This document shows, piece after piece, positions 1 to 64,000 of a stretch of DNA of 64,000 nt; position 1 is the first letter of the stretch; the number at the start of each line of letters is the position of its first letter. Source of the stretch: Fibrobacter sp. UWR4. Its GTDB lineage: Bacteria; Fibrobacterota; Fibrobacteria; Fibrobacterales; Fibrobacteraceae. A program made the position numbers and the translations under genes. Where the stretch lies: NCBI RefSeq assembly GCF_003149045.1, contig NZ_QGDU01000006.1, positions 1 through 64,000 on the forward strand. Reading direction: 5' to 3'. The notes beneath the pieces were generated by a model. It made no database searches, was not told where the DNA came from, and saw only the letters and a list, made by a program, of their open reading frames with translations.

Positions 1-325
1 TGTAGATGTAAAGATAGCCTACGAATGGGAATCGGAATCGAGAGAATCATCTAGCAAGGCTGCCTAAATGCTTCCACACATGTTGATGATGCCTCTTATT
101 TTCGGTGATTTTTTACGGGTTGGGGACTTTGGACAGTCCAAGAGTGCGGCGTTCGAAAAAAAACATATAGCCGAAATTCAGAAAGCGATGAATTTGCAAC
201 GGAACTTAGGATAGACCGTTAGACTTTTTCTATCTGGCACGCTACGCGTGCAGATAGTACGTCTCAACCATAAAAATAAGCAAGCTTATTTTTTGCGGCA
301 CTCGACTTTTTCTATCTTGTAAATT
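1..325. other. Intergenic region upstream of ygiQ
   Basis: No coding region is supported here. The stretch is AT-rich and contains a near-perfect hairpin at 230-256 (CTATCT/AGATAG outer and GCACGC/GCGTGC inner arms) that lacks a following T-run, so it is not an obvious terminator. A 14-bp direct repeat (GACTTTTTCTATCT) occurs at 222-235 and again at 304-317; the second copy contains the putative -10 of ygiQ. Confidence 0.6.
313..325 (+). promoter_or_regulatory. -10-like TATCTT, leaderless start of ygiQ
   Basis: TATCTT at 313-318 is followed by 7 nt and then the ATG at 326. No Shine-Dalgarno sequence precedes the start. The spacing predicts transcription initiation at or next to the start codon. 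Confidence 0.5.
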
Positions 326-2617
326 ATGTACGATCCGCGCTTTTTACCGATTTGCAAAGAAGACCTAGACGAACTTGGCTGGGACTATGTTGACGTTGTG
401 GTAATCAGCGCGGACTGTTATGTGGACCATCCCAGTTTTGGCCACGCCGTGGTGGCTCGACTTTTCGAGCACGAAGGCCTGCGTGTGGCAATCTTGCCCC
501 AGCCCAACTGGCGCGATGACCTACGAGATTTTAAGAAGCTGGGTAAGCCCCGCATGTTCTTTGCCATCAGTAGTGGCATGGACAGCATGGTGAATCACTA
601 CACCGCGGGCAAACGCCTTCGTCACGACGACGCCTTTACCGCAGGCAACAAGGCAGGTTTTCGTCCGGATTACGCCACCTACACTTACGCAAAGATCGTC
701 AAGATGCTTTACCCCGATGTGCCGCTTCTGATTGGCGGATTGGAAAGCAGCCTTCGTCGCGTCACCCATTACGATTACTGGAGTGACCGTCTGAAGCCCA
801 GCATCTTGGCAGAAACGGAAGCGGATATTTTGGTGTACGGCATGGGCGAAAAGCCCCTGAAGGAAATTGTACGCCTCTTGAAGAAGGGCGTTCCCTTCTC
901 CAGCCTGAAGAATATTCCCCAGACCGCAGTTCTTGTGAACAAGGACAAGGTTCCCGCTCCCGGCAAGCACAAGGAACTGGGAACCTCCTGGGAAGACCTG
1001 CGCCTCCCCAGCCACGAAGAATGTGTGGCAAGCAAGAAGACTCAGATCCAGAGTTACAACAAGGTGGACATCGAATGCAACAAGATGTTCCAGCGTCGAA
1101 TCCTACAAGATGTAGGCGACAAGACTGTTGTGATCAACCCCGCCTATCCGCCTATGGAATACGGCGAGCTGGACGAAAGCTTTGAATATCCTTATGCGAG
1201 AGCTCCTCACCCGCGTTACAAAAAACGCGGCGACGTTCCCGCCTTCGAGATGATCAAGTTCAGCATCAACACCCACCGCGGATGTTTCGGCGGGTGCAGT
1301 TTCTGCGCAATCAACGCCCAGCAGGGAAAGTTCATCGCCAGCCGCAGTCGCGAAAGCATTTTGCGTGAAGTGGAGAAGGTGGTGAACATGGAAGGTTTCG
1401 CTGGCACCATTACGGACCTGGGAGGCCCCAGCGCCAACATGTACAAGATGCGTGGCAAGGACCGTAATCGCTGCGCCAAGTGCGCCCGCCCCAGCTGCTG
1501 CTTCCCCAAGATTTGCGACAACATGAATACAAGTCATCGCGAATTGATCGACTTGTATCGCGAAGTCCGCAACCATCCGAAGGTGAAGCATCTGTTCATT
1601 GGCAGTGGCGTCCGTTATGACTTGCTGCTACAGGAAAACTGCGACGAAAACATTCGCAAGGAACACGAAGAGTACGCCCGGGACCTCATTGAGTTCCACG
1701 TCAGCGGCCGCTTAAAGGTTGCCCCCGAACATACGGTGGAATCTGTCCTGAATTTGATTCGCAAGCCCAGCTTTACTCTGTTCCACAAGTTCAAGGAATT
1801 CTTTGACGCCGAATGCGCTCGCATTGGCAAGAAGCAACAGATCATCCCCTACTTCATCAGTAGCCATCCGGGATGTACCGAGGCCGACATGGCTGAACTT
1901 GCCCTGGAAACCAAGCAGTTGGGATTCCAGCTGGAGCAGGTTCAGGACTTTACGCCCACCCCCATGACGATTGCCACGGAAATGTTCTACGCCGAAATGA
2001 AACCGGATGGAACACCGCTTTACGTGGCAAAGACTCCGGAACAAAAGAAGAGCCAAAAACAGTTCTTCTTCTGGTACATTCCCGAGAACCGTCCCCAGAT
2101 CCGTGCCACATTGGAACGCCTGAAGTTGGGCAAGATCGGCCGCCTGCTGCTCTCCCGCAGCGCCATTGCCGAGGGCAAGAACTTCAGCCCCAGCAAGGAA
2201 CGTGAAGAGAATCCGGAATTCCGTGAACGCGATTTGCAGAAGCGTGCCGAGCGCAGCGCCATCTCCATTGTCCCGCAGAAGTCAGGCGAAAAAGGCCGCT
2301 GGGAAAACTCCGCACGTCGGGAACGCCGTCAGGCCGAATTCGGCGACAAGACCTGGACCCCACGCCATGAACAGCGTCATGAAAGCCGACCCCGAAACGA
2401 GTTCGGGGTGACATCGGGAGGAGATCGTCGCGATGACAACCGCAAATCATTTCACCGTGAGGGCGATTCTCGCAACAGCCGATTCCGAAACGAGTTCGGA
2501 ATGACCGGCAGGGATGACCGCCGCAGTTCCAATTCGCAGGTCAACCGCGGATCCTCCCAGGGCAAGAGAAACGATTCTCCGGTGCAGTTCACCTCCAGGC
2601 GCCGCCCCGGAAGATAA
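326..2617 (+). CDS. ygiQ: YgiQ family radical SAM protein
   Basis: A 763-aa member of the YgiQ (UPF0313) radical SAM family, whose physiological reaction is not established. The radical SAM cluster motif CFGGCSFC (C320, C324, C327, a Cx3Cx2C pattern) follows an N-terminal cobalamin-binding-like region, and a second cysteine-rich stretch (RCAKCARPSCCFPKIC, about residues 383-398) is typical of the family. A C-terminal DUF3362-like part follows. The last ~110 residues are a low-complexity Arg/Asp/Ser/Asn-rich tail carrying two short palindromic DNA repeats read in frame (RNEFGVTSG and RNEFGMTGR). The start is the ATG at 326, placed 7 nt after a -10-like element. It is transcribed alone and ends at a bidirectional terminator shared with prmA. 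Confidence 0.93.
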   Translation: MYDPRFLPICKEDLDELGWDYVDVVVISADCYVDHPSFGHAVVARLFEHEGLRVAILPQPNWRDDLRDFKKLGKPRMFFAISSGMDSMVNHYTAGKRLRHDDAFTAGNKAGFRPDYATYTYAKIVKMLYPDVPLLIGGLESSLRRVTHYDYWSDRLKPSILAETEADILVYGMGEKPLKEIVRLLKKGVPFSSLKNIPQTAVLVNKDKVPAPGKHKELGTSWEDLRLPSHEECVASKKTQIQSYNKVDIECNKMFQRRILQDVGDKTVVINPAYPPMEYGELDESFEYPYARAPHPRYKKRGDVPAFEMIKFSINTHRGCFGGCSFCAINAQQGKFIASRSRESILREVEKVVNMEGFAGTITDLGGPSANMYKMRGKDRNRCAKCARPSCCFPKICDNMNTSHRELIDLYREVRNHPKVKHLFIGSGVRYDLLLQENCDENIRKEHEEYARDLIEFHVSGRLKVAPEHTVESVLNLIRKPSFTLFHKFKEFFDAECARIGKKQQIIPYFISSHPGCTEADMAELALETKQLGFQLEQVQDFTPTPMTIATEMFYAEMKPDGTPLYVAKTPEQKKSQKQFFFWYIPENRPQIRATLERLKLGKIGRLLLSRSAIAEGKNFSPSKEREENPEFRERDLQKRAERSAISIVPQKSGEKGRWENSARRERRQAEFGDKTWTPRHEQRHESRPRNEFGVTSGGDRRDDNRKSFHREGDSRNSRFRNEFGMTGRDDRRSSNSQVNRGSSQGKRNDSPVQFTSRRRPGR
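2391..2412 (+). repeat. Short palindromic repeat inside ygiQ (copy 1)
   Basis: Inverted arms CCCGAA/TTCGGG around a short loop, followed by GTGAC. It reads in frame as RNEFGVT within the low-complexity tail of YgiQ and matches copy 2 at 2481-2505 in core and flank. Confidence 0.7.
2481..2505 (+). repeat. Short palindromic repeat inside ygiQ (copy 2)
   Basis: GATTCCGAA and TTCGGAATGAC arms surround ACGAG. It is read in frame as RNEFGMT. It shares the GATTC...GAATGAC frame with the repeats at 10079-10104 and 17301-17326, suggesting one repeat family with different centres. Confidence 0.7.
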
Positions 2618-2630
2618 ACATTTAGAATAG

Positions 2631-2665
2631 AAAAAGGCCTGCGTTATTTTCGCAGGTCTTTTTTC
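2631..2665. terminator. Bidirectional terminator between ygiQ and prmA
   Basis: A CCTGCG/CGCAGG stem with an AT-rich loop has an A-run on the left and a T-run on the right. It lies between the convergent ends of ygiQ and prmA and can serve both. Confidence 0.85.
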
Positions 2666-2697
2666 ATTTGTTTGATTCTTTCAGCGCACCGCTGCGG

Positions 2698-3543
2698 TTA
2701 CCCGTTCTTTGCAAGCACGCTCCACCACTCTCCACTGATGCGTTCCAGCACCACAGAGAAGCCTGCCTCTTCAAACCACTTGAGGATGTAGGCTTTTTCC
2801 GTAAGGAGCTGGCCGGAAATAATCAGGTTGCCGCCTTCAGCCAACAGGTCCTCGATATCATCACGCATGGGCCACAGTTCGCTGCGAATCATATTGCAGA
2901 GAATGACATCAAACTTGGTCCCATCCTTAAAGGAATCCAGGAAACCCAGGACGCAATTACTTGCGTCGAATCCATTTCGTTCAAAATTTTCGGCAATGCA
3001 GGGAATGGTCAGAGGGTCAATTTCGGTACCCACGGCAAGGCGAGCGCCCATGCGGCGGGCGAACATGGCCAGGATACCGGTACCCGTTCCGATGTCAAGA
3101 ACAGTCTTGCCTTCGAAATCTACGGATTCCATCAAATGGGCGCAGCTGCTGGTAGTGTCATGTTCACCAGTACCGAAAGCAGTCTTCGCTTCCAGTTCCA
3201 GCACGACAGTCTTGGAATCTTCCGGTGTAAATTCCACCCAAGGGGGGCGCACCACAAGGCGGGGGCTTACGGAAACGGGCTGAGCGCGATCACGCCACCA
3301 CTTGTCCCAATCCTTGGCGGCTTCCTCTTCCACGGTAAAATGATACTGGGGGAACTGAGCCACGATGCGGTCACGTTCTTCCTTATCTCCTGTGTAGAAA
3401 CAAAAATCCGTGCGGTTATCTTCTACCGGGTCCAATTCTTCGAGGGTTGCAACACCTGCTTCAAAGAGCAAATAACTTGCAATTTCAAATTCTTCAATGG
3501 GGCAATAGCCCTGAGCCTTATACCAAGTATCAATTTTCTGCAT
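2698..3543 (-). CDS. prmA: Ribosomal protein L11 methyltransferase PrmA
   Basis: SAM-dependent methyltransferase predicted to methylate ribosomal protein L11 in the cytoplasm. The C-terminal Rossmann domain shows motif I (DIGTGTGILAMFARRMGA), a following acidic GTEID and the catalytic-loop NMI; the family-typical AFGTGEHDTT precedes it. At 281 aa it is close to the usual ~290. Two starts are possible, GTG at 3549 and ATG at 3543; ATG is chosen because a TAAATT hexamer (3550-3555) sits 6 nt upstream, matching the leaderless pattern seen elsewhere in the window. It diverges from the AAA+ gene and ends at the terminator shared with ygiQ. A long plus-strand reading frame through this gene is only the upstream extension of the AAA+ frame. 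Confidence 0.92.
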   Translation of the reverse strand: MQKIDTWYKAQGYCPIEEFEIASYLLFEAGVATLEELDPVEDNRTDFCFYTGDKEERDRIVAQFPQYHFTVEEEAAKDWDKWWRDRAQPVSVSPRLVVRPPWVEFTPEDSKTVVLELEAKTAFGTGEHDTTSSCAHLMESVDFEGKTVLDIGTGTGILAMFARRMGARLAVGTEIDPLTIPCIAENFERNGFDASNCVLGFLDSFKDGTKFDVILCNMIRSELWPMRDDIEDLLAEGGNLIISGQLLTEKAYILKWFEEAGFSVVLERISGEWWSVLAKNG

Positions 3544-3555
3544 ATCCACAATTTA
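3544..3555 (-). promoter_or_regulatory. -10-like TAAATT, leaderless start of prmA
   Basis: TAAATT (minus strand, 3555-3550) with a 6-nt gap to the ATG at 3543. No Shine-Dalgarno sequence is visible. Confidence 0.45.
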
Positions 3556-3598
3556 GTAACTCTAAAGGCACCCCCTCAAATTTCTTTTCCTTTTTCCT

Positions 3599-3636
3599 TT
3601 GACATTTTCATTTTTCAAAGCGATAAAATAAGTGCT
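3599..3636 (+). promoter_or_regulatory. Promoter of the AAA+ ATPase gene
   Basis: TTGACA at 3599-3604 and TAAAAT at 3624-3629 are separated by 19 bp; the ATG at 3637 follows 7 nt later. This is the only one of the leaderless-type starts with a clear consensus -35. Confidence 0.5.
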
Positions 3637-6093
3637 ATGAATACTTATTTCGAAAACATCACCAAGAAGTTGGATCTCTACGCTCAAGTTAAGCCTCAGC
3701 AGAGCGGTATGGTCTTTTCGTCTCTCAAGATTCTGGAATACTGGGCTCGTATTCTCATCAAGAATCCGGAATGCGTCAACCGCGACGTTGCGGTCCGCCT
3801 CATGGACGAAGAACATACCATGGCTTTCGTCAACGAAGTGGTTAAGAAATTCCGCTATTACGCACGTCCCAAGAAAAAGTGTGCAAAGAAGCCTAAGGCT
3901 GCAATTGCAAACGAAACCGAAGAAATGGTACCGCCGCTGAACGAAGAAGAAATCAATGCGCTGCCCGAAAACATCATGGATGTCCCTATGGACGAAGACG
4001 ACGAACCGGAAATGCGTTCCGACGTCTGCAGCCCCCGATTCCTCCGTGCAGTCAATCGTTACATCGAAGAATCTAAGCCCAGTTGCCGACAGTCTGCAGC
4101 CAACAACCTGATCAAGGCCATCAACACCACGGACTCCGACGATATGGCACCCCACCTCTACCAGGAATTGCAGCGTATCGCCAGCGACCACTTTATAGCC
4201 TATATTAATAAGGCGCTCTCTACCGGCCTCCCCGATGACGAGCCCTCCTTCAAGCGCGTACTTCGCGTGAAGGAAACCTACCGCCTTAAGGATGACGAGC
4301 TGGAACTGCTTCTTTATCTGTGGCTCCGCGAAAGCCCGGACCTGGAAGTAGAAGAATCCCAGCGCAGCTTTATCCGCCATCATCGCTTCCGCGATAACGA
4401 CACCAATTTAAACAGTCTTGCAAACATTTCCCGCGCCACCGGTTTTAGCCTGGATGAACTTGGCACCTTGATGGGCAAGGACAGTTCCCTCAAGCGTTTG
4501 AACCTGGTGGACGACCAGCTGGATATTCCTCAGGAAGTGGCTCGCTTCCTCAGCGGTTTCAGCGACGGCACTCAGATGAAGGCATTCAAGCAGGCTCCCG
4601 CCCCGACTGTAGATTTTGAGCAGCTTCAGGGCAAGAACGCCGACGCAAGACTTATGCTGACCATGCTCAAGAACCATAAGCGCGACATTCCCTTGAACAT
4701 TTTGCTGTACGGCGTTCCGGGTACTGGAAAGACCGAGTTGGCCAAGGCCGTCGCCAAGGAGCTGAAGGTTCCCCTGTGGGAAATCAGCATCGACATGGAT
4801 GAAGATCCCGGTTCCAGCGGCCGTTTTGCCATGCCACGCCGTTACGAAAACCGCAACGTCTCCGTATTACAGTACCGCCTCCGAGCAATCACCCTCGCCG
4901 ACTGGCACTGTGAAAATCATCCCGGCATTATCCTGGTGGACGAAGCGGACCTGGTCCTGAACGGAGCAGAAAAGGGAATCCTCAACAAGTTCTTCGAATC
5001 CCTGAAGACTCCGGTCATCTGGATTTCCAACAGCATGCAGTATGTGGAAGACAGCACCCGACGTCGTTTCGATTTTTCCATGGCATTCAAGCCCTTGGCA
5101 AAGGACGAACGTCTCAGCGTCCTCAATTCCGTCCTTAAGACTCAGGATGCCGCAGACTTCCTGACAGAAGAAGAAAAGCTGAAACTTGTGGTAGAATATC
5201 CTGCCATGGCAGGAGGTCTCACTCTCGCCCTGCAGCACGCCAAACAGTTGCAGGTATGTGGCGCCACCGCCCCTCAGGAAAACTACAAGACCATGGCTCG
5301 CCTCCTGAAGGCGCACACACGCCTTATGGGCATCAAGAACGGAAGCCTGAAGGAAGTGGAAAGTCACGCCCCCAGCTACTCTCTGGAAGGGCTCAACATC
5401 GAAGGTTCTACCAGCGAAATTATGGAAGTAGTCCGCAATTACGATCAGGTCTGGAGCACCCTGGAAGAAGACGACGCTCCCAACTCCCTGAACATCCTTC
5501 TGTACGGTCCCCCGGGCACCGGCAAGACCGAATTCGTCCGCCATCTGGCTCGCAGCCTGGGCCGTAACTTGATTATCAAGCGCGCAAGCGACTTGCTGGG
5601 AATGTTCGTCGGCCAGACGGAAGCCCAGATTGCCGCCGCCTTCGAGGAAGCCAATCGCACCAAGTCCATCCTGTTCTTTGACGAAGCAGACAGCTTCCTG
5701 AACAATCGTGCCGGGGCTTTCCAGAACCACGAAGTTTCCAAGGTCAACGAACTGTTGACCCAGATGGAAAACTTCAAGGGCATTTTCATCGCGGCAACCA
5801 ACTTCGAGAAGAACCTGGATCCGGCAAGCTCCAGACGTTTCGCCCTCAAGCTCGGCTTTGACTACCTGAAGCCGGAAGGTGTACGCCACATCTGGAACGT
5901 ATTCTTCCCGGATACCTTCTGCCCCGACTCTGTGGCAAACCTGCCCATGCTCACCCCCGGTGATTTCAATGCCGTCAACGGCCGCCTGCGTTACTTCCCC
6001 GCAAGCAGCAAGACTCCTGAACGCATCGAAGCGGAACTCCGCAAGGAATTGCGTAACAAGGACAGTCACGCCGGCCGCACCATGGGATTCTAA
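3637..6093 (+). CDS. Tandem AAA+ ATPase of unknown role
   Basis: An 818-aa protein with two AAA+ modules in one chain. The first has Walker A GVPGTGKTE near residue 360 and Walker B IILVDEAD; the second has GPPGTGKTE near residue 624, Walker B ILFFDEAD and an SRRF arginine-finger-like end (DPASSRRFALKL). The ~340-residue N-terminal region is helical and charged and has no recognised domain. The arrangement recalls the VCP/FtsH-type AAA clade, but no protease or membrane segment is present, so unfolding or remodelling of an unknown substrate is only inferred. The reading frame is open upstream to 2668, but that part overlaps prmA; the ATG at 3637 has a good promoter just before it. It ends at a strong terminator. 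Confidence 0.85.
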   Translation: MNTYFENITKKLDLYAQVKPQQSGMVFSSLKILEYWARILIKNPECVNRDVAVRLMDEEHTMAFVNEVVKKFRYYARPKKKCAKKPKAAIANETEEMVPPLNEEEINALPENIMDVPMDEDDEPEMRSDVCSPRFLRAVNRYIEESKPSCRQSAANNLIKAINTTDSDDMAPHLYQELQRIASDHFIAYINKALSTGLPDDEPSFKRVLRVKETYRLKDDELELLLYLWLRESPDLEVEESQRSFIRHHRFRDNDTNLNSLANISRATGFSLDELGTLMGKDSSLKRLNLVDDQLDIPQEVARFLSGFSDGTQMKAFKQAPAPTVDFEQLQGKNADARLMLTMLKNHKRDIPLNILLYGVPGTGKTELAKAVAKELKVPLWEISIDMDEDPGSSGRFAMPRRYENRNVSVLQYRLRAITLADWHCENHPGIILVDEADLVLNGAEKGILNKFFESLKTPVIWISNSMQYVEDSTRRRFDFSMAFKPLAKDERLSVLNSVLKTQDAADFLTEEEKLKLVVEYPAMAGGLTLALQHAKQLQVCGATAPQENYKTMARLLKAHTRLMGIKNGSLKEVESHAPSYSLEGLNIEGSTSEIMEVVRNYDQVWSTLEEDDAPNSLNILLYGPPGTGKTEFVRHLARSLGRNLIIKRASDLLGMFVGQTEAQIAAAFEEANRTKSILFFDEADSFLNNRAGAFQNHEVSKVNELLTQMENFKGIFIAATNFEKNLDPASSRRFALKLGFDYLKPEGVRHIWNVFFPDTFCPDSVANLPMLTPGDFNAVNGRLRYFPASSKTPERIEAELRKELRNKDSHAGRTMGF

Positions 6094-6128
6094 AAAGCTT
6101 AACCATATAACCTCCTAAAGCAAAAAGG

Positions 6129-6159
6129 CCCCGCAGGAGCAATCCTGCGGGGTTCTTTT
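6129..6159 (+). terminator. Terminator of the AAA+ gene
   Basis: A 10-bp GC-rich stem (CCCCGCAGGA/TCCTGCGGGG, 6129-6152) is followed by TTCTTTT. Confidence 0.9.
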
Positions 6160-6309
6160 CTTTATTACATCAAAAGAATGAAATCTTATCTTATTTTTAG
6201 ATGTAACGTCCCATCAAAATGGAGTTTCAAATTATGGCAAATACTTTCAAATATTGGCTCTTATGGGAACAATCGCTTTAGGAATCTTGATTAAAGGAAA
6301 AAAGCGTAA

Positions 6310-6735
6310 TTAAAGCTGAGTCACCTGTTGCACGATCAGAGCAATCAGGCCTCCCACAGCAACTCCAGCAAGAATTACTAGAGCGACCATGCTCCACTTC
6401 ACATACTTCGCCAGTTTTACCAGCAGGGAACCTTGATCCTTCGCAAATTGCTGGTACATATTGAGAGCCGCAATCAAAGTAACGCCTAAATCGTCTAGCC
6501 AGCCCAATACAGGAATTCCATCGGGAACGGCATCGATAGGCGACACATCATAGGCAAGGGCGGCTAACGTAATCAGTACAGACAAGGCCTTCCATACGGG
6601 AGATACTCCATTCTGCAAATTGCGCGAAGCAGAGTCGCGACAAAACTCATTTTTACGACTATCTCTTTCCCGCTGGTTGCGTTCCATGTCCTTCATGTCA
6701 TGGACTTCGCCTTCGTAAATCTTTTCTTTTTTCAT
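6310..6735 (-). CDS. DUF1232 (YkvA-like) membrane protein
   Basis: A 141-aa protein with the DUF1232 signature DVSPIDAVPD followed by IPVLGWLDDLGV, a family of small membrane-associated proteins of unknown function. The N-terminal ~45 residues are charged (Lys/Glu/Arg-rich), then come hydrophobic segments around the DUF1232 core and a C-terminal membrane helix (VALVILAGVAVGGLIALIV). The ATG at 6735 is preceded by AAGAAGG, a plausible ribosome site, and by a TATATT at 6764-6759. It is transcribed alone behind the PARG gene terminator. Confidence 0.85.
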   Translation of the reverse strand: MKKEKIYEGEVHDMKDMERNQRERDSRKNEFCRDSASRNLQNGVSPVWKALSVLITLAALAYDVSPIDAVPDGIPVLGWLDDLGVTLIAALNMYQQFAKDQGSLLVKLAKYVKWSMVALVILAGVAVGGLIALIVQQVTQL

Positions 6736-6758
6736 ACGAGCCTTCTTCTTTCATCATC

Positions 6759-6764
6759 AATATA
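6759..6764 (-). promoter_or_regulatory. -10-like TATATT of the DUF1232 gene
   Basis: TATATT (minus strand) begins only 3 nt after the T-tract of the upstream gene's terminator. Here a ~23-nt leader with AAGAAGG is predicted. Confidence 0.45.
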
Positions 6765-6767
6765 CAC

Positions 6768-6799
6768 AAAAAACCGTCGGAGGATTACTCCCCCGACGG
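6768..6799 (-). terminator. Terminator of the PARG gene
   Basis: CCGTCGG/CCGACGG stem (6793-6799 with 6774-6780) followed on the minus strand by six T. It lies 40 bp after the PARG stop. Confidence 0.85.
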
Positions 6800-6838
6800 C
6801 CCACGCAGTCACAACACAACACACCTGCGGTTTTCAAA

Positions 6839-7675
6839 TCACGTCATGGCGTCCTTAAAGGCGTCATAATTATCCGTGCCATGATAGGGACTGCAATACA
6901 CAGCGAACTCGATTGCCGTAAAATACTTTCCGTACTTTTGCATCAATTGACGGTAGGCTTCAGCAACAATCTTCGGATCATTCCGGAAAGCACCACATCC
7001 AAAAGCTCCCAGAACAAGAACATCCACATGGTTTGCGATGGCTACCTGGAGAATTTTCTCTCCACGCTTTAAATGGACTTTCAGCAGTTCTTCCGCATTC
7101 AGGGCGTCGGCATCAAACCACAAATTGGGTGCGGCACAGGTAATCACATCCACAGCGAACCAGTCCCTGCTGGGTACGCGTTTCGGTTCCTGCTCATCGC
7201 TTTTTACCACTGCCACATGGGGCACATAGATACAGGCGTCCGTATAGATATGGTCATGGCGTCTACGATGAAAACGATAATAGTTCTGGAAAAAATCGTC
7301 CCTTTTCAGGACTGGATAGAGGGTGGAACAACGACACAGGCATTCTTCCTGAGCGGCAGCCCCATCCGTCACACCTCCACCAGGATTGGTAGCGGAAGCA
7401 AAATTCTGCACCCCAATACGCTTTCCAGGATATTTTCCATGCAACTTCCTGGCGGCTTCAAAAGTACGGTGACTGGTAACAGTCACTTCGGGCACCGCGC
7501 CTTCCTGGATTAAATCCGGGACCTTGTTACAGGCTTCATTAAAGCCAGGAACGTCTTCGCCTTCTGGGTAGAGTTTCGCTCCTTTGGAGGACACCTCGAC
7601 AACCTTCTTTAGGGTGGTGTTCTCCACAATCATAGACAGGGTGTCTTCAAATATTTCAACTAGATTATCTCTCAT
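6839..7675 (-). CDS. Bacterial-type poly(ADP-ribose) glycohydrolase (TIGR02452)
   Basis: A 278-aa macrodomain-fold protein of the TIGR02452/microbial PARG family, predicted to hydrolyse poly(ADP-ribose) or related ADP-ribose conjugates in the cytoplasm. The family signature GGGVTDGAAAQEE includes the catalytic tandem glutamates, and the C-terminal half carries VLVLGAFGCGAFRNDP, characteristic of these macrodomains. The N-terminus (MRDNLVEIFEDTLSM) agrees with the family's usual beginning, which supports the ATG at 7675. No ADP-ribosyltransferase or NAD-linked partner is encoded nearby, so the biological substrate is open. Transcribed alone, ending at a strong terminator. Confidence 0.9.
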   Translation of the reverse strand: MRDNLVEIFEDTLSMIVENTTLKKVVEVSSKGAKLYPEGEDVPGFNEACNKVPDLIQEGAVPEVTVTSHRTFEAARKLHGKYPGKRIGVQNFASATNPGGGVTDGAAAQEECLCRCSTLYPVLKRDDFFQNYYRFHRRRHDHIYTDACIYVPHVAVVKSDEQEPKRVPSRDWFAVDVITCAAPNLWFDADALNAEELLKVHLKRGEKILQVAIANHVDVLVLGAFGCGAFRNDPKIVAEAYRQLMQKYGKYFTAIEFAVYCSPYHGTDNYDAFKDAMT

Positions 7676-7758
7676 CGTTTTTGACCTTTTTCTTCCTTAT
7701 ATTTATCGGAGATTACCCGGAAAATGTCAAATAAAAAGTTCTAAAAAACGATTTTTTG

Positions 7759-7764
7759 TATATT
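7759..7764 (+). promoter_or_regulatory. -10-like TATATT of the DUF58 gene
   Basis: TATATT at 7759-7764 after a T-tract (ATTTTTTG). The ATG at 7788 is 23 nt further on, giving a short leader with weak AAGAGA. Confidence 0.4.
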
Positions 7765-7787
7765 AAGCCACGAAAAGAGAATCAAAA

Positions 7788-8678
7788 ATGCTTGATAAAG
7801 AAGTTTTAAAGACTGTCAGCCGTATTGAACTTTCTGTCCGTGGCACCTTGGACACCGTGATGACCGGTGCCTACCATAGCTCCTTTAAGGGCAACGGCAT
7901 GGAATTCAGTGAAGTTCGCGAATACATGCCCGGCGACGACGTTAGAACCATTGACTGGAATGTTACCGCACGTACAGGCACTCCGTATGTGAAAAAGTTC
8001 ATCGAAGAGCGTGAAATGACCATGCTCCTCATGGTGGACGCCTCCAGCAGTTCCGAGTTCGGTAGTGGCAAGCAGATGAAGGGCGAAGTGATGGCAACCC
8101 TCACCGCACTTCTGGCTTTTGCTGCCATCAAGAACAACGACAAGGTGGGGCTGCTCATCTACACGGACCAGGTGGAACTTTTCATTCCTCCCGAAAAGGG
8201 CCGCAAGCATGTGCTGCGCCTCATCCGTGAAATTCTTTACTTCAAGCCCCAGCACCACGGCACCAACACCCAGGTGGCATTGGAATACGCCGGCAAGATC
8301 CTGAACCGAAAGGCTGTGGTGGTTGTCATGAGCGACTTCCTGGATGAAGGTTTCGAAAACGCCTTCAAGGTACTGCGCAAGCGTCACGACGTTCTGGCGG
8401 TTTCCGTAGTGGACCCCCGCGAAATGGAATTGCCTCCTGCAGGTCTTGTAGAATTGGAAGATCCGGAAACAGGCGAGACCTTGCTGATCGATACTGGGGA
8501 TGTGGCATTCCGCGAAGCATTCGCTCGCGAGGCAAAACGTCAGGGCAAGGCCGTCAAGGAGCTTTTCCAGCGCATGTCTATTGATTTCGTCCGAATCGAG
8601 ACCCACGACGATTTCAAGGATACAGTGGCACCGCTGATTGAACACTTTAGACGTCGCGCCAAAATGGCCCGCAATTAA
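7788..8678 (+). CDS. DUF58 domain protein (Bat/MoxR-associated)
   Basis: A 296-aa DUF58 protein with a von Willebrand A-like fold. It shows the DUF58 signature (FSEVREYMPGDDVRTIDWN, from about residue 40) and a DASSS metal-site-like motif (MVDASSSSEFG). DUF58 proteins normally sit directly after moxR in MoxR/Bat operons and are thought to work with the MoxR ATPase in envelope-protein maturation or stress tolerance. Here it stands alone, 54 kb from the moxR of this window. Its stop codon overlaps the stop of the convergent EF-G-like gene by 4 bp, so no terminator fits between them. Confidence 0.88.
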   Translation: MLDKEVLKTVSRIELSVRGTLDTVMTGAYHSSFKGNGMEFSEVREYMPGDDVRTIDWNVTARTGTPYVKKFIEEREMTMLLMVDASSSSEFGSGKQMKGEVMATLTALLAFAAIKNNDKVGLLIYTDQVELFIPPEKGRKHVLRLIREILYFKPQHHGTNTQVALEYAGKILNRKAVVVVMSDFLDEGFENAFKVLRKRHDVLAVSVVDPREMELPPAGLVELEDPETGETLLIDTGDVAFREAFAREAKRQGKAVKELFQRMSIDFVRIETHDDFKDTVAPLIEHFRRRAKMARN

Positions 8679-10714
8679 CCTGCGAAGGGGCGATACCCCA
8701 GCAACTTCAAGCTATAAAGGGCGGTGCCCTTGCTGATGCTACGAACGTTCGTCGCGTATCCAAAAATTTCCTTCAGGGGAATATCCGCCTTCAAAAAGTG
8801 AGTGCGGCCATCGCCGCCAATTTCTTTCACCTTTCCATTTCGGGACTGAATATCGCTGGTAATGTTTCCGGCAAAGTTCACCGGACATTCCAGGGACAGT
8901 TCCATGACGGGTTCAAACACTGTCACATGCGCAGGCTTGATCAGCTTTGTCACGGCGTCAGCACAGGCCTTCTTGATCATGGGCGGGAGGGCGTCTTCCG
9001 TCCAGCTAAAGTCCAGAACTTCGAAGCGGATTCCTACAAGAGGTCCCTTTCCAAGCACGCCCATTTCAGCAGATTCCAGCAGGGCAGACCGTACACCCGC
9101 AAGTATCTCGCGGGGAGCCTTTTCCAGAAACTCAGCCGACAGGCGGATATCGTGATTCTGCAGTAGTTCGCTTGCATTTTCCACCACGTCATTTTCGATG
9201 GGACTAGCCGCCAGCTTGATAGAAATCTTGTGCGGTCCCAACTGGAAGGAATTCTCCACCGGACCTACCGCCGTATTCAGGCGTTCCTGCCAGCGGACCT
9301 CCGGATTGCCCGCCTGGACTTCGCAGCCGAACTCACGTTTAAGACGAGCCAGGAGAACATCCAGCTGAACCTCCCCCACCGTATGCAAGTACCAGAAGCC
9401 ACCATCCTCATCGTGCTGCACCCGGAAGGAAGGATCCATACGGGAAAGAGTTGCAAGGCTCTTTTCCACATGATGGTAGTCATCCATACTGAGGCATTCC
9501 ACACGGGTCTGCAGCAGGGGCTGGTAGCGGTCGCGGATGCTGGATCCTTCGCTCCGCTCAGGATGACGCGGGGAATCGCCAAGATGACATGTCGGAGAAC
9601 CATCCAGCAAGATGACTTGGCCCAGTTCCGTTTCCATAGGGGCGCGAACCGCATAAATATCGCCAACGCGGATTTCTTCCACAGGCAAAAGCAGGTTTGC
9701 CTTCAGGCGGGAAAATTCATAGCCAGCAGGCCAGGCCTTCCGTTCCAGATTTACATGGCTTCTAAAGAGGGAAATTTCACCGACACCCTTGAAGTGACGC
9801 AGGCGAATCACCTGCCCCAATTCATTTTCATTAAACAGGGGGACTTCCGGCAAGAAGAAGGATAGTGCAGTCAAAAGGCTACGGACACCAAAGCCAGCCA
9901 TGGCGGATCCCGCATAGCAAAGGGCGTAGTCGCTACTCTTGGCCAGTTCCTTCAGGCCTCGCAAAAGGATCTTGGGAGCCACGGGCTTTCCGTCCATGGC
10001 AAGTTCCAGAATTTCGTCATCAAAATTGCTGGCGCATTCTACGGCTTCGCTGTAATGCTTCACGAGAAGATCGTCACTGGATTCTCCGCTACGCTCAGAA
10101 TGACGATGGGTGTTATCGGAATGTTCCTGCGGGTCAACCACTTCCTGACCATTTTCGGAATGGACAAGACGGCTTTTGCTCAACACGTCCAGCACGCCTT
10201 CCATCTTTCCGTCTTTGTATTCCGGCACTGTCATCAATACGGGACGAACTCCCAGGACTTCCTCAATGTTGATGAGAGTATCGTCCAGGGAATAGTCGGG
10301 ATTGTCCAGCTTGTTTATGAACAAAATGGTACGGACCCCAGCCTCGCGCAGCTTTTTAAAGGCGGCCACGGTCTGGGTCTCGACACCACTGGCGGCACTG
10401 ACAACCAGGACGGCCCCTTCCACTGCAGTCAGGGCCATATCCACTTCGGCACCAAAATCCACATGGCCCGGAGTATCAATAAAATTGAACCAGGTATTCT
10501 TCCACTCGAAATGGGCAACGCCACTCTCGATGGTAATGCCACGTTCCTTTTCCTCGGGCATGTAGTCCATGGTGGCAAGACCATCTTCCACCTTCCCCGG
10601 GCGACGGACCTCGCCGGACGCAAAAAGGATTCTTTCGGACAAGGTCGTTTTGCCAGCGTCAACGTGGGCAAGAATTGCAATATTTCGAATGGACTGTTGT
10701 GAATTTTGCACCAT
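8675..10714 (-). CDS. EF-G-family translational GTPase (paralogue)
   Basis: A 679-aa GTPase with the EF-G/TetM domain order. G1 is AHVDAGKTT (residues 16-24), the switch region RGITIESG, G3 DTPGH (80-84) and G4 NKLD (134-137); domains II to V follow, ending in a family-like IFGYATNVRSISKGTA. The sequence is more divergent than a housekeeping FusA, so it is probably a second EF-G (EF-G2- or TetM-like); ribosomal protection or recycling is inference. Two 26-bp palindromic repeats are inserted in frame, giving RHSERSGESSDD near residue 205 and RHPERSEGSSIR near residue 384. The ATG at 10714 is preferred over TTG at 10723 because AAAGG lies about 9 nt upstream. Confidence 0.85.
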   Translation of the reverse strand: MVQNSQQSIRNIAILAHVDAGKTTLSERILFASGEVRRPGKVEDGLATMDYMPEEKERGITIESGVAHFEWKNTWFNFIDTPGHVDFGAEVDMALTAVEGAVLVVSAASGVETQTVAAFKKLREAGVRTILFINKLDNPDYSLDDTLINIEEVLGVRPVLMTVPEYKDGKMEGVLDVLSKSRLVHSENGQEVVDPQEHSDNTHRHSERSGESSDDLLVKHYSEAVECASNFDDEILELAMDGKPVAPKILLRGLKELAKSSDYALCYAGSAMAGFGVRSLLTALSFFLPEVPLFNENELGQVIRLRHFKGVGEISLFRSHVNLERKAWPAGYEFSRLKANLLLPVEEIRVGDIYAVRAPMETELGQVILLDGSPTCHLGDSPRHPERSEGSSIRDRYQPLLQTRVECLSMDDYHHVEKSLATLSRMDPSFRVQHDEDGGFWYLHTVGEVQLDVLLARLKREFGCEVQAGNPEVRWQERLNTAVGPVENSFQLGPHKISIKLAASPIENDVVENASELLQNHDIRLSAEFLEKAPREILAGVRSALLESAEMGVLGKGPLVGIRFEVLDFSWTEDALPPMIKKACADAVTKLIKPAHVTVFEPVMELSLECPVNFAGNITSDIQSRNGKVKEIGGDGRTHFLKADIPLKEIFGYATNVRSISKGTALYSLKLLGYRPFAG
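9542..9567 (-). repeat. 26-bp palindromic repeat in the EF-G-like gene (copy A)
   Basis: Plus-strand ends are GGATCC and CAGGATGAC with centre TTCGCTCCGCT. Read in frame on the minus strand it encodes HPERSEGSS. Same length and layout as the copies at 10079-10104 and 17301-17326. Confidence 0.85.
10079..10104 (-). repeat. 26-bp palindromic repeat in the EF-G-like gene (copy B)
   Basis: Plus-strand ends are GGATTC and CAGAATGAC with centre TCCGCTACGCT. It encodes HSERSGESS in the EF-G-like frame. Confidence 0.85.
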
Positions 10715-10763
10715 GTTAACCAACCTTTATGAAACAAAATTAGTAAAACTCGTAAAAAAACAT

Positions 10764-10776
10764 TATATTAGGTTAT
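10764..10776 (+). promoter_or_regulatory. -10-like TATATT, leaderless start of the SGDEF gene
   Basis: TATATT at 10764-10769, then 7 nt, then ATG at 10777; no Shine-Dalgarno sequence. Confidence 0.5.
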
Positions 10777-12492
10777 ATGACCCAGCCCTCCACCATTTCT
10801 CAAGCAATTAACGTCCTTGCGAAAACTTACCACAAGATTCTCAAGGTTAACCTGACGAACGACACCTACGAAACCGTCAAGGTACGCTCTGACGAAATGG
10901 CCCAGGTGAATGAAATCAAGTGTTTCTCTAGGTGGATCATGAACTTTGCCGATATGGGCAACGTTTACGAGGGGGACGCCAACATATACAGAACCCGTCT
11001 GCACCTGGACGCCCTCCGCAAGCACTTTAACGAAAACGACCGTTTTAGACTTCGTTACCGCAGAAAGACCGATGGTGTATTCCGTTGGGTATTTTTGGAA
11101 ATCCTTCCCGACGAAAACTTCACCAGGGACAACCAGTCCGTCTGGCTTTACGTCCAGGACATTCACGATTCCTACGTCCACGAGATGGAAGTGCAGCGTG
11201 AATTGGAACATTTCTGCAAGTACGACACCCTGACAGGACTGAACAACTACTATTCCTACCAGACTCTGTGCAGGAACTTTGCCGCAGGCGACAACAAGTC
11301 TTCCGTTGGAGTCATCTTTGCAGACCTGAACGGCCTTAAGCTGGTAAACGACACCCGCGGCCATGCTGCAGGTAACGATTTCCTCCGTAGCTTTACCCGC
11401 AAGCTGGTGGACAACTTCCAGAAGGACACCATCTACAGAATCAGCGGTGATGAGTTTCTCATTGTCATCCAGAATTCCTCTAGGGAAACCGTAGGGTTCA
11501 TGAGCGACAACTTTGCCGCCTATTTGAACCAGGAAGAGGTACCCCAGGCATCCATCGGATTTGCCTGGAGTGAACATCCCATGCATATCGAGGATGTGGC
11601 CCGCGATGCGGAAACCCACATGTACGAAAGCAAGGAAACATTCTACGAGAAACATCCCGAGTACAAGCGAGGCATTGCAGAACTGAACTACAAGCGCGAA
11701 ATTGACGCCATCCTGCAGTCACTTTCCAATTCCTACGCCATCATGTCTACCATTGACTTGATTAGGAATTCCTACCGAGTTTTGAAGTCCATTGCAGGGA
11801 CAGGTCATTATCCTACTGCCGAAAAATATTCCACCATGTTGGAAGAGATGATCCCCATGGTGGATCCCGACTATCAGGAACTGGTGGAGGATTTCTTTAG
11901 CATTGAACATCTCAGCCGCGAATTCATGAAAAACCAGACTCTGGTCTGCGAATACAAGAACCTTCGCGGCCGTTGGCACCAGGCCACCTTCAAGATTATT
12001 GAAACTCTGGACGGCAAGCCATCCAAGGCACTGTTCATCCTGGAAAGTGTGGACCGTAACCGTGCCGACAAGCTGGAACAGCATCGTGACTTGCTTATTG
12101 AGCATCAGATTATTGAGGGGCTCAGCAAGAACTACAGCATGATCTGCCGTATCGAAATTTCCACCCACAAGCTTTTGCTGTACAAGAATCTGAGTCTGCT
12201 GGAATCCATTACCACCGCCATGAAGGTGCTTGATTACGGCGCAGTTGTGAAATGGTTTGTCCAGAAGTACGTGGTGCCCGAAGACAAAGCTCGAGTCCAG
12301 ACATTCCTGGAATTCGACAACGTCAAGGAAAAGCTGATGGAAAAGGATGAATGTACCATCCTATTCAGGACCACTCCTGAATTCCATAATACCAAGGACG
12401 TAAGCTATAGCCAGTTCTACTTCTACCGTCTAAAAACCGACCCGGACAAGATTGTACTTGCCACCAAGAACGTGACCAAGGCGATGGGATAG
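10777..12492 (+). CDS. Diguanylate cyclase-like protein (SGDEF)
   Basis: A 571-aa soluble protein. Residues ~1-140 resemble a PAS-type sensor (FRLRYRRKTDGVFRWVFLEI). A GGDEF domain follows (~145-300), opened by DTLTGLNNYYSY and carrying the active-site variant SGDEF instead of GGDEF; a second PAS-like region fills the C-terminal half. The ASIGFAWSE strand and DAETHMYESK helix are intact, so cyclic-di-GMP synthesis is possible but not certain. There is no membrane segment and no EAL domain. Start at ATG 10777 is supported by the -10 hexamer 7 nt upstream. It diverges from the EF-G-like gene. Confidence 0.85.
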   Translation: MTQPSTISQAINVLAKTYHKILKVNLTNDTYETVKVRSDEMAQVNEIKCFSRWIMNFADMGNVYEGDANIYRTRLHLDALRKHFNENDRFRLRYRRKTDGVFRWVFLEILPDENFTRDNQSVWLYVQDIHDSYVHEMEVQRELEHFCKYDTLTGLNNYYSYQTLCRNFAAGDNKSSVGVIFADLNGLKLVNDTRGHAAGNDFLRSFTRKLVDNFQKDTIYRISGDEFLIVIQNSSRETVGFMSDNFAAYLNQEEVPQASIGFAWSEHPMHIEDVARDAETHMYESKETFYEKHPEYKRGIAELNYKREIDAILQSLSNSYAIMSTIDLIRNSYRVLKSIAGTGHYPTAEKYSTMLEEMIPMVDPDYQELVEDFFSIEHLSREFMKNQTLVCEYKNLRGRWHQATFKIIETLDGKPSKALFILESVDRNRADKLEQHRDLLIEHQIIEGLSKNYSMICRIEISTHKLLLYKNLSLLESITTAMKVLDYGAVVKWFVQKYVVPEDKARVQTFLEFDNVKEKLMEKDECTILFRTTPEFHNTKDVSYSQFYFYRLKTDPDKIVLATKNVTKAMG

Positions 12493-12536
12493 CATATTAA
12501 TTATTAATTACAAACCATAAAGACAGGAGCCCTGTT

Positions 12537-13721
12537 ATGAAAACATACCTTGCAAAATATCTTTTGCCTCTTATGGCTCTGGCAGGATGTTCCGACGATT
12601 CCTCCAGCAATTCAGTGAACGTCGAAGGAACTAGCGACGAAAACATTTCAAGTTCCTCCTCGGTAGATGAAGTGCAGCCTGTTTACAAGGTTTCGTACTT
12701 GTCACAAGTTATGCATTTTACAAGCGCTCCTTCGGAAAAGATGGACTATGGACACGCCTCTGTCATTCCATACGAAGCTGAGAATGGAGCGTACAGCGAA
12801 TGTACCGGAGACTCCAAAAAGCTAGAAGGTGCCGTAAAAATTTTGGGCGACACTCTAGCCACAGTGTTCTCCGGATCAAAGCTTTCTGGTGACTTGAGTA
12901 AGATTACCGCATTCGCTAAAACAAGTTGTTTAGCAACAAATCCTGATCTCCTTACGGACACGCTTTTTGTCAATGACGGAGAATTTGAATACGCTTGTCT
13001 TTACAAGACAAGCGAAGCCGGGATGAATGGGCAGACAATGAAAGTTCTTGGCGATGTTATGTCCTACGGATGCAACATCATAAGAATCGGAGCAAGTTCA
13101 TCAACAGGTCGTCTTGAAACAGAAGACGTCCCCCCTCCAGTCAATGCAAGTTCCTCCAGTGCAACAGATGTAGCCATTTCATCTTCCACTGTGATCCCGC
13201 CTGCCTTCTCCAACGGAGATGCTACTAGAGAACAGTACAATACCCAGATGCAGAAACTGTCTTCCGACAGCACGTTCCTCATGCCCAAGGAAGTTCTCGG
13301 TTTAGTCCAGGGACGAAAAGGAGATCTTGATCCCATCACAAAGATTTCTCTTGAAGATGCGAAAAAAAGATTCCCCAACACCATTAAAACTTTGAAGGAA
13401 GAAGGTATTTCGCTAAAGGATGACTACTACTTGATCTACGCCCCTATAGATTCCTGGGGCTATATCAACGCCGTTACAAAAGTATCCTCGGAAAGCATCA
13501 CCGTCATGTACACCTTCCAGACGCAAGAAGACAACACCGAGTATGGATGCCACGACACCGAAGAAATATTCGGAGCAGGAATATTCTTCCTAGTGGATTC
13601 CGAAGAAGACCTAACCAAGGCAACCTTTGACTACAAGAACGATTTTTCCCATAACTGGCACTGCGGATGCGAAGCAGCCGAGGAATCATGCAAGTTCCTG
13701 ATCGATTTCTTTGACGCCTAA
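12537..13721 (+). CDS. Hypothetical lipoprotein with serine linkers
   Basis: A 394-aa predicted lipoprotein: signal sequence ending in the lipobox LAGC (Cys18), then two serine-rich linkers (ISSSSSVDE and NASSSSATDV), a pattern common in Fibrobacter surface proteins. The C-terminal half (from ~235) is a globular domain with several cysteines (GCHDTEE, WHCGCEAAEESC). I recognise no family. The ATG at 12537 has GGAG 7 nt upstream, so translation is of the leadered type. Possibly co-transcribed with the SGDEF gene 44 bp upstream, and it ends at a strong terminator. Confidence 0.75.
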   Translation: MKTYLAKYLLPLMALAGCSDDSSSNSVNVEGTSDENISSSSSVDEVQPVYKVSYLSQVMHFTSAPSEKMDYGHASVIPYEAENGAYSECTGDSKKLEGAVKILGDTLATVFSGSKLSGDLSKITAFAKTSCLATNPDLLTDTLFVNDGEFEYACLYKTSEAGMNGQTMKVLGDVMSYGCNIIRIGASSSTGRLETEDVPPPVNASSSSATDVAISSSTVIPPAFSNGDATREQYNTQMQKLSSDSTFLMPKEVLGLVQGRKGDLDPITKISLEDAKKRFPNTIKTLKEEGISLKDDYYLIYAPIDSWGYINAVTKVSSESITVMYTFQTQEDNTEYGCHDTEEIFGAGIFFLVDSEEDLTKATFDYKNDFSHNWHCGCEAAEESCKFLIDFFDA

Positions 13722-13744
13722 CCGTTTCTTCACTTGATCTTTAC

Positions 13745-13778
13745 ACGTTATCCCACCTAAAGGAGGGATAACGTTTTT
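13745..13778 (+). terminator. Terminator of the lipoprotein gene
   Basis: A 10-bp stem ACGTTATCCC/GGGATAACGT (13745-13754 with 13765-13774) followed by a T-run. The end of the convergent YolD-like gene (stop at 13757-13759) lies inside this hairpin. Confidence 0.85.
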
Positions 13779-14194
13779 ACATTCTTCAGAAAAATTATTT
13801 TATCGACAATTTGAATTGTCTGAGTCACAGCGTCCAGCTTGGCAACAGTTCCTTCCAATTCCTCGTAAGTGCCCACACCTTCGGCAAGGACACGGTCCTG
13901 TACAAAGTAGCTTACCTTTACAACAGGATGTTCCCCCTGCTGCAATCGTTCTGAGAGGGTTCCCAAGACCTCGTCCAGTTCCAGGCGAGAATCTTCCATC
14001 AGTTCATCCTGCCGGATGGTCAGTCTCTTTTCAGCAGTTTCCTCAATGGCATCACTATGACCGCGAAGGGCCGCAAAAGGGGCAAAAATCTTCGCACGGT
14101 TCTCAATGGACATTCTGGGATGCTTGATTAAAGTATTCCAGTCGTTTCGCGGGTACGGCAAATTGATTATGTCGTCGTAATTAAAGCTAGGCAC
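13757..14194 (-). CDS. YolD-like partner of the Y-family polymerase
   Basis: A 145-aa protein whose start YDDIINLPYP and RMSIENRAKIFAPFAALRGH match the short proteins (YolD-like family) encoded next to Y-family polymerase genes in many Firmicutes and Bacteroidetes; their function is not firmly known. The GTG at 14194 is chosen: GGAGG lies 5 nt upstream and the start overlaps the polymerase stop by 8 bp, indicating translational coupling. A longer frame extends to 14269 inside the polymerase gene and is rejected. The last codons overlap the terminator hairpin of the convergent gene. Confidence 0.85.
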   Translation of the reverse strand: MPSFNYDDIINLPYPRNDWNTLIKHPRMSIENRAKIFAPFAALRGHSDAIEETAEKRLTIRQDELMEDSRLELDEVLGTLSERLQQGEHPVVKVSYFVQDRVLAEGVGTYEELEGTVAKLDAVTQTIQIVDKIIFLKNVKTLSLL

Positions 14195-15581
14195 GATGAC
14201 CTCCAATCTGTCCGTTGCGTTCCACCGTAGTGGCACCTTCCTGCAGGTCCATGCCCTTGATGATGGCATTCTTGCCGAAGCGTTTCTTGATAAGGATTTC
14301 CGCCTTCAGGCGTTTCTTTTCCTTTTCCTCTTTCTGTACATCCGTAAAAATATCGGGCTGATCATAGCTTGCATCCAATACATCGTTAGCTACAATATTC
14401 AACCGCTTGAAAGTCAGGGCCTTGTTGGTAATACGGTCATAGAGTTTCATGACAGCATCTGCTATGACCGTCAGGGAACTGGTGTAACGTCCCAAATTTG
14501 CAGTGCCGTGGGCAGGCTTGGGAAGGGTGCGTCCATAGACATCCACCACCGTCTCGCCGTGATAAATTCCCTTGTCAATATTTTCGCGGTCATAGCCCAG
14601 GTGCAGCGTAATTCCGTTGGTCACAAGATTCTTGTCAATCAAATCGATAACAAGAGTATCCACCATTTCGCGAACTACAATACGGGTCTTGTTCCAGTCG
14701 TAGGCATGTTGAAGAACTTGACCACTTCCAATGCTGTTGGATTTCGGCTTGTATTTTTTTATTTCAGCAATGGTGCAAGGTTCATAGCCCCAGGCGTGGT
14801 CAATCAAAATTTCCGCATTGACGCCGAACATCTTGTAGAGATCATCGGGGCGCTTAATACTGACTCGGGCCAGGTCGCCCATGGTAAGGATTCCGCGGCC
14901 ATCGTTAAGGCGACAAGTTTCCAGACGCTCGGCGATACCGCGACCCACCTGCCAAAAGCTGGTGAGAGGTCGATGACTCCACAAGTTTTTGCGGTAGCTC
15001 ATTTCGTCCAGTTCCGCGATGCGCACACCATCTGCATCGGGCTCTACGTGCTTTGCCATAATGTCCATGGCAATCTTGCAAAGATACAAGTTGGTGCCGA
15101 TGCCCGCCGTAGCGGTAATTCCTGTGGTTTCAAAAACATCCTGGATCATGGTCTTTGCAAGATCCCGAGGAGTCTTCTTGTAAAGCGACAAATAGCGGGT
15201 CACGTCGATGAAACATTCATCAATGGAATAGGGGTGAATGTCATCGTGGCTCACGTACTTCAGGTAAACATTATAGACCTTGGTGGAAAACTCCACGTAC
15301 TTCGCCATCTGAGGCGGCGCAATGATAAACTTGATTTCCTTGCCGGTTTGACGCTTGACTTCAGCCACCTTCTGGTTCACCTCAAAAAGGCGGGCACGGC
15401 CAGGAATCCCGTAGGCTTTTAAGCTGGGTGTCACCGCAAGGCAAATGGTCTTTTCGGTACGACTTTCGTCAGCCACTACAAGGTTCGTCTTCAGCGGGTC
15501 AAGCCCCCGCAGAACACATTCCACGGAGGCAAAGAAAGACTTCAAGTCAATAGCGATGAATGTACGATTTTCTCGACCCAC
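14187..15581 (-). CDS. Y-family DNA polymerase (DinB/UmuC-like)
   Basis: A 464-aa translesion DNA polymerase. The palm motifs are visible: IAIDLKSFFASVE with the first catalytic Asp (D12), and YSIDECFID with the catalytic Asp/Glu pair near residue 119. The thumb helix-hairpin region and a little-finger domain follow. It belongs to the longer UmuC-like type that is paired with YolD-like proteins. The GTG at 15581 is chosen over an upstream ATG (15635) because TATATT (15593-15588, preceded by an extended TGC) lies 6 nt before it, and the protein then begins in the conserved palm strand. No LexA-type operator was recognised, so SOS control is not evident. Confidence 0.88.
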   Translation of the reverse strand: MGRENRTFIAIDLKSFFASVECVLRGLDPLKTNLVVADESRTEKTICLAVTPSLKAYGIPGRARLFEVNQKVAEVKRQTGKEIKFIIAPPQMAKYVEFSTKVYNVYLKYVSHDDIHPYSIDECFIDVTRYLSLYKKTPRDLAKTMIQDVFETTGITATAGIGTNLYLCKIAMDIMAKHVEPDADGVRIAELDEMSYRKNLWSHRPLTSFWQVGRGIAERLETCRLNDGRGILTMGDLARVSIKRPDDLYKMFGVNAEILIDHAWGYEPCTIAEIKKYKPKSNSIGSGQVLQHAYDWNKTRIVVREMVDTLVIDLIDKNLVTNGITLHLGYDRENIDKGIYHGETVVDVYGRTLPKPAHGTANLGRYTSSLTVIADAVMKLYDRITNKALTFKRLNIVANDVLDASYDQPDIFTDVQKEEKEKKRLKAEILIKKRFGKNAIIKGMDLQEGATTVERNGQIGGHRA

Positions 15582-15596
15582 AGGAACAATATAGCA
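15582..15596 (-). promoter_or_regulatory. Extended -10 TGCTATATT, leaderless start of the polymerase
   Basis: TATATT at 15593-15588 (minus), with upstream TGC, then 6 nt, then GTG at 15581. No Shine-Dalgarno sequence. Confidence 0.5.
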
Positions 15597-15644
15597 TTTC
15601 CTACTGACACAACAATGCCACGAGTCTGCAATCAAATTTTGGGA

Positions 15645-16679
15645 TTATTCCCGATATTCGTAGAGATAATAATTACCTTCGCTCTTCGTCAAGTCGGAGC
15701 TTGCCAATGTCCAGACATCAGGCGTTCCGCTGCGGTATTCCACCTGGATTTTTACATCGGAACCGGACTGCAGAATTTCCTGAGGAACTTCCCAGAAGTT
15801 TTCTGCACCGCTGAAGATTTTAAGTTCCTGACCGTTCATGGAAATGCTTTTCACAGCATCTTTCGGGTTGCGAACTTGCACTACGCTCCAGTAGGCGCTG
15901 GCCCCCTCCTTTACCCAGATGCTGGTGGAGTCATCCCAGACGCCTTCAACGCCTTCGCAGGAGACGAATTCCCATTCGCCGTAATAGCGGCCCACCGTAA
16001 TGCCCATGATATCGCTGGCTGGCGCGCCGCCCAAGTCCACACCGCAGCTTTCATCGGGACAACGGTCCGTAATGCGAACCGTCACACGTTTCCAGCCTTC
16101 AGGCGTCTTCGCCTTTACACGAACGCAACCTCCGCAGGCAAGGCCCCCGTTCCAGGGCCCTTTATCGTCCCCGCTGGAGACGTTCACATGGATTGCAGCA
16201 TAATACTGAATGTTGGTCTGGCCATAATTGCAGGCGCCACCCAGGCTAGTTTCCTTTTCCGTAATGCTGCCGTAGGTTGTAATGGAACCCTTACCGCCAA
16301 TTTCCGTAAGAACAGGATCTTGAGCCGTATAGCTGTCGCAGCCCTTGCATTCGCCATCGGCATCGTCAAAATACCAGGCGTCGGATTCGCTCGCGGAACT
16401 TTCGGGAGATTCCGCCGCGGAAGAACTTGCAGGTGCAATCGCAACGCTGGAAGAACTGACAAATTCCGCCGCTGAACTTGCTGGAATCGCAGACGAACAG
16501 GAGGATTTCGCTTCGGAACTGGAAGATTTTACAGTTAAACTGGATGAACTTTTTGCAACTACGGAGGAACTGGATTCTGCATCCACAGAACTAGGCGCAC
16601 TAGAAGTACTATCGGAACTGCAGCCCACCATCAAGGCAGCCACTATTCCAGCAATTCCTAGCCCACGCATAAAATGCAT
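15645..16679 (-). CDS. Expansin-like lipoprotein
   Basis: A 344-aa secreted lipoprotein predicted to bind and loosen cellulose without hydrolysis. A lipobox (MVGC) is followed by a ~85-residue poly-serine linker. The expansin double-psi beta-barrel then begins near residue 115: ACNYGQTNIQYYAAIHVN, LACGGCVRVKA, VRITDRCP and the conserved Asp strand VDLGGAPASDIMGITVGRYYGEW. The C-terminal part resembles the second, cellulose-binding expansin domain (WSVVQVRNPKDAVKSISMNG). The frame is open to a TTG at 16691; ATG at 16679 is used, 5 nt after the upstream stop. It is the last gene of a three-gene unit with two Bat-type proteins. Confidence 0.88.
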   Translation of the reverse strand: MHFMRGLGIAGIVAALMVGCSSDSTSSAPSSVDAESSSSVVAKSSSSLTVKSSSSEAKSSCSSAIPASSAAEFVSSSSVAIAPASSSAAESPESSASESDAWYFDDADGECKGCDSYTAQDPVLTEIGGKGSITTYGSITEKETSLGGACNYGQTNIQYYAAIHVNVSSGDDKGPWNGGLACGGCVRVKAKTPEGWKRVTVRITDRCPDESCGVDLGGAPASDIMGITVGRYYGEWEFVSCEGVEGVWDDSTSIWVKEGASAYWSVVQVRNPKDAVKSISMNGQELKIFSGAENFWEVPQEILQSGSDVKIQVEYRSGTPDVWTLASSDLTKSEGNYYLYEYRE

Positions 16680-16684
16680 TCGAG

Positions 16685-17338
16685 TTACCAATCCTTAGCA
16701 GGTCTTGCCTGACCGCGAATGGGCTTCCAGGGTTTGCGTTCGCCATTCTGTTCGTCAAAATCCTTCAGCAGCTGGGCAGCATCTTCCGGACTCATCATGG
16801 CAGGAGTTTCATCCGGCTGCTGGTCATCACCCTGACTGTCGCTGGACTGATCCTGAGGTTGCTCAGGCTGTGGCTGCTGATCTGCGCCCCCATTGGAATC
16901 AGAGCTCTGATTGTCGCTCTGGCTAGAACTGCTTTCGCCAGAATTCTGGTCCTGCTGATTTTGATCCTGCGGGTCCTTGTTCTGGTCTTGATTGTCCTTG
17001 TTCTGGTCCTGATTCTGATCTTTATTTTGATCCTGGTTCTGATCGTTATTCTGGTCCTGGTTAGGATCATTCTTCTTATTTTCGTTCTTCTGCTCGTCCT
17101 TGGCTTCCTTAATACGGTCCAGGAGCATTTGCAGTTTCTGATCATTAGGATAATACTGCAAGCCTTCGTTACAAGTAATTTCTGCAGTAGGCAAGCGGTT
17201 TTCGATATACTGGAAAGCAGCATCGCTGTAATAAGCGCTAGCGGACTTAGGAGCCGCAAAAGCCATCCCCGCACAGAGCAAAGCGAATACGACAACGACT
17301 GGATTCTTCACTGCGTTCAGAATGACACTATGGAGCAT
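16685..17338 (-). CDS. Bat-type protein with QDQN repeats
   Basis: A 217-aa exported protein. A signal sequence and a short TPR-like part (to ~80) precede a long Asn/Gln/Asp/Lys-rich tract built on QDQN and KDQN units (~90-145) and a Ser/Gln-rich segment. The C-terminus (MSPEDAAQLLKDFDEQNGE) resembles the end of BatC/BatE-type proteins of Bat operons. The start ATG overlaps the upstream stop as TAATG with GGAGG ahead. A 26-bp palindromic repeat lies directly after the start, so residues ~5-12 (VILNAVKN) of the signal peptide are repeat-encoded; the original start may have been further in. Confidence 0.72.
   Translation of the reverse strand: MLHSVILNAVKNPVVVVFALLCAGMAFAAPKSASAYYSDAAFQYIENRLPTAEITCNEGLQYYPNDQKLQMLLDRIKEAKDEQKNENKKNDPNQDQNNDQNQDQNKDQNQDQNKDNQDQNKDPQDQNQQDQNSGESSSSQSDNQSSDSNGGADQQPQPEQPQDQSSDSQGDDQQPDETPAMMSPEDAAQLLKDFDEQNGERKPWKPIRGQARPAKDW
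16930..17080 (-). repeat. Low-complexity tract encoding (Q/N/K)DQN units
   Basis: Degenerate 12-bp units on a CAGGACCAGAAT theme, prone to slippage, encode the Gln/Asp/Asn-rich linker of the Bat-type protein. A shorter cousin (KDQNQNQDNDQK) is in the upstream TPR gene. Confidence 0.75.
17301..17326 (-). repeat. 26-bp palindromic repeat in a signal peptide
   Basis: Plus-strand ends GGATTC and CAGAATGAC with centre TTCACTGCGTT. In the gene's frame it reads VILNAVKNP, directly behind the start codon. Confidence 0.85.
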
Positions 17339-18087
17339 TAGATTACCTCCAGATCGTTGTCGGTGTTGCTGGCGTCAATCTTTGCCTTGGGCTTACGTCC
17401 GGCCTTGATTTCGATGACGTCATCCATGCGCTGCACATAGGAATTCAGCTGACCTGCGGTTTCGTCCTCGGCAATGATATTTTCCAGAACGGACTTGGCT
17501 TCTTCGTACTTGCCATCCTTACTGAGTTGGAGGGCGCGAGCCAGGGCTTCCTTGGCCTTTTCGCTTAAAGGCGGCTGCTTCTGGTCGTTATCCTGATTCT
17601 GGTTCTGGTCCTTGTTTTCCTTCTGCTTGTCGATTTCTTCCTTCAGCTTGCGCTGGACTATTTCCACATTCTTCTTGGCGTTTTCAAAATCCTCGTTCAG
17701 ATCAATCGCCTTCTTCAGATAGGCAACGGATTCTCGCCAGGCTGCAATACGTTCACTCGGTTCACTAGCCTTTTCTCCCACGCGGAAATGGGTATTGGCA
17801 AGATTATAGGCGGCCTTTGCAGCCAGCTTCTTATCCGGCATGCGAACAGCACTTTCCAATTCCTTCTTGGCTTCCTCATAATTGCCAAGCTTGTATTGGC
17901 AAGTACCGATGTTATAGAACAGAATAGGTTCAGCCGGCTCCGCCTCGCGGGCCTTCATATACTTTTCAAGAGCGCCGGCATAATCGCCTGCGGCAAACAA
18001 CTTATTCCCATCGTTAATGGGGCGGGCAAAAGAGGCCATAGCCGCCATCAGCACCACAACAAAAACTTTAGAACTCGATAAACGCAT
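17338..18087 (-). CDS. TPR protein, BatE/BatC-like
   Basis: A 249-aa exported TPR protein with a signal sequence (VVVLMAAMASFA), then repeats such as NDGNKLFAAGDYAGALEKYMKA, ILFYNIGTCQYKLGNYEEAKK and AAYNLANTHFRVGE. A helical LKKAIDLNEDFENAKKNVE motif and a Lys/Gln/Asn-rich linker follow. The layout is that of TPR members of Bat operons, taken to scaffold envelope complexes with BatA/BatB. ATG at 18087 is preferred over TTG at 18102 because it leaves a normal signal peptide. Coupled to the downstream gene by a TAATG overlap; no batA/batB lies next to it. Confidence 0.78.
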   Translation of the reverse strand: MRLSSSKVFVVVLMAAMASFARPINDGNKLFAAGDYAGALEKYMKAREAEPAEPILFYNIGTCQYKLGNYEEAKKELESAVRMPDKKLAAKAAYNLANTHFRVGEKASEPSERIAAWRESVAYLKKAIDLNEDFENAKKNVEIVQRKLKEEIDKQKENKDQNQNQDNDQKQPPLSEKAKEALARALQLSKDGKYEEAKSVLENIIAEDETAGQLNSYVQRMDDVIEIKAGRKPKAKIDASNTDNDLEVI

Positions 18088-18147
18088 AATCAGATCTTTC
18101 AAACTTTTCTGCCCGTCAATATATGAAATTTCAACTTTTGAGAGTAC

Positions 18148-19734
18148 TTACTGGGGGTAGGCCACAATGTATTTTCCAAAGTTTTGCACACCATAACCCT
18201 TCCGTTCCATCCGATTCAGGCGATCACCCTTATTTTCCAGAAGATATACGGAACGACCATCCGCCAGATTCTCATTAAAGGTAAACTCATATTTGTCAAA
18301 ACGATGGACATACAGGAATGCGCTGGGGAAATTGGTATAAGCCACCGTGGACAAATAGGAATTCAAATCCACCTGGCCATAAAAAAGTACACGAGTGTAA
18401 TTCACGTTGGGATCCACATACAGTTTCGTTCCCGCAGGCATCTTGGACTGGGCAAAGGCTATGGCCTCCCCCACACCTTCGCAAAAATGTTCACCGATGC
18501 GATCCTTATAAGTGGTAAAGTATTCCCTTTCAAAATTTGCAAAGCAAAGCAGATAAGCCACAAGCGGAATCACAATGGTCCTAGGGTGAATAAAATTGAA
18601 GGTCAAGAGGATTCCCTGGGCGGCCATCATGATGGCCGGGATAAAGAAAAGATTCACACGATTCACATTCACATTAATAAGAATCCCGATCATAAAGCCT
18701 GCAATGAGCCAGACCATCAGGAAGAATGAAAGCCCTACACGTCGGGCAATCACATCACGGACTGCGTGATACATGTTCAACACAAGTCCCACAAATACAA
18801 AAGGCAAGGTGAAGGAATAAAACAGGCCGTGACCTTCCATATAGTTCCAGGGTAGTCCATCGGACTGATTTTTCAGAATGTTCCAGAAGTTCATGAAATT
18901 TTCCGGAATCTTCTCGAAGGAAATCTCACTATCGCGGAAATACACCAACTTGGGAATGCTCATGAAAGGCAGGCAAATTTCAGAAATCACATTCTTGTTC
19001 ACCAGCAGGAATAAAAGCAAGGGCAAGGCAAGAGCCGCCAGCACCCCGAGGGAAATCCATGTATAGCGATTGTTGCCGATGGATTTTGTCCACAGGCCAT
19101 AAGCCACGCTCATTAGAATTATAAAGGGAACTACCGCCCAGATGGTTGCGTAGGCATAAAGGGACAATCCATAAAATGCAGCCGCTGGAATAAGGAACTT
19201 CGGCTTAGACATTCCCTTCACGAAAAAGAACATCCCGAACAGAACAAAGCCAGGCGCCATGTTGGATTCCAGGGCCCAGCGGGAAAGCATCACATGCCAT
19301 GGAGAAATAGCCAGCAAAAGCATGGCACCCACAGCAGTTTTCTCATTGTAAAAGCGACGGACCATAAAGTACACCGCCACCAGGGAGAGGAGGCCTACTA
19401 AAACCATGGGCAGCCGGATAGTCCACACATGAAGTCCAAAGACCGCAACAAACGGAATCATCAAGTAGGATTCCAGGGCATTCATACCGGAGCCCCATGC
19501 AGTCAGATACACCGGCAGGCGATAGCCATAGGAATCGGCGGCATGATGGAGCAACGTAAAGGCGTTGTATCCTGCGAAAGCTTCGTCCTGATTGATATCG
19601 CCTGGAACAGAGCCGAACATATAGAAGCGGGCATAGACGCCAAGAACCAGCACCAACCAGAAAACCGGACGGGTGCGGAGATTGCACTTCAGCCAGCCAG
19701 CGACTTGCAACAGGACGGGAACGACTTTCTGCAT
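18148..19734 (-). CDS. Glycosyltransferase family 39-type membrane protein
   Basis: A 528-aa polytopic protein with about ten hydrophobic helices and the GT-C fold layout of dolichyl-phosphate-mannose/ArnT-type transferases. The first outer loop has the acidic motif GDINQDEAFAGYNAF, where catalytic Asp/Glu residues lie in GT39/GT83 enzymes. It probably transfers a sugar from a polyprenyl-phosphate donor to an envelope acceptor; donor and acceptor cannot be read from the sequence. The start has AAGGA upstream and lies 2 nt after the stop of the next GT-C gene, so both are in one operon with the M18 peptidase gene. Confidence 0.85.
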   Translation of the reverse strand: MQKVVPVLLQVAGWLKCNLRTRPVFWLVLVLGVYARFYMFGSVPGDINQDEAFAGYNAFTLLHHAADSYGYRLPVYLTAWGSGMNALESYLMIPFVAVFGLHVWTIRLPMVLVGLLSLVAVYFMVRRFYNEKTAVGAMLLLAISPWHVMLSRWALESNMAPGFVLFGMFFFVKGMSKPKFLIPAAAFYGLSLYAYATIWAVVPFIILMSVAYGLWTKSIGNNRYTWISLGVLAALALPLLLFLLVNKNVISEICLPFMSIPKLVYFRDSEISFEKIPENFMNFWNILKNQSDGLPWNYMEGHGLFYSFTLPFVFVGLVLNMYHAVRDVIARRVGLSFFLMVWLIAGFMIGILINVNVNRVNLFFIPAIMMAAQGILLTFNFIHPRTIVIPLVAYLLCFANFEREYFTTYKDRIGEHFCEGVGEAIAFAQSKMPAGTKLYVDPNVNYTRVLFYGQVDLNSYLSTVAYTNFPSAFLYVHRFDKYEFTFNENLADGRSVYLLENKGDRLNRMERKGYGVQNFGKYIVAYPQ

Positions 19735-19736
19735 TC

Positions 19737-21476
19737 TTATTCCTTCTTTGTCACCACAATATTCAGCCAGTCCGCGTGATCGTAGGAATTGTCTCCATCA
19801 GGATCAGCCTTCAGGATAATCACAGGATGGCCAGCCACATTGGCGCTACCTCTTTGCGCGCCCTTATTGCCGTAGACCATACCGCTCTGCCACAAGGTTT
19901 CTCCATTAGGAGTTTCCACGCTAAACCTCACGGAACCGCCTCCACCGCTTTCATCATCGATGGCCACCACGAATTCCATGGACTCCGCATTTTCAGGAAG
20001 CTTGAAGAACAGCTCAGAAGCGGCATGGGTACCAATGCCCTTTTCAAACTGCTGTCCCTTTACCGTCAGGGTATTTCCATCTACAGAGCGGTTCATCCTG
20101 GGAGAGCCATACTGCTGAGTATAATGGTCCATACGCAAGTCTGTCAGGAAAAACTGATTGTCTTTCAGGTCCACCTTCAAGGGCATCAGTCCGGATATTT
20201 CGCTGGCAAGAATGGGCAGCAACAAAACGCCCATGGCAACGTAAGGAGTGAAGTGCGGGAACGGTACCGCCTTCAGCTTTTCAATAACGAAGGGGAACGC
20301 CTTAGGCGCAAAGTTGTTGACGATAGCCGCCGCAAATCCAACCACCGCGATTCCGGAAACCCAAGTCCAGAGATCCGCACCCTTGAAGCCGTTGATCATG
20401 GAAATATTCATGGCACAGACCGCTGTAATCAGGATGCACCACAACCAGGCCTTTTTCATGTGGAGAATCATCCACACGCAAACAAAAGGCACGGCATAAA
20501 TCAGGTAACGTTCGTGCATGCCCGGCAACAGCAGGAAGAACGCAAACGCATTCCAGGAGGCCAGTTCAAAAGTCCTGCGCAGGGACTTTGCGAAGAAGGC
20601 ACATTTCAGCACGTATGCAGAAACAATCACGAAAAGAATTTTTCCAAGCCAGGTAGGTGCCAGCAGGAAACCGATTCCATCGCCAGAAAGTCCAAGCAGA
20701 GGCAACGTATCCCTGCTGGTATTTCCCACCAGGAACATCCACAAGTTCGCAGCATTATAGGTAGAGTATGGATACTGTTCCGTAGTGTCCAGATAAGCGT
20801 GAGTCAGCATGCCGGACAAGTTACCCGCAAGCAGGAACGGCAGGAATACCAGCACAATGGCAATTGCCATCAGAGGGAGGCCGCGCCAGGATGTTTTGTA
20901 ACGGCGTAGGAACAATCCTCCGAAAATAGGCAGCAGTAAAATCATCTGGAACTTGGCAAGCAATGCCAACGCAAAGAACATGGAGGCATACTTGATCTTG
21001 CTTCGGAAATGAATGCAGTACAAGGCCGCAATGCCAAACATGCAGGGGAACAAATCCACCTGCCCCCACACAGGTCCATCCAAAAGCAACGCCGGGTTCA
21101 AGGCCACAAAGGCAAGAGCCAGGTGGGCGTCGCGACTTTCCAGCTTAAAGCGGGCAACCATACGGCTCGCAAAATCCGTAAGGCCTACATGAGCAAAATA
21201 CACCGGCCACAGGCAGAAGAACTTCAGCAGAGTTCCCTTCTCGATGGGGAGGTTAAACAGGTTATGAATCTGCGCCACCACCCAGAGCCAGAACACATAC
21301 AGCGGCGGATAATTTCCATTAAAATGCTCAAGGCCATTGTTGGCCAGCTGTTTCACCCAGTTAGCCCAATAACCTTGGTCACCCGCAAAAGCGGACGCCT
21401 GAGTACAGAACAGATTTGCCAGAAGGCAAATGACGCCCCACATCAAAAAATATTTCGTAGCCTGCGACTTTTTCAA
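19737..21476 (-). CDS. GT-C glycosyltransferase fused to an NPCBM-like domain
   Basis: A 579-aa protein with two parts. Residues ~1-430 are a multi-helix GT-C-type transferase resembling bacterial mannosyltransferase-like proteins (NGNYPPLYVFWLWVV, NPALLLDGPVWGQVDLFP, LLPGMHERYLIYAVPF). Residues ~445-575 look like an NPCBM module (FEKGIGTHAASELFFKLP, then VAIDDESGGGGSVRFSVE and ADWLNIVV), a carbohydrate-binding beta-sandwich usually found in glycosidases. The fusion would present the module on the outer face of the inner membrane, where it might hold the acceptor or nascent glycan; that is inference. It is 18 nt from the upstream M18 gene. Confidence 0.83.
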   Translation of the reverse strand: MKKSQATKYFLMWGVICLLANLFCTQASAFAGDQGYWANWVKQLANNGLEHFNGNYPPLYVFWLWVVAQIHNLFNLPIEKGTLLKFFCLWPVYFAHVGLTDFASRMVARFKLESRDAHLALAFVALNPALLLDGPVWGQVDLFPCMFGIAALYCIHFRSKIKYASMFFALALLAKFQMILLLPIFGGLFLRRYKTSWRGLPLMAIAIVLVFLPFLLAGNLSGMLTHAYLDTTEQYPYSTYNAANLWMFLVGNTSRDTLPLLGLSGDGIGFLLAPTWLGKILFVIVSAYVLKCAFFAKSLRRTFELASWNAFAFFLLLPGMHERYLIYAVPFVCVWMILHMKKAWLWCILITAVCAMNISMINGFKGADLWTWVSGIAVVGFAAAIVNNFAPKAFPFVIEKLKAVPFPHFTPYVAMGVLLLPILASEISGLMPLKVDLKDNQFFLTDLRMDHYTQQYGSPRMNRSVDGNTLTVKGQQFEKGIGTHAASELFFKLPENAESMEFVVAIDDESGGGGSVRFSVETPNGETLWQSGMVYGNKGAQRGSANVAGHPVIILKADPDGDNSYDHADWLNIVVTKKE

Positions 21477-21494
21477 AATAAACCTAGACCTTGA

Positions 21495-22694
21495 TTACAC
21501 AAAAAATTTCTTCAGGACCAGAATCATATCTTCATGATCCTTCGCAGCCATCATTTCACGGATGCTATGCATGCTGAGCATGGGTTCACCAATATCCACT
21601 GTAGGAATTCCAAGGCTTGCGGAGATGGTAGGCCCCACCGTAGAACCGCAGGGCATATCGTTACGGGCGATAAACGTCTGGCAAGGCACTCCCGAATTTT
21701 TGCAGAGCAGCTTGAAGTTTGCGGAACTGACCACATCGCTGGCATAGCGTTTCTGGGAATTACTCTTGAGGACAACGCCACCGCCTAAAACAGGACCGTG
21801 GTTAGATTCGTGCTTCTGCGGGAAATTAGGATGAACCGCATGAGCCATATCGATGGACAATGCCAGAGATTCACCCAGTGCAGCAGACAGACCTGCAGTA
21901 GAGCCACATGCATCATTCCACACCTGTTCCAGGACTACCTGCAGGAAGTTTCCACCAGCACCTTCGCGAGTGACAGAACCCACTTCCTCGTTGTTCATAA
22001 AGGCAGCCACAATGAAATCATTTTCCAGCGATTTAGAAGCAAGCAGTGCTTCCGCAATGGCATGGCAGCTGCTCAAGTTGTCCAAGCGTCCGGAATAAAT
22101 CCACTCGTCATTAAAGCCGCCCTTATTGGCCGCCTGACCATCAAAGAGCTGCACGTCAAAATCCAGAAGCTGTTCGTCTGTCCCCAGTTCAGCCTTGAGC
22201 ACATCGACAAACTTCTTTTCACCCGCAGCACTCCAGAGCGCATCCAGGTCCGTCTGAGGATTGACCGTCAGGCCATCCTGGTTCACACCGCGGTTCAGAT
22301 GAATCGCAAGTTGGGGAATCCTGAACAACTTCTGGCCACGGATCAGTTTCGTATGCACCTGGCCATTACGTTCAAAGGCCAGCATACCCGCATAGCCCAG
22401 GTCACGATCCAGCCAGCTGGTATAGAGCAGACCTCCATAAGTTTCCACATGAAGTTTATTCACGCCGGAACTTGCCTTGTCTGGATTGGGGGAAATTTTC
22501 AATGCCGGGAAATCCGTATGGGCCAAGGCAATACGGAACCTTGAATCCCGAGTCGCCTTTTTAGGGAAACGAACCGCAATCAACGCCCCATTACGTTCAA
22601 AAAGTTGGGCGTCACAGTCCAACAAAGCCTTCTTTAGGCAGTCTACAGTATGGTAGGGTGTTACGGAATGATCCAAAAAATCGAAAAATTTCAT
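21495..22694 (-). CDS. apeB: M18 family aminopeptidase
   Basis: A 399-aa metallo-aminopeptidase of family M18 (aspartyl aminopeptidase type), cytoplasmic, removing N-terminal residues from peptides. Zinc-ligand motifs are present: ALAHTDFPAL near residue 58, FMNNEEVGSVTREGAG (the glutamates), LSIDMAHAVHP and, towards the end, the last His in PMLSMHSIREM. Length is near the family's ~430. The ATG at 22694 has GGAG 5 nt upstream. It heads an operon with two GT-C transferases, an association with no obvious metabolic link. Confidence 0.92.
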   Translation of the reverse strand: MKFFDFLDHSVTPYHTVDCLKKALLDCDAQLFERNGALIAVRFPKKATRDSRFRIALAHTDFPALKISPNPDKASSGVNKLHVETYGGLLYTSWLDRDLGYAGMLAFERNGQVHTKLIRGQKLFRIPQLAIHLNRGVNQDGLTVNPQTDLDALWSAAGEKKFVDVLKAELGTDEQLLDFDVQLFDGQAANKGGFNDEWIYSGRLDNLSSCHAIAEALLASKSLENDFIVAAFMNNEEVGSVTREGAGGNFLQVVLEQVWNDACGSTAGLSAALGESLALSIDMAHAVHPNFPQKHESNHGPVLGGGVVLKSNSQKRYASDVVSSANFKLLCKNSGVPCQTFIARNDMPCGSTVGPTISASLGIPTVDIGEPMLSMHSIREMMAAKDHEDMILVLKKFFV

Positions 22695-22795
22695 AAAGTC
22701 TCCGGCCTTTCGAACCCCAAAATAGAAATATGCAACAGTACAACGTTTTTCAACACCATTTTTAGGGGGCCTCCGTAAAAGTAAATAAATATTTA

Positions 22796-22808
22796 TATAT
22801 TTCTTACC
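22796..22808 (+). promoter_or_regulatory. -10-like TATATT, leaderless start of the MCE gene
   Basis: TATATT at 22796-22801, then 7 nt (TCTTACC), then ATG at 22809; no Shine-Dalgarno sequence. Confidence 0.5.
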
Positions 22809-23837
22809 ATGGCATTTAAACCTCTAAAACGCATTAACTGGATGGAAATTTCCGGCCTCCTGGTCGGCGTGTTTCTTACCGTTGCCGTTATGGTGTTTGC
22901 CATCGTTCTTTACGCAAAGTTATTCTCCACCGGCATGATCGGCGTGGAAGAATATAGACTCCACAGTACCTTCGAAAAGGCATTCGGCCTCCGTCCGGGC
23001 ACCCGTGTCCAGATTAGCGGTGTGGACATTGGCCAGATTGGCGAAGTGGAAGTGGAAGGCGACGGCGTTTTTATTGAATTTATTATCCGCAAGCAGTACC
23101 AGCCCTGGATTACAGATAGCGCCAAGGTGTTCGCCATCCGTGACCAGAACATGATTTCGGCCCGAGTCATCAACATTGATGTCCGTCGCGGGAAAGGCCG
23201 TATTCTGGAAGATGGAGACTTCCTTCCTCCTGGACAGGCTCAGGATATCGAAACCGTTCTTGAAACCGCAAACATCCTGCTGGGCCGTGTAAACACGCTG
23301 GTCGATGCAGCAGACTCCCTGCTGACCATGGCGATGGACACAGGTACCACCATCGGCGCCATGTTCGGTTCCCGCGCCCTTTACGACAACCTGAACCGCC
23401 AGCTGAACCGTATCGACGACATGACCTACGTAGGCAAGAGGGTTCTGTTCCAGACCGCAACCATCATGGACACCCTCCAGGTCCAGATGCCCATGCTGCT
23501 GGGCAAGGTGGACGTTATCACGGATGACGTAGGCGGTCTAGTCACAGAACTTAAGCCGCTCCCCCAGAAGGTGGACAACCTCATGGGCAATGTGGAAGGA
23601 CTCATGGACAACGTCGGTGGCCTTATGGGCAAACTGGACGCATCCCTCGGAAAGGCTGACAATATGCTCAAGGAAGTGGGTGAACTTACTTCCGGTCTGG
23701 GCGACTTCATGGAAGCCACCGAACAGACTCTCCAGAGCGCAGACGACTTGATGAACGGACTCTCCAGCATGTGGATCATCCGCAGGTCCTTGCCTAACAA
23801 GGATTCCGTTCCCTTCATGGTGGAGACCCTATGGTAA
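22809..23837 (+). CDS. MlaD/MCE domain protein
   Basis: A 342-aa inner-membrane-anchored protein for lipid transport across the periplasm, as known for MlaD/MCE proteins. One N-terminal helix (~15-38) is followed by an MCE domain (~45-125: LRPGTRVQISGVDIGQIGEVEV), then a long helical region with repeated LMxNVxGLM heptad-like units, typical of tube- or needle-forming MCE proteins. The matching MlaE permease and MlaF ATPase are not in this window. It overlaps the next gene by 7 bp, so the two are translated together. Confidence 0.9.
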   Translation: MAFKPLKRINWMEISGLLVGVFLTVAVMVFAIVLYAKLFSTGMIGVEEYRLHSTFEKAFGLRPGTRVQISGVDIGQIGEVEVEGDGVFIEFIIRKQYQPWITDSAKVFAIRDQNMISARVINIDVRRGKGRILEDGDFLPPGQAQDIETVLETANILLGRVNTLVDAADSLLTMAMDTGTTIGAMFGSRALYDNLNRQLNRIDDMTYVGKRVLFQTATIMDTLQVQMPMLLGKVDVITDDVGGLVTELKPLPQKVDNLMGNVEGLMDNVGGLMGKLDASLGKADNMLKEVGELTSGLGDFMEATEQTLQSADDLMNGLSSMWIIRRSLPNKDSVPFMVETLW

Positions 23838-24619
23838 TCCGCCTACCCAAGATTAGCGTGCTCGCTATGGCAGCAACGATGGCTCTCTCCGCCACCACCG
23901 ACGTGATGGCATCCGAGTCAGGCATTTTGTCTTACAGAGCGCAGAATTCCTTTAACGCAGGGAGATTCGCCCGTGGCTACGGCCAGCTGGAACGAGCCCT
24001 ACTCGCCAGCCGCAAGGAAGCAGACCTTGTTTCCGAAGGCCGAGTGCTTCTCGCCATGGCTCAGATCCGTACCATGAGCCTTGATCTTGACCTGGCGGAT
24101 TCCCTGGTCGCCACAGTCCGCGAAGACATTCTGGACAAGAGCACCAAGGTCCTCCTGGGTAAAGTGAAGATGTCCATCGCCAACGAAAGAGGCAACTACA
24201 AGGATGCCGCCAGCATCTGTTCCTCCTTCGACAAGGATGTCATTTCCAAGGCGGAGGAATCCACCCAGGCAGCATTCTACGGCGAATGCGCCATTGCCCA
24301 GGCAGCCACTCACAAGGATGCCGAAGAATCCCTGAAGATGGCAGGCAAGCGATCCGACAAGAGTGGCGGTTTCTACGCATTTACTGCAGCCCGCGTTGCA
24401 GAACTGAACGGCAATGCGAACGAAGCGGATTCCCTGTACAAGGTTGCAGAAAAGAAAGCCATTGAAGGCAACAAGCCCTACAATACCGCAACCATTCTCT
24501 ACATCCGTTCCAACCTGAAGACCACCTCCAAGGACGAAGCGGAAGACTTGAAGATGCGTTGCAAGAATGCATTCGACCTTATGGGGCTACCCAACAACGC
24601 CAAGCGCTGCGCTGAATAA
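23831..24619 (+). CDS. Periplasmic TPR-like protein, MCE partner
   Basis: A 262-aa protein with a signal peptide (IRLPKISVLAMAATMALSATTDVMA) and a helical-repeat body resembling degenerate TPRs (FNAGRFARGYGQLERALL, ARVAELNGNANEADSLYKVAEKK). I recognise no family. GGAG lies 5 nt before the ATG, and the start overlaps the MCE stop, so a role in the same lipid-transport assembly is inferred. A strong terminator follows. Confidence 0.75.
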   Translation: MVIRLPKISVLAMAATMALSATTDVMASESGILSYRAQNSFNAGRFARGYGQLERALLASRKEADLVSEGRVLLAMAQIRTMSLDLDLADSLVATVREDILDKSTKVLLGKVKMSIANERGNYKDAASICSSFDKDVISKAEESTQAAFYGECAIAQAATHKDAEESLKMAGKRSDKSGGFYAFTAARVAELNGNANEADSLYKVAEKKAIEGNKPYNTATILYIRSNLKTTSKDEAEDLKMRCKNAFDLMGLPNNAKRCAE

Positions 24620-24640
24620 TTTCTTCTATCATTTTGAGAC

Positions 24641-24672
24641 AAAAAAAGCCTTCCCGTTGGGAAGGCTTTAAA
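24641..24672. terminator. Bidirectional terminator
   Basis: AGCCTTCCC/GGGAAGGCT stem with a tight loop (24648-24668), an A-run on the left and TTT on the right. It serves the MCE unit and the convergent ispA-dxs operon. Confidence 0.88.
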
Positions 24673-24685
24673 AATGTCCGTGTTT

Positions 24686-25573
24686 TTATTTTGCGGCAGA
24701 AGAGTCCGTTACAGCAGCCGCCACAGTATCCGCAGGAACTGAATCGACCTTCAGCGAATCCACGACTGTAGAATCCTTGGCTTCTTCCTTAGGTTCGTCT
24801 TCCTTTTTCATGGCCAGCAACTGATTGTACACAATCGCAGGATGAATTTTTCCATCGGCCATGCCATCAATCAGATACTTTACCTTTTGGAAATTTTCGT
24901 CCTTGTCATAGTCGGGAATCAGGCCGCGATATCCAAGGAGTCGAAGCACCTTTGTACAAAAACCTGTACGGAACTTCTTGAAGCGAGGCTGCATCACGTC
25001 GTTCAGCAAGGCTTCCAGGGCAACTTCCGTCTGCATGGTATCCAATTCAAAACTGCGATAGATGGTACGGATGTGATCCGGAATGGTTGTATCCGGACTA
25101 TCGAAATAAGGACGCATCACCTCAGCAGCAGCCTTCCTATCAGGATAAGGTCCCTTTGCCAAACGAAGGGCATAATAGAGAGCCAGGCGCCACTGTTCCG
25201 GATATATGCGGGTCGCTCTACGCAGCACCACGAAATCGGAAGTATCAGGAGCGTCAATGGCGGATACGCCACCTACAAAATAGTAGGGGGTGTAGAAAAG
25301 ACTATCCAGTTCCGTAGACAGATTTGCCACATGACCCAGATAGCCATATTCCTTTCCCGACAGGAAACTTTCACCTAATTCGGTCAAGCCCTTGATCCAG
25401 AACAATCCAGCCACTGCGGCATCATTACCTGCAGCAATGTAGCGAACAGAAGAAGCCTTCGGCAAAAATGATTCGTCAAAGTTTGTGCTAGGCAGAGGTT
25501 TTGCATTACGGAAAGCCACAGCCACAATGGCCACGGCAACAGCAAGTACTGCAATATAGAGCCAAGACTTCAT
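24686..25573 (-). CDS. Membrane-anchored helical protein of unknown function
   Basis: A 295-aa protein with an N-terminal membrane helix (YIAVLAVAVAIVAVAF). The next part (ASSVRYIAAGNDAAVAGLFWIKGL, then LDSLFYTPYYFVGGV and YPEQWRLALYYAL) resembles TPR-like membrane proteins of Deltaproteobacteria and related groups that carry an LAADLLWIR-type motif; their function is not known. The C-terminus is an acidic Asp/Ser/Val/Ala tail. It is the last gene of the ispA-dxs-trmH-pyrF operon (17 bp after pyrF, AAAGGA upstream) and ends at the bidirectional terminator. Confidence 0.7.
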   Translation of the reverse strand: MKSWLYIAVLAVAVAIVAVAFRNAKPLPSTNFDESFLPKASSVRYIAAGNDAAVAGLFWIKGLTELGESFLSGKEYGYLGHVANLSTELDSLFYTPYYFVGGVSAIDAPDTSDFVVLRRATRIYPEQWRLALYYALRLAKGPYPDRKAAAEVMRPYFDSPDTTIPDHIRTIYRSFELDTMQTEVALEALLNDVMQPRFKKFRTGFCTKVLRLLGYRGLIPDYDKDENFQKVKYLIDGMADGKIHPAIVYNQLLAMKKEDEPKEEAKDSTVVDSLKVDSVPADTVAAAVTDSSAAK

Positions 25574-25590
25574 TCGACGTCCTTTTTACC

Positions 25591-26484
25591 TTAGATTCGG
25601 CAAGCTTCTGCCAGACGTTCCAGAGCGTCAACGCATTCAGTTGCAAATGCTTCCGGCTTACCGCTACGCTGGTAAGCGAAGTTCAGACCGCTGGAGCTGT
25701 TCAGCACATGGAACTGACGCTTGCCGCCACCATTCTTGATTGCGGTAAGAACAGTCTTGGCGTCACCGCCCTGACCGCCCGGAACACCGGGAATGGACAC
25801 ACCTGGAATCAGGAAGGGAATTTCATGCTGGTGGGCAACGCAGTAGGCAGTAATCTTTTCCAGTTCTTCCGGATGGGTAGCGCCAACCACCGCACCGAAG
25901 AAGCCCTTGTCGCCATCCCATTCAAAGATCTTGTCGGCAACCTTGTAGAAGGCTTCGTTTACGTCGCGGGGATCGTCACTACCAATGACCTGCATGTCCT
26001 GGAAGTCATGAGCACCCTTGTTGCTGGTACGGAGCAGCACGTAGGCACCGTTCTCGGAATTTTCGCGAAGGAAAGGATTCACGGAATCAGAACCCATCCA
26101 GGGAGAAACGGTCACCACGTCAGCCTTGTAGACATCGAATGCGGCAACGGCATAGGCGGCGCTGGACTTACCGATATCGCCACGCTTTGCATCCAGAATC
26201 ACGGGAATGCCTGCGCTGCGGTAATCCGCAATGAGCTGCTGAAGAACAAGCATAGCCTGCACGCTGACGCATTCATAGTAAGCGCTGTTAGGCTTTACCA
26301 CGGCAGGCATCACATTACGCTTCAGGCAGCATTCCAGCAATTCGGAATAGAAACGCTTGATCTTATCTTCGGCAGTGCCATCGGGGCAGCAAGGGTCAAT
26401 GAGTTTCAGGACAGGGTCCATTCCCATGCAGACCGGGTTGCCACACTTTGCAATGCGCTGTTCTAGACGATCATGAAAATTCAT
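25591..26484 (-). CDS. pyrF: Orotidine 5'-phosphate decarboxylase
   Basis: A 297-aa PyrF of the longer (type 2) subfamily, decarboxylating OMP to UMP, the last step of de novo pyrimidine synthesis. The catalytic Lys/Asp array is present in VILDAKRGDIGKSS, with the upstream substrate-binding VKPNSAYYE and the phosphate-loop region PGVSIPGVPGGQGGD. Two adjacent ATGs (26487, 26484) follow GGAGG; the second has the better 5-nt spacing. Its place behind isoprenoid genes is an operon of convenience rather than a pathway link. Confidence 0.93.
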   Translation of the reverse strand: MNFHDRLEQRIAKCGNPVCMGMDPVLKLIDPCCPDGTAEDKIKRFYSELLECCLKRNVMPAVVKPNSAYYECVSVQAMLVLQQLIADYRSAGIPVILDAKRGDIGKSSAAYAVAAFDVYKADVVTVSPWMGSDSVNPFLRENSENGAYVLLRTSNKGAHDFQDMQVIGSDDPRDVNEAFYKVADKIFEWDGDKGFFGAVVGATHPEELEKITAYCVAHQHEIPFLIPGVSIPGVPGGQGGDAKTVLTAIKNGGGKRQFHVLNSSSGLNFAYQRSGKPEAFATECVDALERLAEACRI

Positions 26485-26496
26485 CATTGCCTCCGA

Positions 26497-27771
26497 TTAC
26501 TTCAGTTCGTCCTGAATCAGGGCGGCTTCGTAAGAAAGGATACCGTGAGCCACAGCGACGTTCAGGGATTCCAGATCGCTACTCATAGGAATCTTGACGG
26601 TTTCATCGGCAAGTTCAATGAAATAGGGATTGGTACCGGCACCTTCGTTACCCACGAGGAAGGCCATCTTGCGGAGCTTGTGAGCAGGGATTTCGCGAAG
26701 GCTCTGCTTTGCATGCAGGTCAGTAGCGATAATGGTATAGCCCTTGCTACGGAGGAAGTTGATCTGGTCAATCAGATCCACATCAAATTCGAAGGGTACG
26801 CGGAGGAAAGTACCCGATGAACCACGAACAACCTTGGGATTGAAGGGGCTCACGGTACCACGACCGAGAATCATACCAGCGGAATTGAAACCAAGGCTGG
26901 TACGGAAGAGGGTACCCAGATTACCCGGATCCTGCACGGCGTCCACGAGAGTGAGGATGCTGCGGCTAGCTTCGTAAGCAGGCTTCTTGCTAGCAATACG
27001 AGCTACAGCGATCACGCCCTGAGTTGCAACCGTAGAGGAAAGCTGCTTCATCTGGGATTCAGTCAAAACGTTCAGACGGATTTCAGCTTCGTTAATGGCT
27101 TCCATCAAGGTTTCATCTTCGAAGCCTTCAACAGCATAAACACCAATCACCAATTCGCGATGATGGGACACCAGTTCATGAACGACATGGATGCCTTCAC
27201 CAATAAAGCGGCCTTCACGTTCACGGCCCTTTTCGGTAGTGAGGGCAAGAAGCTTTCTGAACCAAGGCGGATTGGAAACTGCATCGTTGTTTGCTTCCGC
27301 CTGGGCTACGCGTGCTTCCAGTGCGGTTTCATCTAGTACTTCTTCAACGTTTTCCACCTGCTGTTCTTCAGGACGCTGACGGTAGACAGGAGCACCTGCC
27401 TGAGCAAATTCACGACGGGGGCGACGATCACCGAAGGGCTTGCGATCACCACGGAAGGGACGATCGCCGAAGCTACGGGGACGACGGTCACGGTTAAAGG
27501 GACGGTCAGAGCGTTCGCCGCCTTCACGGTTAAAGCCTTCGCCATCACGACGGTCAGAACGTTCACCACGGAAACGATCTTCACGGAAAGGACGGTCATC
27601 ACGACGACCAAAGGGCTTTCGATCACCGAAGGACTTACGGTCGCCAAAAGATTTGCGTTCGCCGCGTTCGCCATCGGCACGAGGATCACGGCGGTCAGTA
27701 GCAACGCTAACGCCGAACTTACGGTTCAATGTGGACTTTACAGTGCGCTTTTCGTTATTTTCTTCGCTCAT
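26497..27771 (-). CDS. SpoU/TrmH-type RNA methyltransferase with RG-rich N-terminus
   Basis: A 424-aa RNA 2'-O-ribose methyltransferase of the SPOUT/TrmH class. The catalytic part (~170-424) includes a substrate-binding domain, motif 1 (DAVQDPGNLGTLFRT), motif 2 (LVGNEGAG) and motif 3 (KIPMSSDLESLNVAVAHGI). The first ~150 residues are a disordered Arg/Gly/Asp/Phe-rich tract with FGDRK and RSDR repeats, a likely non-specific RNA-binding extension. The ATG at 27771 is preferred over a longer frame to 27828 that overlaps dxs. It is the third gene of the ispA operon. Confidence 0.9.
   Translation of the reverse strand: MSEENNEKRTVKSTLNRKFGVSVATDRRDPRADGERGERKSFGDRKSFGDRKPFGRRDDRPFREDRFRGERSDRRDGEGFNREGGERSDRPFNRDRRPRSFGDRPFRGDRKPFGDRRPRREFAQAGAPVYRQRPEEQQVENVEEVLDETALEARVAQAEANNDAVSNPPWFRKLLALTTEKGREREGRFIGEGIHVVHELVSHHRELVIGVYAVEGFEDETLMEAINEAEIRLNVLTESQMKQLSSTVATQGVIAVARIASKKPAYEASRSILTLVDAVQDPGNLGTLFRTSLGFNSAGMILGRGTVSPFNPKVVRGSSGTFLRVPFEFDVDLIDQINFLRSKGYTIIATDLHAKQSLREIPAHKLRKMAFLVGNEGAGTNPYFIELADETVKIPMSSDLESLNVAVAHGILSYEAALIQDELK
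27420..27690 (-). repeat. Repetitive tract encoding FGDRK/RSDR units
   Basis: Degenerate short direct repeats encode the Arg/Gly/Asp/Phe-rich N-terminus of the RNA methyltransferase. The same amino-acid flavour occurs in the C-terminal tail of YgiQ. Confidence 0.7.
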
Positions 27772-27781
27772 AGTTTTCCCA

Positions 27782-29653
27782 TTATTGGATCTTTTCCAAG
27801 ATCTGCTTGGCGACGGATTCACCGTCAATTTTCAAGAGTTTATAGAGAGCAGGTATCTCGCCCTGTTCCACAAAGTTGTCAGGAAGTCCGAAGCGGATAA
27901 GGCGTTTATCCGTAATTCCGAAATCCATCAGCATTTCGCCGATAGCCGAGCCGAAGCCACCCACCAGTGTGTTGTCTTCCAAAGTCACAATCACCTTGTG
28001 GCTTTCAAAGAGCTTGCGGTAGCATTCGGGATCAAGAGGCTTGATCAAACGGGCGTCCACCAACGTGGGGTCGTATCCGTTTTCGGAGAGAACCTGGACC
28101 GTCTTCTTCAGTTCATTTGTCATGAAGCCCGCTCCAAGGAGCAGGATGTCCTTACCCTGGCGAAGGACCTTGGGAAGCTTCGGATCGAAGGTTCCAGTGG
28201 GTTCTTCCAGCTTTTCAGCCAGAGCGGTTCCGCGGGGATAGCGGATAGCCACAGGCCCTTCCATACCGATAGAAGCCTGGATCATATCCCTCAGTTCATT
28301 TTCGTTAGACGGAGCCATGATGGTAAGACCCGGCACCGTTCTAAGGAAAGACAAGTCAAAAGAGCCATGATGAGTAGGACCGTCTGCACCCACAAGGCCT
28401 GCACGGTCAAGAACCATCACTACGTGCAGATTCTGCAAAGCGATATCGTGCAAAATCTGGTCGTAAGCTCTCTGCATAAAGGACGAATAAATTGCAACCA
28501 CAGGGACGATGCCATCACAGGCAAGACCTGCAGCAAAAGTCAGGGCATGCTCTTCGGCGATACCTACGTCGATCACCTGGTTGGGCAATTCCTTCGCAAC
28601 AATATCAAGACCGCAACCAGTAGGCATAGCGGCAGTAATACCCAGCACGCGTCTGTCCTTACGTGCGATTTCCAGCAAGGTCTTACCGAACACGCTGGTC
28701 AAGGACGGCTTTACGCTACCAGGAGCAAGAGGCAGGCCACTTTCAGGATCAAAGGGGCTGCAACCATGGAACTTGGTCGGGTTCGCAACAGCTGCCGGAA
28801 GGCCACGACCCTTTTCCGTAAGGATATGGATCAGGCAAGGCCCCGGCTGTTCCTTGACGCGTTTCATCAGGAGGATCAATTCCTTGATGTCATGACCGTC
28901 CACAGGACCAAAGTAACGGATGCCCATGTCCTCGAAGAACTGGCCGGGCTTTACAGCGGTCTTGGCAGCACTTTCCACCTGCAGGAACAAGTCGCGGAAA
29001 CGTGAACCCAGAATACCCGGAAGACGCTTCATCAGGCGGTCCAGGTCCGTACGCATCTTGTTGTACACCGGGTCGGAAATGACTCGGTTCAAATACTTGC
29101 TGAAGCCACCTACGTTAGGCGCAATGCTCATCTTGTTGTCGTTCAAGATGATGGTCATATTCTGCTTGGAAAGACCCGCATTGTTCAAGGCTTCGTATGC
29201 CATACCGCCAGTCATGGAACCATCACCGATGACGGCAACCACGTTGTTGTTCTTCTTCAGCTGGTTACGAGCAACAGCAAAGCCCAAGGCAGCAGAGATA
29301 GACGTGGTAGCATGACCTGCGCCAAAGCAGTCGTATTCACTTTCATGGCGTTTCAGGAAGCCCGAAATACCGTTCTGCTGGCGCAGTGTGGAGAAACGGT
29401 CAAAGCGTCCGGTCAGAAGCTTGTGTACGTAGGCCTGGTGGCCCACATCCCAAACAATCTTGTCCTCGGGAGCATTGAACACATAATGAAGAGCAAGAGT
29501 CAACTCAACCACACCAAGACTGGAAGCGAGGTGACCGCCGTGCTTAGATACCTGACCAATGATGGTCTCGCGGATCTGGGCAGCAAGACGATACAGTTCT
29601 TCCAGAGAAAGATGCTTGATGTCCTGGGGAGACTTGATGTCTTTAAGGTCCAT
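27782..29653 (-). CDS. dxs: 1-deoxy-D-xylulose-5-phosphate synthase
   Basis: A 623-aa thiamine-diphosphate enzyme condensing pyruvate and glyceraldehyde 3-phosphate, the first step of the MEP isoprenoid pathway. Landmarks: KHGGHLASSLGVVELT, the ThDP-binding VIGDGSMTGGMAYEALNNAG and NDNKMSIAPNVGG, and the transketolase-type C-terminal halves (GIAEEHALTFAAGLA, DRAGLVGADGPTHHG). Full length. The ATG overlaps the ispA stop as TAATG, so isoprenoid precursor and chain-elongation genes are translationally coupled, a classic ispA-dxs pairing. Confidence 0.96.
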   Translation of the reverse strand: MDLKDIKSPQDIKHLSLEELYRLAAQIRETIIGQVSKHGGHLASSLGVVELTLALHYVFNAPEDKIVWDVGHQAYVHKLLTGRFDRFSTLRQQNGISGFLKRHESEYDCFGAGHATTSISAALGFAVARNQLKKNNNVVAVIGDGSMTGGMAYEALNNAGLSKQNMTIILNDNKMSIAPNVGGFSKYLNRVISDPVYNKMRTDLDRLMKRLPGILGSRFRDLFLQVESAAKTAVKPGQFFEDMGIRYFGPVDGHDIKELILLMKRVKEQPGPCLIHILTEKGRGLPAAVANPTKFHGCSPFDPESGLPLAPGSVKPSLTSVFGKTLLEIARKDRRVLGITAAMPTGCGLDIVAKELPNQVIDVGIAEEHALTFAAGLACDGIVPVVAIYSSFMQRAYDQILHDIALQNLHVVMVLDRAGLVGADGPTHHGSFDLSFLRTVPGLTIMAPSNENELRDMIQASIGMEGPVAIRYPRGTALAEKLEEPTGTFDPKLPKVLRQGKDILLLGAGFMTNELKKTVQVLSENGYDPTLVDARLIKPLDPECYRKLFESHKVIVTLEDNTLVGGFGSAIGEMLMDFGITDKRLIRFGLPDNFVEQGEIPALYKLLKIDGESVAKQILEKIQ

Positions 29654-30540
29654 TATTTAACCCTAGTAATGATAAATGCAGCAATGGAGCGAAGAATCTT
29701 GGTATCGCACTTCAGGGCGTCCAGAGCGCGAATGGAATCTTCGTACAGCTTACGGGCGCATTCGCGGGACTTTTCCAGGCCCACCAAGGCAGGATAGGTA
29801 GCCTTACCGCGTTCTACGTCGGAACCCACATCCTTACCCAGTTCCTCGGTAGTAGAAACGATATCCAGGATATCGTCCACAATCTGGAAGGCAAGGCCAA
29901 TGGAGCGGCCGTAATCGCGAATGGTCTTAATATCTTCTTCGGAAGCATTTGCCAGGCGTGCGCCTACTTCAAGAGAAGCTTCAATGAGGGCGGCAGTCTT
30001 GTGATAGTGGATATAGTCCACCAGTTCCAGGTCCACCTTCTTGCCTTCGCTTTCGATGTCGATCATTTCGCCACCGATCATGCCATAAGTACCGAGCAGG
30101 TGAGCAAGGATTTCAAGAGCCTTGGCGTTGCCCGTCTTGCCCATCAGTTCAAAGGCAAGAATGCATAGGGCGTCACCAGCCATCACAGCAGTGGCTTCGC
30201 CGAACTGCTTATGGTTCGTGGGCTTGCCGCGACGGAAGTCGTCGTTGTCGATGCAGGGCAGGTCATCGTGGATCAGGGAGAAGGTATGGAGCATTTCCAA
30301 CGCGCTCATGGCGTAATCCACAGAATTACCCTTTCCGTTAAACATATCGAATGCGGCACGGACCAGAGCCGGGCGCAAACGCTTGCCACCGGCAAACATG
30401 GAATAGCGCATCGCCTCGTGGAGGCGTTCAGGCCTATCCGTTACCGGAGGGAGAAATTCGTCAAATTTTGCTTCCGCTTCCTTAGAGATGCGGGACAGAT
30501 AATCTAGGGCAAGAGCCGCTTCTTTTTCAAGAGATTCCAT
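29653..30540 (-). CDS. ispA: Polyprenyl (farnesyl/geranylgeranyl) diphosphate synthase
   Basis: A 295-aa trans-prenyltransferase. The first Asp-rich motif is HDDLPCIDNDD with the bacterial two-residue insertion typical of IspA, and the second is QIVDDILD; FAGGKRLRPALV and GEMIDIESEG are also family-like. It elongates IPP/DMAPP to FPP or a close length. The ATG at 30540 is chosen over TTG 30549 because TATCTT lies 8 nt upstream and no ribosome site is seen. It opens a five-gene operon directly behind the terminator of the neighbouring lipoprotein gene. Confidence 0.94.
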   Translation of the reverse strand: MESLEKEAALALDYLSRISKEAEAKFDEFLPPVTDRPERLHEAMRYSMFAGGKRLRPALVRAAFDMFNGKGNSVDYAMSALEMLHTFSLIHDDLPCIDNDDFRRGKPTNHKQFGEATAVMAGDALCILAFELMGKTGNAKALEILAHLLGTYGMIGGEMIDIESEGKKVDLELVDYIHYHKTAALIEASLEVGARLANASEEDIKTIRDYGRSIGLAFQIVDDILDIVSTTEELGKDVGSDVERGKATYPALVGLEKSRECARKLYEDSIRALDALKCDTKILRSIAAFIITRVK

Positions 30541-30554
30541 ATAGACCAAAGATA
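30541..30554 (-). promoter_or_regulatory. -10-like TATCTT of the ispA-dxs operon
   Basis: TATCTT at 30554-30549 (minus), 8 nt before the ATG. It starts only 3 nt after the T6 tract of the upstream terminator (30563-30558). Confidence 0.5.
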
Positions 30555-30557
30555 CTT

Positions 30558-30584
30558 AAAAAAGAGCCCCTAATAAAGGGGCTC
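30558..30584 (-). terminator. Terminator of the TIGR02147-lipoprotein unit
   Basis: GAGCCCC/GGGGCTC stem (30584-30578 with 30570-30564) followed on the minus strand by TTTTTT. Confidence 0.9.
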
Positions 30585-30630
30585 AAAGCTTATAATACCC
30601 TTATAAGGGCTCAAAAAACAGGATTTTCTC

Positions 30631-32334
30631 TTAGAACAGGGCGCCGTGGATTTTCACATCATCAATGGAAATTTCACTGCCGGCGGCAAAGAAGAAATGA
30701 AGCTGGCGGACCTGCGTCTTGACGCCATCCCATGCCTCGTCACAGGCCCATTTTTCGGAGCTATTCACGCACAGGTTAGAGGGTTTCACCACCATTCTGG
30801 TCCACACGCTATCCACCTTCATCCATTCGGAAGCGGCCTTGGCATTCTTGGAGTAGGACTCCCAATTTTCCAGGGCGACACGAACATTGCCATTCCCCTT
30901 CGCAAAGAACTCGATGGAGTCAATAGCGGTAAAGTTCTTTAGTTCTTCCAGCTTGCTGCCCAGAAGAGCCCAAGCATACGGATCCTTGGCTAGTTCATAT
31001 TTTGTGCTGAACACCTTGGATTCGCGGCTTTCATCTGCCATCAGATGATCAGCCAACAAATGCTTCGCATCCACCTTTCCATTAACGAACTTGAAGGTAG
31101 AACCCTTGTACAAGGTATCCACATCCATATACCACAGCGGGCTATTCTCTTCAAAGTCAAACAGAAGCCTTGACGGATTCAAGCAAGCCGCCCCTTCCTT
31201 AGGTGACTTCACGGACCATTCTACAAACGGCTCGCTGCTATCGGCATGAACGAAATACAGGTCCAGAGTTTCACCCGCAGGAACAGCAGGTAGCACATAG
31301 GCTCCCAGGGAATTCGTCTTCACCAGGATGTCAAATCCGTAAGCGCCCACCCAGGCATAGGTTTCTTCACTATTCAAGGTCACCTTGCTTGCGACAGAAG
31401 AGGAAACGCTCAGTTTTAGAGTGTCGATTACAGACAAACTATCTGCATCGTAGATCTTGGAGAAGGAATTGTTACCAGCAAGGACAGTCAGTCGATAGCG
31501 TCCGGAGCTAGGCCATTCCATGGTAAACTTACCTTCGGCATCTGTACGCAAGTCGGCCTTTACCAGGCTGTTCTGCAACACGAACTTTTCGGCCTTGTAA
31601 TCACTCTCGCGGAGAGCCACCGCAGCATAGGCAGCAACAGAACCATCTTCCTGAAGGACGACCACCTTCTTCACCGTATCCACAGGAGTTTCTACAGTAT
31701 CCTTATCTTCCGGCTTGGTCGTATCGGCAGGAATTTCCGGCATCTCCTTGTAGTTCTCATAAACGAATTCCGTGGGAGAGAAGAACGCAGACTTGGATTC
31801 CAGAACGTCTTCCAGAGATTCATTTACGAAATACAGCTGGAGAGAGTCGTTCGCCGGCAGGGCAGGAATGACAAACACGCCATTCTCGTCTGCGGGAACG
31901 ATAATGTCTGTTCCATAGACGCCGACCCACACGGTCTCGGATCCCTTAGGAACGTCCAGTTCACCCTGCATTACAGCAGTAGGAACCAGGTCCACAGATT
32001 CAAGAGTTTCCTTGCTGGATGCATCCACCACCTTAGTGAAGGCATGACCGTTATAGGAGATTGTCAAACGGAAAGAGCCGTCTTTGGGAATCTTCAGCTT
32101 AAAGTCACCCTGGTCATCGGTATAGGTATCTGCAACGACCACGTCGTTTTCAGCCTGAGTTGCGAGAGCCATGTGATCAAGCGCGCGAAGGGATACACTT
32201 GCAAAAGGAGCAGGCGCACCATCCACATTTGCACGACCATTCGTCGTAATGCTACCAGGTCCACCGGCAACATTCGTCTCGGAACAACCAATAAAGGCCG
32301 ACGCGAGAGTCAAAAGGAAAAGTAATCTTTTCAT
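30631..32334 (-). CDS. Lipoprotein with two carboxypeptidase-regulatory-like units
   Basis: A 567-aa predicted lipoprotein (lipobox FIGC, Cys17). Two homologous blocks of ~170 residues are visible, each with a regulatory-like beta-sandwich segment (GDFKLKIPKDGSFRLTI / GKFTMEWPSSGRYRLTV) followed by a WVGVYGTDI / WVGAYGFDI segment. After ~400 comes a different domain ending in a jelly-roll-like pattern (FFAKGNGNVRVALENW, QLHFFFAAGSEISIDDVKI) that resembles CBM11/CBM-type sandwiches. A surface or polysaccharide-binding role is inferred. Its ATG overlaps the TIGR02147 stop by 4 bp (ATGA), so the regulator and lipoprotein are a coupled pair. Confidence 0.78.
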   Translation of the reverse strand: MKRLLFLLTLASAFIGCSETNVAGGPGSITTNGRANVDGAPAPFASVSLRALDHMALATQAENDVVVADTYTDDQGDFKLKIPKDGSFRLTISYNGHAFTKVVDASSKETLESVDLVPTAVMQGELDVPKGSETVWVGVYGTDIIVPADENGVFVIPALPANDSLQLYFVNESLEDVLESKSAFFSPTEFVYENYKEMPEIPADTTKPEDKDTVETPVDTVKKVVVLQEDGSVAAYAAVALRESDYKAEKFVLQNSLVKADLRTDAEGKFTMEWPSSGRYRLTVLAGNNSFSKIYDADSLSVIDTLKLSVSSSVASKVTLNSEETYAWVGAYGFDILVKTNSLGAYVLPAVPAGETLDLYFVHADSSEPFVEWSVKSPKEGAACLNPSRLLFDFEENSPLWYMDVDTLYKGSTFKFVNGKVDAKHLLADHLMADESRESKVFSTKYELAKDPYAWALLGSKLEELKNFTAIDSIEFFAKGNGNVRVALENWESYSKNAKAASEWMKVDSVWTRMVVKPSNLCVNSSEKWACDEAWDGVKTQVRQLHFFFAAGSEISIDDVKIHGALF

Positions 32335-33167
32335 TTTTTCTTCTCCTGCAAAGGCTTTACAAAGGCCAACGGGAACAATTGAATATTGAGTTGGAACACT
32401 GTGTTATCTCCAGAACCATCCTGGGATAAACGTAGTAAATCGGAACGGAATTCGTTAATCTTTTCACGGATTAACTGGATATCATCCATATTAAAAGTCA
32501 TGGTCACCGTGCTAATATCACGGAGATGAGGGGCATGACGCTCCAGGGACTCACCAGCCAGGGCAATAGTATCCTTCTGGAACTGACGGACGGCGGCAGA
32601 GCGCCAGTTTCCGCCGGTACTTACGAAAGTGTCATTCACTTTCCAGTAGCCGTCCCTGTCTTCAGAAATCATGTTCAGTTCATGCAAGAGCTGAACAGCG
32701 GCGCGAGCCTCTTCCACCGTAATCTGGGGAGTGCAGCATTCCGCCAGGCCTTCGTAGTCATCCTTGAACTTGCAGATGCCGATAACGGAACGAATCGCGT
32801 TGTAGTACCAATGGCGATAGAATTCCAGCTCCTTCTTCGCCAACAGCTTAAGGGATACACCCTTCAGGGCCTGCATGCGTTCGTAATGCTGCAAGGCTTC
32901 CGCATCCGTCTTTGCACGACCGAAATAAACCATTTCAGTCCAGTAGGCGGCTTCCTTTTCATCCAGTTCAAAAAATTCAGCAGCAGGCTGAATAAGGCCA
33001 GTCGACAAATGAATCTTACCCTGAGACACGCGAAGCAGGTTGCCGGGGTCGGCACCCATCTTCATAGCCATATAACGCCAGGAGATTACAGTCTTGCGCT
33101 GTTTAAAATCATCAAAAGCGTCTCTCAGCCATTCGCGGTAGTCAGTATATTCAAATATCGGTTTCAT
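32331..33167 (-). CDS. TIGR02147 family regulator
   Basis: A 278-aa protein of TIGR02147 (DUF4423-related), a paralogous family first defined in Fibrobacter succinogenes. The hallmark start IFEYTDYREWLRDAF is followed by a helix-turn-helix-like stretch (ISWRYMAMKMGADPGNLLRV) and a helical body. A DNA-binding regulatory role is widely assumed, but targets are unknown; the overlapping lipoprotein gene is the natural candidate. ATG at 33167 is chosen over TTG 33173: TATCTT sits 7 nt upstream, indicating a leaderless message. Confidence 0.88.
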   Translation of the reverse strand: MKPIFEYTDYREWLRDAFDDFKQRKTVISWRYMAMKMGADPGNLLRVSQGKIHLSTGLIQPAAEFFELDEKEAAYWTEMVYFGRAKTDAEALQHYERMQALKGVSLKLLAKKELEFYRHWYYNAIRSVIGICKFKDDYEGLAECCTPQITVEEARAAVQLLHELNMISEDRDGYWKVNDTFVSTGGNWRSAAVRQFQKDTIALAGESLERHAPHLRDISTVTMTFNMDDIQLIREKINEFRSDLLRLSQDGSGDNTVFQLNIQLFPLAFVKPLQEKKK

Positions 33168-33180
33168 AAACAAAAAGATA
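33168..33180 (-). promoter_or_regulatory. -10-like TATCTT, leaderless start of the TIGR02147 gene
   Basis: TATCTT at 33180-33175 (minus), 7 nt before the ATG at 33167; the gap is T-rich with no ribosome site. Confidence 0.5.
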
Positions 33181-33213
33181 CATAGACACCTTGGAAATTC
33201 CTACAGGCATCCA

Positions 33214-33600
33214 TTATTCTCCGTTGTGGAACTTTACAACGATATTCAACTGAGAATCGCAGGTGGCGGACCACTTACATTCCGGATTCTTTTGGAGGCT
33301 TTCATCCTCGCAAATCCCTTTAAATTCAAGGATTTCAGCCGTTTCTGCAGATTTCCCATAGACAACCCGATACTCCAGTTCTTCTACAGGGGAAGCCTGC
33401 ACCGCCGGTTCGCCCATAAGCCGACCTGTGAGTCTTATCACACAGGCGTCCTTGTTAGGCAGTTCATCCTCGTTTTGTCCGGGAACAACAAACCAGTGGA
33501 GCTGCAAGGGACGGAACTCCACCGGCTGAACCTTTTTGGCGCATCCCGCCAAAAGGCAAATAAATGTCAGAAAAAGAAATGGATAGAGGACCTTTCTCAT
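33214..33600 (-). CDS. Small hypothetical lipoprotein
   Basis: A 128-aa predicted lipoprotein (signal helix, lipobox LAGC, Cys20). The mature part is beta-rich with four cysteines late in the sequence (C96, C104, C109 region), possibly disulfide-linked in the periplasm. I recognise no family. Its ATG overlaps the stop of the GGDEF gene by 4 bp (ATGA), so the two proteins are made together; a role in sensing with that cyclase is inference. Confidence 0.7.
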   Translation of the reverse strand: MRKVLYPFLFLTFICLLAGCAKKVQPVEFRPLQLHWFVVPGQNEDELPNKDACVIRLTGRLMGEPAVQASPVEELEYRVVYGKSAETAEILEFKGICEDESLQKNPECKWSATCDSQLNIVVKFHNGE

Positions 33601-34931
33601 TTCAACGGATTGCGCTTGAATGTAGCGCTAGTGACACGGTTCCTACCGCCTTCCTTAGAAGCGTAGAGAGCCTTGTCAGCGCGTTCAAACAGACGCTTCG
33701 GGTCTTCGCCCGCGATCATTTCGGCAATACCGAAGGAGCAGGTTACCTGCTGCTGCTTGATCAGCGGAGTACTTTCAATAGCCATTCTCAACTTTTCTGC
33801 CAAGAACTGTGCATTCTGGATGGGGGTATCACCACACAGAATCACGAATTCTTCGCCACCCCAGCGAACCAGGGCATCCGTATTACGAATCTTGCTCTGG
33901 ATAAGCTTGGTCAGGTTCACCAGCACTTCATCACCCACATTGTGGCCATAAGCGTCGTTGATCTTCTTGAAGTGGTCGATGTCCAAAATCACGAAGGAGA
34001 CAGGGCTGTCATTCTTGCTCAGGTTTTCCTGTTCGCGGAGAAGCACGCTGCTGAAGCCAGCTCGGTTAAGGCAGCCCGTCAGCGGGTCTTCCTTGCTGGA
34101 CTTTTCATATTCGGACTTTTCAATTTCCAGAGCCAGCAAGTTCTTTTCCAGTTCTTCACGCTTCTTCTTGTTTGCAGCACGTTCACGGCTATAGTCAAAG
34201 AAGCGGATCACAAGGATAATCAAGAAGGTCACAAACCACATGACCACCAGAGAGGTCACCAGGTTGTCCCAGGAAATGGTTTTACCCTTAAAGCGTACGC
34301 CCTTGATTTCCAAGGTACCATAACCATAAGCGGCATTCGTTCCCGTCTGGATTTCAATCAGGGGGACATTGCTCAGGTCGACACGGGCCTGATGGACGTT
34401 AATATTGTTCTGGGCGACCCACCAGCCTGCCAGACGGAATTCCTGGGGGACAAAGATCGCAGGATAGGATTCTTCCAGGGGGAAGAATTCAATTTCGTTA
34501 TACTTCCAGCTGCCTTCGTCACCCGCACGGGAGAACGAGCTATCGAAGCCACGAAGGTACAGACGGACGGAGCCTTCACCGCGGGGCTTGACCCACACGA
34601 AAATACTGTCGTACTTGGAAAGGTCCCAACCACGGGACTTGCCATCGCCCAGATAGATTTTCACACTGGCATACGGATATGCATATCCTTCACGCAGTTC
34701 ATAGTCCAAGACCACAGAGGAGTCGGTCTTATTCAGCACGACTACAGAGGAACCGCCATCAGCGGAGTCACCCACCACCTTCACATAGGGGTAGTCGGAC
34801 AACATGATGTCCCTACTTTCGTTCAGGCCGTGCTTATAGGCCAAGAGTGCGATGACCGTAATGGCCAACAGCGCGAAAATAAGGATGTTCATCCTAAACA
34901 GTACGTAAAGTTTTTCAATAACCCTAGACAT
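33597..34931 (-). CDS. Membrane diguanylate cyclase with carbohydrate-binding-like sensor
   Basis: A 444-aa predicted diguanylate cyclase. A membrane helix (~14-32) and a second one (~225-247) bracket a ~190-residue periplasmic domain; its WDLSKYDSIFVWVKPRGEG, VRLYLRGFD and WWVAQNNINVHQARVDLSNV pattern is reminiscent of CBM11/CIA30-like jelly rolls. A coiled coil (REELEKNLLALEIEKSEYEK) leads to a complete GGDEF domain: DPLTGCLNRAGF, VILDIDHFKKINDAYGHNVGD and active site GGEEF. No RxxD inhibitory site was checked in detail. AGGA lies 5 nt before the ATG, and a TATATT (34973-34968) lies further upstream, a leadered message. Coupled to a small lipoprotein gene. Confidence 0.88.
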   Translation of the reverse strand: MSRVIEKLYVLFRMNILIFALLAITVIALLAYKHGLNESRDIMLSDYPYVKVVGDSADGGSSVVVLNKTDSSVVLDYELREGYAYPYASVKIYLGDGKSRGWDLSKYDSIFVWVKPRGEGSVRLYLRGFDSSFSRAGDEGSWKYNEIEFFPLEESYPAIFVPQEFRLAGWWVAQNNINVHQARVDLSNVPLIEIQTGTNAAYGYGTLEIKGVRFKGKTISWDNLVTSLVVMWFVTFLIILVIRFFDYSRERAANKKKREELEKNLLALEIEKSEYEKSSKEDPLTGCLNRAGFSSVLLREQENLSKNDSPVSFVILDIDHFKKINDAYGHNVGDEVLVNLTKLIQSKIRNTDALVRWGGEEFVILCGDTPIQNAQFLAEKLRMAIESTPLIKQQQVTCSFGIAEMIAGEDPKRLFERADKALYASKEGGRNRVTSATFKRNPLK

Positions 34932-34986
34932 ATTTTTCCTGCAATCGCAAAAAAATCCAACAACCCTAATATAAAAATTTGATGCG

Positions 34987-36066
34987 CTAACGGCTCATCC
35001 ACTTGCCCAGACGACCTACAATGGGGCGTATAGTATTGGCCAGGTCCACCTGGGAACGTTCCGTAGGATGTCCATGGAGCCCCTCATTGGTAGTATGCAC
35101 CTCCAAGAACTCCAAATCCTGGTGTCCTTGGGCAATTTCGGCATCATAAACGGACTTTACAGTAGGAGTCAAATCGTCATTTGGCCAAATTTTGGTAGAA
35201 ACAAGCAAGAATTTCACACCCGGATGCTTAGAACGCAAGTCATTTATCATTTTTGCATAGGCTTTTTTGAATTCTTGCTTATCTCCGTAGGGAGGATTCC
35301 CCTGAAAATCGTTAATTCCAACGAACATCACCACCACCTGCGGATGGAAACTGTCAAAATTCCAGAGAAGGGAGGACTCATCAGACGTTTTAGTCACATC
35401 CCCCGGAGCAAAACCGGGGGCCGTATAGTTATACAGGCGCGGAATTTTCCATTCCGGCACAATATTGTCGTAATTTCTCACAAGGCCACGGCCGCTAAAG
35501 GCGTTAATCTGGAAATCAGCCTTGAATCCATCCGCCAGCAGGAAGGCGTAACTTTTGGAAGAGTTGGTTGTTTCGAACACATGATCTTCCTGGTCGGCCA
35601 CATTTCCCTCACAGCCATACCCTACAGTAAAGGAGTCCCCAATGAACTCAATTCGACGATTGGTGAACTTGGGCGCATCCATCAGCTTGCCCTTCTTATC
35701 CGTAGAAATGCCATGGAGAATGACTCCCCCCGGATTACTTTCGCTAATCTTGATCAGACGATAAAGATGGGTTTTGCCATCCCCAGCCACCTTTACATGT
35801 TCCACGGACTTGCCGTCAGTTACAAAAATTGCGAGCTGTTTACCATCCTGATCCACTCGCCAACGAGCGTGTCCTTCCAATTCAAAATCCAAAGAACTGG
35901 CCACAGCATTGAACTGGACCATTGCCGCAGGGGCAGATGTACGACTAAAGGAAGATGTGTGGTCCCAACGACCACTGAAAAGGAAGTGGCTAGAATCCAA
36001 ACCCATGGAAGCCTCCGCGCACACTGCGCCCAGTGCCATTACGGCGAAAAATCTCAAAAAACCCAT
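34987..36066 (-). CDS. CE2-type acetyl esterase (SGNH fold)
   Basis: A 359-aa secreted esterase expected to remove acetyl groups from xylan or other hemicelluloses. A signal peptide is followed by an N-terminal beta-sandwich (~22-120, with FSGRWDH and WRVDQDGKQLAIFV), as in carbohydrate esterase family 2, then the SGNH core: nucleophile block RIEFIGDSFTVGYG near residue 144, block III GINDF, and the catalytic His in LHGHPT near the end. The ATG at 36066 has TAGATT 6 nt upstream and no ribosome site. Transcribed alone and divergent from the cytochrome gene. Confidence 0.9.
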   Translation of the reverse strand: MGFLRFFAVMALGAVCAEASMGLDSSHFLFSGRWDHTSSFSRTSAPAAMVQFNAVASSLDFELEGHARWRVDQDGKQLAIFVTDGKSVEHVKVAGDGKTHLYRLIKISESNPGGVILHGISTDKKGKLMDAPKFTNRRIEFIGDSFTVGYGCEGNVADQEDHVFETTNSSKSYAFLLADGFKADFQINAFSGRGLVRNYDNIVPEWKIPRLYNYTAPGFAPGDVTKTSDESSLLWNFDSFHPQVVVMFVGINDFQGNPPYGDKQEFKKAYAKMINDLRSKHPGVKFLLVSTKIWPNDDLTPTVKSVYDAEIAQGHQDLEFLEVHTTNEGLHGHPTERSQVDLANTIRPIVGRLGKWMSR

Positions 36067-36078
36067 GTTCTAAATCTA
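36067..36078 (-). promoter_or_regulatory. -10-like TAGATT, leaderless start of the CE2 gene
   Basis: TAGATT at 36078-36073 (minus), 6 nt before the ATG. Confidence 0.4.
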
Positions 36079-36127
36079 ATAACATTTTTCAATAAATTAA
36101 TAAAGAAAACTCACTTTCCATAAAAAA

Positions 36128-36143
36128 TGCTAAATTCGTTACA
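36128..36143 (+). promoter_or_regulatory. Extended -10 TGCTAAATT, leaderless start of the cytochrome gene
   Basis: TAAATT at 36131-36136, preceded by TGC, then 7 nt to the ATG at 36144. No Shine-Dalgarno sequence. Confidence 0.5.
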
Positions 36144-36593
36144 ATGAGTCACAAGTTCCGATTTTTTGGTCTTTTCGCCCTAGTAACCTACGGTTTACTG
36201 CTAGGCGTCAATGCCATCGCCCAGTCGGAAGAAGACAAGCCCATCCCTGGCTCCGAAGCGGACACTCTCACCAGGGAAGACGCCCGAATGGCATTTCTTG
36301 TCTATAAGCTTTTGGACAAGGACGGAAAAATTATAGGCGCGAATCTGGAAAAGGGAGCCAAGTTATTTTACCAGAACTGCAGGCCCTGTCACGGTGAAGA
36401 CGGCATGAGAGTGAATTTCAATCCCATGAGCAGGAGACCGGCTTACATAGGACAGCGCGCCAGAGAAGAAATGCCAACCTTCTGGTACCAAATGAACTTC
36501 GGCGATGAAGGCCGTTCCATGGAAGCTTACTACGATGAAATCCCCCTAGAGGATATGATCGACATCGCAGGCTACGCACAGACATTGCCTTAA
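36144..36593 (+). CDS. Small c-type cytochrome
   Basis: A 149-aa exported protein with a signal sequence (FFGLFALVTYGLLLGVNAIAQ) and one haem-attachment motif CRPCH (from about residue 83) in the class I cytochrome c setting KLFYQNCRPCHGEDG; a methionine-containing C-terminal helix (PLEDMIDIAGYAQTLP) is compatible with the usual sixth ligand region. It is single-gene and has no oxidase, reductase or cytochrome-maturation gene nearby. Its electron partner is unknown; the presence of a c-type haem protein in a presumed strict anaerobe is notable. Confidence 0.85.
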   Translation: MSHKFRFFGLFALVTYGLLLGVNAIAQSEEDKPIPGSEADTLTREDARMAFLVYKLLDKDGKIIGANLEKGAKLFYQNCRPCHGEDGMRVNFNPMSRRPAYIGQRAREEMPTFWYQMNFGDEGRSMEAYYDEIPLEDMIDIAGYAQTLP

Positions 36594-36644
36594 AACTCAA
36601 AAGATTCAATACGTTGAATCGGGGACTCTGGGAACCCCTACTTT

Positions 36645-37922
36645 TCACTCAACCGACGGATATGAATCCTGATCCGAAATGGTCTCGTCCAAATCTCTTA
36701 GTGGAAATTTCAAAAGAGCTTCTTTGTTCGCCACATACAGGGTATCCCCTACCGCAATCATATCATAAGTCGAACCATGGGCAAGGCAAATATAATTGGG
36801 GCAAAAGTTACCTTTAACCTCTCGCCAGCCCTTTTCTTCCTTTCCATACGGAGCTCCATAGTCACCCATGTAGACACTAGGCCAGGGCAAACTACCAGCA
36901 ACAAAGAGATGGTCTCCATCCGATGCCAGAGAAAAACGATTAAACGGCGTATTGCGATAAGTCTTGTGTCCGCGAGAGGAATCGGCAAAAGAATCCGTCG
37001 TGTCAATAGTTTCGTCATAGGTTTCAATAACACTGTCTATAGGGTTCCAACGGTCAAGAACTTCGTCATACTCCAGCACATCAGATGAAGATTTTTCACC
37101 AATCACATATATTTTTTTCTTATGAACCACAATGTCCAACGCAATATCACTTGTATCATAAGTGGGGATCCAGGTAGCCCAATCAGGATGTGGAATTTTC
37201 GCCATCCTCTTCCAGCTTCCGTCATAGCGCCACATTCCACGATCTCCGCTAATGGTGTACAATTTGCCATTTAACTCAACACCCTTATGGAATTGCATCG
37301 GATATTCCTTAGTGGAATCGTAGTCGTAAGTAATGTCGATCCAACCGGTATCCGTCTGCATTTTAAACGCAAGTTTTATAACCTCGCTACGCCTATCCGT
37401 GCTATCCTCATATCCTGCAAAACATACAACAGGGCGGCCTTTGTACGTTGCAATCCCATAAACATTGTAATAACCAAGTGAATCAAACGGCAACGCGTAT
37501 ATTTCGTTCCATGCATTGTGATCGAAGTCGTATTTCAGGACTTTTCCACTAAGCTGAGTTCCCGCGTAAAGCCCCGTGGAGTCTCCATGCACATAACGAA
37601 TCCATTCAGAACTGGATAGAGTGTCCCAATGAGTTGATCCAATCCTCGAGGCAAATACCCTTGGGGTGTAAGTCACAGCCCCTGGGGAGGTGTACTGGTT
37701 GCTTGACCAATGGTTGTCAACCAGAACAATCCTATCGCCAACATGATAGATGGATTTTAAGCCACCATACATCTTGGAATCATGCAGCACAGGAATGAAA
37801 TCACCCTTGCGCCAGCCAAAGTCCGGACGATCGTCATAATTTTTAGGTGACTGCGAAACAGAAGGTTCATCGGAACAAGCGAACAGAAAAAAACTAAGAT
37901 AGAGGAGTAAAATTTTTTTCAT
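36645..37922 (-). CDS. Beta-propeller-like lipoprotein
   Basis: A 425-aa predicted lipoprotein (MKKILLLYLSFFLFAC, Cys16). The body consists of repeated beta-strand blocks with short motifs such as GRPVVCFAGYED, GKLYTISGDRGMWRYDG, KKIYVIGEKSSSDVLEYDE and DTLYVANKEALLKF, suggesting a Kelch- or WD-like propeller. No catalytic residues were recognised. The ATG at 37922 lies 1 nt after the lipase-like gene's stop with GGAG ahead; the longer frame to 37949 overlaps that gene and is rejected. It is the last gene of the 24-kb minus-strand run. Confidence 0.72.
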   Translation of the reverse strand: MKKILLLYLSFFLFACSDEPSVSQSPKNYDDRPDFGWRKGDFIPVLHDSKMYGGLKSIYHVGDRIVLVDNHWSSNQYTSPGAVTYTPRVFASRIGSTHWDTLSSSEWIRYVHGDSTGLYAGTQLSGKVLKYDFDHNAWNEIYALPFDSLGYYNVYGIATYKGRPVVCFAGYEDSTDRRSEVIKLAFKMQTDTGWIDITYDYDSTKEYPMQFHKGVELNGKLYTISGDRGMWRYDGSWKRMAKIPHPDWATWIPTYDTSDIALDIVVHKKKIYVIGEKSSSDVLEYDEVLDRWNPIDSVIETYDETIDTTDSFADSSRGHKTYRNTPFNRFSLASDGDHLFVAGSLPWPSVYMGDYGAPYGKEEKGWREVKGNFCPNYICLAHGSTYDMIAVGDTLYVANKEALLKFPLRDLDETISDQDSYPSVE

Positions 37923-37923
37923 G

Positions 37924-40900
37924 CTAGAGGCTCCATACGTATTGGGCATTCAAGAGGCTGGGCAAACTGTAGGTCTTGCACTCGTCAACAGAAGGGACCT
38001 TTCCAAAAATCACATCATCTTCAGAATCAAATAAGGCTATTCCACAGACCAATTTGTCAAAAGTACTCCAATCTGTTAGATGAAGACCGATGTTTCCTTC
38101 AACAACAGACTCGTTCGGATATAGAATATACCGATCAAAATACATATCCAGTTCCCATACATTTTCGCCAATACTATGAAGACTAGGCTTAGATACCGGT
38201 GTGTACCAATCATCAACAGGAACATAAAGCGATTTCCCATTAGGCACACGAAACCAGAGTTTTGCATGGTAATTCTTCAAGGCAACAGATCCTGTATTTT
38301 TAACGGAAACCTGAGGTTTAAACGCATTGTCTTCCCATGAAGCCGCATCACTCCAGGACAAGACTCCCTTCGGAGAAGCAATCACACCATCGTCTACGCT
38401 CTTGTATATAGGGGGTTCTTGTCCCCACAGAATACGCTCTTCCACATCATAAACAACTATTTTCTTATTGTTTTGAGGGATACCGATATTATAATTCGCA
38501 GACCAATCATCAAAATGATCAAAGTCGGTCCAATCGTTATAGTATAAACGAATCTGCCATCCATCCAAACTCGGAAAAACGGACTTAGCCTTCAATACGG
38601 AATCTGTTACATCCAACATAAATCGCCATTGGTCGCCACCAAGATTTTCAAGGACAGCAGTAGTTTTGGGATAATCTACTTCAACTACAGGATTCCTTGC
38701 TGGATCCGCCGTGAAATAATAAGCAACCTTAAAGCCTGCGACATCCTTATCAGTTGAATTAGCAATAAGTATTCTAGGTCTCGATGTATTGGATTCGTTA
38801 TCGCCCCGCGCCTCACGATGCATAACGAAAACATCTCTATTTTTTTTCCAAGCAGTTGGCGAAACTGGTGCAATCTGAGAACTTAAATCGCTAGCAGTGG
38901 CTGTACCAACAACAACTTTAGGAAGCAAAGTCCCCTCCTCTGCAATAATGGAGAAGGTTGTTTGTGAGGACATATTAGGCATAGCATAATCTTTAGAGAA
39001 TGTCTTGCCAGATTGGTTATCAAAGCTAGCCGTAATAATAGAACCGTTTCTCAGAAGGCGCGGGTTGGTCGCAATACTGGAAGGCAGCACAACATCCTGT
39101 CGTAATACTCCATCCGCATCGGTGTAATTTACATAAGATCCCACACCTGGTTCATATATAGCTTCCAGATAGTTTATTCCATCAGAAGCACGAGATCCCT
39201 GCTTGCCAGTTACAAGATACAAAGGAGACAAATCAAAGTCTCCAGTTAAGCCAACAGTTCCATCCTCTAGATATACTAACTTCACACCAGCTTTTTGGAC
39301 AAGCAATTCATCACAATAAACATGCAATGCACATGCAATATCTAGTCCCTGTCGGGCAGATGCAGCCATATTGCCCATTTTTAGATCCAGATGGGCGACC
39401 GTTTCCCATGGAGCCAGCGCATCATGTAATTCAAATTTACGAGGTTCTTTTAATTCTGGTATAGTACTGCTAGTTATTCCAAATTCATCACTTTCATACC
39501 TTTGACTCTCCGATTCCACAATCAAATCACTATTTGCAAGCCAATCATCCATCAAACTATTTAAAATGCTTAACAAATTTTGATTCAAATTTACGTCATC
39601 AATATTAATTGTGCCATACAACGAATCCTTAAAATCGTTTGATTTTGACTCTAGGTACGACTCAAGAGATACACACGCAACCTTTGAATCTTCATCATCT
39701 AATTCGGGACAGGAAATCTTTAGATTATCAGCAATGGATTCTAGAGCCGCGGAAACAACGGTTTTAGTACTTCCCGAATACAACGGCACAATTTCAAGAT
39801 TTTCGTCATTCGGTTTCTTTGGATACGACCTTCCATTTGTTCCATAGTTCAAGTTTTGTAGGAAATCACTTTCTCTTTCAAGATGCTTTCCAATGCGTCT
39901 TGTATTTTCCGCTTGTTCTCGCGAATCCTCAAGTGGATCCAAATCCATAATATCAACATCAAAACTACCTGGACCAAGTGGGTCAACATTTAGCGATACC
40001 GTATAAGGTCCAAGGTAAGGTCCCTTCATGTTCACTTCATAATCAGATGTTGCCACAAGAGTTGCTGTTGACCAGCCAAGGAGTGCGTCAACAGCCATGA
40101 GTCCCAAATCAGTCAACCAATTTGTGTAATCAAGATTGACCTTGACATTCGCTAGGCCATGTTTTTTCGGATTATTTAAATCATCCACTATTTTTCCCAA
40201 ACCGAAATATCCTGCTATGGATTCCGATTTTGAATTTTCTGCAGCAGTTGCCGCCCCAAAATGAGGTGTATCAACAGTGATAACTCGTCCAATATGATTC
40301 GCCGGATTATCGCTACCTTTAGAGACATTTTCAGCCCTAAGTCCGCGAAGCATTTCTCGCACAACAAGTCCACCCTGGCTATGAGCGACGATATCAACAG
40401 ACACCTCGGGTGTTTCTCGCCAATTAATTGATGTGCTACTAGAAAAATCGTCTAATATTTCTTCCAATTTTTTATATAATCTACCAGACTGAGTAGTTTG
40501 ATCGTTTACTCCATTCCAATCCAGCGGCGCTTCTTCCCATCTTTTATCGTCATTTATTTTCCCTGGAGCTTGAAAAAAATATATTCCATCACTATTAATG
40601 TTATCATCCGTGATATAAATATTTTGATTGCGAACTATAATATCGGGAGCTGATCCAGAGCTATATTTTTTCACTAAGCCCTTTTGAAACTCATCATTGG
40701 TTCTTAATAGAGCTTCCTTATAATTATTGAGCTTTTTCTTTAATTTTTCAGTACAAACAGTCTCTTTTATAAAAGAAGGAACAAGTTTTTCTACGCAAAT
40801 GGACGGCCTCATTCCTGAACAGATTGCGTCTTTTTCACACAGTTCATCTGCATCTACACTAGACGCAACTCCCCAGGATCTATAGTCATCCCCCAAACCA

Positions 40901-41547
40901 TGAACAAACAGAACTGGTTTAGCAAGTTTTTTCCCCGGAACACCCAAATTTTTCCACGCAGGATACGCAACTTTCTGCTTTACCCACTGCTCTTTCAGTT
41001 TTTTCTCATCAAATTTTCCATCATATCCAGAATATGTACGACCATTATACTCTGAACACGACTCATCAAATGTACCGTCTTCTTTTAAACATGCAAGGTT
41101 TCTTTCTTTCCAGTCATGTGCCCATGCCTTAAACTTTTTATCAACAGCTTCTTTATCCCCTATCACGGGGTCTTTTTCTTTATAGGGATCACTAAAAAGG
41201 TAATAAATCCCTTTATATTTCAACTTATTTTGGCATGTCACATGATACGTAATGCGTACAACACTTGCTACACAAAAATAGTGACCATTAGTGAAATAAT
41301 CTATTAATTTATCTTTGTCATCATAATAATCTTTTACTAAATCGGCAACTGATACAACCTCAAAATCCTTCACCTCCCCACACGTGGCATAAGGCAAGAA
41401 TGTTTGGTCATAAGGTTCCACCCACTCCCCCACTTCCACAGTCGTACTAGACGGATAAGACTTAAAGTTTTTAAAAGCCTCAGCATAGTCATCTCTCGCA
41501 AAAGCGATTACAGAAAGTAACGCAACAGCTAATAGTTTATTTCTCAT
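37924..41547 (-). CDS. Large secreted lipase-like protein with CBM3-like C-terminus
   Basis: A 1207-aa exported protein. A signal peptide is followed by an alpha/beta-hydrolase region: oxyanion-loop VLFVHGLGDDYRSWG near residue 214 and nucleophile motif AHSQGG near residue 389, in PGAP1/lipase style (VDIVAHSQGGLVVREML, then GRVITVDTPHFG). A long middle part has no recognised family. The last ~270 residues contain two beta-sandwich modules with CBM3-like features (FKVAYYFTADP...YNDWTDFDHFDDWS and YHAKLWFRVPNGK...LTDWSTFDKL). The ATG at 41547 has AGGTGG upstream. The gene is clearly more AT-rich than its neighbours between ~39 and 41.5 kb, a possible sign of transfer. Confidence 0.82.
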   Translation of the reverse strand: MRNKLLAVALLSVIAFARDDYAEAFKNFKSYPSSTTVEVGEWVEPYDQTFLPYATCGEVKDFEVVSVADLVKDYYDDKDKLIDYFTNGHYFCVASVVRITYHVTCQNKLKYKGIYYLFSDPYKEKDPVIGDKEAVDKKFKAWAHDWKERNLACLKEDGTFDESCSEYNGRTYSGYDGKFDEKKLKEQWVKQKVAYPAWKNLGVPGKKLAKPVLFVHGLGDDYRSWGVASSVDADELCEKDAICSGMRPSICVEKLVPSFIKETVCTEKLKKKLNNYKEALLRTNDEFQKGLVKKYSSGSAPDIIVRNQNIYITDDNINSDGIYFFQAPGKINDDKRWEEAPLDWNGVNDQTTQSGRLYKKLEEILDDFSSSTSINWRETPEVSVDIVAHSQGGLVVREMLRGLRAENVSKGSDNPANHIGRVITVDTPHFGAATAAENSKSESIAGYFGLGKIVDDLNNPKKHGLANVKVNLDYTNWLTDLGLMAVDALLGWSTATLVATSDYEVNMKGPYLGPYTVSLNVDPLGPGSFDVDIMDLDPLEDSREQAENTRRIGKHLERESDFLQNLNYGTNGRSYPKKPNDENLEIVPLYSGSTKTVVSAALESIADNLKISCPELDDEDSKVACVSLESYLESKSNDFKDSLYGTINIDDVNLNQNLLSILNSLMDDWLANSDLIVESESQRYESDEFGITSSTIPELKEPRKFELHDALAPWETVAHLDLKMGNMAASARQGLDIACALHVYCDELLVQKAGVKLVYLEDGTVGLTGDFDLSPLYLVTGKQGSRASDGINYLEAIYEPGVGSYVNYTDADGVLRQDVVLPSSIATNPRLLRNGSIITASFDNQSGKTFSKDYAMPNMSSQTTFSIIAEEGTLLPKVVVGTATASDLSSQIAPVSPTAWKKNRDVFVMHREARGDNESNTSRPRILIANSTDKDVAGFKVAYYFTADPARNPVVEVDYPKTTAVLENLGGDQWRFMLDVTDSVLKAKSVFPSLDGWQIRLYYNDWTDFDHFDDWSANYNIGIPQNNKKIVVYDVEERILWGQEPPIYKSVDDGVIASPKGVLSWSDAASWEDNAFKPQVSVKNTGSVALKNYHAKLWFRVPNGKSLYVPVDDWYTPVSKPSLHSIGENVWELDMYFDRYILYPNESVVEGNIGLHLTDWSTFDKLVCGIALFDSEDDVIFGKVPSVDECKTYSLPSLLNAQYVWSL

Positions 41548-41570
41548 AACCCCACCTTGTTTATGCATCC

Positions 41571-43457
41571 TTAAAGTTCTTTCTTGCCGATGACCTTGAT
41601 TTCCTTGATGAAGGAAAGGTCGAGACTGGTTTTCTCTTCCTGTCCATACACCTGGATTTCAATGGTCTGGGGAGGCTTTGCAAGACGAAGGCCGTGAACG
41701 AAGAAAATCTTTTCTTCTTCCTTGGCTAAACGTTTTGCAGGATCCTTTACCTTGGCACCCACCAGAGTACCGACAGTCTTTGCATAGCGCAGGACCTTCA
41801 CCAGGTCAAACATCGCCAGCTGCTGATAGTTACTGCCATACTTGGTGGAATTGAGGGCCGTCTGGATAGTCCCCTCATCGGCGTCGTTCTTCAATTCGTA
41901 ATCAGGAGCCTTTGCCTCGGGCCAGGCCACAGCAAAATCCTTACGCCATTCTTCGGAAGACATCTTGGTACGTTCCACATCGCGGCGTTCCACGAAGGGA
42001 TTGAAACCATAGTTTTCCAAAATTTCAAAAACCCGCTTTTCCATTTCGGGCTTCAGAATAAAGCCGTAGCCAGGAATGTATTCCTCAGTGCATTCAGTAA
42101 ACTGCGGGAAGCGGGAAAGTTCCGTAAGGATCTTCAAGTCCTCAATCTTCAGCAAGCGGACGGTATGGACACGAGCTCCATAGAAGGAAGAATTCCATTC
42201 CTGGAGGGTATCAGCCACATTTACAGGCGGTTTGATCCAAGTTTTGAAATGTTCAATTTCCGTTTCCGAAAGGCCACTCTTCAAGCCCTGAATATAGGAT
42301 TCGCGGTTCAGGTTGAAGCGGAGGAAGGTTTCATCGTTTTCTACAGAGGCAAGGCATGCCAGGGAGAAAAGCACACGGGGATTCGTTCCTGTGGAAACAA
42401 TCAGCTCAAAGTTGGGCAAGCAGGAAATGTTCTGTTCAGGAATAGAGGCGATGGCGTTCTGAATCCAATCCAGGCCGGACTGGTCCAGCGTCACCGTTTC
42501 CACCTTTCCACGAACAACACTAAACTTCACAAGACCAAGAAGCCACAACTCGCGGAGAGGACGGGGCAAGTAATCCCACGCCATTTCCTTATTCTTTTCC
42601 AACAAGCGGGAAGCAGGATCCATGACCCAGAAACGATAGGATGCATCCAAAGCGTACCTGGGAGATTCAAGTTCCTTCAGCAACTGAACGCAATGGCTAC
42701 GGTCTCCACGGAAGCGTTCCTTGACCCACCAGGAAACAACATCCTGGTGAAGCCTAAAGCCATTCTTGCGGATAAATTCCAAAGCCTTTTCAGAAGGAAC
42801 CAGGCAAGCATCTTCCTGTTCCAGCCAGCCATTTTCCGTCAGGAAAAGGAAAATCAGGGACAGTTCATTTTCTGCGGCCTTTTCGGACAGCTGCTTTGCT
42901 GCGGCAAGGCAATCCAGGCAAATCTGGTAGCTGCGACGGTGGATGGTATTGTTGGTGTTAACCTTCAATTCCTTACGCATGGCAAAGGAAAGTACCAGGC
43001 AGATATGCCAATCAATCAGATTGCCAAAAGACTGAAAACTGGATGCCTTAGGGACGGAATCTACTTCGTCGGGGATTTCAAAACATCCGGCAAAATCCGA
43101 AAAGCCATAGTAGACCATGGTGCCAGCGGAAGAAGTTCGCCAGACCAGAAATTCCTTGCAAATGGAAAGCAGAAAATCCTGAAGCTGTCGACTTTCGCTG
43201 ACGGGCACCGTCAGACGCAGTTCATTATAAGTCAAGCCTCTGGAACCGCTATGGTACAGAAGATTCAGACAACGACGCTGCCAAGGATTCATCTTGACGA
43301 ACAGGTCAATAGCCCTGTCCCTATCCTTGTAAAAATCCAAAGCTTCGGACTGAATCAGGGCGTTGTTCAACAAGCCCTTATGTCCAAACGCCTTCGCATG
43401 CACATTGCGGAGGAGGGGTTTAGACATTCCATCAAAAAACGAATTTAAATCGTACAT
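41571..43457 (-). CDS. Helicase-associated (XPB/Ssl2-like C3) domain protein
   Basis: A 628-aa protein without Walker motifs. The middle part (ISCLPNFELIVSTGTNPRVL, FLRFNLNRESYIQGLKSG) resembles the helicase-associated domain found next to XPB/Ssl2-type helicases; winged-helix-like segments occur near the N-terminus. It may act as a DNA-binding subunit of a repair helicase, but no XPB gene is nearby; the adjacent DinG-type protein could be its partner, which is inference only. AGGA lies before the ATG at 43457. Between 43458 and 43510 there is only a short spacer. Confidence 0.7.
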   Translation of the reverse strand: MYDLNSFFDGMSKPLLRNVHAKAFGHKGLLNNALIQSEALDFYKDRDRAIDLFVKMNPWQRRCLNLLYHSGSRGLTYNELRLTVPVSESRQLQDFLLSICKEFLVWRTSSAGTMVYYGFSDFAGCFEIPDEVDSVPKASSFQSFGNLIDWHICLVLSFAMRKELKVNTNNTIHRRSYQICLDCLAAAKQLSEKAAENELSLIFLFLTENGWLEQEDACLVPSEKALEFIRKNGFRLHQDVVSWWVKERFRGDRSHCVQLLKELESPRYALDASYRFWVMDPASRLLEKNKEMAWDYLPRPLRELWLLGLVKFSVVRGKVETVTLDQSGLDWIQNAIASIPEQNISCLPNFELIVSTGTNPRVLFSLACLASVENDETFLRFNLNRESYIQGLKSGLSETEIEHFKTWIKPPVNVADTLQEWNSSFYGARVHTVRLLKIEDLKILTELSRFPQFTECTEEYIPGYGFILKPEMEKRVFEILENYGFNPFVERRDVERTKMSSEEWRKDFAVAWPEAKAPDYELKNDADEGTIQTALNSTKYGSNYQQLAMFDLVKVLRYAKTVGTLVGAKVKDPAKRLAKEEEKIFFVHGLRLAKPPQTIEIQVYGQEEKTSLDLSFIKEIKVIGKKEL

Positions 43458-43510
43458 CAAATTTCCTAAACAAGCATCCTACCAACTAGGGAGGACAAAT
43501 TTAGAAAAAA

Positions 43511-46231
43511 TCAGAGGAAGTTCTTGATGTCATCCACATTAGACGCCACCTTCTGCTTCATGTTCCAGATCCTGGAGAAGGTCTTGCCGTAATGTTCAAG
43601 AACAACGCGATTATCCAGAATAAGGACCTTGCCCGTATCCTCGTCGGAACGGATAAGGCGGCCAAGCCCCTGGCGCAACTCCATGTAGGCTTCCGGAACA
43701 AAGTAATCCTTAAAGGAATTCTTTCCCTCTTCCTTCATCTTGGAGGAAATACCTGCTACCAGCGGATCCGTGGGATTGGGGAATGGCAGCTTAGGAATCA
43801 CTAGAAGCTTAAGGGCATCTCCCGGGAAGTCCACCCCCTCCCACAAGCTCTGGCAGCCCAAAAGACAGGCCCCACGTTCCTTACGGAACATGGCTACCAG
43901 ACCATCCAGGGAGCCATCTACATTCTGGCAAAGCAGAAGCTTATTCTTCTGTGCAAAGAGCGGAGCCAAGGCAGCCTGGGCCTTGACCATGGCAGAGATG
44001 CTGGTAAACAGGACCATGGTATTTTCGGAAACATCCGGAAGAACCTGTGCCAAGGTTTCGTTCACAGCCTCGTTATATTCAGGAGCGGACGGCTTGGGCA
44101 AATACTTCGCCACCATGACAGACTGGCGTTCGTCCTTGCTTGCGGATTCATTATAGACTCTGAGGAAGGGACGTTTCTTTTCGTCCAAGGAGTCCATACC
44201 CATCTTCTGGACGAAATATCCCAGGTCCCCCTGGACAGAAAGTGTAGCGGAGACGAAAGTTGCAGACTTAATCCAGGGATAGAACTTTTCCTTCCAAACG
44301 CTACCAGAACTGAGGGGATAAGCGTGAAGCTTAATCGTGTGCGGGTTGAAAGGTTCTTCCATAAAGAACACCCAACCTTCTCGAGACGCCTTGGTCAAAA
44401 ATTCAAAATCCGAAACAAATCTGGAAAGTTCCGTCATACGACCACTCAGGTCACTTACCAAGCCCACCAGATTTTCATTCCTCAGATTCTTAATGTCTTC
44501 AAGCAACTTATCCGCAAGCTTCACTGACTTAAGGCTCTGATCCAGGAATGCAGAAGGATCAGCATCATATTCCGCAGCTATGCCTGAAGTGTAGACAAAT
44601 CCGTTCTTACCATTCTTCTGCTTCGTCAATTTCTTGCCGATCTTCATAAAGAAGCGATGCAGGCTCTTTTCCGTTTCGGATAGACGTTCCGTCAAATTGG
44701 CGCAAGTTTCGTGCAGTTCCGTTTCTTCCACAGGAATTTGGGACGCAATTTCAGCCAGGAGTCCGTCCTGCCTGTTACGAGACGGAAGAACCGTCTTCAT
44801 GGCGTTGCGCAAACCAAAGAAGGAAACCATACGCCCCAAAGCCTGGGTACTGATATCCGGCAGGCGATGAGCTTCATCAAATACAATATGTTCGTACAGC
44901 GGAAGCAGTGCGAAATCCAAGGACATATCCGCCAGGAAAAGGGAATGATTTACCAACAGGAGGTTGGAATTCATCGCCCTACGCTTTGCTGCCAGGGCCG
45001 GGCAGTGAGCATAATGGGGACACTTTTCCCCCAGGCAGGATTTTGCGGAACTTGCCATTTTAGACCAAAGCACACGATTACGGCCCTGGCTAAAGGAAGT
45101 GCATTCGTTTATGTCTCCAGTCGTGGACGTATAGACCCAGGGGACAATGGCCATAAAGGAATCTCGTTCTTCCGGCAGCAGCAACTTGTTGGGGGCGGCA
45201 AGAAGTTCCTCAAACTTGCGGATGCACAGATAATTCTCGCGGCCCTTCAATACAGCAGGCTTAAGCTTATCCTGATAAAGTCCCGAAATCTTGGGAATGT
45301 CGTGATTCCACAATTGTTCCTGGAGGGCGCGAGTAGCGGTACTAATCACTACGCGCTCGCCAGAGACAGCCTTATTCGCGGCGGCCACCAGATAGGCCAT
45401 AGACTTGCCAGAACCCGTAGGAGCTTCCATCACGCAAAGGCCACCCTTGTGCATGTTACGTTCTACAGCTGAGGCGAGGTCCTGCTGATTTGCTCGAACC
45501 AGAAAACCGGGAACGGACTTTGCCAGGAAACCATCTTCCTTGAAAAATTCGCCAACGCGAGGTGTCTTATCCTTTACAGGAACCAATTCCTGAGGGACAA
45601 CAGGGAAACGATAGTTCGGCTTTTCCTGGGCGTCATCCATAGATGGCCAGAGAGTAGACCATTGTGATTCAACCGCAATTTTACCCAAGGCATTCAGGAG
45701 CCATTCATCACTGGCAGCGATTTTCTGGATGGACATGACAAAAAGACGTCCACAGGCATCCGCATCGGGCAAGGCACGATGTGCACGACTTCTGGGAATA
45801 TCCAATTCCTGCACCAAGGTATCCAGGCGGTGGTTAGGAATGTTCTGATAGGCAATGCGTGAAACCGTCAGGGAATCCCATACCATGTGATTCTCAAAGG
45901 ACACGCCGACCTTCTGGAATGTCTGGGTCAAAAACTTGGAATCAAAATTGGCGTTATGGGCAACAACGGGAAGTTCTCCAATAAAATTGAAGATTTTAGC
46001 AGCCAGTGCAGAAAACGGTTCGGCGGTTTCCAAGTCAGCCTTACTAATTCCGGTCAAATTTTCAATGAAGGGACGAAGCGTTGCTGTTGTCGGCTTTACC
46101 AGATAGTCCACGGATTCTGTCGGCTCGCCATTTTCAAAACGAACAAGGGCCACCTCAATGATTTCATCCTTTTCAAAATCAAGGCCTGTTGTTTCCAAGT
46201 CAATCGCCACAAAACTGGGAATCTTTTCCAT
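43511..46231 (-). CDS. DinG-type helicase with N-terminal DEDDh exonuclease
   Basis: A 906-aa fusion of a DnaQ-like 3'-5' exonuclease (~1-175: AIDLETTGL, VAHNANFDSKF and HRALPDADAC) with an XPD/DinG-family superfamily 2 helicase. Helicase motifs: Walker A EAPTGSGKS near residue 267, DEAH in FDEAHRL near 450, and LGCQSLWEGVDFPG plus RQGLGRLIR in the C-terminal part. Cysteines CLGEKCPHYAHC between ~385 and 400 are the likely iron-sulfur cluster ligands. The architecture is that of Gram-positive-type DinG. It should act in DNA repair or R-loop/structured-DNA processing. GAGG precedes two adjacent ATGs (46234, 46231). Confidence 0.92.
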   Translation of the reverse strand: MEKIPSFVAIDLETTGLDFEKDEIIEVALVRFENGEPTESVDYLVKPTTATLRPFIENLTGISKADLETAEPFSALAAKIFNFIGELPVVAHNANFDSKFLTQTFQKVGVSFENHMVWDSLTVSRIAYQNIPNHRLDTLVQELDIPRSRAHRALPDADACGRLFVMSIQKIAASDEWLLNALGKIAVESQWSTLWPSMDDAQEKPNYRFPVVPQELVPVKDKTPRVGEFFKEDGFLAKSVPGFLVRANQQDLASAVERNMHKGGLCVMEAPTGSGKSMAYLVAAANKAVSGERVVISTATRALQEQLWNHDIPKISGLYQDKLKPAVLKGRENYLCIRKFEELLAAPNKLLLPEERDSFMAIVPWVYTSTTGDINECTSFSQGRNRVLWSKMASSAKSCLGEKCPHYAHCPALAAKRRAMNSNLLLVNHSLFLADMSLDFALLPLYEHIVFDEAHRLPDISTQALGRMVSFFGLRNAMKTVLPSRNRQDGLLAEIASQIPVEETELHETCANLTERLSETEKSLHRFFMKIGKKLTKQKNGKNGFVYTSGIAAEYDADPSAFLDQSLKSVKLADKLLEDIKNLRNENLVGLVSDLSGRMTELSRFVSDFEFLTKASREGWVFFMEEPFNPHTIKLHAYPLSSGSVWKEKFYPWIKSATFVSATLSVQGDLGYFVQKMGMDSLDEKKRPFLRVYNESASKDERQSVMVAKYLPKPSAPEYNEAVNETLAQVLPDVSENTMVLFTSISAMVKAQAALAPLFAQKNKLLLCQNVDGSLDGLVAMFRKERGACLLGCQSLWEGVDFPGDALKLLVIPKLPFPNPTDPLVAGISSKMKEEGKNSFKDYFVPEAYMELRQGLGRLIRSDEDTGKVLILDNRVVLEHYGKTFSRIWNMKQKVASNVDDIKNFL

Positions 46232-46251
46232 CATATCCTCACAACCAAAAC

Positions 46252-48042
46252 TTAAGGCAAAGCCGGCAATTTCAGGTTCATTCTTATTAGGTTATTATCA
46301 CCATTCTTCAACTTCAACGTATCATTATAGGCGCGCCATGCAGAACCAAATCTAAAGGGATTTACAGAGCCACCATCTGGAATCAGCTTGCCCTCTTCTG
46401 GATAGAAATAATCCATAAAGTAATTACCTTCTACCAATTCCCTCACAATAAATCCGCCCGCCTCAGTACACTCGCGAACAATGTACTTACCCGTTTCAGG
46501 AGAATAAAGACGAACAACAGCTCCCGGGCGGCCAGCAGGAATAGCCCCCATCAAGGTCGCCTGTTTCAACTTTTTCACAGTTTCGAAACGGAGCAGATTC
46601 CTATACTTCAATTCTATCACGGTATCTCGGATACCATTGCTATCGGCAGCGGCAAGAGTCGTATCCTTATAGCCCATCAGGAAATTTATGACAGCGTCCG
46701 TAGGCCAGGGATCCTTCTTATCGATCATGAAGCGAACAGGATCCACCTGGGAAATTTCCACCTGACTAGTATCCTTGCCAATGGCGAAATAGAAGGTCTG
46801 TTCAACAGAGTCCAGCTTAGGCTTATTGAACAGCACCACCAAGGAATCATCGGGGAATGGATTCTTGGCAGAAGACAACAATCTAGCCTCGCTTACGGCG
46901 GAAGGCATCGTATCAGATTTCATTTCCTGCCATTCCAGCTGAGCCTCGTTACGCAAAGTATCCAACGTACGGAACAAGGAATCCTTTGCGGACTTGCATA
47001 TAAACTTATACTGGGTTTCCTTTACAGGGGCGGGGTCGAAGAAGAACTGGGGCTTTTCGGACTTAGGAGACTTGTAGACCAGGCGGGGGTATAGTTCCGT
47101 GTTATCCGGGCCCTGCAAATAGCAGTTGGACGTATCCTTAAAAAGGGAGTCAAAATACACGGGCCTTGTAAAAGTCGCTTCCAGAATATTGGCATAAGGC
47201 TGGCTCACCGATTCCATTTCCAGATGGGTGGAATCCATATCGGCAATGGCAATCCAGATTGTATCCTTCCAATCTTCAGTCAACACAAGATCCCCGGTCC
47301 AGATTCCCACATGTTCCGTAGCAAGTTCGATTTTCTGGTTACCGTTTCCATCGGCAAAGGCAACCACACGGTAGCGACCCGGTTTAAGCCCTGTCAAAAG
47401 GAAGTTACCCACGCTATCAGCACGAGTCACATAGAGAGGAGGTTCCTTCAGCAACTGCGGGAGGGAATCCAGCTGGTTGGTAGTCGTATCCTTGTACTTT
47501 TCCAGATAGCGGCGACCCTTACGTTCCTCCCCCATTAGGAAAAGTCCAACACTGGGATACTCCTTCTTCTTGGCCATGGCTTCCGTCACCAACACTCGGC
47601 CAGGAACCGTCAGAGAGTCAATAACTGCACCCGTGGAAAATACCACCTGGAAAGGCTTGGCCAAGGCATTCCCACGCAGGTCCTTAATGCCTCCTGCAAA
47701 AGTAACCGTGTAAGTAGTACCTGTATCCAGTTCTGCACGGGAAGTCAATTCAAGAGTTTTTCCCGTCACTTCAAAACGAAGTTTCTTCTCAATGGGTGGA
47801 GAAATGGACACAGCACTTCTAGGAATGGCTCCATTGATCCATTCGTCAAATTCCAGCTTGACGTAAAGTTCGTTGGGATGGTTCGTGGTGTTGGGAGCAG
47901 GGTATACACCAGCTACTCGCGGAGGATGCTTATCCTCCGGACCACCTTTGGGCGCTTCCTGGGTGGCACAGGCGAAAAGCAGAATGCTCATCGCCGCCAA
48001 AAGCCACCACGTTTTTTTACTTCCCGTTTTCAAGTTCAACAC
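46252..48042 (-). CDS. Ig-like domain lipoprotein
   Basis: A 596-aa predicted lipoprotein (lipobox LFAC). After the lipid-anchored Cys comes APKGGPEDKHPP and a bacterial Ig-like (Big_5/SbsA-type) domain with PAPNTTNHPNELYVKLEFDE, a beginning shared with lipoproteins of Bacteroidetes. A central carboxypeptidase-regulatory-like segment (GNFLLTGLKPGRYRVVAFAD) and more beta-rich modules follow. The start is a TTG at 48042 with AGG 5 nt upstream, since no ATG lies ahead of the signal helix. Function is unknown, presumably envelope assembly or surface display. It sits between lepB and the DinG gene with ~10-20 bp spacers. Confidence 0.78.
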   Translation of the reverse strand: MLNLKTGSKKTWWLLAAMSILLFACATQEAPKGGPEDKHPPRVAGVYPAPNTTNHPNELYVKLEFDEWINGAIPRSAVSISPPIEKKLRFEVTGKTLELTSRAELDTGTTYTVTFAGGIKDLRGNALAKPFQVVFSTGAVIDSLTVPGRVLVTEAMAKKKEYPSVGLFLMGEERKGRRYLEKYKDTTTNQLDSLPQLLKEPPLYVTRADSVGNFLLTGLKPGRYRVVAFADGNGNQKIELATEHVGIWTGDLVLTEDWKDTIWIAIADMDSTHLEMESVSQPYANILEATFTRPVYFDSLFKDTSNCYLQGPDNTELYPRLVYKSPKSEKPQFFFDPAPVKETQYKFICKSAKDSLFRTLDTLRNEAQLEWQEMKSDTMPSAVSEARLLSSAKNPFPDDSLVVLFNKPKLDSVEQTFYFAIGKDTSQVEISQVDPVRFMIDKKDPWPTDAVINFLMGYKDTTLAAADSNGIRDTVIELKYRNLLRFETVKKLKQATLMGAIPAGRPGAVVRLYSPETGKYIVRECTEAGGFIVRELVEGNYFMDYFYPEEGKLIPDGGSVNPFRFGSAWRAYNDTLKLKNGDNNLIRMNLKLPALP

Positions 48043-48053
48043 AACCTAATGAT

Positions 48054-49427
48054 TTAGTCAATCAGATGGATAATCTTTCCCAGACGGCTCCAGCGAATCT
48101 TCAAGGGCAGACGCCACCAGGTGAAGGGATTGGCGAGAGCGAAGGTCGCATCATCATTGTCAAAGGAGAAGTAAATGACAAATGCCTTTGCCTTGATATT
48201 ACGGAGGGAAACGACACCCCAGTAACGACTATCCAGAGAGTTATCGCGATTGTCCCCCATCATGAAGAACTGGGGAGTTTTCACCACGTAGTAATCCAGC
48301 GGTTTGCCCCCTAAGGTCATCTTGCGGCGAATTTCAAACTTCGGCTTTGTCACTGCCGGGGCAGAGGAATCAGCGATAGCGGAATCTGCGATAGCGGAAT
48401 CTGCGGGTGCAGCCACTTCTTCGGGAGCATTCAGCAAATTGACATTTCCTTCCAGGTCCTGGAGGAGGGAGCCATCAAAACCGGTATAGCTGACCTTACG
48501 GGTAAATCCGGAGGGGGCCATAGGATCAATCAGCGGGAGATATGCCATGCGGGTCAATTCACGAATGAAACTGAACGGCACCGGTGCAGAAATAGTATCG
48601 CCCTGGGTGGCGTGCTGCAGAATCATATTGTTTCTACGATAGACTTCATCAATCAGCAGGCGACGATCATTTTCCAGGGGAATGCGGAATTCTTCAAATA
48701 TGTGATTGTTCACTTCCTGACCATCCTTCAGGAGGGTCAAGTCCAGCTCCACCGCTTCGTCCGGATTTTCCTGAGCAATGATGGAGCGGAGCCACCAGGC
48801 CATTTCCAGAGGAAGAGAATCCACGTACAAGGTGTCACCCACAGATGGCACCACAAATTCATTACGTTCATCGCGAGGAGACTTTGTGCGATAATAGGCA
48901 GTGTACTTACCCTTTCCCGGCAGATATTCCTGTTTCTGTCCGTTCACGAAAAGTCGTCCCTGGTGAACAGCCACCGTATCACCACTCACTGCGACACAAC
49001 GTTTGATATAATCCTTGGGACCATCCGGGAAATGCACTAGATGAGGCTGACCCTTCAGCGGCTCATGATCCCAGTAATAGTTACCGAACATTAGAGCATT
49101 AAATAGATGGGTATAACGTTCCGGATTTCCTTCCGGGTATTCAGGCTCCCCAGGATAACGGAAGATAATCACATCTCCCGCCTCAGGCAGAGTAAAGCCA
49201 GGGAACTTCTTATTGCTAAAAGGAACGGGAGACCCATAGGTAAATTTCAGACCCAGCAGGAAGTCGCCAGTCCTCAAGGAATCTTCCATTGATCCACTGG
49301 GAATCTGGAACGCCTGAATCACATACTGAATCACAATGAGGGCAAGGAAAATGGGGACTACAATTTCCCGCAAAAGGCCCTTAGCAAAAATCTTAAACGA
49401 AAACGGTTTCTTTTCCTGAGACTCCAT
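48054..49427 (-). CDS. lepB: Signal peptidase I with large insertion
   Basis: A 457-aa leader peptidase, inner membrane, cleaving Sec/Tat signal peptides on the outer face. One membrane helix (~18-40) precedes the catalytic Ser46 in PSGSM; the catalytic Lys lies near residue 140 in DYIKRCVAVSGDTV, and the conserved MGDNRDNSLDSRYWG box is near the end. It is much longer than usual (~250-320 aa) because of an insertion of roughly 170 residues between the Lys and GDNRDNS boxes, ending in an ADSAI tandem repeat. The ATG at 49427 has GGAG 6 nt upstream; TTG 49439 is rejected. Confidence 0.93.
   Translation of the reverse strand: MESQEKKPFSFKIFAKGLLREIVVPIFLALIVIQYVIQAFQIPSGSMEDSLRTGDFLLGLKFTYGSPVPFSNKKFPGFTLPEAGDVIIFRYPGEPEYPEGNPERYTHLFNALMFGNYYWDHEPLKGQPHLVHFPDGPKDYIKRCVAVSGDTVAVHQGRLFVNGQKQEYLPGKGKYTAYYRTKSPRDERNEFVVPSVGDTLYVDSLPLEMAWWLRSIIAQENPDEAVELDLTLLKDGQEVNNHIFEEFRIPLENDRRLLIDEVYRRNNMILQHATQGDTISAPVPFSFIRELTRMAYLPLIDPMAPSGFTRKVSYTGFDGSLLQDLEGNVNLLNAPEEVAAPADSAIADSAIADSSAPAVTKPKFEIRRKMTLGGKPLDYYVVKTPQFFMMGDNRDNSLDSRYWGVVSLRNIKAKAFVIYFSFDNDDATFALANPFTWWRLPLKIRWSRLGKIIHLID
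48373..48402 (-). repeat. 15-bp tandem repeat in lepB
   Basis: Two exact copies of a 15-bp unit (48373-48387 and 48388-48402) encode repeated ADSAI pentapeptides in the lepB insertion. Confidence 0.85.
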
Positions 49428-49439
49428 GGGGGACTCCAA

Positions 49440-50216
49440 TTAGGTTTCCTGAATCTTCTTGAACATGTTTCTACTTACAAGCAATTCCGTCTTGTTTGCG
49501 TCATCCATAATCGCCACAAGCTTTCCGCTGGCGGAACGACGGAATTCCAGCACATGGTCCAAGGCCACAATATTGGAACGATGGATACGTACGAAACGAC
49601 GGGGATCCAATTGCTTTTCCAGATCCAACAAAGATGTATAAATGAAATACTGGTTAGACTTGGTATAAATCGCAGTAAACTTGTCTTCGCTATGGAAACG
49701 GATAATATCCTTCACCTTCACGAGAATGGTCCTATCGCCGATCTTCACAAAAATCTGATTCAAGTAGGAAGTATGGGCTTCAACCAATTCACGCAACTTT
49801 TCCCAAGTAAGGCCACCTTCCGGCAAGGTTTCTTCCGACTCCGGGAAGAACTTGCGAAGCTTTTCCACAGCCACTTCAAGACGTTCTGCCTCGATGGGTT
49901 TCAGGATATAATCCACCGTATTCTCTTCAAAGGCGCGAAGAGCGAAATTATCGTAGGCGGTGGTAAAGATGATCAGCGGGACATCATCCTTATCCAAAGC
50001 ATTCAGCACATCAAAGGCGTCCATGTCCGGCATCTGGATATCCAGAAACACGACGTCCGGAGCGTAATCCTTAATGCGCTCAATCGCCTGCTGGCCAGAG
50101 CACGCTTCTTCCAAGATTTCAATTTCGGAGGAATACTTTTCTTCCAACAAAGCACGAAGGCGACGGCGGGCCAGCGGCTCGTCATCCACAATCAAGGCAG
50201 TACAACGCATTCCCAT
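49440..50216 (-). CDS. LytTR-type response regulator
   Basis: A 258-aa two-component regulator. The receiver domain (~1-125) has the acidic pair D11/D12, phospho-acceptor D59 in VVFLDIQMPD and the conserved Lys in YILKPIE; a LytTR DNA-binding domain follows (~150-255: IFVKIGDRTILVKVKDIIRFHSEDKFT, RFVRIHRSNIVAL). No sensor kinase is encoded in the window. The start overlaps the nlpE stop as TAATG, so it is translated with NlpE; with lepB downstream, an envelope-stress role is a reasonable inference but unproven. Confidence 0.92.
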   Translation of the reverse strand: MGMRCTALIVDDEPLARRRLRALLEEKYSSEIEILEEACSGQQAIERIKDYAPDVVFLDIQMPDMDAFDVLNALDKDDVPLIIFTTAYDNFALRAFEENTVDYILKPIEAERLEVAVEKLRKFFPESEETLPEGGLTWEKLRELVEAHTSYLNQIFVKIGDRTILVKVKDIIRFHSEDKFTAIYTKSNQYFIYTSLLDLEKQLDPRRFVRIHRSNIVALDHVLEFRRSASGKLVAIMDDANKTELLVSRNMFKKIQET

Positions 50217-50680
50217 TATTCAGCAACCTTTTTGGAAACAGGCCTATAGATCTTGATGAAATCGGCAGTCATGCCGTCCGCATCTTCATAAACAGTTCCG
50301 GCACTTGTCATATAGCTCAAATTTCCAGAACCAATGCGTTTAAAGTCCCAATGGGTGGAATTATCGGAGAGGGAAACCTTGATTGTAGAATCCGTCACTA
50401 CATAAGTTCCCTTCAAGGTGTCCATCACGGAAGTTTCCTTGATAATCGTCTGGACAGCGACTACGGACATATCTTCCTTCAACGTCATCTGCACCATCCT
50501 GGCCTTGCAATCATCGCAAGGAAGCGAACCCGAATAAAGTGCCGGCACATCCTTCGGAAGTTCGATAGGCGGCAAATCCGGAAGAGGTTCCTTTTTTTCT
50601 TCGGAACAGGCTGACACAAATAGGGCAGCCATCAAGACAGCCACCCCACTCAAAAAAGAACGGGCGTGAAAAATACTCAT
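50216..50680 (-). CDS. NlpE-like lipoprotein
   Basis: A 154-aa lipoprotein (lipobox VSAC, Cys25) with the NlpE N-terminal fold. The typical YSGSLPCDDC (C55/C58) opens the domain. In enterics NlpE reports surface contact and lipoprotein or redox stress to the envelope response; here the second NlpE domain is missing. ATG at 50680 sits 6 nt after an extended TGC-TAAATT, so the message looks leaderless. The gene heads an eight-gene stretch (nlpE, LytTR regulator, lepB, Ig-like lipoprotein, dinG and others). Confidence 0.83.
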   Translation of the reverse strand: MSIFHARSFLSGVAVLMAALFVSACSEEKKEPLPDLPPIELPKDVPALYSGSLPCDDCKARMVQMTLKEDMSVVAVQTIIKETSVMDTLKGTYVVTDSTIKVSLSDNSTHWDFKRIGSGNLSYMTSAGTVYEDADGMTADFIKIYRPVSKKVAE

Positions 50681-50695
50681 GCCCGCAATTTAGCA
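50681..50695 (-). promoter_or_regulatory. Extended -10 TGCTAAATT, leaderless start of the nlpE-like gene
   Basis: TAAATT at 50692-50687 (minus), preceded by TGC, 6 nt before the ATG. It lies directly after the SUMF1-like gene and makes an internal promoter in the long minus-strand run. Confidence 0.5.
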
Positions 50696-50697
50696 AT

Positions 50698-51627
50698 TTA
50701 CCTCGTAATGGATATACGGAAGCCCACCATATGACTTTGATATAGCGGATCTTTTTTCTCTCGTTCCGCCGAAGCCAAGGCAGGAGCCTTGTCAGACCAA
50801 CTTCCACCTCGAACAACGCGACGTTCGCCTTCTTCAGGACCCCTATAATCCTTGGTACTTCGTACAGGATAATCACCATACCAATCATTGGTCCATTCCG
50901 CCACATTGCCACTCATATCGTACAATCCAAAAGCGTTGGGCAGATACTGTCCCACTTCCGTAGGACCGTTAGTCTTAGTTTGTGCGTAATAAGCATACTT
51001 GGACGCAACAGCCACATCCCAGTAATAGGTCGTGGAGGTCCCTCCACGGCAAGCGATTTCCCATTCCGTTTCAGTAGGCAGGCGCACCGCCTTCACATCG
51101 TAATTCACCGTCAAATTTTTTAGGTAGCGGGACTGGCCAATCTCTTCATAGACGTACGCAGTATCCAAGCCAGCTCGTTTTGACAAGGCGTTACAGAATA
51201 AAACCGCTTCGAACCAATTCACATTGGCGACAGCGATGCTATCCCCTATTTTTAACACATCAGGAAGTTCCCCCATGACGGTCTTATAAAGAACCTGAGT
51301 CACCTCCGTTCTGGAAATGGAAAAAGAACTGACGGACATAACCGTCTTGTCGCGGTTCAGTTCCTGTTTAGGAACATTTACCAAAGTCACCAGAGATTCA
51401 AGCACCTTCATTGGGTCTTCTGCCACAGCAGATGAAGATTCGGGAGCCTCGCTGGAACAGGACCGTTCAACGCTACTGGAGGATTTTGGACGGGTCACTA
51501 CTGAGCCAGGGACATCGTCGTCATTCTCCTCCACGGAGCTATCGGTCGGTGTAGAGCATGCCACAAGAACTGCAACAAGGAACGAGGCAGTCCATGCAAG
51601 AAACGTCCTTCCACCAAAACAGTTCAT
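50698..51627 (-). CDS. SUMF1/FGE-like lipoprotein
   Basis: A 309-aa predicted lipoprotein (VAC, Cys24; then a serine-rich linker) with a formylglycine-generating-enzyme-sulfatase-modifying-factor-like domain: ISRTEVTQVLYKTVMG, VNWFEAVLFCNALSKRAGL, RLPTETEWEIACRGG, NAFGLYDMSGNVAEW and VVRGGSW. The active-site Cys pair of true FGE is not evident, so it is more likely a structural or ligand-binding member than a sulfatase activator, as is common for this superfamily. Its ATG overlaps the upstream stop as TGATG, coupling it to the M6-like gene. Confidence 0.85.
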   Translation of the reverse strand: MNCFGGRTFLAWTASFLVAVLVACSTPTDSSVEENDDDVPGSVVTRPKSSSSVERSCSSEAPESSSAVAEDPMKVLESLVTLVNVPKQELNRDKTVMSVSSFSISRTEVTQVLYKTVMGELPDVLKIGDSIAVANVNWFEAVLFCNALSKRAGLDTAYVYEEIGQSRYLKNLTVNYDVKAVRLPTETEWEIACRGGTSTTYYWDVAVASKYAYYAQTKTNGPTEVGQYLPNAFGLYDMSGNVAEWTNDWYGDYPVRSTKDYRGPEEGERRVVRGGSWSDKAPALASAEREKKDPLYQSHMVGFRISITR

Positions 51628-54600
51628 CAGCGGACCACACCCACGCGATACAGCTTCTTCTTGGTCTTTCCGGACTTGAACTTTACCTGCAGGCGAGCCG
51701 TATAGACATCAGAACCTAGGGCTGTCAGATCCAGGTTTTCAAACTGATTACGTCCCGCAGCGACATCGGTCATTTTTTGCTTGAAGACGCAAAGTCCGGT
51801 AATATCGAACAATTCGAGAACAGCAGACTTCGCTTCGGCACCCACCTCAAAGCGGGCCTTGGCAATGCCACCGCGAATCGGATTAGGGAACATGAAGAAT
51901 TCGGAAATTTCATCCTTCGCATTCACTTCTTCCGGGGCTTTCAGTTTGGATGCGTCCAGATAACCCGTACGTTCGTTACCGCCAGCGGGAAGAGTCCAGG
52001 CTGCAGCACTTTCAGAAGCGTCTTCAGAAGCTTTCTGCAAGCGAAGTGCGGTCAAGGAACTGCGATGGAGTGCATAAATTTCAGGTCCTTTGGATTTCTT
52101 GCTAGGAACAGCGTCCGTCACAAAAATGCTCATGGGCTGCAAATCGGAAACGGTTTCCGCATATTCAAAGCATCCCGCAGAAAGAGGGAACTGCTCCGTC
52201 ACCTGCTTGCCTTTGCCCGTAAAGGCATACACCAGGCCATCGCTACTGGAGACAAGAATCTCGGGAACATCATCGCCAGTCACATCCACAATCAAGGGAT
52301 CGCTAAAGAATCCGTAAACAGGAGATCCGCGGCTAATCACAGCCGGGAAACTAGACAGCGGCAAGCCAAAGCGATCCAGGGCGTACACCAGGTTGTCGCC
52401 CAGGAATACGATTTCGGGATAACCGTCATTGTTAATGTCACCCAGGGCAATTCCGGAAGTTTCATCCTTAAGGCCGCTAGAACCAGCAGCGCCGCGCTTA
52501 TAGTTTTTGGTCCACAGGACCTTACCGTCTTTTCGGCTGATGGCAGCCACATTTCCACGGCTTCCTACAGCAACCACCTCGGAAGTCCCGTCCCTATCCA
52601 AGTCCGTGCAGGCCAGGCGAACCACAGGATCCTTAACATTTACACCGATGGAATTTTCCTTAGTATCATAGGCGATTACATGGCCATCATCGCTAGCAAT
52701 TGCAAGACCATAGAATCCTTCACCGGAGCCACAATAGGCCAAATCAGAAACGTGGCCCGCAGCAATTGAAACTTCCTTGGAAACCTTATCAAACTTTTCC
52801 GTGCTTACAGAATAAACATCCGCATCAATGCCAAACCAGAGCTTGCCATTTACAATCATTAGGCTAGACTTTTCACCCTTAGGCAAGTCCAGAGTTTCCT
52901 GCAAAGAAAGGCCCGTTTCAAACTTCGTGCGAACCAGCTTTCCATCATGGAGACTATACACATATTTGCCATCGCTAACCAAGCCCTTCAAGGAGCCGGA
53001 ACTAGGAGCAACGCGATACAGAGGAATGTCCTTTTCCATCTTCTTATCGGAAAGTTCAATCTTCTTGACCACAGAATCAGCATCAAAAAGGGTATCGCCC
53101 AGGGCGCTAAAGGCCTGCAAAGTTCCATCTTCCGCACCAACCACAACAATCTTTTCGCCATCCTGATCAGGATGATTCACGAACACAGCTCCACGTACAG
53201 CAGAATTCAGGCCAATTTCGCGAGGGAACTGACTACCGTCAATGCTACCGTCATCAATGGAAATGGTAACAGAGAGCTTCAAGGCGCCATAGTTGACCAC
53301 GCTATCACCCAAGAAAGCATTGGACGTTTTTTCCTTTCGGGCATCTTCAGGAACAGCCACGGAAATTTTGATTCCTGTGTAACCGCCTTGCGTCGTCATG
53401 GTATTTGCATAACCCGTAGCACCGATGAAATCCACCACGTCATACTTCTTGGAACTTGAACTATCCGCAATGCGCTGGTGAGGAAGCAAATCCGTACCAG
53501 CACCATAATCATAGGTATCTTCGCCAAGAGCATTCTTGAATGTTTTGCCAATACTCAACACACCATCGGATTCCACCATGGAAATACCAAACTGGTGATC
53601 ACGAAGAGTATCGCCCCCCCAGAAGTTGGCAACACCATACTGCAGGTTTTCCCTCAGGAACCATTCATTGACCTTCCATACCACAATGCCGCTAGCAGGA
53701 ATACCGGCATCGAAAGAACTGACATCCAGAATAATACCACTAGCCTTGTTCTTATTTACAGAGCACTTGCCCTTTACGCAAACGCTATCCTCAAATACCA
53801 AGTGCAGACTATCCACCGGCACCGTGGTCATGTCCGTTTCGTCACCATCATCGGACTCTCCAGTGGTAACACTTACCGTACCGTCCTTATTCCAGGAACG
53901 CTGACGGTTTTCAATGAGCAAGTATTCCGATGCATTCAGGGGCACCTTTACGATTTCCACACCCTCTTCGGAACTACCGGCGGCCACAACATCGACAGTC
54001 ACCGCCTTTCCTGCCGTGGGACGGACCTCCTTCACCTTGGACCATCCCATATAGGCGCGCTCCCAGGCTGCAGGCATAGCGGGCAAGAAACCGTTACCGG
54101 CGTTATAGCCGGCAAAGTCCATCAAATCATAATAACCCAGGCGGGAGATTCCCTTTACCACATCATAGGTATTGGGCAAGCCCAACTCGCGAGCAATCTG
54201 GTTCACTAAAATTCCGTTGACGCCCCAATTCAGACCATCCTGGGAAGCAGTTTCACTCACGACCATGATTGAACGTAATGTATCGATAGTGGCACCTTCC
54301 AACACAATGCCATTGGCAACGGTGCGAACAGAATCCCTGCCATTTCTATCCTTGACCGTATCCTGGACTGTAGGCACAAAGTCCTGATCCGTAGGCAAGT
54401 ATTCCCACACATCACTGCTGATATACACATCCATGAAATCTGCAGGAGTATCTGCATGGTTTGTACCCATGCTACCACCATCAACCAGTCGACTTGCACC
54501 TGCATGAATAATCATGAAGGCACGCTTGGTATTAGGATTTTCGGACAGAGGAATTTCAAAGGGGGAATCACCCGGCTTATGAGCGGCCATAACGGCGTCA

Positions 54601-55031
54601 TACACAAACTGCAAATAGTCACGACTGCGGGCTTCATCAAACTCAGCCGTTTTTTCACCCTTCAGCTTACTGGTACGATTGTAGTCAATAATCTGCTTTT
54701 TCAATTCATAGGCATTGCTGCCCCCTTCCGGGAAAATTCTGTACTTAATGACCAGATTGCCATGGCTTGCGGTCTTGAAATAGGAATTCGCAAACTCAAA
54801 ATGTTTCTTCCAGTAAGAAGCGGAGCCTCGACGGCCTGTAGGATCCAGCTTATAATCCTTCTTGTGAGAAGAATCCGAATCAAAAATACCCAAGCCCGTA
54901 GTCAAGGAGTTATCAGGAGATTCCTTAGCAAACTGTACGCGCATGGCAAATACTTCCAGAGTATCCACAGCAAAAGCTGCAGGAGCCAGGAAAAAAGCCA
55001 TCAGCAAAAACAAATTCAAGAACTTTTTCAT
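51627..55031 (-). CDS. M6-like protein with lost zinc motif and T9SS-type tail
   Basis: A 1134-aa exported protein. After a signal peptide (~1-21) comes an M6 (immune inhibitor A)-like region (to ~390), including the following LGYYDLMDFAGYNAGNGF and PAAWERAYMGWSKV. The expected HExxH is replaced by NQIAR (N277, Q278, R281) although the trailing ELGLPNTYD is kept, so it is probably not a zinc peptidase. The second half has beta-propeller/FG-GAP-like repeats (GDINNDGYPEIVFLGD, DVTGDDVPEILVSSSDG, TDLDRDGTSEVVAVGS). The last ~90 residues (FMFPNPIRGG, VLELFDITGLCVF, then a Lys-rich end) match a type IX secretion C-terminal sorting domain. GAGGA precedes the ATG. Confidence 0.85.
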   Translation of the reverse strand: MKKFLNLFLLMAFFLAPAAFAVDTLEVFAMRVQFAKESPDNSLTTGLGIFDSDSSHKKDYKLDPTGRRGSASYWKKHFEFANSYFKTASHGNLVIKYRIFPEGGSNAYELKKQIIDYNRTSKLKGEKTAEFDEARSRDYLQFVYDAVMAAHKPGDSPFEIPLSENPNTKRAFMIIHAGASRLVDGGSMGTNHADTPADFMDVYISSDVWEYLPTDQDFVPTVQDTVKDRNGRDSVRTVANGIVLEGATIDTLRSIMVVSETASQDGLNWGVNGILVNQIARELGLPNTYDVVKGISRLGYYDLMDFAGYNAGNGFLPAMPAAWERAYMGWSKVKEVRPTAGKAVTVDVVAAGSSEEGVEIVKVPLNASEYLLIENRQRSWNKDGTVSVTTGESDDGDETDMTTVPVDSLHLVFEDSVCVKGKCSVNKNKASGIILDVSSFDAGIPASGIVVWKVNEWFLRENLQYGVANFWGGDTLRDHQFGISMVESDGVLSIGKTFKNALGEDTYDYGAGTDLLPHQRIADSSSSKKYDVVDFIGATGYANTMTTQGGYTGIKISVAVPEDARKEKTSNAFLGDSVVNYGALKLSVTISIDDGSIDGSQFPREIGLNSAVRGAVFVNHPDQDGEKIVVVGAEDGTLQAFSALGDTLFDADSVVKKIELSDKKMEKDIPLYRVAPSSGSLKGLVSDGKYVYSLHDGKLVRTKFETGLSLQETLDLPKGEKSSLMIVNGKLWFGIDADVYSVSTEKFDKVSKEVSIAAGHVSDLAYCGSGEGFYGLAIASDDGHVIAYDTKENSIGVNVKDPVVRLACTDLDRDGTSEVVAVGSRGNVAAISRKDGKVLWTKNYKRGAAGSSGLKDETSGIALGDINNDGYPEIVFLGDNLVYALDRFGLPLSSFPAVISRGSPVYGFFSDPLIVDVTGDDVPEILVSSSDGLVYAFTGKGKQVTEQFPLSAGCFEYAETVSDLQPMSIFVTDAVPSKKSKGPEIYALHRSSLTALRLQKASEDASESAAAWTLPAGGNERTGYLDASKLKAPEEVNAKDEISEFFMFPNPIRGGIAKARFEVGAEAKSAVLELFDITGLCVFKQKMTDVAAGRNQFENLDLTALGSDVYTARLQVKFKSGKTKKKLYRVGVVR

Positions 55032-55065
55032 CACATCCTCAATCTACAAAAAATGCAGACCTATG

Positions 55066-55836
55066 CTAGATTCCAACCTGGGTAAAACTACGGGGAACGT
55101 TCAATCGCCATGTCCCCAGGCTAAAGGACTTGTTGTGAGCCACCTTTTTCATCTTAATCTTCAAGAAGGTGGCTCCATCTCTTTCAAAAACAATTTCGCC
55201 GGGAAGAGTCTTCCCTTCAAATTCCTTAAAGTTCTGGAATTTCAATGTTTCCAGTTTCCCATCACGGCCTGTCCTGCAAAGCCACGCAATTTCTTCCCCT
55301 CTTTTCCCGAAGGCGAAGTTCTTGCCGGTAGCCTCACGAGCATAAGTCACCTGGAGAGAGGAATCCATCAGGTTTTCCGGAATGTCCACCCCATCGTCCA
55401 TCACTTCATATTTTTCCGGAAGAAGAACTCCATTAAAGAGACCTGCCACCTGATGGATATGGACCAGCGGGATCGTGTTATCCATCAGAAGCCCCACCAT
55501 GTAGCCATATCCCTTGACATAAAGTTTTTCCGTAGGGAATGTCATGGTCCAGCCTTCTTCCGTCCACAATAAGGAGGCAACGCCGATTCCCATAGGGCCA
55601 GTAAGTTCCATACGGTAACGTTTCCCTGGAACGGAGAACAGCACCGCATCCAGTTCCTGCGTATTGCCTTCCGCATCCTTCAAGGTCAAAAGGAACTTCG
55701 CCCGCAGACTATCCTGGGGAGCAACAACAGCATTGTCAGACTTTTTCGGGGAAACTTCTACGGAAGGCTTGGCACCGCCATGGCATCCTGCCAGCAGTGC
55801 GCAGCAAAAGGCAGCGAGCAAAAGCAAGCGCAACAT
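55066..55836 (-). CDS. LolB-like/DUF4292-type lipoprotein
   Basis: A 256-aa predicted lipoprotein (lipobox LAGC, Cys18). The mature protein is a beta-rich half-barrel type sequence (VLFSVPGKRYRMELTGPMGIGVASLLWTEEGW, split as recognised) reminiscent of LolA/LolB-fold lipoprotein carriers and the DUF4292 family of Bacteroidetes. A role in lipoprotein placement in the outer membrane is inferred from the fold only. It lies 6 bp after the TPR lipoprotein gene in the purA-crp run. Confidence 0.72.
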   Translation of the reverse strand: MLRLLLLAAFCCALLAGCHGGAKPSVEVSPKKSDNAVVAPQDSLRAKFLLTLKDAEGNTQELDAVLFSVPGKRYRMELTGPMGIGVASLLWTEEGWTMTFPTEKLYVKGYGYMVGLLMDNTIPLVHIHQVAGLFNGVLLPEKYEVMDDGVDIPENLMDSSLQVTYAREATGKNFAFGKRGEEIAWLCRTGRDGKLETLKFQNFKEFEGKTLPGEIVFERDGATFLKIKMKKVAHNKSFSLGTWRLNVPRSFTQVGI

Positions 55837-55842
55837 CCTGGC

Positions 55843-57762
55843 CTACTTTTTCTTTTTCAGAAACCGCAAGGCTTCCGGATGGTTCGGCTTGATTTTCAGG
55901 AGTTTCTTATAGGACTGGGCTGCATCGGCGTTCTTGCCTAAAGCTTCCTGGAGAGCGGCCAAATGTTCCCAGTAAACACGGTCCTTCTGCAGGCCCGGAT
56001 CCTTCAGTAGAAGCATCAAGGCCATGGACTCTTCAAACTTACCCAGTCGATAAAGCCCCCATGCCTTGGAATCCATAATAGCTTCATTATTCGGATCCAA
56101 TTCAAGAGCCTTCGTCACCAATTCCAAGCCTTTTACCACTTCGGCTTCATTCCTATTCAAATCGATCAAGGAATAACCATAATAATTCAGGGCAGACACA
56201 AGATCGCTTCCCTGGAGATTGCCTTTCTTCAGCAATTCTTCAAAGAGGCCAAAGGACTCATCTGTACGCTTTAACCTTTCCAGGTTGGAGGCGTAATAAT
56301 ACAACACATTTTGATAACCAGGAGCCCGCTGCATCACGTATTCAAAATACGGATTTGCCAGAGTACGGTTCTTTTCGGCACGGGCGACAGTCGCCGCATC
56401 AAAGGGACCTTCATGTTCCAAATCCTGAGCTTCAGTGCAGAGGATTCGACCATACCAAAAACGAACTTCAACCTTCTTCAGTTCAGCAGTCTGAATCATC
56501 TTCAGCATGGAAGCAGAATCAACCACATCTTCCATAGGCTTCCAATTATCCCAAAAAGCGATCAGAGAATCAAACTTGGCATAAGCCTTCTTGTACTGAT
56601 GAGCCATGGCGTAAACCAGGGAAATCACATTCAGGTCGGAATTTCCAGAAATGGAATCCAATGCTTCGGCATACTTAATGGCGTCATTATAATTCTCTTC
56701 TGCAATAGCGATGCTGACCAGGCTCTGATAGGCTCCAAGTACATAACTCTGGGGGCCGCCTACCTGATTCAAGCCAACCTTCAAATGAACTTTGGCACTA
56801 TCGTTATTGCCAGCCATATGTTCATAATGACCCAGGAAATTGGAAACCATCGGCGTATGGATCCCATCCTCATAATACTTTTTCTTTAGCAAATTGTAGG
56901 CCGTATCGGAAGATCCCTGGGCATAGTGCTGCACCATGCTCAAAACCATATTGTCATCAAATTCCGTAGAACCCGTCAAGGTATCCACAATGGCATAGGC
57001 CTCAGCAAATCGCCTCTGGTATTTCAGCATTTCCACCAGATGGGAAAGCTGCTTCTTGTCCCCAGTCACTTCATGGGCCTTTCCAAACAGTTCAATCACT
57101 GCGGAATCCCTTTGCATGTCAACCAGCAAGGACACCTGCCTCTGGAAAAGAGACGGCATATAGTTCACATGAGGAAGCAGCAGGTCATAGACACGAACCA
57201 ATTCCTTCTGGTCCTTAATGGCTTCCAGGAAAAGGCTATAATCATAAAGCAGACCCGTATCCTGATTGCGGGAAGAATCCAGCGCCGCGGTAAAGTACTT
57301 ACGGCAGGAATCCACCAGGCCTTCACGCACGTAAAGACGAGCAAGCAACCCCAACTGAGAAGAAGTGATCTTACCCTTCTGGGCATTGGACCACTTCGCC
57401 TGAACAAGGGCCAAGGAATCCTTACCTTCGGCCATGAGTTTTTCTACGATTTTAAAACCGAGATAACGGTTGTACGGATCAAATTCGGCAGCGCGCTGCC
57501 AATATTCAGCGGACAAGGCCTTGTCACCACGAAGCTCCGCTTCCTGCGCATGCAAAAAAGCCTCGTGGGCAGCATCCTTGTTGACAGGGAACTGAGGAAC
57601 TTCCGGCTGAAGTTTTTTATTCTGGCCTGCCACAGCAACGGCAATAGCCATGGAATCCGCAGATGTGAGAGCAAGGCCATTCTTTGCAGGCGCCGAACTA
57701 CAGGCGTTCAAAAAGAACACCGCAAGAATCAAGCACACGAAAAGAAAACGAGCCTTCAGCAT
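55843..57762 (-). CDS. Large TPR lipoprotein
   Basis: A 639-aa predicted lipoprotein (MLKARFLFVCLILAVFFLNAC, Cys21) made almost wholly of TPR-like helical repeats, including a first repeat EAFLHAQEAELRGDKALSAEYW and late ones NNEAIMDSKAWGLYRLGKFEES and VYWEHLAALQEALGKNADAAQSYKKL. Such proteins often scaffold envelope or outer-membrane assembly; no specific partner can be named. The ATG at 57762 is 1 nt after the PASTA stop; a second possible start at 57774 overlaps it. Adjacent to the LolB-like gene, hinting at a shared lipoprotein-handling job. Confidence 0.78.
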   Translation of the reverse strand: MLKARFLFVCLILAVFFLNACSSAPAKNGLALTSADSMAIAVAVAGQNKKLQPEVPQFPVNKDAAHEAFLHAQEAELRGDKALSAEYWQRAAEFDPYNRYLGFKIVEKLMAEGKDSLALVQAKWSNAQKGKITSSQLGLLARLYVREGLVDSCRKYFTAALDSSRNQDTGLLYDYSLFLEAIKDQKELVRVYDLLLPHVNYMPSLFQRQVSLLVDMQRDSAVIELFGKAHEVTGDKKQLSHLVEMLKYQRRFAEAYAIVDTLTGSTEFDDNMVLSMVQHYAQGSSDTAYNLLKKKYYEDGIHTPMVSNFLGHYEHMAGNNDSAKVHLKVGLNQVGGPQSYVLGAYQSLVSIAIAEENYNDAIKYAEALDSISGNSDLNVISLVYAMAHQYKKAYAKFDSLIAFWDNWKPMEDVVDSASMLKMIQTAELKKVEVRFWYGRILCTEAQDLEHEGPFDAATVARAEKNRTLANPYFEYVMQRAPGYQNVLYYYASNLERLKRTDESFGLFEELLKKGNLQGSDLVSALNYYGYSLIDLNRNEAEVVKGLELVTKALELDPNNEAIMDSKAWGLYRLGKFEESMALMLLLKDPGLQKDRVYWEHLAALQEALGKNADAAQSYKKLLKIKPNHPEALRFLKKKK

Positions 57763-57763
57763 T

Positions 57764-58525
57764 CTAGTCCACAACTACGAAGTTAACCTTATAACCAGGA
57801 GTCAGGTAGTCGCCAGACTTGGGAGAAGTTTCAAGGATAGTCCCCGGGCGAAGACCTTCGGAATCCTTCTTACGGGTAACCTTGCCCAGTTTAAAGCCAA
57901 GGCTTTCCAGTTGAGCATAAATGTCATCCAGCTGCTGGCCTGCAAAATCCGGAAGGAGAACCTTACCCGTAGTAGCACCCGCAGAAATCACAACCTTGAC
58001 GGTATCGCCAACGCGAACCTTTTCGCCAGCCTCGGGAACAGTACGAATCACTACGCCGCGAGGAATGCTAGCATGAGCGCCCTTAACAGTTTCCCCCTGA
58101 ACAAGGCCTGCACGAGACAAGGAAATGCTAGCCTGTTTCTGGCTCTTTCCGCGAAGATCCGGAATTTCCACTTCACGAAGGCCCAAGCTCTTAGTCAGGC
58201 GAACCGTACGGCCAAGTTTTGCCGTGCGACCTGCTGCAGGCATCTGCACCAGGACCTTTCCTGCAGGAATTGTAGAATTGTAACGGCCTTCTTCCAGCCA
58301 TTCAAACTTAAATCCTGCATCGGCAAGAGTTTTTTCTGCAGTAGCCGGATCCATACCTTCCAGGTTAGGAACTGCGCCCGTACTTGCAAAGGCACCAGAG
58401 AATGCAGGCATAATAATGTTGTCTACAGCAAAAACCAGCACCACGACAGAAACAGCCCAAATCAACAGGGCCTTGGAAGCCGCTGCTTTACGGACTTTAT
58501 TCAAAATATTCTTTAATTTATTCAT
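57764..58525 (-). CDS. Membrane protein with three PASTA domains
   Basis: A 253-aa protein with one N-terminal membrane helix (~20-38) and three periplasmic PASTA repeats (~55-118, 119-187 and 188-253), each with the VPNLEGM / IPDLRGKS / LPDFAGQQ opening and a P-x-x-G turn (AGKVLVQMPAAG, VVIRTVPEAG, TILETSPKSG). PASTA modules bind peptidoglycan fragments or beta-lactams in kinases and PBPs, but no kinase or transpeptidase domain is attached here. It may link the inner membrane to the cell wall. It lies between the crp-like and the TPR lipoprotein genes. Confidence 0.9.
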   Translation of the reverse strand: MNKLKNILNKVRKAAASKALLIWAVSVVVLVFAVDNIIMPAFSGAFASTGAVPNLEGMDPATAEKTLADAGFKFEWLEEGRYNSTIPAGKVLVQMPAAGRTAKLGRTVRLTKSLGLREVEIPDLRGKSQKQASISLSRAGLVQGETVKGAHASIPRGVVIRTVPEAGEKVRVGDTVKVVISAGATTGKVLLPDFAGQQLDDIYAQLESLGFKLGKVTRKKDSEGLRPGTILETSPKSGDYLTPGYKVNFVVVD

Positions 58526-58550
58526 AAGACGAAAGTAATCACCTCAAGGA

Positions 58551-59261
58551 CTAACCCTTGGTGGCCTTTTCCTGCAGTACGTTTTCGTCGAAAATAACGA
58601 TATCCTTACCCGTCATGGCAATGGCACCAGCCTTTACCAGCATGGAGCAAATACGGCTCACCGTTTCGCGGGTAGTACCGGACATATCAGCCAACTGCTG
58701 CTGAGTAGGACGATTGTGAATCACCGTCACCATGGAACCGTTATCCGTATGGATACGAACACCACGTTCTTCCATCAAGTTCAGAAGAGTACCAGCCACA
58801 CGGCCGCTGACGGACATAGTGGACAAGGAACCAATCTGTTTGTTTGCCTTACGCAAACGCTTGCTCATCTCGCTCAAGAGAGCCATGGAAATTTCCGGAG
58901 TCTGGCGAAGCAACTGGATGAAGGATTCTCGATGAATAATCATCATCTGAGCATCGGTCACCGTACGAACGGAGGCGGACCTAGGTTCGCCGTCGATCAG
59001 GGACATTTCACCGAAGAAGTCGCCACGTTCCAGGAAAGAGAGGATGGTCTCACGACCATCCATACCAGTCATATAGACCTGGACGGAACCGGAAGCAATC
59101 AGGTACAGAGCCTGCATGGAACTGTCACCTTCAAGCACCACAGTTTCATCACGGTTGAAGTTTTGGACAACAACCAGGTTAGCCAGCATAGCCAGCTGAT
59201 CCTCGTTCAATTCAGAAAAGAGTTCAACACCCTTCAACAAACCAACAACGTTATTGTCCAT
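58551..59261 (-). CDS. Crp/Fnr family transcription regulator
   Basis: A 236-aa regulator with an N-terminal cyclic-nucleotide-binding beta-barrel (~10-125: LIASGSVQVYMTGMDGRE, GDFFGEMSLIDGEPRSASVR) and a C-terminal winged helix with the recognition stretch QQLADMSGTTRETVSRICSML. The FGEMSLIDGEPRSASV phosphate-binding cassette suggests real cNMP binding. No cysteine cluster of the FNR type is seen. GGAG lies 8 nt before the ATG. It follows purA by 23 bp and probably shares its promoter; its regulon cannot be read from the window. Confidence 0.92.
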   Translation of the reverse strand: MDNNVVGLLKGVELFSELNEDQLAMLANLVVVQNFNRDETVVLEGDSSMQALYLIASGSVQVYMTGMDGRETILSFLERGDFFGEMSLIDGEPRSASVRTVTDAQMMIIHRESFIQLLRQTPEISMALLSEMSKRLRKANKQIGSLSTMSVSGRVAGTLLNLMEERGVRIHTDNGSMVTVIHNRPTQQQLADMSGTTRETVSRICSMLVKAGAIAMTGKDIVIFDENVLQEKATKG

Positions 59262-59284
59262 AAGAACTTCTCCTTCCGCTTCAA

Positions 59285-60568
59285 TTAGTCCATGTCAACG
59301 ATAATGCTCTGATCGCGCTTAGCACCGATAGAAATCATACCGATCTTCACGCCAACCAGTTCTGCCATACGGTTCAGGTACTTCTTAGCATTTTCCGGAA
59401 GATCTTCCATCTTGCGGCACTTGGTAGTATCGCACTTCCAGCCCGGCATTTCTTCGTAAACCGGCACGCAACGACCGACCTTGGACAGCTGGTTCGGGAA
59501 CACTTCGATCTTTTCGCCATCGCATTCGTAGTGAGTGCAGATCTTGATGGTGTCGAAAGTATCCAGAACGTCCAGCTTGGTAATAGCCAAGTGAGTGAGG
59601 CCGTTAACGATAGCAGCCTTGCGGACCACCGGAGCATCGAACCAACCGCAACGACGGTTACGGCCGGTGGTCGCACCGTATTCGTTACCGATCTTACGGA
59701 GAGTTTCGCCCATTTCGTCCAGAAGTTCAGTGGGGAACGGACCGTTACCAACGCGAGTGGTATAAGCCTTAACAACACCAACAACCTGGTCGATAGCGGT
59801 GGGGCCAATGCCTGCGCCGCAGCTTGCGTAACCAGCCACAGTGTTGCTGGAGGTCACGTACGGGTAGGTACCCTGGTCCACGTCAAGAATGGTACCCTGA
59901 GCGCCTTCGAACACCAGCTTCTTGCCTTCCTTCACAGCCTTGAAAAGGAGAGCGGAAGTATCGCGAACGAAAGGCTTGATCTTCTGGCCCAGTTCCAGGT
60001 AATCCTTGATGACGACTTCCGGATCGATTTCCGGAACATCGTACATGACCTTAAATTCTTCATTATGGACCTTAGCCATAGCTTCGACGCGGGGGCGAAG
60101 TTCACGTTCGTCCATGAGGTCGCCAACGCGAACACCGATACGGTTCACCTTGTCGCTGTAGCAGGGGCCAATACCGCGGCCGGTAGTACCGATAGCAGCC
60201 TTGCCAGCCTTCTTTTCCTTGGCCTTGTCAAGAGCAGAGTGGTACGGCAGCACCACCTGAGCGTTGTCAGCAATGAACAGGTGACCTTCCGGGTTGATGC
60301 CCTTGGTGTGGAGGTCAGCGATTTCTGCGAGAGTCTGAATCGGATCCAGCACAACGCCGTTACCGATAACACAAATCTTGTCGTCGTGCATGATGCCAGA
60401 CGGAATCAGGTGGAACACGAACTTCTTGTCACCTACTTCCACAGTGTGGCCGGCGTTTGCACCGCCCTGGAAACGCACAACGATATTTGCGTCCAGAGTC
60501 AAGAAGTCAACTACCTTGGCCTTACCTTCGTCACCCCACTGGGAGCCGATTACAACACGATTTGCCAT
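59285..60568 (-). CDS. purA: Adenylosuccinate synthase
   Basis: A 427-aa enzyme making adenylosuccinate from IMP, Asp and GTP, the first committed step to AMP. The GTP loop is GSQWGDEGKAKVVD (residues 8-21; Lys-Ala-Lys in place of the usual Lys-Gly-Lys), the catalytic His follows in GGANAGHTVEV, and GTTGRGIGPCYSDK, GAQGTILDVDQGTYPYVT and TTGRNRRCGWFD are all present. Full length with GAAGGAT before the ATG. It leads the long minus-strand series (purA, crp-like, PASTA, TPR and others). Confidence 0.96.
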   Translation of the reverse strand: MANRVVIGSQWGDEGKAKVVDFLTLDANIVVRFQGGANAGHTVEVGDKKFVFHLIPSGIMHDDKICVIGNGVVLDPIQTLAEIADLHTKGINPEGHLFIADNAQVVLPYHSALDKAKEKKAGKAAIGTTGRGIGPCYSDKVNRIGVRVGDLMDERELRPRVEAMAKVHNEEFKVMYDVPEIDPEVVIKDYLELGQKIKPFVRDTSALLFKAVKEGKKLVFEGAQGTILDVDQGTYPYVTSSNTVAGYASCGAGIGPTAIDQVVGVVKAYTTRVGNGPFPTELLDEMGETLRKIGNEYGATTGRNRRCGWFDAPVVRKAAIVNGLTHLAITKLDVLDTFDTIKICTHYECDGEKIEVFPNQLSKVGRCVPVYEEMPGWKCDTTKCRKMEDLPENAKKYLNRMAELVGVKIGMISIGAKRDQSIIVDMD

Positions 60569-60922
60569 ATATCCTTCGTTTTTTGTGATCCAGCAGACTA
60601 AGCCTCACAGGCGTTCTGCAGATCGATTGATTGTTAAACAGGAAATAAGCTACCCAAGGAGTTTCCCTGAGCCCTTTTTCGCCTAAAAGATAATAAAGAG
60701 CAGCGAGGTATGAGGTCGCTACGCTTTGAGGTATGAGGTTTTTTGGGGACAAAATACCCATCCAACACCCTACAACGCCCCAACAGCCCCAGGATACGCG
60801 GCAAAATTCCGTAGACTTACCCCTCTTCAAATTTCGCATAAATTAACATTTTTTGAGCCGCATAGCGCGTCCTTTCCCCCAAAAAAATTGCTACATTCAA
60901 AAACATATTAGGGGGTACACAT
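60569..60922. other. Intergenic region between purA and a small membrane protein gene
   Basis: The two flanking genes diverge. A 12-bp direct repeat (GAGGTATGAGGT) occurs at 60705-60716 and 60728-60739, separated by CGCTACGCTTT, and may be part of a dispersed repeat. An extended -10 (TGC-TACATT, TACATT at 60892-60897) and a GGGGG ribosome site lie before the plus-strand gene. The minus-strand frame at 60531-60839 has no family-like features and is not called. Confidence 0.6.
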
Positions 60923-61225
60923 ATGCTCGACTTCGCCATGTTCAATAATCAGCATGTCCTCATAGGTTTCTATTTTCTTTTAGGCATTCCCTTATTGGGT
61001 CTTTGGGGATACATGCTCGACCAAGTCCGAAAGAATAAGACATCGGACGACAGCGAGGGTTGCATATTCTCCATCTTATTCGCCCCTTATATCACGCCCA
61101 TTGCGTACCTTCTCATGAGTGTCAAAAACCGAGACATCAAGGGAATCATCGTATCCGCAATCACCATAGGCCTGATCGTATTCGCATTCGCAATCGGCAT
61201 CCAGGCCAAAGCACTCGGCAAATAG
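60923..61225 (+). CDS. Small membrane protein of unknown function
   Basis: A 100-aa protein with three hydrophobic stretches (VLIGFYFLLGIPLLGLWGYM, IFSILFAPYITPIAYLLM and IIVSAITIGLIVFAFAIGI) separated by short charged loops. I recognise no family. A strong GGGGG ribosome site lies 6-7 nt before the ATG at 60923, and an extended -10 precedes it. Its terminator follows directly. Confidence 0.72.
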   Translation: MLDFAMFNNQHVLIGFYFLLGIPLLGLWGYMLDQVRKNKTSDDSEGCIFSILFAPYITPIAYLLMSVKNRDIKGIIVSAITIGLIVFAFAIGIQAKALGK

Positions 61226-61226
61226 C

Positions 61227-61256
61227 AAAAACTCCCAGCATACTGCCGGGAGTTTT
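61227..61256. terminator. Terminator after the small membrane protein gene
   Basis: ACTCCC/GGGAGT stem with extra GCA/TGC pairs (61231-61252 and 61253 onward), A-run on the left and T-run on the right; it can serve both the plus-strand gene and moxR. Confidence 0.85.
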
Positions 61257-61272
61257 AAAATTAAAGGATAAA

Positions 61273-61368
61273 GCCTTACGGCACTTGCGCTCTTCGAGCG
61301 CAGTGACAGGGCGGCTCGGCCATGGAAATGAACAAGTTCATTTCCGCGGCTCTCGCCTTACGGCACTT
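61273..61368. repeat. Palindromic element flanked by a 14-bp duplication at the moxR 3' end
   Basis: The sequence GCCTTACGGCACTT, containing the moxR stop, occurs at 61273-61286 and 61355-61368. The 68 bp between contain two palindromes, GCGCTC/GAGCGC (61287-61301) and GGAAATGAA/TTCATTTCC (61324-61345). The layout is that of a small insertion with target duplication, or of a duplicated gene end. Confidence 0.65.
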
Positions 61369-62341
61369 CCACGGAATCCAGGATCTTCTGGACCACAGTT
61401 TCTGCGGTGATTTCCTCGGCTTCAGCTTCGTAGCTCAGGATGATACGGTGACGCAGCACTTCCATGGCAACAGCCTTCACATCTTCCGGGGTAACGTAGG
61501 CGCGGCCCTGGATAAATGCGTGGGCCTTAGCAGCCTGGGCAAGACCGATGGAGGCTCGGGGAGACGCACCCACTTCGATAAAGCCCACCAAGTCGGCGCG
61601 CTTGATGCTGCCCGGATCGCGGGTGGCCAGCACCAGGTTCACGATATATTCGCGAACGCGTTCGTCCACGTAGACCTGCTTAACAAGTTCACGAGCCTTC
61701 AAGATATCTTCCTTGGTAGCCACAGCATTGGGCTGACGAAGGCCAGCACCGGCCACAGCGTCAAGAATGCGCATTTCGTCGGCCTTGTTGGGGTAACTAA
61801 CCTTCACCTTCAAGAGGAAACGGTCCACCTGGGCTTCAGGCAGCGGGTAGGTACCTTCCTGCTCGATGGGGTTCTGGGTTGCAAGCACCAGGAAAGGTTC
61901 GTCCAGCTTAAAGGTTTCGTCACCGATAGTGATATGACGTTCCTGCATAGCTTCCAAGAGGGCGCTCTGTACCTTGGAAGGCGCACGGTTGATTTCGTCA
62001 GCCAGCACCAGGTTGGTGAACAGCGGGCCCTTGCGGGTCTCGAACTTTGCCTCGCGGGCGTTATAGATGGTGGTACCCAGCAAATCAGCCGGCAAAAGGT
62101 CCGGGGTAAACTGGATACGCTTAAAGTCCAGGGAAACAGCATCGGCAAAAGCCTTCACCGCAGTAGTCTTTGCAAGGCCCGGAAGACCTTCCAGAAGAAC
62201 ATGGCCATCGGCCAAGATGCCGGTCAAAATACTTTCCACCATGCCCTTCTGGCCAATGACGGTATCTTCCACTTCACGCAACAAATTTTGGCAGAAAGCA
62301 CTCTGCTGACGAATCTTTTCAGAAAGTTCCTGAATATCCAT
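61358..62341 (-). CDS. MoxR family AAA+ ATPase
   Basis: A 327-aa AAA+ chaperone-like ATPase. Walker A GLPGLAKTT (residues 52-60), Walker B LADEINRAPSKVQSALLEAM, and the sensor and arginine-finger regions (LATQNPIEQEGTYPLPEAQVDRF) are complete. MoxR proteins assist assembly of vWA-domain proteins such as DUF58 or BatA/BatB. Here the next gene downstream is absent on this strand; the upstream neighbour (62568) is a BatD/DUF4381-like protein, separated by a repeat-rich 226-bp gap. GAGGA precedes the ATG. A duplicated 14-bp sequence marks its 3' end. Confidence 0.92.
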   Translation of the reverse strand: MDIQELSEKIRQQSAFCQNLLREVEDTVIGQKGMVESILTGILADGHVLLEGLPGLAKTTAVKAFADAVSLDFKRIQFTPDLLPADLLGTTIYNAREAKFETRKGPLFTNLVLADEINRAPSKVQSALLEAMQERHITIGDETFKLDEPFLVLATQNPIEQEGTYPLPEAQVDRFLLKVKVSYPNKADEMRILDAVAGAGLRQPNAVATKEDILKARELVKQVYVDERVREYIVNLVLATRDPGSIKRADLVGFIEVGASPRASIGLAQAAKAHAFIQGRAYVTPEDVKAVAMEVLRHRIILSYEAEAEEITAETVVQKILDSVEVP

Positions 62342-62430
62342 TTTTAAATCCTCGTTTTACTTACGACTTGAATTTACAAATTTTTTTCCAATTAAACCAT
62401 TTTGTAGAGAGGATAGGGGGTAGGGTACAG

Positions 62431-62571
62431 GGGGTAATAGAGACTAGAAACTAGAAATTAGAAACTAGGGGCGTCGGGAATATGCTGCGGAAAAAAATCA
62501 CATTCGTTTAAAAGAAGCAGGCGCTTGCATCCTGTAGCCCTAACCTCTAGATCCTAGTCTCTAGCCCCTAA
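62431..62571. repeat. CTAG-rich imperfect inverted repeat
   Basis: The arms at ~62431-62472 (GAGACTAGAAACTAGAAATT core) and ~62534-62571 (reverse complement GAGACTAGGATCTAGAGGTT core) are similar in opposite orientation. The right arm covers the stop codon of the BatD-like gene. It has many CTAG tetramers, unusual for bacterial DNA. Confidence 0.6.
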
Positions 62572-63461
62572 AGCTCTTCCTCAATCCCCATCAGCTTCAT
62601 GGCAGCCTTCCAGGTTTCCTTATTTTCGAAGGCGTCCCGCTTTCCGCCACCATAGCGGGCATCGGCAAACTTTTCCAGCAAGGACTCCCAGCCTTCCAGG
62701 TCGCCCTGCTTCAAAAGAACTTCCAACTTGACCTTGTCCGCATCCAGACCAAAGCGATCCGCGGCATAGGCCTTGCAGACCTTTTCAAGGTCCAGCAACC
62801 ATTCGCGGCAATCCGCCGTATTGATTCGGCGCTTCAACACCTGCATCTGTTCGCGAAGCGCGTCTACAGCGGCATTCTTGGCGGCGGTAGCAGCCTTGGC
62901 GGCAGCCCTACGCTTTAGACGCCACAAGCCCGCCAACAACACAACTACAGCAACCGCACCGCCTACAATAGCAGGCAACACATTCACCTGCCCGTCCACA
63001 CGGACCGGCACGCTTTCCGTACGCAAGGTTAAGGATTGTCCCATTTGGGTAGGAATCTCGAATTTCATAACGGGAATGCTCAAGTTACCCGTATCCTGGG
63101 CCACAATCTTGTAATTAAAGGTAATAGAAGCAACTTCCTTACCATCCTTCACGCTGCGAGCAGATTCCTGACTCACCCCCACCTGGGTAAGGCCCTTCGC
63201 GGATGCTGTTCCTGTAGGAACCACCAACAGGGCACTGCCTTGCACACTCCAGCTTACTGTTACGGGGAACTGAATGGTATCCCCTACCGTAACCGTAATG
63301 GGCATAACAGTACCAGAGGCATCCTTTACACCAGCAGAAACAGCTATTCCCAACTGTTCCGGAGTCGGCATCTGGATTGCAGGTGCAGCCGTATCCATGG
63401 CTACGTTTGTATTACTAGCAGAATCAGCCGGAAGAACAACAAGTGAAGAATCATTTTCCAT
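62568..63461 (-). CDS. BatD/DUF4381-like protein
   Basis: A 297-aa protein with an N-terminal beta-rich region of BatD type (ITVTVGDTIQFPVTVSWSVQGSALLVVP), one membrane helix (~185-205, AIVGGAVAVVVLLAGLWRL) and a cytoplasmic helical tail. The tail (CREWLLDLEKVCKAYAADRFG, YGGGKRDAFENKETWKAAM) resembles DUF4381/BatD C-termini, which work with MoxR and vWA proteins. No signal peptide precedes the N-terminal domain, which is odd. The ATG at 63461 is supported by TATATT 6 nt upstream; a longer frame to 63497 runs through the preceding terminator and is rejected. Confidence 0.75.
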   Translation of the reverse strand: MENDSSLVVLPADSASNTNVAMDTAAPAIQMPTPEQLGIAVSAGVKDASGTVMPITVTVGDTIQFPVTVSWSVQGSALLVVPTGTASAKGLTQVGVSQESARSVKDGKEVASITFNYKIVAQDTGNLSIPVMKFEIPTQMGQSLTLRTESVPVRVDGQVNVLPAIVGGAVAVVVLLAGLWRLKRRAAAKAATAAKNAAVDALREQMQVLKRRINTADCREWLLDLEKVCKAYAADRFGLDADKVKLEVLLKQGDLEGWESLLEKFADARYGGGKRDAFENKETWKAAMKLMGIEEEL

Positions 63462-63473
63462 GACCTGAATATA
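63462..63473 (-). promoter_or_regulatory. -10-like TATATT, leaderless start of the BatD-like gene
   Basis: TATATT at 63473-63468 (minus), 6 nt before the ATG at 63461, and only 1 nt after the T-tract of the GH8 terminator. Confidence 0.5.
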
Positions 63474-63474
63474 C

Positions 63475-63503
63475 AAAAAGCCCGATACCTTAGGCATCGG
63501 GCT
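63475..63503 (-). terminator. Terminator of the GH8 gene
   Basis: AGCCCGAT/ATCGGGCT stem (63503-63496 with 63486-63479) followed on the minus strand by TTTTT. Confidence 0.9.
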
Positions 63504-63524
63504 TTATTGCAATTCTTATCTGAA

Positions 63525-64000
63525 TTAGAACGGCAGGCCAGCCGGCTTCACGAAGAGACCGTTCAACAGTTCGCCATACATCGTCTGAAGAATATGGGGG
63601 AAGTAGTTGAAGTTTGCAATGGTTCTTGCGTTGAAGCTTGCAGTACAAGCATCAAGCCAGGCCTGATTTGCGCCCATACCGGTCAAGCACCATGCACCAT
63701 GCCAGTGCGGATGGAGGGAGTTCACAGAACCATCAGCCATACCCGGCACAGCAGAATACATCACCTTACCAGTCGTTTCCAGGTTAGCCGGATCACCACC
63801 GGACTTGGTAGAAATGAAGTTGTTCAAGGTGGTCAGCACCTGCAGAGCGCGAGGATCCTGAGTCCAATAGTAGTCCCAAGCAATACGCCAAGGAATACGG
63901 ACAGATTCCTGATGGAACATCCAGTAGGTCTTATCGGCACTATGGTTGTTAGGATTGATAGCCTTACCCGTGTAATCCACCCAGTCCGGGAACACGCCCG
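63525..64000 (-). CDS. Glycoside hydrolase family 8 enzyme (C-terminal part)
   Basis: The last ~158 residues of a gene that continues beyond the right edge of the window (its 5' end is outside). PDWVDYTGKAINPNNHSADK and SVRIPWRIAWDYYW resemble the C-terminal half of GH8 endoglucanases/xylanases, where a conserved Arg and Asp lie in an (E/D)xxRxPWRxxxD motif. The enzyme is probably secreted and acts on cellulose or xylan. The catalytic glutamate of the family would lie in the missing part, so activity cannot be judged. The terminator at 63475-63503 follows. Confidence 0.78.
   Translation of the reverse strand, partial: GVFPDWVDYTGKAINPNNHSADKTYWMFHQESVRIPWRIAWDYYWTQDPRALQVLTTLNNFISTKSGGDPANLETTGKVMYSAVPGMADGSVNSLHPHWHGAWCLTGMGANQAWLDACTASFNARTIANFNYFPHILQTMYGELLNGLFVKPAGLPF

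Follow-up and report, generated by a model that had tools for sequence, protein, structure and literature searches.

Which periplasmic signal does a membrane-bound cyclase of Fibrobacter sp. UWR4 convert into c-di-GMP? The question is raised by a gene at positions 33597 to 34931 (minus strand, as for all features below) of the window, the whole stretch of 64,000 nucleotides that was analyzed here. The gene encodes 444 amino acids from an ATG start, and the open reading frame, strand, PF00990 match, and catalytic motifs agreed with the original prediction of a GGEEF diguanylate cyclase. We examined its architecture, its gene neighborhood, the fold of its sensor domain, and the distribution of this domain in Fibrobacterota.

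The cyclase and its conserved neighbors

The predicted layout of the cyclase comprises a first transmembrane helix (residues about 5 to 36; positions 34824 to 34919), a periplasmic domain with a CBM11/CIA30-like jelly roll (residues 39 to 221; 34269 to 34817), a second transmembrane helix (residues 222 to 248; 34188 to 34268), and a GGDEF catalytic domain with an intact I-site (residues 281 to 432; 33636 to 34091; PF00990, E = 1.8e-42). Both helices were assigned by hydropathy, and the basic residues that precede the first hydrophobic segment and follow the second place residues about 40 to 221 in the periplasm. The charged linker that follows the second helix is probably a coiled coil, and no HAMP segment was found in the cyclase with Pfam. 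The inhibitory RxxD site (RNTD, residues 349 to 352) lies five residues upstream of the active-site GGEEF; the motif RNTDALVRWGGEEF, which contains both (residues 349 to 362; 33846 to 33887), was kept in 32 of the 32 GGDEF-fused homologues aligned. Given the GGDEF domain and these intact motifs, the protein is predicted to synthesize c-di-GMP from GTP. The genome contains 34 GGDEF domains, 7 EAL domains, and 1 PilZ domain, thereby indicating that c-di-GMP signaling is real in this organism but divided among many enzymes.

At the threshold used, 88 of 101 Fibrobacteraceae genomes had one orthologue of the cyclase each, which shows that the gene is not a chance open reading frame. Within this search, genus g5 had no orthologue. 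Among 30 orthologues, the mean identity was 0.71 for the sensor domain and 0.79 for the catalytic domain, and 52 sensor residues were invariant. Separately, one Fibrobacter genome carries the cyclase gene broken into two open reading frames (locus L092:5238-6576), owing to a frameshift or an assembly error.

The genes on both sides of the cyclase are also conserved. A CE2-type acetyl esterase/deacetylase gene (34987 to 36066), the CE2 neighbor named in the original prediction, lies on the same strand, 55 nucleotides upstream, and its order relative to the cyclase holds in nearly all genera examined. The encoded protein has a signal peptide, a CE2 N-terminal domain (CE2_N, PF17996, E = 2.7e-7), and a GDSL catalytic domain (PF13472, E = 1.1e-11). 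No type IX tail was evident on this protein; together with the signal peptide, this suggests that the CE2 enzyme may share the compartment of the sensor. On the other side, a small lipoprotein gene (33214 to 33600) begins within the stop codon region of the cyclase gene, and the TCAT on the plus strand at 33597 to 33600 bears out the ATGA overlap that had been described. The exact overlap occurs in this genome and a few others; in the remaining genomes, a few nucleotides usually separate the two genes. The lipobox LAGC is followed by AKK, which under the +2 rule suggests a lipoprotein of the outer-membrane type. Its structural model showed an alpha/beta fold (pLDDT 89.5) with no confident PDB match, the best being ToxR/ToxS at a Z score of 5.8, within noise; no Pfam family was found for it, and no OmpA match in it or its 44 relatives.

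The lipoprotein gene adjoins the cyclase gene in 50 of 61 loci and is absent there in the other 11, in which the cyclase is intact. The close linkage of the two genes is thus supported. The lipoprotein may be a partner of the cyclase, but these 11 loci make its proposed role as a co-sensor doubtful and indicate that such a role is not obligate. In several of the loci missing the lipoprotein gene (L062:7337-9703 and similar), the next gene after the cyclase lies on the other strand and encodes 788 amino acids that, judged by sequence, look like a membrane pyrophosphatase. In YfiBNR, the cyclase is under the control of periplasmic and outer-membrane partners. Cyclases of the YfiN/DgcN type share with the present one the order of transmembrane helix, periplasmic domain, and transmembrane helix before the GGDEF domain, as well as a gene for an outer-membrane-type lipoprotein alongside. 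However, the lipoprotein here, with no Pfam match, is not an OmpA-like YfiB, the sensor fold is unlike the PAS/Cache folds of periplasmic-sensor cyclases, and YfiR was not found with Pfam in the neighboring genes scanned, the CE2 gene being in its place.

The order CE2, cyclase, and lipoprotein, often followed by a TIGR02147 regulator, a CarboxypepD_reg protein, and then ispA-dxs, was found across Fibrobacteraceae genera. In the window, these ancillary members are a TIGR02147-family regulator gene (32331 to 33173; NCBIfam match and synteny) and a CarboxypepD_reg-repeat protein gene (30631 to 32334; Pfam and synteny), which overlap by 4 nucleotides. Iterated searches suggested a sensor-like region in the C-terminal part of the latter protein, but a clean profile did not match it; the similarity is weak, and this region is possibly a remote CBM11/CIA30-like domain. 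Scans for sigma-70 promoters and terminators were uninformative.

Fold and putative ligand site of the sensor domain

No Pfam or NCBIfam model covers residues 39 to 221. The sensor matched neither CBM_11 nor CIA30 (PF08547) of Pfam up to an E value of 1, and PDB sequence searches found nothing, whether the query was the single sensor sequence or its profile; the fold emerged from the structure model alone. An AlphaFold2 model built on an alignment with 58 relatives was all-beta with a pLDDT of 92.5. The first five Foldseek matches were CIA30/NDUFAF1 and CtCBM11 (E = 4e-8 and 9e-7). In VIA-align, the predicted sensor aligned with CIA30/NDUFAF1 (7zkq and 7zkp), the closest solved fold, at a Z score of 17.5 (rmsd 3.2, 166 residues), and with CtCBM11 of Clostridium thermocellum Lic26A-Cel5E (1v0a and 6r31) at Z scores of 16.3 to 16.5 over about 160 residues (for 1v0a, 16.5, rmsd 2.7, 159 residues). 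Among the remaining listed matches, sugar-binding modules and CBM-bearing enzymes scored no higher than 12.7, the value for CBM30, which is the next isolated module. In hhalign, the sensor profile matched a CBM11 alignment with a probability of 87.6%; the CBM11 domains in this alignment come mostly from Fibrobacterota enzymes of the CBM30-CBM30-CBM11 type, and the CtCBM11 sequence was verified. These results uphold, at the level of the fold, the CBM11/CIA30-type jelly roll that had been proposed from sequence. On the predicted model, the domain is a relative of CBM11 and CIA30 by fold and not a member of CBM11.

Trp170-Trp171 is encoded at 34419 to 34424, and Trp171, invariant in 58 of 58 sensor domains, paired in hhalign with Tyr129 of CtCBM11, a ligand-stacking residue. 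In the same alignment, Pro190 and Thr196 of the sensor stand opposite Asp146 and Tyr152, presumably ligand-contact residues of CtCBM11, so that conservation does not extend to the entire CBM11 site. In another CBM11, docking singled out Tyr122 (PMC12603373), probably the same site as Tyr129 of CtCBM11. CtCBM11 is part of a secreted enzyme, shares 12 to 13% identity with the sensor, and differs from it in most of the key contact residues. CIA30/NDUFAF1 is a mitochondrial complex I assembly factor, unlike the sensor of a membrane cyclase. The domain did not match a known non-carbohydrate sensor, yet this best match is an assembly factor and no sugar binder, so the fold is no proof of sugar binding.

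The sensor family and the genes beside it

Next, we examined the distribution of the sensor domain. A profile search found it in 137 of 168 Fibrobacterota genomes. Among about 224 genomes sampled outside the phylum, no clear sensor was found, and 3 gave weak partial matches in apparently secreted proteins. By these searches, the domain is a previously undescribed sensor family specific to Fibrobacterota, and it is fused to three outputs: GGDEF, an AraC-type HTH_18 domain, and a hybrid histidine kinase. Weaker profile matches were secreted proteins carrying CIA30, CBM30/CBM11, or a GH8 catalytic domain, and two secreted Fibrobacter proteins related to the sensor are matched by PF08547. A GH8 protein from another family of the phylum (locus L194:976-3216) has a sensor-like domain at about residues 489 to 571. 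In the source genome, a tandem pair of sensor-domain genes (245 and 237 amino acids) precedes an AI-2E-type permease gene (locus L096:4388-5780). In other genera (L121, L128, and L130), the second gene is fused to AraC HTH_18, so its DNA-binding domain has apparently been lost in this genome.

The neighbors of sensor genes were surveyed at 52 loci, most of which belong to other families of the phylum. In at least 16 of the 52, an immediate neighbor encodes a GH2, GH5, GH9, GH16, GH18, or CBM4/9 protein, and most of the loci have no recognized glycoside hydrolase as an immediate neighbor. Of 55 sensors, 7 had a GH9 or GH16 gene within 1.5 kb, against about 0.5 expected from the genome-wide GH9 and GH16 counts; because the seven represent about three lineages, the nominal P value of 1e-6 is overstated. 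Genes 2 to 4 places from the sensors were tried as a background control and proved not to be clean, with 4 of 20 encoding glycoside hydrolases or lyases that belong to the same clusters. The association is thus with enzyme clusters and not solely with the adjacent gene. In the source genome, two sensor paralogues are flanked by genes of housekeeping type, and no glycoside hydrolase gene was evident in their vicinity.

Altogether, the fold, the aligned aromatic residue, and the glycoside hydrolase genes beside other family members make a carbohydrate ligand likely.

What the cyclase may read

The reading that we favor, as probable though well short of certain, is that the periplasmic sensor reads beta-glucan or hemicellulose oligosaccharides into c-di-GMP, as one member of a Fibrobacterota-specific family. 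The original prediction coupled polysaccharide contact to c-di-GMP; this part is unlikely, since an inner-membrane protein with its sensor domain in the periplasm cannot touch insoluble fiber, and we replace contact by periplasmic breakdown products. Oligosaccharides released in soluble form from plant beta-glucan or hemicellulose would reach the periplasm, where the CE2 enzyme would perhaps deacetylate them, and would bind the sensor at a putative site including the invariant Trp171. Binding would rearrange both transmembrane helices and the linker of a dimer, so that the two GGEEF domains meet and produce c-di-GMP, with feedback on the cyclase through the RxxD site. The c-di-GMP would then tune surface attachment or enzyme deployment to digestible fiber.

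In Fibrobacter succinogenes S85, c-di-GMP is about 2.5-fold higher in cellulose-grown than in glucose-grown cells, and two GGDEF proteins are raised on cellulose (PMC6851124). From this rise, activation of the cyclase by its ligand is the simpler guess. The effect may come from GGDEF proteins other than this cyclase, given the 34 GGDEF domains in the genome; the literature gave no link between the cyclase orthologue and FSU_0222 (A7UG35) of F. succinogenes, for which a 1.49-fold rise on cellulose is reported. The conditions to which Fibrobacter cyclases respond are stated as not known (PMC6851124), and in a partial literature collection no paper was found naming both CIA30 and GGDEF.

The closest functional parallel is offered by the RsgI anti-sigma factors of C. 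thermocellum, membrane proteins with carbohydrate-binding modules as outside sensors of plant polysaccharides (PMC4711584). Both are membrane signaling proteins, with a CBM sensor in RsgI and a CBM11/CIA30-like fold in the cyclase. In contrast, RsgI belongs to a Gram-positive bacterium, carries CBM3, PA14, CBM42, or GH10 sensors at the cell surface, and acts by sigma factor release, whereas the cyclase, from another phylum, has a periplasmic CBM11/CIA30-like sensor and c-di-GMP as output.

Three other explanations were weighed. It is rather unlikely that the sensor fold serves for protein interaction, as in CIA30/NDUFAF1, and that it binds a partner in the periplasm (the lipoprotein or some envelope protein, for instance) and reports the state of the envelope instead of sugars. 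That CIA30/NDUFAF1 is the best fold match and that the lipoprotein gene, in 50 of 61 loci, lies next to that of the cyclase would fit such a role, as would the precedent of YfiBNR, generally known for control of a cyclase by such partners; however, 11 loci have an intact cyclase with no lipoprotein gene beside it, and elsewhere in the sensor family, glycoside hydrolase genes are frequent neighbors. We consider it improbable to a further degree that the ligand is some other small soluble compound and not a plant oligosaccharide, e.g., a cell wall fragment or a monosaccharide. The likeness to the CBM11/CIA30 and CBM30 modules of secreted enzymes and the GH9, GH16, and GH5 genes near sensors in several lineages argue against it, although the periplasmic position of the domain and the two paralogues among housekeeping-type genes are in its favor. 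Finally, a vestigial or purely structural sensor with a constitutively active cyclase is very improbable, because the sensor is nearly as conserved as the catalytic domain, with its 52 invariant residues, and recurs with three different outputs.

With the reading of plant oligosaccharides as the preferred one, we propose more tentatively, leaning slightly to doubt, that the family with the invariant Trp is a common fiber sensor of Fibrobacterota, serving c-di-GMP, membrane-tethered AraC regulators, and phosphorelays, and that it explains how substrates are detected. The cellulose degraders of this phylum are not known to have cellulosomes or Sus systems. To the questions of how Fibrobacter senses insoluble plant fiber and why its c-di-GMP rises on cellulose, the locus brings a core, nearly Fibrobacteraceae-wide cyclase whose periplasmic domain plausibly reads sugars and whose partner gene is conserved, together with a sensor family that is now defined and has testable candidate ligands.
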